In this document: positions 1 through 22,030 of the stretch, piece by piece
Layout: each line of letters starts with the position of its first letter
Numbering within the stretch: the first letter of the stretch is position 1
IMG/VR virus record: IMGVR_UViG_3300032893_000292
Span: 1 to 22,030 of that record
Origin: a virus
Strand: one strand, 5' to 3'
Length of the DNA stretch: 22,030 bases
Translations under genes and position numbers: made by a program
The notes under the pieces: generated by a model
Seen by the model: only the letters and a program-made list of their open reading frames with translations
Told to the model about the DNA's origin: nothing
The model's database searches: none

Positions 1-149
1 GCTATGTCGACGTGATCATTGATCGCTGGTGCAAATTCACCGGCCGCGAAGCGTATCGAGTCGATGGCGATGATCTCGTGCCATGGTCAGATGCCACAGA
101 TCCGCGCCAGCCGAAGTCCATGCTGCGCAAGCTCTTCACGAAGTCATAG
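1..149 (+). CDS. DNA methyltransferase, C-terminal end (partial)
   Basis: This is the 3' end of a gene that enters from the left edge; the frame is read from base 3 and stops with TAG at 147-149. The visible 48 residues begin YVDVIIDRWCKFTGREAYR. The pattern YVDV-x3-RW-x2-FTG-x-EA is typical of the C-terminus of phage and prophage DNA N6-adenine/N4-cytosine methyltransferases, where it follows the last strand of the Rossmann fold. The catalytic (D/N/S)PPY motif and the SAM-binding motif would lie upstream, outside the window. Such enzymes usually protect phage DNA from restriction or mark it. The family call rests on this short tail only, so the recognition sequence and exact subclass are unknown. 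Confidence 0.7.
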   Translation, partial: YVDVIIDRWCKFTGREAYRVDGDDLVPWSDATDPRQPKSMLRKLFTKS

Positions 150-211
150 CGGGGTCTGCCCACAGGTTTTTCACATCATAAAAAATCGCCTTGATTCGTT
201 CTGATCACTGC

Positions 212-240
212 GCGACACTCGACATCGAAATTTTATAGCC
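212..240 (+). promoter_or_regulatory. Possible sigma70-like promoter for the recombination/replication operon
   Basis: GCGACA (212-217) and TATAGC (235-240) are separated by 17 bp in the AT-rich part of the gap. Each box matches 4 of 6 consensus positions. A transcript starting near 247 would include the hairpin at 255-302 in its leader. The call is weak and rests on spacing and position only. Confidence 0.22.
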
Positions 241-254
241 AGTTTTTTTGTTCA

Positions 255-302
255 GCCCAGGCGAGTTGTGTACACCAGTACTGCTCAACCTCTCGCCTGG
301 GC
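255..302 (+). promoter_or_regulatory. Perfect 11-bp inverted repeat in the leader of the nuclease gene
   Basis: GCCCAGGCGAG (255-265) and CTCGCCTGGGC (292-302) are exact reverse complements around a 26-nt loop. GTTG (265-268) and CAAC (286-289) could partly extend the pairing. No T-run follows the right arm, so it does not look like an intrinsic terminator for + strand transcription. It ends about 20 nt before the ribosome site at 322-326. It could be an RNA attenuator or processing site, or a protein-binding operator. Confidence 0.45.
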
Positions 303-334
303 GCTTTATCCATTCACGCCTAGGAGATCTGCAC

Positions 335-1270
335 ATGACATCACCGCCAGTCAAACCGGAAATGAAGTTCTGGAGCATCACGCATTTCGATCACGAGAAA
401 CAGGCACAGGAGTTGGAGCGGCTTGCCGAAGAGCACGGTCTGCGCGGCTTCATCGATGTGTCGGAGGAGGTGTACCACAAGAGCCCGGGCATCTCGAACA
501 CCGGGCTCTCATGGATCGCGATGTCGCCAGCGCACTACGAGGTCTACCGCGATGATCCGCCGCCGCGCACGCCAGCGCTGATCCTTGGAGCTGCGATCCA
601 CCGCGCCATCCTGGAGCCCGAGCGCTTCGAGAACATGTACGCCGGGGAACCGAAGTTCGACAAGCGCACGAAGGTCGGCCAGGCAGCCTACAAGGAGTGG
701 CTTGAGAACGAGGGCAATGGCAAGGAAGCGCTGAAGATCGAGGACATGGAAACATGTCTGCGGATCCGCGACGCTGCATCTCGGAACATCGTGCTGCGCA
801 ACATGCTCGACTACACGCAGGGCAAAGCCGAACAGTCGATGTACTGGTACGATGGCTTCATCGAGGAGGACGTGCAGGGCAACGTGCTATGCCGAGCTCG
901 CTGCGACTTCGTGCGCATCGGCGACGACATCATTTGCGATGTGAAGTCAACTCTCGATGCAAGCGCTGAGTCGTTCGGCCGCACTGTCCACAATCGCGAG
1001 CTCCGCTACTACAAGCAGGCAGCATTCTATTCCGATGGCTACAAGGAAATCACGGGACGCACGCCGCAGTTCGTTTTCATCGCCGTTGAAAAACAGAAGC
1101 CATATGGTGTCGGCATTTACGTGCTGGAACCGGATGCCGTCACAATAGGCAGATCCGAGTATCGCTCCGAGCTTCTCACATACATGCGCTGCAAAAAGAA
1201 AAATGAATGGCCGTGCTATCCGGCTACCGTTCAGACGCTTTTTATGCCATCGTGGTTTTTAAAGCCCTAA
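335..1270 (+). CDS. RecE-like PD-(D/E)XK exonuclease (PDDEXK-like domain of exodeoxyribonuclease 8)
   Basis: This 311-residue protein matches the phage RecE-like nuclease family (DUF3799-type, PF12684). These enzymes resect double-stranded DNA ends to give single strands for annealing. Visible motifs in order are LGAAIHRAILEPE (residues 84-96, with the family histidine H89), E166 in the AEQSMYWYD region, RARCD (187-191), DVKST (202-206, the D-x-K catalytic pair) and YYKQAAFY (225-232, the QxxxY motif typical of RecB/lambda-like nucleases). The ATG at 335 was chosen because TAGGAG at 321-326 sits 8 nt upstream; an in-frame TTG at 248 lies before the leader hairpin and lacks a ribosome site. 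The next gene follows after 22 bp and probably encodes its annealing partner. Confidence 0.85.
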   Translation: MTSPPVKPEMKFWSITHFDHEKQAQELERLAEEHGLRGFIDVSEEVYHKSPGISNTGLSWIAMSPAHYEVYRDDPPPRTPALILGAAIHRAILEPERFENMYAGEPKFDKRTKVGQAAYKEWLENEGNGKEALKIEDMETCLRIRDAASRNIVLRNMLDYTQGKAEQSMYWYDGFIEEDVQGNVLCRARCDFVRIGDDIICDVKSTLDASAESFGRTVHNRELRYYKQAAFYSDGYKEITGRTPQFVFIAVEKQKPYGVGIYVLEPDAVTIGRSEYRSELLTYMRCKKKNEWPCYPATVQTLFMPSWFLKP

Positions 1271-1292
1271 ACAAATCAGAGGAGGAAGAGTT

Positions 1293-2243
1293 ATGGAAAC
1301 TGCACAGAATGGTTCAGGGAACGCCGTCGCCAGAGTTCAGCCGCTAGCGGATCCAGTCGAGTTCGCGCAAGAGCGAGAGGCGATGCGCGTCATGCACGAG
1401 AACCCCGATGTCGCTGTCGCGATGGCTCGTGCGAAAGCGGAAATTCAGGCGACAATCGAGTCCATGGTCATCGTAGCGAAGCGCTTCCCGCGTGACGAGG
1501 TGCGGTGCTTTCAGCGCGTGATGGAAGCCTGCAAACGCAAGACACTCGCTGGCGACGCGTGCTACAGCTATCCGAAGGGCGGAACGAAAGTGACGGGGCC
1601 ATCGGTCTACCTGATTCGCGAGATCAGGCGGATCTGGGGCAACTTCTATTCGAACTGCAGCGAAGTGTACCGCATGGAGAAGTCGAGCATGATGTATGCG
1701 ATCGCACGGGATCTCGAGGCCAACGTCGTCGAAGAGCGGCACTTCATCGTGCCGCATCGCACGGAGCTGAAGGATGGCGTGTACAAGGATCTAAAGTCCG
1801 ACCGCGACATCTACGAGCTCATCATGAACATGGGCACACGCCGCGAGCGTGCGTTGATGGAGTCGTGCCTCCCGGCGGACTTGATCGAAGACGCTGTGGC
1901 GCAGTCGGAGCGCACACTTCTCAAAGACGCCGGCGACAAGCCGATCATCGACCGCATCAAAGACATGGTGGTCAAGTTTGGCGAGATCGGCGTGCCGAAG
2001 GAAGCGATAGAGAAGCGACTCGGTCACAAGATCGAGCACACGAACGAGATGCAGTTCGTCGACCTCAGGAAGATCTACAACTCCATTCACACGGGAATGG
2101 CTGGCAGAGAAAAGTTTTTCGAACTCGACCCCGCCTCGACCGACCAAGCATCCGCACTCAACGAGAAGTTCGGCCAACCGAAGGCACCAGCGGAGAGCGA
2201 GGCATCCAACGGTGCCAAAGCCACAAAGGGTTTGAAAAACTGA
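1293..2243 (+). CDS. Conserved phage recombination-associated protein, candidate single-strand annealing protein
   Basis: This 316-residue protein starts with ATG 7 nt after AGAGGAGG (1278-1285). It belongs to a widespread phage and prophage family recognisable by the core YPKGGTKVTGPSVYLIREI followed by WGNF, and a downstream FIVPHR and MNMGTRRERAL segment. It is mostly helical, with a low-complexity, charged C-terminus rich in A, E, S and K (about residues 285-316). In many phages this protein sits next to a PD-(D/E)XK nuclease, as here, so a RecT-like role (annealing single strands made by the nuclease) is the natural inference. It lacks an obvious RecT, Erf or Rad52 signature, and that role is inferred from context alone. 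Confidence 0.6.
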   Translation: METAQNGSGNAVARVQPLADPVEFAQEREAMRVMHENPDVAVAMARAKAEIQATIESMVIVAKRFPRDEVRCFQRVMEACKRKTLAGDACYSYPKGGTKVTGPSVYLIREIRRIWGNFYSNCSEVYRMEKSSMMYAIARDLEANVVEERHFIVPHRTELKDGVYKDLKSDRDIYELIMNMGTRRERALMESCLPADLIEDAVAQSERTLLKDAGDKPIIDRIKDMVVKFGEIGVPKEAIEKRLGHKIEHTNEMQFVDLRKIYNSIHTGMAGREKFFELDPASTDQASALNEKFGQPKAPAESEASNGAKATKGLKN

Positions 2244-2253
2244 CAACGCCAGT

Positions 2254-2284
2254 CGGGCTGTGGGGGCATTTGCCCCCTGGCCCG
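2254..2284 (+). promoter_or_regulatory. Strong GC hairpin between the annealing-protein and replication genes
   Basis: The stem has an outer arm CGGGC/GCCCG (2254-2258 with 2280-2284) and an inner arm GGGGGC/GCCCCC (2262-2267 with 2272-2277), with a 4-nt ATTT loop and a small 3/2-nt internal loop. It begins 11 bp after one stop codon and ends 20 bp before the next start. No T-run follows. It may protect or process the polycistronic mRNA, or tune translation of the replication gene, whose ribosome site (GGGAGG) follows directly. Confidence 0.55.
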
Positions 2285-2304
2285 GCAACCACAGGGAGGA
2301 TGCG

Positions 2305-3267
2305 ATGGCTTACAACGTGCGAGAAGAGTGGTTCCTGGATGAGAGCGGCCGTCGTTCTGCGTTGATCAAAGCTGTGGCCTCGCGGCCGAAGGACGATGCG
2401 GAGCAAGCCGATGGGATGGCTATGAGGGCGTGGCGTCTCGCTAGGCGCTTCTGGGAGGACGGCAGGCGCTTGATCCCAGAGGAGGACTGGCGAAGGGCCG
2501 ACCTGGAAGTTCTGATCGACTGTGGGCTCGCTGAGCGACGTTCAGGTGGCATCTACGTGAAGGGGACCTTCGACTGCCACGACTGGGTGCATAAGAAGAG
2601 CAAAGCTGGGCACGCGAGCGCCGAAGCACGCCGCAAAAAGTACGGATCCGCGCAGCCTAAGAAGCTCGATCAGACGTCGAACAGCCCCGAACAGCCCCGA
2701 ACACGTGTTCGAGACGCGTTCGAGAAAACTGGCGAAGATCTGGCGGAACAAAATCATTGGGAAAACCTCGAACACATCGAACAGAACTCGAACAGCCTCG
2801 AACCTTTCCCTTTCCCTGTCTCTTTAAAAGACAAAGATTTAAATAACCGGGTAGCTATACACACGTCGTCTGGCGACGACACGCGTCCGCCAGCCAAGCC
2901 GAAGTCGCATCCGCTCTTCGAGATCTGGAACGCCAACTGTGGGCAACTTCCCAAGGCGAAGTCGCTCAGCGCCAAACGTCTCAAGCGCTGCCAGAAAGCC
3001 CTGGCATTAGAGCCAGACCTGGGCTACTGGGTTCAAGTCGTCCAGCGCATCGCAGCATCGAAGTTCTGCCTCGGGGGGGGCACCACGGGCTGGATTGCCG
3101 GCTTCGATTGGCTGCTGCAGGACGATGTGCACCTTCGCGTGATGGAGGGCAGGTACGACCGCACCGGAGCATCGAAGAGCGGACGCACGTGGGACGTGGA
3201 CACGCACAAGCACAGCGATGCATTCGAGTTCAAGAAGCTTGAGTTGGGAGACGCAAATGGAGCATAA
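2305..3267 (+). CDS. Phage replication initiation protein (lambda O / DnaT-DnaD-like)
   Basis: This 320-residue protein probably binds the phage origin and recruits the helicase loader encoded next. The N-terminal part (residues 1-90) is helical with DNA-binding character and has the sequence DWRRADLEVLIDCGLAERR, like a winged-helix tail. The middle (about 100-200) is a polar linker rich in N, S, E and P. The C-terminus has the recurrent phage replication pattern W-x-GFDWLLQDDVHLRVMEGRYD (about 281-302). ATG at 2305 follows GGGAGGA at 2294-2300; a GTG at 2260 inside the hairpin is less likely. The gene overlaps the loader gene by 11 bp. Its linker DNA carries the iteron cluster described separately, as lambda O carries lambda ori. 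Confidence 0.72.
   Translation: MAYNVREEWFLDESGRRSALIKAVASRPKDDAEQADGMAMRAWRLARRFWEDGRRLIPEEDWRRADLEVLIDCGLAERRSGGIYVKGTFDCHDWVHKKSKAGHASAEARRKKYGSAQPKKLDQTSNSPEQPRTRVRDAFEKTGEDLAEQNHWENLEHIEQNSNSLEPFPFPVSLKDKDLNNRVAIHTSSGDDTRPPAKPKSHPLFEIWNANCGQLPKAKSLSAKRLKRCQKALALEPDLGYWVQVVQRIAASKFCLGGGTTGWIAGFDWLLQDDVHLRVMEGRYDRTGASKSGRTWDVDTHKHSDAFEFKKLELGDANGA
2678..2850 (+). other. Probable intragenic replication origin: iterons plus AT-rich stretch
   Basis: CGAACA recurs at 2678, 2688 and 2698, and the last copy forms the perfect 14-bp palindrome CGAACACGTGTTCG (2698-2711). A second cluster has CGAACA at 2769, 2778 and 2789, with CGAACC at 2799. Spacing within clusters is 9-11 bp, about one helical turn, so the copies face the same side of the DNA. 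A pyrimidine-rich run (2804-2825) and an AT-rich segment (2823-2846, TTTAAAAG to TTTAAATAA) follow. This arrangement, iterons then AT-rich DNA within the linker of the initiator gene, is that of lambdoid origins. Origin function is inferred from this layout. Confidence 0.6.
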
Positions 3268-4069
3268 AAAATCAACGCTGACGCCAGTGACGGAGATCCT
3301 AGGCGCTTCCTTTCCGCCGCCAAAGCCTGACATCGCGTGCCAGATCTGCGGCAAGCAGTTCGAGTACGTCCGCCGCTACGAGGATGGCGAGATCACGCTT
3401 GGCCTCACGCCGATGTTCTACTGGCGCAAGCTGAACGACGGCCACGAAGACTGCATCGCTGCGCTCGCGCAAGCCGAGATGGAGAAGAGAAAAAACCAGC
3501 TGGATCGCCAGTACGCTGAGCGCGTCGAGCGGCTCCTGAAGAACGCCGGCGTCTCTCTCAAAGCTGCAGCTCGCATGACGTTCGACACGTACTCGCCTCA
3601 GAGCGAAGCGGCCGCGAAGATCGTGGACCGCCTCAAAGCGTGGGAACCAGGCATGCCGGGCATCTTGCTCAAAGGCGGCACTGGCGTTGGCAAAACGCAC
3701 TTGATGATGGCATTCGTGAACCATCTTGTCCGCCGCGGTATCGAAGTGCGCTTTGCGAACGTCAACCGCGTGTTCGACGAGCTTCGTGCGTATGACAATC
3801 AAAGCGAGCAAGAAAAGGCGATGCAGAGGATCGAGCGCAGTGCCGTGCTGATCTTGGACGACATCGGCGCAGAGAAGCTCTCGGAGTGGGCGGAATCGAA
3901 ACTGGAGCGCATCCTGACCTACCGCATCGACGAGGAGCTTCCCGTGTTCCTCACGAGCAACTTGACGCGGGAAGGTTTCGTCGAGAAGTTTGGCGATCGA
4001 GTTCTGTCGCGTATCGCCGGGCTAGTGCGTGTCGTGGACATCAGCGGCAAAGATCATCGCCGCGCGTAA
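3257..4069 (+). CDS. dnaC-like: DnaC-like AAA+ helicase loader
   Basis: This 270-residue ATPase would load the replicative helicase at the phage origin. The N-terminus has a likely zinc site: CQICGKQF (C28, C31) with H63 and C66. The AAA+ core shows Walker A GGTGVGKTH (140-148), Walker B VLILDDIGAEK (197-207), sensor-1 LTSN (232-235), and an arginine-finger region GDRVLSRI (246-253). Length and order fit DnaC/IstB-type loaders from phages. ATG at 3257 follows GGGAG (3246-3250) and overlaps the end of the replication gene by 11 bp, so the two are probably translated together. Confidence 0.88.
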   Translation: MEHKKSTLTPVTEILGASFPPPKPDIACQICGKQFEYVRRYEDGEITLGLTPMFYWRKLNDGHEDCIAALAQAEMEKRKNQLDRQYAERVERLLKNAGVSLKAAARMTFDTYSPQSEAAAKIVDRLKAWEPGMPGILLKGGTGVGKTHLMMAFVNHLVRRGIEVRFANVNRVFDELRAYDNQSEQEKAMQRIERSAVLILDDIGAEKLSEWAESKLERILTYRIDEELPVFLTSNLTREGFVEKFGDRVLSRIAGLVRVVDISGKDHRRA

Positions 4070-4082
4070 CGGAGCGCATCGA

Positions 4083-4502
4083 GTGCAGTTAAGGCTTCGT
4101 AAATTTTCTCTCAGCGTAAAGCGTGCCGGCGCAAAAGCGATCGAGCCAGCAGAGCGCGACATCCAGAAGGCGATCCTGGACTACCTCGAGCGTAGCGGCT
4201 ACACGGTGTGGCGGCAGAACCTCGGCGGCGTCATCGTGCACAACGCCAACGGGATCTCGCGGCGCAAAAATCCGATGACGGGCTTTCCAGATCTCGCAGG
4301 AATTTTTAAACTAAGACCAGGCAGGATGTTCGTGATAGAAGTCAAGACTAAACGTGGGCGCGTGAGCAAAGAGCAGACGAGCTGGCTCGCGAGGCTCTAC
4401 GCGGCGGGAGTCGCGACATGCGTCGCACGCAGCCTTGATGACGTCGTAGCGTTCCTGCAAGCACATGACAGGAGAGAAGATGGCAGAGCAATTCCCGACT
4501 GA
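4083..4502 (+). CDS. VRR-NUC domain nuclease
   Basis: This 139-residue protein fits the VRR-NUC branch of PD-(D/E)XK nucleases, which act on branched or structured DNA. Visible catalytic features are E24 (PAERDIQKAI), G67-F-P-D70 (TGFPDLAGI) and I85-E-V-K88 (FVIEVKTKRG), followed by SKEQTSWLARL and ARSLDDVVAFL, both typical of the family. GTG at 4083 was chosen because GGAG at 4071-4074 lies 8 nt upstream and it begins just after the loader gene; an earlier GTG at 4029 would sit inside that gene. It may resolve recombination or replication intermediates made by the upstream genes. Confidence 0.82.
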   Translation: MQLRLRKFSLSVKRAGAKAIEPAERDIQKAILDYLERSGYTVWRQNLGGVIVHNANGISRRKNPMTGFPDLAGIFKLRPGRMFVIEVKTKRGRVSKEQTSWLARLYAAGVATCVARSLDDVVAFLQAHDRREDGRAIPD

Positions 4503-4842
4503 GTATCGCACCCGCAACACGGATCCCGACTCGCCGCGCGAGATCGTCGAAGCGTTCTTCCTGGGCTGGCCCATGGCGAGCTGGCCGGGCTGGGCGTTCA
4601 GGAACTTCCAGATCGATGTCGGGCGTTGGGACGAGGGGAAGGGCTCGCTTCGCCTCAAAGACGACCAGGGCCGGCTGACCGAAGAGATGTTCGGCGGCGC
4701 CCAGGCTGGCTGGATCATTCGCAGGCGCGTCCCGAACACGGTCGACCGCTTCACCTATCAGTGCATGACGGACCAGAAATTCAATTCGCTCTACATGGCG
4801 AAGGAGGTGCCTCGTGCTCAAGAAGCTGCTGCGCCGTCTTAA
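4480..4842 (+). CDS. Hypothetical protein, tryptophan-rich, 120 aa
   Basis: I do not recognise this 120-residue protein. It is soluble-looking, with an aromatic-rich centre (GWPMASWPGWAFRNFQ at about 26-41) and a mixed C-terminus. ATG at 4480 follows AGGAG (4470-4474) at a good distance and is preferred to ATG 4465. It overlaps the nuclease gene by 23 bp and the next gene by 29 bp, which supports it as a real member of the same operon. Confidence 0.6.
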   Translation: MAEQFPTEYRTRNTDPDSPREIVEAFFLGWPMASWPGWAFRNFQIDVGRWDEGKGSLRLKDDQGRLTEEMFGGAQAGWIIRRRVPNTVDRFTYQCMTDQKFNSLYMAKEVPRAQEAAAPS

Positions 4843-5071
4843 ATGCGACCTCGATGAGGTCATTGCGTGGCGCACGTACTTGCTCGTGGATGGTGAAACC
4901 GTCGAGCTTCCCGTAACGAGAGGAGAGCTGCTTGCTGAGAAAGCTGGCAAGACAATTAAAAAAGGCCTGGGCCTCCCTCTCGATCAGAGGCCCGCGCCGC
5001 ACGGTATGTCCTGTCCCGAAGGAAGCAGTCCTGATGCGCTCGATCTTGATCGAATCTTCAAAGCCAGTTAA
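4814..5071 (+). CDS. Hypothetical protein, 85 aa
   Basis: The GTG start at 4814 follows a near-perfect ribosome site AAGGAGG (4801-4807) at 6 nt. The N-terminus is basic and helical (LKKLLRRLK), followed by a short strand-like segment AWRTYLLVDGETVELPVTRGE. No family is recognised. It lies in overlap with both neighbours, as is usual for small phage accessory genes. Confidence 0.55.
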   Translation: MLKKLLRRLKCDLDEVIAWRTYLLVDGETVELPVTRGELLAEKAGKTIKKGLGLPLDQRPAPHGMSCPEGSSPDALDLDRIFKAS

Positions 5072-5345
5072 GACGGGTCTCTTCTGGACGATCGCTTGGT
5101 GCGCAGCGATGGCACTTCTTGGCGCCTGCTGCACGCTCGACTTCGATCAGTGCGAGGTCTACACGATCGGGACCGATGAGCGGAGTTTGTGCGAGAGCAA
5201 GGCGCTGAGCGAGAACATCGCGTGCCGCGCCAAGTGGGACCGTTGGCTCTCACTCGACTTCACGGACGCGAACCATGCCGCAGCTCGCTGCCAAGCGGGG
5301 GTCGGCACATGCCAGGATCCGTCCGGAGCATCCAGTCGACCGTAG
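5034..5345 (+). CDS. Small membrane protein or lipoprotein, 103 aa
   Basis: ATG at 5034 lies 8-10 nt after AAGGAAG. A hydrophobic stretch (about residues 15-32, GLFWTIAWCAAMALLGAC) follows a positively charged start, and LLGAC resembles a lipobox, so it may be an exported lipoprotein or a single-pass membrane protein. The exposed part has cysteines (DFDQCEVY, SLCESK, IACRAK, AARCQAGVGTC) that could pair outside the cytoplasm. Its last 86 bp overlap the end of a reverse-strand gene tail to tail. An outer spanin-like role is possible but not supported by other lysis genes nearby. Confidence 0.45.
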   Translation: MRSILIESSKPVKTGLFWTIAWCAAMALLGACCTLDFDQCEVYTIGTDERSLCESKALSENIACRAKWDRWLSLDFTDANHAAARCQAGVGTCQDPSGASSRP

Positions 5346-5472
5346 CCTGCCACCGCGTGTCGCTTCGCCGTTGGCCCACGAAATAGCCCAGCATGAACAT
5401 CCCAGCTGCAACCATGGCAATCGTGAAGAACGCAACCACGTCGTCGATAGGGCTCCAGGGAGGCCTTCTCAT
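5260..5472 (-). CDS. Small single-pass membrane protein (reverse cassette), 70 aa
   Basis: This is the last gene of the reverse-strand cassette. ATG at 5472 overlaps the upstream stop as ATGA, which indicates coupled translation and is why it was chosen over ATG 5550. One membrane helix is clear (about residues 11-33, DVVAFFTIAMVAAGMFMLGYF), followed by a basic stop-transfer VGQRR and a polar tail of about 35 residues. Function is unknown. Its 3' end overlaps the end of the + strand gene at 5034-5345 by 86 bp. Confidence 0.55.
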   Translation of the reverse strand: MRRPPWSPIDDVVAFFTIAMVAAGMFMLGYFVGQRRSDTRWQATVDWMLRTDPGMCRPPLGSELRHGSRP

Positions 5473-5780
5473 AGGAAGCCCCAGGCTGAGAGCTGCTGTT
5501 CGAGCAGCTTCGAGTCGGTCTCCCGCGAGAGCCAAAAGCCAGCGACCCATCGCAGCGACTCGACTCGCACGAAAGCACGCATGGGGTTCTTCTCCGTTCT
5601 CATGGCGACCGCGATCTCGCAGTAGAGCGTCTTGTCGCGCAGCTCGAAGCCGGACACGCTCCCGCGCAAAGCATCGCTAGCTTCGCCGAAGCGGAACAAA
5701 TCTCCGATGCGCGGGATGACACACATAGCGCGATTTCGCCAGGGCAGCAGAATGGCTACCTCCCAAAAGAGCGCCGACAT
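5469..5780 (-). CDS. Hypothetical protein of the reverse cassette, 103 aa
   Basis: This reverse gene encodes a mixed alpha/beta protein with regular strand-like segments (VIPRIGDLFRF, TLYCEIAVAM, MRAFVRVESLRWVAGFWL). Amino acid composition is ordinary for a real protein, unlike the arginine-rich antisense frames nearby. A GAGG lies only 3 nt before ATG 5780, so translation may be weak or the true start may be nearby (M19 at 5726 lacks a ribosome site). It is followed by the membrane-protein gene with a 4-bp overlap. Its transcript probably starts at the element at 5857-5886. No family is recognised. Confidence 0.55.
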   Translation of the reverse strand: MSALFWEVAILLPWRNRAMCVIPRIGDLFRFGEASDALRGSVSGFELRDKTLYCEIAVAMRTEKNPMRAFVRVESLRWVAGFWLSRETDSKLLEQQLSAWGFL

Positions 5781-5856
5781 GTACCTCGGGCATCGTGAGA
5801 AATCAAAGACTTTAATACTTTCTATAATAAAATCAGAGGTATATTTTGGTATGATT

Positions 5857-5886
5857 TAGTATACCGGCAGTGATATACCGCCAGTA
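5857..5886 (-). promoter_or_regulatory. Twin promoter/operator element P1 (reverse cassette)
   Basis: Read on the minus strand, this 30-bp element has TACTGG, 17 bp, then TATACT (plus-strand 5858-5863) as a good -10 box, and it contains two CGGTATA copies 14 bp apart. It matches the element at 6135-6164 at 24 of 30 positions. It lies just downstream of the 78-residue reverse gene and about 77 bp upstream of the next reverse gene; the leader between (5781-5856) is strikingly AT-rich. The first hexamer is not a consensus -35, which suggests control by an activator or repressor that binds the repeats. Confidence 0.55.
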
Positions 5887-5892
5887 GAACGT

Positions 5893-6129
5893 CTACAGAC
5901 GCAGATCCCGCGGCCGCGTCTCTCGACACACGAACCACTGCCTCGAGCGGTAGCGCTCAAACTGAGGGAGCTTCGAACACCGGGTGCACAGATGCCACTT
6001 CCCGCGACGGCCGACGATCACGGTCGCGATCCGGCGACAACCGAGGCGGACCCGCGCTCCGTTCCGAGCGATGACGATCTTCTCGGCCCGGCTGAGGACC
6101 GGATCCCACTCGCAGCGCTTTCTAGCCAT
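5893..6129 (-). CDS. Basic cysteine-rich small protein, possible DNA-binding regulator, 78 aa
   Basis: ATG at 6129 begins MARKRCEWDPVLSRAEKI. The protein is very basic (about 18 arginines) with cysteines at 6, 31, 48, 51 and 68; LCTRC (47-51) and FVC (66-68) look like the halves of a zinc knuckle. An in-frame upstream extension would translate the operator repeats and is rejected. A -10 box (TATAAT) ends 7 bp before the ATG, so the mRNA would start at or next to the start codon. A similar promoter lies just after its stop. That setting suggests a small regulator that binds both elements, but no family was recognised and this role is inference. Confidence 0.55.
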   Translation of the reverse strand: MARKRCEWDPVLSRAEKIVIARNGARVRLGCRRIATVIVGRRGKWHLCTRCSKLPQFERYRSRQWFVCRETRPRDLRL

Positions 6130-6134
6130 GGGGC

Positions 6135-6164
6135 CATTATACCGCCCGTAATATACCGCCAGTG
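6135..6164 (-). promoter_or_regulatory. Twin promoter/operator element P2 with TATAAT, probably leaderless
   Basis: On the minus strand this element has CACTGG, 17 bp, then a perfect TATAAT (plus-strand 6136-6141), with two CGGTATA copies 14 bp apart. It repeats 5857-5886 at 24 of 30 positions. Transcription from this -10 would begin around 6129, the first base of the ATG of the 78-residue gene, leaving no ribosome site. Leaderless messages are known for some phage repressors, such as lambda cI from PRM. Confidence 0.55.
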
Positions 6165-6367
6165 AACTGGGCAAAATGTTCCACGTGAAGCTCTAGCGCC
6201 CCGATAGATGCGACATGAAAGCCCGAACCCTTGCACCGCTTGGCTTTGGATTTTAAACTGAGAAAAAAAGCTTGCAGCCTTCTCGCCTCCACATGTACAC
6301 GTGTAGACAGACATAACGCGCACTTGCGACACGATCCGTAGCAAAAATGTTACAGAAGGGGACATAA
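6165..6367. other. Divergent intergenic region between reverse cassette and forward operon
   Basis: This 203-bp stretch separates the reverse cassette from the next forward genes and holds no convincing gene. It contains a possible + strand promoter (listed separately), an A7 run at 6263-6269, the 10-bp palindrome TACACGTGTA (6295-6304), and an AAGGGG ribosome site (6357-6362) for the gene at 6368. Confidence 0.55.
6231..6259 (+). promoter_or_regulatory. Possible promoter for the forward accessory/late genes
   Basis: TTGCAC (6231-6236) and TAAACT (6254-6259) are exactly 17 bp apart, with 3 and 4 of 6 consensus matches. It lies in the only untranscribed gap ahead of the long forward gene run, where a promoter is expected. 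The boxes are poor, so phage-specific activation or another site is equally possible. Confidence 0.25.
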
Positions 6368-6598
6368 ATGCCCGAAACGATTGACTTGCACAAAAATGTT
6401 GCGCAACCGACACGCATGGACGAGGCCGAGCTGAACAAAGAGTGCGCCGCGGCCGCCGCATACTTCCAAGCCAAGTTTCTCTCCGGCGCTCCGGACGACA
6501 GCAAAGCGCTTGGCATGAACTGCTTTGCCAAAGGTTTCGGCGCTGGCATCCGATGGATGGAGAGACGGCTCGCGGACGCGAAAGGAGCTCCGACATGA
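6368..6598 (+). CDS. Hypothetical protein, 76 aa
   Basis: ATG at 6368 follows AAGGGG at about 5 nt. The protein is alanine-rich and helical (ELNKECAAAAAYFQAKFL), ending in an RWMERRLADAKGA helix. No family is recognised. It is the first gene of the long forward run and overlaps the next gene by ATGA at 6595-6598. Confidence 0.6.
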   Translation: MPETIDLHKNVAQPTRMDEAELNKECAAAAAYFQAKFLSGAPDDSKALGMNCFAKGFGAGIRWMERRLADAKGAPT

Positions 6599-6960
6599 CA
6601 GACATCAACGGCGCCGGCGGCAAGACCATCGCCTGGCAAGCCCTGATCGAAGGCGAGTTCCTCCAGTTCATCGGAGCCATGCAGTTCAACTGCAACCACG
6701 TACTCGAAGAATGCAAAAAGCACGTTCCTGATGTGAAGGACAAAGCGTGCCAGATCTTTGTCACAAATCTTTTTGTCGAATCACTCATCTCGGTTTGCCT
6801 CGAACGCATCACATCGCTTCTGAGAACCGTAAGCCCAGCTCTCGAAGCCGATATAATTGTGGCAATAAAGCAGAAGTTTGAACAACTTAGGCAGGACAAC
6901 CCGCAGACACTCGGAGCCACCGGTCCACAGCTTGTCCAGCCTTCCGCCCCAGGAAATTAA
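6595..6960 (+). CDS. Hypothetical helical protein, 121 aa
   Basis: ATG at 6595 overlaps the previous stop and has AAGGAG 8 nt upstream. The protein is soluble and mainly helical, with hydrophobic heptad-like spacing around ACQIFVTNLFVESLISVCLE and ALEADIIVAIKQKFEQL, followed by a short P/Q-rich tail. No family is recognised. It precedes the DUF5681 gene, so a role near packaging is possible but only by position. Confidence 0.55.
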   Translation: MTDINGAGGKTIAWQALIEGEFLQFIGAMQFNCNHVLEECKKHVPDVKDKACQIFVTNLFVESLISVCLERITSLLRTVSPALEADIIVAIKQKFEQLRQDNPQTLGATGPQLVQPSAPGN

Positions 6961-6981
6961 CAGGGCCAATGCAGGGCGATC

Positions 6982-7425
6982 ATGAGTGACGATGGCTACA
7001 AGGTAGACAACAAGCACCCGCCACGGGAGCACCAGTTCAAACCCGGTCAGAGCGGCAATCCTGAGGGGGCACGCCGCCACAACCAGGAGCTGAAGCGCTT
7101 ACGGCGGCTCTCAGCGGAAGAAGTGTCTGCGATCGCCACGATGATCCTGGAGCACGACCGGAAGGCGCTTGTCGAGCTCACCAAGAAGACGGACGCCAGC
7201 ATCCTGCAGCTGTGGTTCGCCAAGATCGCGGCGAAGGCGATCGACAAGGGAGACGCGACGGCGCTGTCGATCATACTCGATCGCGTCTGCGGGAAGGCAC
7301 CGAGCAAGGTGGAGATCAGCGGGAAGGATGGCGGCCCGATCACGACATCCGAGATGACACACGAGGAGCGGCTGGCAGAGATCGAGCGGCTGCGGAAACT
7401 GCGGGAGTCGTGTGGAGACGATTGA
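6982..7425 (+). CDS. DUF5681 domain protein, possible small terminase-like protein
   Basis: This 147-residue protein has the DUF5681 signature FKPGQSGNPEGAR at residues 19-31, followed by helices (SAEEVSAIATMILEHDRKALVEL and KDGGPITTSEMTHEERLAEIERLRKL). Proteins with this domain are common in phages and prophages near terminase genes and some are annotated as packaging or small terminase proteins. Here the large terminase is about 4.6 kb downstream, with no other small-terminase candidate in the window. The ATG at 6982 has a weak AGGG ribosome site. DNA-binding function is plausible from its basic N-terminus but unproven. Confidence 0.65.
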   Translation: MSDDGYKVDNKHPPREHQFKPGQSGNPEGARRHNQELKRLRRLSAEEVSAIATMILEHDRKALVELTKKTDASILQLWFAKIAAKAIDKGDATALSIILDRVCGKAPSKVEISGKDGGPITTSEMTHEERLAEIERLRKLRESCGDD

Positions 7426-7525
7426 GGTCAGATGCATCGGCTGCGACAAGCTAGTTGCGGCGGATGCGGTTGAGGACGATGGACTATGCGCGGTGTGCTG
7501 CGGAGCGGAGGATGTGATTTGGTGA
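7412..7525 (+). CDS. 37-aa zinc-ribbon protein
   Basis: This very short gene starts at GTG 7412, with GGAG 4-5 nt upstream, and ends at TGA 7523-7525. It reads METIEVRCIGCDKLVAADA, then DDGLCAVCCGAED. Cysteine pairs C8/C11 and C26/C29 form a classic CxxC-x14-CxxC zinc ribbon. It overlaps both neighbours (14 bp upstream, GTGA downstream), which supports translation. Function unknown; such mini-ribbons may bind DNA, RNA or protein. Confidence 0.55.
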   Translation: METIEVRCIGCDKLVAADAVEDDGLCAVCCGAEDVIW

Positions 7526-7722
7526 CCAGAGACTGCACGTGCGACAAGCCGCGGTGGAGACGCATCGAGCGGCTGGCAAAAAAAATCGTAGAGCTTCATC
7601 GCTGCGAGAACATGCGAGCCCCTGCCGATTTGATTGACGAGTTGGAGAGCGCAATTTACTACGGCAAATCCAAGCGCTCTCTGCCATTCTGGGTTGACGA
7701 AGAAGTAGCCACAAAGAGGTAG
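7522..7722 (+). CDS. Hypothetical protein, 66 aa
   Basis: GTG at 7522 overlaps the zinc-ribbon stop as GTGA. An in-frame ATG at 7486 is less likely, because it would overlap the zinc ribbon deeply. The protein has an N-terminal CTC pair (C5, C7), a basic helix (RWRRIERLAKKIVELHRCENM) and the segment PADLIDELESAIYYGK. No family is recognised. Confidence 0.5.
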   Translation: MTRDCTCDKPRWRRIERLAKKIVELHRCENMRAPADLIDELESAIYYGKSKRSLPFWVDEEVATKR

Positions 7723-7725
7723 AAC

Positions 7726-8145
7726 ATGGCCAAGCGCAAGCGCAGAGTTGAAGCCGCAACAGACATCGACGACATCTTGGATCAAGTGCTCACCGAAGCA
7801 GAGAAGTGCGATGGCGTGCCGGACATCAAAAAGATCTGCAGGGAGTTGGAGATCTACTACGCGGACTTCCGCGCTGCATCCGCAGCTGCCGCTGACAATG
7901 AGGACGAGGCGTACATCGAGCGCTACAAGGCGATCTTCGGTCGCAGGCCTATGCGATCCCGCAATGGCGTTGCCGACGAAGTGCCGGGCGAAGAGGAAGT
8001 CGAGCACTTTGCTGCTGGCGAGGAGGAAGAAGGCGACGAGGTCGATGCTCTCTACACCGTGATCCGCGCTCTGAAGCCATTCAAGTCGAATGTGCGGGCG
8101 CAGATCATGAAAGCAGCAACAGCAATGATCGAAGTGAGGGGGTGA
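7726..8145 (+). CDS. Hypothetical acidic protein, 139 aa
   Basis: ATG at 7726 follows AAGAGGT at about 5 nt. After a basic start (KRKRR) the protein is helical and increasingly acidic, with a run rich in E and G around residues 87-104. The C-terminus returns to a helical, mildly basic segment. No family is recognised. Its end overlaps the GTG option of the next gene. Confidence 0.55.
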   Translation: MAKRKRRVEAATDIDDILDQVLTEAEKCDGVPDIKKICRELEIYYADFRAASAAAADNEDEAYIERYKAIFGRRPMRSRNGVADEVPGEEEVEHFAAGEEEEGDEVDALYTVIRALKPFKSNVRAQIMKAATAMIEVRG

Positions 8146-8147
8146 CT

Positions 8148-8534
8148 ATGAATCTGGGCGCACTAATCCGCCAACTGGAAACGGCTCCGCAAGAGCATGA
8201 AGTGATGTTCAACTTCGGATATTTTAAGCCGCAAGAGTTGCGCAGCTATCGCGGATATTATGAACACCTTGCATTGGGATACACAGATCAAGAGTCATAT
8301 AAAATCACGGTGCGAGAGCTCCTGAGCATCCTCAAATCTGCCATCGGCAACGTGTTCGAAGGTTATAAAGGTGGAGCATACGCTGCAACTGCCGACCGAC
8401 TCGTGTACGTCTCAAACTGGGGAGATGTAACTGGCACAACCATTCTGTCGGTGCAAAGTGATGAGGTGCGGACGTATTTGATGACCGGAAACGAAGACGT
8501 CGATGATGCAAGCGAGGGTACGGACAATGGCTGA
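8148..8534 (+). CDS. Conserved phage protein with SYRGYYEHLALGY motif
   Basis: This 128-residue protein belongs to a small conserved phage family with an N-terminal LGALIRQLETAPQEHEVMFNFGYFKPQELRSYRGYYEHLALGY-type arrangement; here residues 1-45 show its hallmark FDFG-like and SYRGYY segments. A C-terminal beta-rich part and an acidic tail follow. ATG 8148 is preferred because GAGGGGG lies just upstream; GTG 8142 overlapping the previous stop is the alternative. The family is common in tailed phages but its function is not known to me. Confidence 0.6.
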   Translation: MNLGALIRQLETAPQEHEVMFNFGYFKPQELRSYRGYYEHLALGYTDQESYKITVRELLSILKSAIGNVFEGYKGGAYAATADRLVYVSNWGDVTGTTILSVQSDEVRTYLMTGNEDVDDASEGTDNG

Positions 8535-8787
8535 GTTAGGCAAGATCGGAGTCGATGTCAGACGTACGCCCGACTTAAACGTTTTTATGACGACGTTGGC
8601 AGCAGCGATCATCGTCGGCTCATTCCTAGGGCTGCTGTACACAAGCTGGCAACGTAAGGAGGAAGATTCGTCTTACGAAAGCGTTTGCCTCGATGCGCAC
8701 GAGTTCCTAGTGTATGACGGCAACATCGTGCAGAACGTCGATGACGATGGCGCACCAGTGCCGTGCAGCGAAGAGACCAACAAGTGA
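8527..8787 (+). CDS. Small single-pass membrane protein, 86 aa
   Basis: ATG at 8527 follows GAGG (8514-8517). One membrane helix is clear (about residues 20-41, VFMTTLAAAIIVGSFLGLLY), followed by a charged, acidic region with two cysteines (ESVCLDAHEF and APVPCSEE). The gene overlaps the previous stop by 8 bp and the next start as GTGA. It could be an inner-membrane accessory or lysis-related protein; nothing decides this. Confidence 0.6.
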   Translation: MAELGKIGVDVRRTPDLNVFMTTLAAAIIVGSFLGLLYTSWQRKEEDSSYESVCLDAHEFLVYDGNIVQNVDDDGAPVPCSEETNK

Positions 8788-8960
8788 GAGACGCCAACCT
8801 GATCATCAGCGAAGCGGAAGTGCGCGAAGCACTCGCAGCTCTCATCGAGAGCAAGACGCATTTGAACAAAGTGCAAATCGATCTGATGAAGAGGGCTGAG
8901 AACGGAGCGCCAATCGAATGCGACTTCCGCGTGTTCTTTTCTTTTCAAGAGAAGGAGTGA
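8784..8960 (+). CDS. Hypothetical protein, 58 aa
   Basis: GTG at 8784 overlaps the upstream stop as GTGA. The protein is helical (ANLIISEAEVREALAALIESK, then VQIDLMKRAENG) with an aromatic end FRVFFSFQEKE. No family is recognised. The ribosome site is weak, so translation probably depends on coupling. Confidence 0.45.
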   Translation: MRDANLIISEAEVREALAALIESKTHLNKVQIDLMKRAENGAPIECDFRVFFSFQEKE

Positions 8961-8964
8961 TGCA

Positions 8965-9141
8965 GTGAATCCAGACACAGGAAAGCTCTACAAGCCAGAG
9001 CAATTCGAAAAGCTGCCGCAGACTGAGCAGGAGAAATGCGTTGAACTCACGGAATCCGAGTACGATGCCATGCGCAAAGTGAACCGTCACGAACGGCGTG
9101 CCGCGCTGGCAAAGATGAGACGAGAAGCGAAGAAGCGATGA
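8965..9141 (+). CDS. Hypothetical basic protein, 58 aa
   Basis: GTG at 8965 lies 7 nt after AAGGAG (8952-8957), and the stop at 9139-9141 overlaps the next start as ATGA. The sequence starts MNPDTGKLYKPEQFEKLP and ends in a strongly basic helix RKVNRHERRAALAKMRREAKKR. The basic tail suggests nucleic-acid binding. No family is recognised. Confidence 0.55.
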   Translation: MNPDTGKLYKPEQFEKLPQTEQEKCVELTESEYDAMRKVNRHERRAALAKMRREAKKR

Positions 9142-9392
9142 GCGAGCATCCGATCGCCAAGTCGCTCCGCGAATCGCCAGAGCAGTGGGAGGTCTTCCTG
9201 TACACCATCACGCACAAGCTGGCGAAGATCGACATGTGGATCGCGAACGGCTGGTCCTTTGTGGGCCCCCGCGATGGCAAATACTGGCACGCATCGATGT
9301 GGGAGAAATGGCAGATCTGGCGGCAATTCAAAAAGTGGCGGCGGTGGCGACTGGAGAAGCTGTTGCAGGAAGGCAGCGATGGCTCGGTTTAG
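9138..9392 (+). CDS. Hypothetical protein, tryptophan- and lysine-rich, 84 aa
   Basis: The start overlaps the previous stop by ATGA. The protein is unusually rich in tryptophan (nine residues) and basic residues near the end (MWEKWQIWRQFKKWRRWRLE). This pattern resembles an amphipathic membrane-surface helix or a nucleic-acid-binding helix. No family is recognised. Confidence 0.55.
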   Translation: MSEHPIAKSLRESPEQWEVFLYTITHKLAKIDMWIANGWSFVGPRDGKYWHASMWEKWQIWRQFKKWRRWRLEKLLQEGSDGSV

Positions 9393-9657
9393 TGACGAAG
9401 AATTGATTGAACTCGCGCATCGACGGCGCGATGCAAATGACCCAGATGTCACCGTGTCTGGCGATTGTGCTGGCGAGATGGCTCGCGAACTTCTACTTCA
9501 GCGCCAACTGGAAGCGGCGGTGCGCGATTGTGAACCGTACTACCGTTATATGGATGATGGTAGCCCTAGGGGTCCAGAACCAATGGTATTGATTGAAGCT
9601 CTCGCCAAACTCGACTCCCTCCGCGAATGCGCTAGCAGCGAGAGATCGGATGACTGA
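9379..9657 (+). CDS. Hypothetical acidic helical protein, 92 aa
   Basis: ATG 9379 has AGGAAGG about 6 nt upstream and overlaps the previous gene by 14 bp. Residues alternate helical segments rich in D, E and R (SDEELIELAHRRRDANDPDV, GEMARELLLQRQLEAAVRDCEP) with a short Y-rich loop. The end, LIEALAKLDSLRE, resembles the C-terminal helices of the later genes at 9898 and 10203. No family is recognised. Confidence 0.5.
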   Translation: MARFSDEELIELAHRRRDANDPDVTVSGDCAGEMARELLLQRQLEAAVRDCEPYYRYMDDGSPRGPEPMVLIEALAKLDSLRECASSERSDD

Positions 9658-9862
9658 AGTCAATTGCACCACATGTAACGACAGACGAGCGGCTGCTTGT
9701 GATTGTGTCGGCAATGCTTTCAATCCTGGGTGCATGGATGGAGATGTGTGCGGCAACTGCGGAGGTACCGGCATCTACGGCTGTCCAGATTGCTCGTCGC
9801 ACATTTCTACTGATGAGCTGATAAGCGCCTTTAACGCGAGGGAAAGGCGCGGCTTCCAGTGA
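9650..9862 (+). CDS. DnaJ-type zinc-finger protein, 70 aa
   Basis: ATG at 9650 overlaps the upstream stop by 8 bp. The protein contains nine cysteines; C34-G-N-C37-G-G-T-G41 exactly fits the DnaJ CxxCxGxG zinc motif, followed by C45-P-D-C48, with C6/C9 and C17/C19 pairs earlier. This indicates two zinc sites of the DnaJ cysteine-rich type without a J domain. Such proteins may act as zinc-dependent chaperone-like or nucleic-acid-binding factors in phages. Confidence 0.6.
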   Translation: MTEVNCTTCNDRRAAACDCVGNAFNPGCMDGDVCGNCGGTGIYGCPDCSSHISTDELISAFNARERRGFQ

Positions 9863-9897
9863 ATGAGCATCCAAGATGCTATTGCAGGAAAACGTTG

Positions 9898-10206
9898 ATG
9901 GAACAACTTAAGCCATGTCCGTTCTGTGGCGCATCTCCAACGCAGCCTGAGATGCCTGATTGGGATGTTCATTGCGACAATTGCGGTTGTTTCTATTTGG
10001 TCCAGAGTGGCGAAGATGCGGTTAAATTGTGGAACACACGCTCGATCGATGCCGAAGTCGGGGCGCTTCGGAAAGTCGTCTCATGCGCGAGGCAGGCCAA
10101 TGACAATTGGAACGAGTTCGAGGCAGAGGGCGGTATGGCTGAGTGCATGCATTATTTAGACAAAGCGATCGCCGAGCTCGATCAGCTGCTGCAGGTGAGA
10201 ACATGA
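9898..10206 (+). CDS. Lar-like restriction alleviation zinc protein, 102 aa
   Basis: The N-terminus MEQLKPCPFCGASP, with a second pair HCDNCG (C26, C29) and AVKLWNTR (41-48), matches the Lar family (PF14354), founded on the Rac-prophage protein that reduces EcoK restriction. ATG 9898 was chosen because family members start just before LKPCPFCG; a GTG at 9859 in the previous stop would add 13 residues. The C-terminus carries an extra helical module (DAEVGALRKV to AIAELDQLL) shared with the next gene. Many Lar-like proteins have not been shown to alleviate restriction, so that role is tentative here. Confidence 0.68.
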   Translation: MEQLKPCPFCGASPTQPEMPDWDVHCDNCGCFYLVQSGEDAVKLWNTRSIDAEVGALRKVVSCARQANDNWNEFEAEGGMAECMHYLDKAIAELDQLLQVRT

Positions 10207-10420
10207 ACGTCTGCTCAGAGTGCGGCGAGCTGCGAACGCATGATCGCCTCAAGGTGGAAGACTTCCGTGCCGAACGAATGATTGCGTGGATAAAAGCGTG
10301 GCCGAAGAAGGATGCCATCCTTGGTTTTACAGCTGGCAACGAACGCAACATCGCCTACGCGATCGAGGATCGATTTAGAGAATTCATGGCAAAAGGAGAT
10401 GCCGAAGTCGATGCGCTTCG
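10048..10420 (+). repeat. Dispersed direct repeat encoding DAEVxALRKV in two adjacent genes
   Basis: A 23-bp segment at 10048-10070 recurs at 10398-10420 with 21 identical bases; the shared core is GATGCCGAAGTCG followed two bases later by GCGCTTCG. Both copies are in frame and encode the same helix start in the two neighbouring proteins (9898-10206 and 10203-10553). This marks an old duplication or module exchange of the C-terminal helical part. Confidence 0.6.
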
Positions 10421-10553
10421 TAAGGTTGCAGCAGCGGCCAAGTCTTTGATCTTGATGTGCGACGGACCTTCCTATCCGTGCTCATGCGACAGCCACAAAG
10501 AGATGCGCGATGCGCTCGCCGAGCTCGACATGCTGCGGAGCTCGCATGGCTGA
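10203..10553 (+). CDS. Hypothetical zinc-binding protein sharing a helical tail with the Lar-like gene, 116 aa
   Basis: ATG 10203 overlaps the previous stop by ATGA. The N-terminus MNVCSECGEL has one CxxC pair; a second partial site is CDGPSYPCSCDSH near residue 85-97. The C-terminal segment DAEVDALRKV to ALAELDMLRS mirrors that of the preceding gene. No family is recognised beyond that. It may bind zinc as a dimer or use H and C residues near the end as ligands. Confidence 0.5.
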   Translation: MNVCSECGELRTHDRLKVEDFRAERMIAWIKAWPKKDAILGFTAGNERNIAYAIEDRFREFMAKGDAEVDALRKVAAAAKSLILMCDGPSYPCSCDSHKEMRDALAELDMLRSSHG

Positions 10554-10737
10554 GCAGGAAAACAAAATCAAATTATTAATGATGGCGCATGCGGAATGGG
10601 CGGCGACAGCGCAATACTACGCCGGATGGTCTTCGGAGTACGAACCAAAACGAGCCGACTTATTTTTCGATGCGGTCATGCGTGCTCGCTGCATTCGGGA
10701 AGAGATAGAAGCGTTGCTCAAGCGGGAGCCGTCTTGA
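10546..10737 (+). CDS. Hypothetical helical protein, 63 aa
   Basis: ATG 10546 overlaps the upstream gene by 8 bp. The protein is helical (AHAEWAATAQYYAGWSSEYE, ADLFFDAVMRARCIREEIEALL). No family is recognised. The next start overlaps its stop as TGATG. Confidence 0.45.
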   Translation: MAEQENKIKLLMMAHAEWAATAQYYAGWSSEYEPKRADLFFDAVMRARCIREEIEALLKREPS

Positions 10738-10820
10738 TGCAGATCTACATCAAGATCGCAGTCGTGAGCTTCGTATTTGCAGTCATGTGGGCTGCGATCG
10801 TGGGGTTGTCGCGTGGCTAG
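10737..10820 (+). CDS. 27-aa membrane micropeptide
   Basis: ATG 10737 overlaps the previous stop (TGATG), with GGGAG about 9 nt upstream. The sequence MQIYIKIAVVSFVFAVMWAA, ending IVGLSRG, is almost one complete membrane helix. The stop at 10818-10820 overlaps the next gene by 8 bp. At 27 residues it is easily missed; coupling on both sides is the main support. Confidence 0.45.
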   Translation: MQIYIKIAVVSFVFAVMWAAIVGLSRG

Positions 10821-11724
10821 GCACTATCTGATCTCGATCAGCGGCGGCAAGGATTCGACAGCGCTGTGGCTGCACATGAAGTACGACCTCGGCCTCGAGA
10901 ACCTGATCCCTGTCTTCGCAGACACGGGCTGGGAACATCCGCTCACCTACGAGTATCTCCACTATTTAGAGACGAAGCTCGGCAAGCTGCACCGCGTGAA
11001 GTCGGATCTCGATTTCGTTGGCCTAGCCGTCAAGAAGCAGCGCTTTCCGTCTGCGCGAGCTCGCTTCTGCACAGAGCATCTGAAGCTGAAGCCATGCCGC
11101 GACTTCATCGAGTCGCTAGGTCTCGACGACCTCGTGATCTGCTCCGGCGTGCGCCATGAGGAGAGCAAGTCGCGCTCAAAGATGGCAGAGCGTGTCGACT
11201 GCGACGACTACTACAAGCGTCCGCAGTGGCGTCCGATCATCACGTGGACCTGGCAGCAGGTCTTCGCGATCCACGACAAGTACAGCATCGAGCCTAATCC
11301 GCTCTACAAGCACGGCATGGGGCGCGTCGGCTGCATGCCATGCATCATGGCGAACAACCGAGAACTCAAGGCCATCGCGGAGCGCTTCCCCGAGGTCTTC
11401 GACAAAGTGGCGGAAGCTGAGCAGCGCGTCAGCGCGTCAGCCAAGCGAGGCTGCGCATCATTCTGGACAGCTGGCGACATCCCTGAGCGCTTCTGCTCCA
11501 AGAAGTGGGTGCAGATCATCAAGGGCGGCCGCGACAAGAAGACTGGTCGGTTCCGATTGCCCTACGCTGTCGAGCACCCCATCCCGACTCCCGAAGACGT
11601 GCGCCGGTATGTGACAATGGACAAGGAAGAGAAGCAGGTCGGCCACAAGATGCCACTGCTCTTTGAGGAACCGCAGAACGAAGACCTTGGCGTATGCTCC
11701 AGCATCTACGGGCTCTGCGAATGA
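10813..11724 (+). CDS. PAPS-reductase-like PP-loop protein
   Basis: This 303-residue protein has the N-type ATP pyrophosphatase PP-loop SISGGKDST (8-16), a FADTGWEHP segment (35-43), RARFCTEHLKLKP (82-94, with C86), SGVRHEESKSRSKM (111-124) and GCMPCIMANNREL (173-185, with C174 and C177). This is the pattern of phage-encoded 'phosphoadenosine phosphosulfate reductase family' proteins. True PAPS reductases reduce activated sulfate, whereas DndC-like relatives support DNA sulfur modification. The CxxC here may hold iron-sulfur or zinc. GTG at 10813 overlaps the micropeptide stop. The substrate is unknown. Confidence 0.8.
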   Translation: MARHYLISISGGKDSTALWLHMKYDLGLENLIPVFADTGWEHPLTYEYLHYLETKLGKLHRVKSDLDFVGLAVKKQRFPSARARFCTEHLKLKPCRDFIESLGLDDLVICSGVRHEESKSRSKMAERVDCDDYYKRPQWRPIITWTWQQVFAIHDKYSIEPNPLYKHGMGRVGCMPCIMANNRELKAIAERFPEVFDKVAEAEQRVSASAKRGCASFWTAGDIPERFCSKKWVQIIKGGRDKKTGRFRLPYAVEHPIPTPEDVRRYVTMDKEEKQVGHKMPLLFEEPQNEDLGVCSSIYGLCE

Positions 11725-12089
11725 AGCCGAGCAAGCCGCCGAAGAAATGCCCGACGTGCGATGCGCCGTATCAGAGCGGCTTCAACACTCGGACCAATGA
11801 TGTTCCGATCGCGATCTACGAGTGCAGCACGTGGCTGGAATTCGATGAGGATCTCGGCTGGATCATGAGCTGCGGATCCGACCCGGTCTGGGACATGGTG
11901 GCGCAGGCCCGTCCGATCGCAAGGGCAATGAGACGCGCACAGGCGCGTGGCGATACTGAGACATTCATCGGGCTCTTCGAGCGACTGCAGGAGACGCTAG
12001 GTGTCAGTCGAAAACGTCATAAAAATATTCGAGATGACGAAGCGGGAAGCCGGCCTCGAGCAGGACGATCTGCTGCATCGAGCACGTAA
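11721..12089 (+). CDS. Small zinc-binding protein overlapping terL, 122 aa
   Basis: ATG at 11721 overlaps the PP-loop gene's stop by ATGA. The N-terminus KKCPTCDAPY has a CxxC pair (C10, C13), with C35 and C51 as possible partners. The last 30 residues (rich in R, S, A and K) are encoded in the same DNA as the first part of the terminase, an 89-bp overlap in another frame. That tail looks like shadow coding, so the functional part is probably residues 1-95. Function unknown. Confidence 0.5.
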   Translation: MKPSKPPKKCPTCDAPYQSGFNTRTNDVPIAIYECSTWLEFDEDLGWIMSCGSDPVWDMVAQARPIARAMRRAQARGDTETFIGLFERLQETLGVSRKRHKNIRDDEAGSRPRAGRSAASST

Positions 12090-13500
12090 CGGGCTTCTGA
12101 ACTTCACATGCTTCACGTATGCCGACTACCAGGTGAACTGGCACCACCGGGTGATCGCTCGCTATCTGAACAAGTGGGTTCGCCGTGAGATCAAGCGGCT
12201 GATGATCTTCGCGCCACCGAGGAGCGGTAAGAGCCAGCTGGTTTCGCGCCAGCTTCCGCCATTCATCCATGGGCTCTATCCGAACGCTCGCATTATTTCC
12301 GCCAGCTATTCGGCGGATCTCGCAACCGACATGAACTACGCATGTCAGCGCATCATCGACTCGGATGCGTACAAGCAGCTGTTCCCGCAGTCGCGCATCT
12401 CCAGCGACAAAGGTCTGAAGAGCAGCGAAGGGCGCTGGCAGAGGAATGCGGACGGTTACGAAATCATCGGGCACGGCGGCTCATATCGCTGCGCTGGTGT
12501 GAATGGCTCCCTAACTGGCAAGGGTTGTGACTACGGAATACTTGATGACGTGATAAAAAATCGACTCGAGGCCGATTCGCCAACCTACCGTAAGCGCATC
12601 CTGGAATGGTACACATCGACCATGCGAACCCGCCTAGAAAAAGACGGGTGCATGCTGATCATGCTCACGCGCTGGCACGAAGACGATTTGGCCGGCAGGC
12701 TTCTGGCCTTGGCCAAGTCGGATCCGGAAGCTGACCAGTGGGAGGTCCTGTCCTTCCCCGCGATCAAAGACATCGAGAAGGACCCGCTCGCCGTCGACGA
12801 CCCACGCGAGATGGGAGAGCCGCTCTGGCCAGCGAAGTTCGACCTCGCCAACATGATGGCAACCAAGGCCTCCTCCGGTACGCGGGACTGGAACTCGATC
12901 TACCAGCAGCGCCCCACAAACGAAGAGGGCGCGATCATCAAGCGGCACTGGTGGAAGTTCTACGACGAGCTGCCAGAGGGCATCGAGACGATGATGCAAG
13001 CCTGGGACTTGACGTTCAAAGACACCAAGAGCTCGGACTTCGTCGCTGGCTTTGTCGGAGCACGGAAGGGTGCCAACATCTACATCGTCGACCGCGTGCA
13101 CGACCGGCTGAGCTTCACCGAGACCATCAAAGCGTTCGAGAACTTCTGCGCCAAGTACAAGCAGGCCTACGAGAAGGTGGTGGAGGAAGCCGCCAACGGC
13201 GCGGCGCTGATCGATACGCTCCGGAACAAGATCCCGGGTATAATAGGGGTCAGGCCGCAAGGAACCAAGATCGCTAGAGTAAATGCCGTGTCCCCGATGG
13301 TCGAGGCTGGCAACGTCTATCTCCCGAACCCCGAGCGAGCTCCGTGGGTGAACGAAGTGATCGAAGAATTCACGTCTTTCCCTGCTGGAGCGCACGACGA
13401 CCAAGTGGACGCGCTGACGCACATGCTCATGCGGTTCAAGCAGATGCCGACAACGAATTGGCTCCCGATCTCGCTCACGGGTGTTAATCCCTTTCAGTGA
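12001..13500 (+). CDS. terL: Terminase large subunit
   Basis: This 499-residue packaging motor-nuclease resembles the psiM2/ORF9-type terminases. The ATPase part shows the adenine-motif and Walker A region IFAPPRSGKSQ (69-79), a Walker B-like DYGILDDVIKN (177-187) and the coupling motif TRWHEDDLAGR (223-233). The nuclease part has acidic residues at D336 (QAWDLTF), E395-E396 (VVEEAANG) and H465-D-D-Q-V-D470 (AHDDQVDALTH), as expected for the RNase H-like fold. GTG at 12001 lies 7 nt after CAGGAG (11988-11993). An ATG at 12034 is an alternative that would remove 11 residues. Length is normal for the family. Confidence 0.92.
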   Translation: MSVENVIKIFEMTKREAGLEQDDLLHRARNGLLNFTCFTYADYQVNWHHRVIARYLNKWVRREIKRLMIFAPPRSGKSQLVSRQLPPFIHGLYPNARIISASYSADLATDMNYACQRIIDSDAYKQLFPQSRISSDKGLKSSEGRWQRNADGYEIIGHGGSYRCAGVNGSLTGKGCDYGILDDVIKNRLEADSPTYRKRILEWYTSTMRTRLEKDGCMLIMLTRWHEDDLAGRLLALAKSDPEADQWEVLSFPAIKDIEKDPLAVDDPREMGEPLWPAKFDLANMMATKASSGTRDWNSIYQQRPTNEEGAIIKRHWWKFYDELPEGIETMMQAWDLTFKDTKSSDFVAGFVGARKGANIYIVDRVHDRLSFTETIKAFENFCAKYKQAYEKVVEEAANGAALIDTLRNKIPGIIGVRPQGTKIARVNAVSPMVEAGNVYLPNPERAPWVNEVIEEFTSFPAGAHDDQVDALTHMLMRFKQMPTTNWLPISLTGVNPFQ

Positions 13501-13547
13501 GCCCCTGGATGCGATAAAACTGATGTCAGCCCCCAAGAGAGACGGTG

Positions 13548-14030
13548 ATGAGTCAATATGCGCTCGTACAAGACGACAAGGTCGTGGACATCGTCGATCT
13601 CACGGACGATCAGGTGCCGCAATATGGTCTGCGCTACGAAGCGCTGATCGACCTCTCGACCTACGCCAACAACCCGCAGGTCGGCTGGGTCTTCAACGGG
13701 CTCATCGTCCAGCCGCCACCGAGTGCTGATCCAGTCACGCAAGTCGCAGAAAACATCCTCAAGCCAGCAATCGCGTTCGGCCAAGGCCTGATCATCAAGT
13801 TTGCGTCTGAGAACATCACCATGGGGATCACGAGCAGTGGCAAGACGCTCGGCGTGTTCCAAGCGCTGCAGGGAGTGGCGGCGCTACTTCAAGCCGGGTC
13901 GCTCTACGCAGCGATCACTGCCATCAACGCCGTGACCATCGATGGCTCGCTGGCTCCGTACCTGACAACCGACCGGATCACGACGTATCGCAACTACATC
14001 CAGACGTATTTGGGGATCCCGCTGACATGA
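13548..14030 (+). CDS. Virion/tail-associated protein, 160 aa
   Basis: ATG at 13548 follows GAGAGACGGTG in the ribosome-site position. The N-terminus SQYALVQDDKVVDIVDL resembles the opening of phage tail-fibre-accessory proteins, where ALVxDGxVVNIV-type strands precede GWxFNG (here VGWVFNGLIVQPPP, about residues 45-58). The remainder is helical and alanine-rich (GVFQALQGVAALLQAGSLYAAITAIN). It stands first in the fibre-like group and overlaps the next gene by ATGA. Its exact role is not established. Confidence 0.5.
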   Translation: MSQYALVQDDKVVDIVDLTDDQVPQYGLRYEALIDLSTYANNPQVGWVFNGLIVQPPPSADPVTQVAENILKPAIAFGQGLIIKFASENITMGITSSGKTLGVFQALQGVAALLQAGSLYAAITAINAVTIDGSLAPYLTTDRITTYRNYIQTYLGIPLT

Positions 14031-14542
14031 AGTACATCTTTACGAGCAACAGCACGCCACTCTCGCAATCGATACGCGCATTGTTCCCGACGCCAAGTGG
14101 CGTTCCAAATCCATCGCACTGCATCATGCTGTTCTTCAACCACATCGTCGTGCAGTCGAATCTTTACGGCGTCGGGATCGACTGGTGGAAGCAGTTCAAG
14201 CAATCGAACAACATCTGCTACGTGCTCGATGCGCCAGCGCCATCTCCGAAGGACGAGAGCGCATTCATGCAGACGCTGCTCGACAAGTACGATGGCGACT
14301 CATATGACTACGCCGCATTCGCATACTTCACGGCCGCAGCGCTGCGCTACCGGACGCTCGGCACTCCGATGCCGAAGCGCAACCCGTGGAAAAATAAGGA
14401 TACTTTCCTCTGTACGGAATGGGACGGGAACATCCCGCCGTGGCTCACCATCACGGATCCGCTACCCGACCTCGGCATCACGACGCCGTACATGTACTAT
14501 GGTTGGCTATCTAAATACCTCAAGCTGGGGACCGCACCATGA
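14027..14542 (+). CDS. Probable permuted NlpC/P60 (YiiX/YaeF-like) hydrolase
   Basis: This 171-residue protein has the layout of circularly permuted NlpC/P60 (YiiX-type) enzymes: a proposed N-terminal catalytic histidine H31 in the segment PNPSHCIMLFFNHIVV, a strand-turn VVQSNLYGVGIDWW, a YDGDSYDYAAF motif (88-98), and a late cysteine C129 in TFLCTEWDG. In permuted members the nucleophilic cysteine sits near the end, as here. The fold usually cleaves peptidoglycan peptides or acyl/amide bonds. Its place amid tail-fibre genes suggests a virion-borne hydrolase. The family call needs structural confirmation. Confidence 0.55.
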   Translation: MKYIFTSNSTPLSQSIRALFPTPSGVPNPSHCIMLFFNHIVVQSNLYGVGIDWWKQFKQSNNICYVLDAPAPSPKDESAFMQTLLDKYDGDSYDYAAFAYFTAAALRYRTLGTPMPKRNPWKNKDTFLCTEWDGNIPPWLTITDPLPDLGITTPYMYYGWLSKYLKLGTAP

Positions 14543-16395
14543 CACACGCTGCCGTCGTAGGCCTGCTGAACAATGTCGTCACAAGCTACGATCAAACGAA
14601 GACGACCAAAGTGGGACGCATCCAGTCTCGCACGATCAACAGCAACGCGTGTTTAGGTCCGAGCCCGATCTTAGTGGCCGACACGCAGGACGATACTGGT
14701 GCGGCTCTCACGGGAGTCATCGGAGTCGGCAGTAGTGGCAATCGGTTCATCGTCGCGCTGCCAGTGGCCGCGAACGTGCTTCAACTGGCCCTGTACAGCT
14801 TCGACATCACGGGAGTCAATCCGCCGACGTGGATCGGGAGCGTAAAGGTTGGCCTGCAAGCGAACGCTGGTACTTACACAATCAAGGCTCTGAAGCTCGA
14901 TGACTCGAATACTTCATCGATGACGATCGTGATCGGGGGCACCAAGACGTCGACATTGACCGATGGCGGTGTGTACGTCGTCCATGGTGTTCCGCTCTCT
15001 GACTTCGTGCAAGTTTCCATTCCGACGTATCCACTCGCGAGCAACACTGGCGGCTTGACCAAAGTCGCTTATCAGTACGTGGATGTCGTCGGCGCGAACA
15101 CCATCACGACGCTCGATGGCATCGCGATCGATACGACGAATCAGATACTCTACGTCGGTAGTGGTGCGGCAGCTTCGTTCAAGATTTATAAATTCAGCTA
15201 CACCAGTCCACCAGCAGCAGCGACGTCGGGTGCTTCGAGTAGTAATTTCACGTTCGCCACAGGGATCATTGCTGGTCTTGTCGGGACGATTCAGAACGTC
15301 AACGCTCTTAAGTACGTTACGCCAGGCCACAGTGCGAACTCCGGATCGCCTTGTGTGTTCTTCGCGACTAACTCGAACCTGTATCTTGTGAAAACGTCGG
15401 ACATCACGAACGGCGTCACGGCTCCTGCAAGTCTTATAACCGTGGACAACAACGGCCCTTCGGCATTGATGACCAACACAGGCGCGTTGACCACGTGGGA
15501 TACAGCTCTCGATCGCGCAATCATACAAAACACGCAGGGTTGCATTTGCATAAAGTCGTTTGTCAACACAGATCCGAACGGTTTCAACTTCAGCCACGAT
15601 ACTTGCGAGAAGTTCGAAGCGCTCTCTGGCGCTGGTGGCGGACCATACATGTTCGGTTCGCAGGGCGGATTCGGAGCATTCGTAGCGCACCAAGGATGGC
15701 TGCTCGGAAGCGGTCAGACATCTGGGCAGCGCGTCGTCGTGGCAATGGATCTGTATTCGGACGCTCTTTACAAGAACAGCTACCTGATCACGCCAGTGAT
15801 GAACATAAACGGCGGAACGCCATTCTACCTAGCGCTCCTCCGCGAATACGGCTCGATGAGCACGATGCCGATGGTCCAGTACCGGACCAGCAATTTCTCG
15901 CTAGCGCCAGGAGCTGGCGGCTTTGAAGCAAGTTGGACAACACCGCCAGCAAACCAATCATTGATAGCCGCCGCCGGAGCGACGCAGATCCAATTCCGAC
16001 TTCTATTCCCGATGTTCTTAACACAAGTGCCACCGCAGCTCAGCGAAGCCTATCTCGTCTACATGGATCCGCAGGAGAACTCCGACTACTGGGCATGGGA
16101 CAACAACCACTCGACGCCCGGCGGAACGCCAGCTCGCTTCATCTGGCGACTCATGAGGGCCTATCCGAGCGGCACTGTGCCGACGACCGCGACAGCGCGG
16201 GTCTATGACACATCGCAGAATCTGCTGCTCACGTTGTCGATCGGTGGCACACCGAGCAACGTCACGTATTCGACGGACAATGGCTCGACGTGGAACGCAT
16301 TGGGGACCGTACCGAACACAGTCGGGACCCTCATCCGCTTCACTCCGAACTCGCCACCTGGCGTGGATGTGATCGCAACATTGCGGGATAGCTGA
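14539..16395 (+). CDS. Large beta-rich virion protein, likely tail fibre or receptor-binding protein, 618 aa
   Basis: ATG at 14539 overlaps the hydrolase gene by ATGA. The 618-residue protein is S/T/G/N-rich and full of beta-strand alternation. A segment LDGIAIDTTNQILYVGSG (about residues 192-209) resembles the strands of NHL or beta-propeller blades. It lacks membrane segments and long coiled coils. The next gene, a fibre protein, overlaps it as TGATG. The size, composition and context make a fibre or receptor-binding protein likely, but no specific family was recognised. Confidence 0.55.
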   Translation: MTHAAVVGLLNNVVTSYDQTKTTKVGRIQSRTINSNACLGPSPILVADTQDDTGAALTGVIGVGSSGNRFIVALPVAANVLQLALYSFDITGVNPPTWIGSVKVGLQANAGTYTIKALKLDDSNTSSMTIVIGGTKTSTLTDGGVYVVHGVPLSDFVQVSIPTYPLASNTGGLTKVAYQYVDVVGANTITTLDGIAIDTTNQILYVGSGAAASFKIYKFSYTSPPAAATSGASSSNFTFATGIIAGLVGTIQNVNALKYVTPGHSANSGSPCVFFATNSNLYLVKTSDITNGVTAPASLITVDNNGPSALMTNTGALTTWDTALDRAIIQNTQGCICIKSFVNTDPNGFNFSHDTCEKFEALSGAGGGPYMFGSQGGFGAFVAHQGWLLGSGQTSGQRVVVAMDLYSDALYKNSYLITPVMNINGGTPFYLALLREYGSMSTMPMVQYRTSNFSLAPGAGGFEASWTTPPANQSLIAAAGATQIQFRLLFPMFLTQVPPQLSEAYLVYMDPQENSDYWAWDNNHSTPGGTPARFIWRLMRAYPSGTVPTTATARVYDTSQNLLLTLSIGGTPSNVTYSTDNGSTWNALGTVPNTVGTLIRFTPNSPPGVDVIATLRDS

Positions 16396-17579
16396 TGACC
16401 ATCAACGCGTACATCAATGGGCAGATCTTTGCGACAGCCTCGCAGGCGTGCATCAATGACCTGACGCCTCCGACATTCGCCGGGATCACGAGCTCTGCGG
16501 CGAACACGGATGGGAGCCTGACAGCCAACTGGTCCGCCGCTACTGACACGAGCACGCCGCTGATGTACCTGGTCTACATTGCGCTTGGCAGCGTAAGCGC
16601 AGCCACGCTCTTCCAGTCGACCAATCTCGTGAAGATCGTCCCGCAAGGGCTACTCACGACACGCGTGTTCACGCTCGCAGATCAGAACACTTATCTGGTG
16701 AACGGTCAGACGTACACGCTTGGCGTGCGGGCGCAGGATGCTGTCGGCAACATCGACTCGAACACAGCGACGTCTGTGATCGCAGCTGTGGCATCCGGAA
16801 ACCTGCCGGCTGTCTTCCAGACCATCGCGACCAATCTCGCTGCCACCGAAGCGCTGCTCGCGACAGATCACACCAACCTTGCTGCGGACATCGCGACATT
16901 CGGAGCCGACCTGTCGACTCTCGCCGGGTATCTCACTACATTCAACAGCTACCTAGGCACTTTCAATAGTGATCTCACGGCGTTGGCATCATACTTGTCG
17001 CAATTCGGGACCGATCTTGGACGCTTAGAAACTGATCTCGACCGATTCGAAGCAGACCTTGGCACACTAGAGACAGATCTCGGTACGCTTGGCGCAGACG
17101 TTTCGCAATTCCACACCGACAATGCTCAGTTCCACACCGATGCTGCGCAGTTTCACGCGGATCTCGCAACATTCGAATCCGACTTGTCAAACTTGGCGGC
17201 GGACATTGCTACGCTCGACGCAGACGTCGCGCAGTTCCATCTCGACTCTGGCCAGTTCCATACCGACCAAGCGCAGATGCACACGGACGTGGCGCAGCTC
17301 AGTACCAACGTCTCGACATTCACGGCGGACTTGGCGACTCTGGCAACAGACCTAGCCACGCTGTCATCGCTGCTCGGAACCCTCAGCACAGATGTGGCGA
17401 CATTCCACGCAGACGCTGCGATGTTCCACGCGGATGCAGCGCAGTTTCACAACGACATTCAAAGCATCACGGTCGGCCTCGAGATCGTGGATATAAGCGG
17501 GACCGTAGAAGACGAGTCGGTCTCTGCTACAGTAGACGAGAACGCAGACGTCACGGGTGACGTAGGAGAGACACCATGA
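16395..17579 (+). CDS. FN3-like plus 30-heptad coiled-coil fibre protein, 394 aa
   Basis: Residues 25-130 resemble a fibronectin type III domain (LTANWSAATDTSTPLMYLVY, then YTLGVRAQDAVGNIDSNTA). Residues 148-357 are 30 uninterrupted heptads of the form [L/F]xxDLxx, with hydrophobic residues at positions 1 and 5 (d and a in coiled-coil terms) and aspartate usually at position 4. Several heptads read FHTDxAQ, giving many histidines on the core stripe. An acidic tail follows. The whole looks like a trimeric tail-fibre shaft with an FN3 base. ATG overlaps the previous stop (TGATG) and its stop overlaps the next start. Confidence 0.72.
   Translation: MTINAYINGQIFATASQACINDLTPPTFAGITSSAANTDGSLTANWSAATDTSTPLMYLVYIALGSVSAATLFQSTNLVKIVPQGLLTTRVFTLADQNTYLVNGQTYTLGVRAQDAVGNIDSNTATSVIAAVASGNLPAVFQTIATNLAATEALLATDHTNLAADIATFGADLSTLAGYLTTFNSYLGTFNSDLTALASYLSQFGTDLGRLETDLDRFEADLGTLETDLGTLGADVSQFHTDNAQFHTDAAQFHADLATFESDLSNLAADIATLDADVAQFHLDSGQFHTDQAQMHTDVAQLSTNVSTFTADLATLATDLATLSSLLGTLSTDVATFHADAAMFHADAAQFHNDIQSITVGLEIVDISGTVEDESVSATVDENADVTGDVGETP
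16836..17465 (+). repeat. 30-copy 21-bp-period repeat encoding heptads
   Basis: The DNA coding residues 148-357 repeats with a 21-bp period without a single insertion or deletion, with shared words such as CAGTTCCACACCGA and GACCTNGC-type codons (for example CAGTTCCA at 17127-17134, with similar words in neighbouring units). The copies have diverged in codon use, so it is an old in-frame tandem expansion, not a recent one. Confidence 0.6.
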
Positions 17580-18112
17580 TCACGCTGGTGAAGGGATCCG
17601 ACAAGAACATCATCGTCCGCCTGACTGACGGAACCACCGGCGACCCGCTGGATCTGAGTAGCTGCTCGTTGATCAAAGCCGACTTTGTGAACGACGACGG
17701 CACGTGCACGGATCTCTTCTACTTGGCGCTGACTGGCGATACAGTAAACAGCAACAACACAGTCTCGAACATCGATACGACGAATGTCTCGGCTGGCATG
17801 CCGATCTCTGGCGCTGGCATCCCGCCGGGGACCACGGTGCAGGCTATTGTCGGCACGGCAGGTCCAGGAGGATCGCTCACGCTGTCCCAAAACGCCACAG
17901 CGACCGCTTCCGGTGTCGCGCTGACGCTCGGCACGGTCTCCATCCTTTCGGCCATCATCGGCAAGATCAAGATCGCGGTGAAAGCCGCTGACTCCGTGAA
18001 ATTTCAGTCTGGCGTTGGCCAGTCTTTTCAGGTGACGATCCTCAACAATGGTGTAACATCGATCGTGCAGTTTTTAAAATCCTTAGAAATCGATGCGGGG
18101 ATCTGTAAATGA
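17576..18112 (+). CDS. Beta-rich virion accessory protein, 178 aa
   Basis: ATG at 17576 overlaps the fibre gene by ATGA. The N-terminus MITLVKGSDKNIIVRLTDG, with DPLDLSS, resembles the Ig-like N-terminal domain of phage baseplate/fibre proteins (BppU-type). A second segment (SAGMPISGAGIPPGTTVQAI to LTLSQNATATASGVALTLG) is a recurrent phage structural motif. Probably an attachment or decoration protein for the fibre or capsid. It precedes the portal gene with another 4-bp overlap. Confidence 0.5.
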   Translation: MITLVKGSDKNIIVRLTDGTTGDPLDLSSCSLIKADFVNDDGTCTDLFYLALTGDTVNSNNTVSNIDTTNVSAGMPISGAGIPPGTTVQAIVGTAGPGGSLTLSQNATATASGVALTLGTVSILSAIIGKIKIAVKAADSVKFQSGVGQSFQVTILNNGVTSIVQFLKSLEIDAGICK

Positions 18113-19647
18113 CGGTCAAGGAACCGGTACAGAAGAACAACGATGAGTCGTCCTTCAACCCAATGATGGGGCAGAAGGCACCGGAGCAGGTGCTCGACTT
18201 CCGCGAGATTGGTGCGACCGGTGTCAAGCGCTTTGCTGGCTTCATCTACGAAGAATTCCTGAGTGAGCTCGTTGGCTGGAAGGGCACTCAGGTCTACAAG
18301 GAGATGTCGAACAACGATGCCACCGTTGGTGCGGTGCTGTTCGCCATCAAGATGCTCTGCCGCCGGGTTCCGTGGTTCGTAGAGCCAGCATCGAACAAGC
18401 CAGAGGACGAGCTCGCTGCTGAGTTCCTAGAGACCTGCATGAACGACATGTCGATGACGTGGATCGACACCATCGACGAAGCGCTGTCGATGCTCGAATA
18501 TGGCTACGCTCCGCACGAGATCATCTACAAGCGCCGCATGGGCGACATGTTCGACCCGAGCATGCGTTCCAAATACAACGACGGCCGCATCGGCTGGCGC
18601 AAGATCCCAATCCGAGCACAAGACACCATCTACCGTTGGCAGTTCGATGATCACGGGGGCATCCAGGGCGTCGAGCAGATGGCGCCGCCGCACTACTACC
18701 GCGTGACGATCCCCGTCGAGAAGATGCTTCTGTTCAGGACACGCATTTCGCGTAACAACCCCGAAGGCGTGTCTGTCCTGCGCACCGCTTATCGCTCGTG
18801 GTTCATCAAGAAGCAAATCGAGAACATCGAAGCCATCGGTATCGAGCGTGATCTCGCCGGCATCCCGATCGCTCTCGTTCCTCCGGAACTCTTGTCACCA
18901 GACGCCAGCATCCAGCAGAAAGCTGTGCTCGCGGAGATCAAAAACATCACCATCAACGTCCGTCGCAACTCGCAGGAAGGGATCGTCTACCCGCTGCAGT
19001 ACAACCACGATGGGCGTCTCCTTTATGATTTCAAGCTGCTCACGACCGGTGGCTCGCGGCAGTTCAATACATCCGAAGTGATCAACCGATACGACCAGCG
19101 CATCGCGATGGCTGCACTCGCGGACTTCATTCTGCTTGGTCAGGACAAGGTCGGAAGCTTTGCGCTGTCGTCGTCGAAGACGAAGCTGTTCTCGACAGCG
19201 ATCGGTGCGTTCCTGGACATCATCGCCGACGTCTTCAATCGCTACGCAGTGCCGCGACTATTCGCGCTCAACACATTCACGATCTCCGACTACCCGAAGA
19301 TCAAGCACGGCGACATCGGATCCGTCGACCTGAACGAGCTTGGCCAGTTCATCCAGCGCCTGTCGCAGTCTGGCATGCCGCTCTTCCCGAATGCCGATCT
19401 TGAGAAGTTCCTGCTCGAGGTGGCTGGGATGCCGACCACGCACGTTCCGCAGGAAGAGACAGAAGTGCCAGTCGAGCTGCAGACGCAGGTGAACACGAAG
19501 GGGCCGACGCGTGAGATCCCGGCGATCCCGAGCCAGACGCCATCAAGCGATGGCTTCAACACGGATACGACGCCGGCCAACTTCCAGCCGCCAGTGCATG
19601 CGCCGCTCACGAACACGTCCGGCAACACCGAGAGGAACTCGTACTGA
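18109..19647 (+). CDS. Portal protein (Mu gp29/DUF935-like)
   Basis: This 512-residue protein forms the dodecameric DNA channel at the capsid vertex. Family features include LEYGYAPHEIIYKRR (about 129-143), GWRKIPIRAQDTIYRWQF (162-179), GGIQGVEQMAP (183-193), KMLLFRTR (206-213), NPEGVSVLRTAYRSWFIKK (217-235) and IERDLAGIPIALVPP (244-258). These are hallmarks of DUF935/Mu gp29-type portals. The C-terminal 60 residues are P/T-rich and flexible. ATG 18109 overlaps the previous stop. The terminase encoded at 12001-13500 would dock on this ring. Confidence 0.82.
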   Translation: MTVKEPVQKNNDESSFNPMMGQKAPEQVLDFREIGATGVKRFAGFIYEEFLSELVGWKGTQVYKEMSNNDATVGAVLFAIKMLCRRVPWFVEPASNKPEDELAAEFLETCMNDMSMTWIDTIDEALSMLEYGYAPHEIIYKRRMGDMFDPSMRSKYNDGRIGWRKIPIRAQDTIYRWQFDDHGGIQGVEQMAPPHYYRVTIPVEKMLLFRTRISRNNPEGVSVLRTAYRSWFIKKQIENIEAIGIERDLAGIPIALVPPELLSPDASIQQKAVLAEIKNITINVRRNSQEGIVYPLQYNHDGRLLYDFKLLTTGGSRQFNTSEVINRYDQRIAMAALADFILLGQDKVGSFALSSSKTKLFSTAIGAFLDIIADVFNRYAVPRLFALNTFTISDYPKIKHGDIGSVDLNELGQFIQRLSQSGMPLFPNADLEKFLLEVAGMPTTHVPQEETEVPVELQTQVNTKGPTREIPAIPSQTPSSDGFNTDTTPANFQPPVHAPLTNTSGNTERNSY

Positions 19648-19760
19648 TGCTGGAGTGGCCGGACTACTTCTTCCTCATCCTGTTCGTGGTGATCGTTCTA
19701 ATTTTTTGGAACTCAGGCAATGACGACAAAGGACGCAAAAACTCGGGAGACGGAACCTGA
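19647..19760 (+). CDS. 37-aa membrane micropeptide after portal
   Basis: ATG 19647 overlaps the portal stop as TGATG. The sequence MLEWPDYFFLILFVVIVLIF, then WNSGNDDKGRKNS, is one hydrophobic helix followed by a charged tail. It overlaps the next membrane-protein gene by 41 bp in another frame. A holin-like or antiholin-like role is possible from size and topology; no sequence family supports it. Confidence 0.5.
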   Translation: MLEWPDYFFLILFVVIVLIFWNSGNDDKGRKNSGDGT

Positions 19761-19977
19761 TCCTAGTCTCCACACGCTCTTCAGCAGCACAGGGATGAAG
19801 CTGAACGTGTCGAGCCCGATGAAGCGCTTCCTGCGCGGCGTAGGCGCTATGGTCGTTGTGTTCCTCTGCCTCGTAGGCTGTATTGCAATGATCGGCGGGG
19901 CGCAGTACTACTTCTGCAAGCAGGACAACCCCAAGACGACAGCCGAGCGCTGCTTTCGCAACTTGAAAGGTCCGTGA
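19720..19977 (+). CDS. Small single-pass membrane protein, 85 aa
   Basis: ATG at 19720 with a weak AGG site. One membrane helix runs from about residue 40 to 62 (VGAMVVVFLCLVGCIAMIGGA), after a basic segment KRFLRG, and is followed by QYYFCKQDNPKTTAERCF with two cysteines. M26 at 19795 is an alternative start that avoids overlap with the upstream micropeptide. Its stop overlaps the next ATG (TGATG). Together with the 37-residue gene it could be a lysis or membrane module. Confidence 0.55.
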   Translation: MTTKDAKTRETEPDPSLHTLFSSTGMKLNVSSPMKRFLRGVGAMVVVFLCLVGCIAMIGGAQYYFCKQDNPKTTAERCFRNLKGP

Positions 19978-20906
19978 TGGGCATCGCGATCTACATCGCC
20001 AAAGCAGCCAAGCGGCCGCCACCGCGTAGACGCCGGGTAGCAAACACGCCAGCCCGTTTCGCTGCGCTCCAGAAGCAGATGTCCAATGCCGTCGTGGCTG
20101 ACCTGATCAAGGGCGTCAAGACTTTCAGGAAGCGCATCTCGTCGGACGAGCTCTACAACGCCTGGGCCAACCGCGACTATGCGCACCTCATGAAGATCGT
20201 CCCGTGGGAGAAGCTCCACGAGGACCTTGAGCCAGCCACCGATGGGGTCGGCGACTCGATCATACGCGGATCCGCCGCAGCGCTCGAGGCTCTGCCCCCG
20301 AACATCAACAAGCACCTGCGCTTCGACAAGAGCAACCCGGCCATCCGGCGCTACCTGAGCCACGAGGCTGCAGGATTGGTGAGTTACATCGAGAGCGACA
20401 CCCGCCAGATCATCCAGAATCAAATTGCCAGGCATTTCACGGACACCCGCACTCCGAGACAGATCGCGAACTCGATCCGGAACTCGATCGGGCTACTGCC
20501 AAAGCACGCCGCGGCGGTGGACAACTACCACGCGGACCTCCTGCGCGGAGGGATGCCGCCAGCACGTGCGGATGCGCTCGCAGCTCAGTACGCCGACAGG
20601 CTCCTCGACTACCGCGCCAAGATGATCGCGAAGACCGAAACAGGGATGGCGATCCAAAAAGGGCAGCTATCGGTCTGGCAAGAAGGGCTGAATCAGGGTT
20701 ACATTGATCGAGAGAAAACCCGTAAGCAATGGATCCTTGATGGCAACCCCTGCGACATCTGCATCTCCGTGGTCGATGATCAGCCCGAAGTCGCCATCGA
20801 TGAGCCATGGATCGTTTACTATCCCAACGGCGAATCACGAGAGGTGTGGATACCGCGCGAGTCGCATCCGCACTGCCAATGCGAAATGAACCTCGTCTAC
20901 ACCTAG
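19977..20906 (+). CDS. Phage head morphogenesis protein (Mu F-like)
   Basis: This 309-residue minor head protein is usually injected or attached next to the portal. The C-terminus carries the family signatures MIAKTETGMAIQKGQLSVW (216-234, the arginine-threonine-glutamate 'R-x-I-AKTE' region), KQWILDGNPCDIC (250-262, C259/C262) and ESHPHCQCEMNL (295-306, H297, C300, C302), a zinc-type CxxC/HxHCxC site. The N-terminus is basic and helical. ATG at 19977 overlaps the upstream stop; GTG 19974 is the other option. Portal-then-F order is standard in Mu-like and related phages. Confidence 0.82.
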   Translation: MGIAIYIAKAAKRPPPRRRRVANTPARFAALQKQMSNAVVADLIKGVKTFRKRISSDELYNAWANRDYAHLMKIVPWEKLHEDLEPATDGVGDSIIRGSAAALEALPPNINKHLRFDKSNPAIRRYLSHEAAGLVSYIESDTRQIIQNQIARHFTDTRTPRQIANSIRNSIGLLPKHAAAVDNYHADLLRGGMPPARADALAAQYADRLLDYRAKMIAKTETGMAIQKGQLSVWQEGLNQGYIDREKTRKQWILDGNPCDICISVVDDQPEVAIDEPWIVYYPNGESREVWIPRESHPHCQCEMNLVYT

Positions 20907-20917
20907 GAGGCCTACAC

Positions 20918-21304
20918 GTGAGCACGCGTCTTGAACGTTTTCTGGATCTCATCGCTTCGGTCGTTCGTAAGAACCAGCCAACGTCATCAGACGTGCATGT
21001 CGAGTCTCCGCTCGGAAACCAGCGCAAGGTGACGCCGCCGCTCGACAACCTCGAGGCCACGATCCTGAAAGCCGCGCTGGACAGCGAGACACGCAACGAT
21101 CTGGCCGACAGCAGCTTCGCCATGCCGAAGGAGCGGCGCTACCCGATCCACGACATCAGCCACGCACGGAACGCGCTGGCGCGATCGAGCGGGAAGCCGG
21201 AAGAAGAGACCGTGCGACGCGCAGTCTACCGCAAGTACCCGAGCCTGAAGCCAGAGCCAGCAAAAAAAAAAGTGATGTTGCGAAGATCGCACGCTTCAAA
21301 GTAG
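20918..21304 (+). CDS. DUF6582-like protein, zero-frame part ending after the A10 run
   Basis: GTG 20918 lies 8 nt after TAGGAGG (20904-20910). The 128-residue product has the DUF6582-type core SSFAMPKERRYPIHDISHAR (65-84), then NALARSSGKPEEETVRRAVYRKYP, which resembles the N-terminal domain of several phage head-region proteins. After KPEPAKKK the frame passes the ten-A run and ends eleven residues later at TAG 21302-21304 with a tail (VMLRRSHASK) unlike any domain. The -1 frame continues from the same A-run into a real-looking domain, so this short product may be one of two forms. Confidence 0.6.
   Translation: MSTRLERFLDLIASVVRKNQPTSSDVHVESPLGNQRKVTPPLDNLEATILKAALDSETRNDLADSSFAMPKERRYPIHDISHARNALARSSGKPEEETVRRAVYRKYPSLKPEPAKKKVMLRRSHASK
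21262..21291 (+). promoter_or_regulatory. A10 slippery run with short stem, candidate -1 frameshift site
   Basis: Ten A residues (21262-21271) read GCA AAA AAA AAA in the zero frame, so AAAAAAA slippage heptamers of the X-XXY-YYZ type are present. Seven nucleotides later TGCGA (21279-21283) and TCGCA (21287-21291) can form a 5-bp stem with a 3-nt loop. A second palindrome, GCGGTTAACCGC, lies at 21304-21315. This layout fits a -1 programmed frameshift or transcriptional slippage site, but a homopolymer sequencing error would look the same. Confidence 0.45.
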
Positions 21305-22030
21305 CGGTTAACCGCGACTACGACGTTCCGTACCTCGCTGGCTACAGCCGAGACCAGAACACCATCTACATCGATCGCCGCGTGCCAGAGAAGTTCCGCG
21401 ATGGCGAGAAGGATGTCGATCCAACGCCGCTCATCGTCACGCACGAAGTCCAAGAGCAGTCGGCGGAAGATCACCTCGGCAAGTCCTACACCGAAGCGCA
21501 CGAGATGGCGATTCAAGCCGAGAAGTTCGAAGCCAAAAAGGCAGGTGTGAGCTGGAAGGCATACAACCAGTTCTGCGAAGACTGGTATCATAAGATCAAG
21601 AACGATTTCGCGAAACTACCGCCAGACCTGGACATGCAGCCATACGTCGACTCTCCAGAGGACAAGGAGCTGGTCGATAAGATGCTGGCACTTGAGCCCG
21701 AGCTCGCAAAGGACCCAGCGTTCCGCATCCAGAAGCGCACGCCAGTCGACAAGGAAGGCAAGGAAGTGAAACCGCGCCGTGTAGCCACAGTAGCGATCCG
21801 CCACGGGCATCATCTCCTCATGGGGAAACGTCGCGACAATGGCAAGTGGACCATGCCAGGCGGTCACCTCGATGAGGGCGAGACCTTCCATCAGGGAGCT
21901 CTGCGCGAGGTCGAAGAAGAGACGGGGATCGAGCTCGACCCGAACGATCTCTATGACCTGACCGACGTCCACATGCGCGAGGACAAGGAAGGCAAGCCGC
22001 TCCACGTCCAAGCATTCCACGCTCCGATCG
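21271..22030 (+). CDS. HExxE domain plus Nudix hydrolase domain, reached by -1 shift, partial at right edge
   Basis: This frame is open from the A-run to the window end (253 complete codons), with no ATG or GTG start near its beginning, so it is most likely translated as an extension of the DUF6582-like protein. The first part (VAVNRDYDVPYLAGYSRDQ to IVTHEVQEQSAEDHLGKSY) contains H58-E59-V-Q-E62 and H77, as in a phage family with a HExxE metal-site pattern. The second has a perfect Nudix box, G198-x5-E204-x7-R212-E-V-E-E-E-T-G-I220, preceded by HHLLMGKRRDNGKWTMPG. Nudix enzymes cleave nucleoside-diphosphate-linked compounds. Alternatively the shift is a sequencing error or a true gene break. 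Confidence 0.6.

Follow-up and report, generated by a model that had tools for sequence, protein, structure and literature searches.

Two copies of a predicted promoter-operator made of tandem asymmetric units at a minus-strand cassette of an uncultured phage contig

What controls a short group of genes that faces backwards in an otherwise plus-strand phage contig? The window analysed here is the entire IMG/VR record IMGVR_UViG_3300032893_000292 (22,030 bases; 57% G+C), in which the phage genome is probably incomplete. Its plus strand encodes, in this order, exonuclease VIII, a phrog_3657 protein, an O-like replication protein, a DnaC-like helicase loader and an endonuclease/resolvase-type protein, and further on small genes, a PAPS-reductase-like protein, the large terminase, further late genes and the portal; a minus-strand cassette at approximately 5260-6129 is the exception. 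Additional features of the contig comprise a protein (9859-10206) that matches the restriction alleviation protein Lar family (PF14354, E 1.2e-9) and for which an anti-restriction function is possible, a PAPS reductase domain protein (10777-11724; PF01507, E 3e-25) in the coding region upstream of the terminase, and a 394-aa ORF (16395-17579) in which heptad-like L/D/T repeats form a long repetitive tract, the source of several other direct-repeat pairs in the window. The cassette and its control region contain the following features.

6135..6164, minus strand: element 2, predicted operator; units 6151-6163 (ACTGGCGGTATAT) and 6137-6149 (ACGGGCGGTATAA), head-to-tail
6136..6141, minus strand: -10-like hexamer TATAAT of element 2; no consensus -35
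5893..6129, minus strand: basic, Cys-containing 78-aa ORF, orphan; ATG at 6129, stop at 5893, between the elements
5857..5886, minus strand: element 1, predicted operator; units 5873-5885 (ACTGGCGGTATAT) and 5859-5871 (ACTGCCGGTATAC), head-to-tail
5858..5863, minus strand: -10-like hexamer TATACT of element 1; about 77 nt ahead of the ATG (5780) of the 103-aa ORF
5838..5843, plus strand: GGTATA beside element 1, with GGTATG nearby; opposite orientation to the element copies
5469..5780, minus strand: 103-aa ORF, coding-like (0.197 per codon), orphan
5260..5472, minus strand: 70-aa ORF containing a hydrophobic segment; start codon overlapping the 103-aa ORF's TGA stop (ATGA); coding score neutral

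Element 1 reads TACTGGCGGTATATCACTGCCGGTATACTA on the minus strand (5886-5857) and element 2 reads CACTGGCGGTATATTACGGGCGGTATAATG (6164-6135). The initial annotation, which had described two 30-bp elements in the same orientation with 24 of 30 positions identical, proved exact on recheck; the likeness ends at the element borders, the flanks are unrelated, and the longest exact run common to both is 13 bp. Each element contains two CGGTATA copies with a 14-bp period, as had also been noted, and no copy of this heptamer lies elsewhere in the window; the true conserved unit is longer, however, i.e. ACTGGCGGTATAT, which is exact in the upstream copy of both elements and carries two mismatches in each downstream copy, so that each element is a tandem repeat of two head-to-tail copies of an asymmetric 14-bp unit, ACTGGCGGTATATN. 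The upstream unit is identical between the elements at 13 of 13 positions and yet lies outside the -10, hence the conservation exceeds that of a -10. No further copies of the unit were found in the contig, where other matches carry three mismatches and are at chance level. GGTATA occurs six times in the window, four of these within the elements; the copy at 5838, one of the two outside, is a possible, weak extra half-site. The region of element 1 and the leader of the 103-aa ORF is A+T-rich (41% G+C).

In both elements the downstream unit overlaps the -10-like hexamer. The two boxes named in the initial annotation lie on the minus strand at 5863-5858 (TATACT) and 6141-6136 (TATAAT), and the latter is the sole minus-strand TATAAT of the window. 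The reported lack of a consensus -35 likewise held for positions 4900-7000, where no sigma-70-type promoter with a -35 was found, and that reading was rejected on sequence; a sigma-54 promoter was also rejected, since inspection of both elements by eye found no GC at the required GG-N10-GC (-24/-12) spacing. The TATAAT of element 2 ends 6 nt ahead of the ATG (6129) of the 78-aa ORF. Transcription usually starts at about this distance, 6 nt, from a -10 hexamer, and the mRNA of this gene is therefore predicted to be leaderless. One element thus stands ahead of each minus-strand unit; the repeat, its overlap with the -10 and its placement are direct observations, and sequence and placement lend good support to the assignment of the elements as shared promoter/operators of two reverse-strand units.

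The 78-residue ORF was found between the elements as previously described, and element 1 begins 6 nt after its stop codon. Among the six frames it has the best coding signal, although at 0.053 per codon this is weak (0.09-0.35 for reference genes). The predicted protein contains several cysteines, among them one CxxC, and was assigned to no family in Pfam (E<=1), PHROGs or PADLOC; the Pfam scan (E<=1) likewise gave no match to the Ogr/Delta zinc-finger family. In NCBIfam only sub-threshold matches were obtained, to the C-terminal end of Fpg and to ribosomal L37ae, and among PDB sequences there was one match, ribosomal protein eL43 (E 0.005; residues 21-66); none of these is a transcription regulator. 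At best, these weak similarities would fit a degenerate zinc ribbon, and they do not speak to sequence-specific DNA binding. The single-sequence structure model is beta-rich and of low confidence (pLDDT 52), and a fold search with it found nothing.

The second unit comprises the 103-aa ORF, whose coding score is like that of known genes of the window, and the 70-aa ORF, read as a membrane-protein gene; in view of the ATGA overlap, translation of the latter is probably coupled to that of the former. The 70-aa protein yielded sub-threshold matches of the Rz/holin type (Rz-like spanin, E 0.013), and the structure model of the 103-aa protein was worse than that of the 78-aa protein (pLDDT 52). Tail-to-tail with the 70-aa ORF (5260-5472) overlaps a plus-strand ORF (5034-5345) with a lipoprotein-like start (LLGACC). 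No HTH match was obtained for the 78-aa or the 103-aa protein, and the scan of proteins from the window revealed nothing recognisable as a transcription regulator, the contig being probably incomplete.

A shared operator is likely at this locus; the best reading is one of the repressor type, which would overlap both promoters predicted for a cassette of accessory or lysogeny type. A protein distinct from the polymerase that recognises the sequence would most simply explain why the identity reaches well beyond the upstream edge of the -10 and stops at the element borders; with the downstream unit lying over the -10, repression is the simplest effect; and since the rest of the contig has no such units, control looks local to the cassette. 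Promoter activity, binding and repression at the elements are what we infer from this arrangement. A DNA-binding protein would recognise ACTGGCGGTATATN, with two tandem units per promoter in the direction of transcription, and its binding over the -10 would most likely repress; the leaderless 78-aa gene and the operon of the 103-aa and membrane-protein genes would be switched together, as an accessory or lysogeny-expressed cassette in a phage with its other genes on the plus strand. Candidates for the regulator are the 78-aa product, a host factor, or a phage repressor encoded outside the incomplete contig. That one predicted promoter-operator is present here in two copies, with a DNA-binding protein on the asymmetric unit and joint switching of the cassette, is a proposition that we consider evenly balanced.

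A coincidence of sequence or composition between two unregulated promoters would draw on the TATA part of the similarity, which is imposed by the -10, and on the finding that repeated intergenic elements are not rare: an intergenic pair matching at 24 of 30 positions occurred in about 10% of 72 sequences, mostly phage contigs, in a comparison that used a crude gene call and missed the window's own pair, probably owing to a spurious 300-aa ORF covering the elements. We consider coincidence very improbable nonetheless, given the fully identical upstream unit (13/13) and the count and spacing of the heptamer. CGGTATA is present four times in the window (0.52 expected), a number reached in none of 100 shuffles, and CGGTATA-N5..9-CGGTATA twice (0.00 expected); in order-3 Markov simulations, none of 300 contained any 7-mer forming period-14 pairs at two places, and equivalent two-place pairs were obtained in 2 of 60 when any period from 8 to 30 was allowed. 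The direct orientation of the elements and the single gene that they bracket would also suit recombination-related repeats, i.e. junctions of a movable or deletable 278-bp unit; this is highly improbable in view of the 13-bp limit on exact identity, the internally tandem structure with a -10 in each element, the position of element 2 ahead of a gene as well, and a core-site-like inverted repeat not being seen by eye.

The main mechanistic rival to repression is activation replacing the missing -35, i.e. activator-dependent promoters, or promoters of an alternative polymerase, in which the tandem repeat is read by an activator or sigma factor and its upstream unit takes the place of the -35. 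Dependence on an activator, in place of repression, could account for the lack of a consensus -35, and the spacing from upstream unit to -10 is equal in both copies; it would be unusual, however, for an activator site to extend over the -10, the sigma-54 spacing is absent on inspection, and the copies ahead of plus-strand operons that a phage-wide factor would lead one to expect were not found. This alternative is, in our judgement, unlikely. In a special case of the repressor-type reading, the model of the initial annotation, both elements would be bound by the 78-aa protein acting as a small regulator of zinc-ribbon-like type, and the cassette would be autoregulated. Local regulators often bind their own promoters, and this gene is the first of the cassette, is bracketed by both elements, and encodes a basic protein with several cysteines including a CxxC, a faint resemblance to zinc ribbons and a beta-rich, low-confidence model; the cassette offers no better candidate. 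Against this stand the absence of a match to any DNA-binding regulator family, the nature of the weak matches (ribosomal proteins and a glycosylase zinc finger), and other small Cys-containing proteins in the window that lack such elements (e.g. 9593-9862). Autoregulation by the 78-aa protein is a tentative and rather unlikely proposal; the fuller claim, that this orphan is a new type of small zinc-ribbon regulator acting on asymmetric 14-bp units that are arranged in tandem and overlap the -10, expressed leaderless and autoregulating a two-promoter cassette, is decidedly unlikely.

Relatives of the locus were searched for at the protein and DNA level. Homologues of the 78-aa protein were found neither in viral contigs, genome contigs, phages and plasmids nor in 35 phage records of terminase relatives, and homologues of the 103-aa protein neither in viral contigs nor in phages. 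The full element, used as a DNA pattern, had no match in viral contigs; BLAST of the 30-base element against phages gave chance-level matches only (E about 2-8), the terminase relatives contained no CGGTATA pair, and Rfam returned nothing. The comparison of synteny and empty sites failed because the terminase relatives share only 29-52% identity and searches with neighbour proteins (the phrog_3657 protein and a DUF5681 protein) found no relatives. A looser element pattern gave 12 matches. Eleven lie within long ORFs, nine of these apparently in the same 216-aa gene, and the twelfth is in the promoter of a repressor gene. This last locus (IMGVR_UViG_3300009830_000006, 8396-9060) contains a perfect tandem 14-bp repeat (GCGGTATAATTGCC, twice), each copy with a TATAAT, directly upstream of a repressor gene of CI/LexA type, as judged from the gene sequence; a Cro-like HTH gene runs divergently from this repressor gene. 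The layout at a likely regulator promoter is the same as in the window, but there is a single element and there are no homologous genes, and the likeness may be a coincidence since it was found by pattern search.

Asymmetric operators of this general kind are known. In cluster A mycobacteriophages (L5, TipsytheTRex), operators/stoperators are asymmetric, directional and promoter-overlapping, with more than 20 single sites across the genome and a 183-residue repressor with HTH and Stoperator domains (PMC9283540, PMC1934351). The elements resemble the L5 type in their asymmetric unit of the 13-bp class, oriented with transcription and overlapping a (here predicted) promoter; they differ in that only four units are present, in tandem pairs at two promoters, in a possibly incomplete contig, and in the unrelated unit sequence. 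A repressor with HTH and Stoperator domains was not seen in the scan of window proteins, which covers only this part of a probably incomplete genome. The predicted operator also shares its asymmetry with those of P1/P7 and of Bacillus phage phi105, whose repressors act on asymmetric rather than dyad operators (named in PMC1934351). Leaderless regulator genes on the opposite strand are known from prophage immunity regions, i.e. lambda cI and PaaR2 of CP-933P (PMC8630535), and the 78-aa gene is similar in its opposite strand, an mRNA that probably starts at the AUG, and a predicted operator overlapping its promoter. In contrast, lambdoid operators are palindromes (dyads) between divergent promoters and are bound by HTH regulators; unlike the CI/Cro region, the window has tandem direct repeats, two same-strand promoters, and no HTH protein that was found.

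The suggestion in the initial annotation that the locus may be an undescribed control switch was therefore an overstatement, since asymmetric, directional phage operators overlapping promoters had been described (PMC9283540, PMC1934351). The element is a single, unreplicated sequence observation; the pattern is real, and as a means of phage control it would be of an ordinary kind. If it works as read, it would provide a compact tandem asymmetric operator for a backward-facing cassette in an uncultured phage, adjoined by an orphan candidate regulator, and would add one more to the minority of non-palindromic phage operators.
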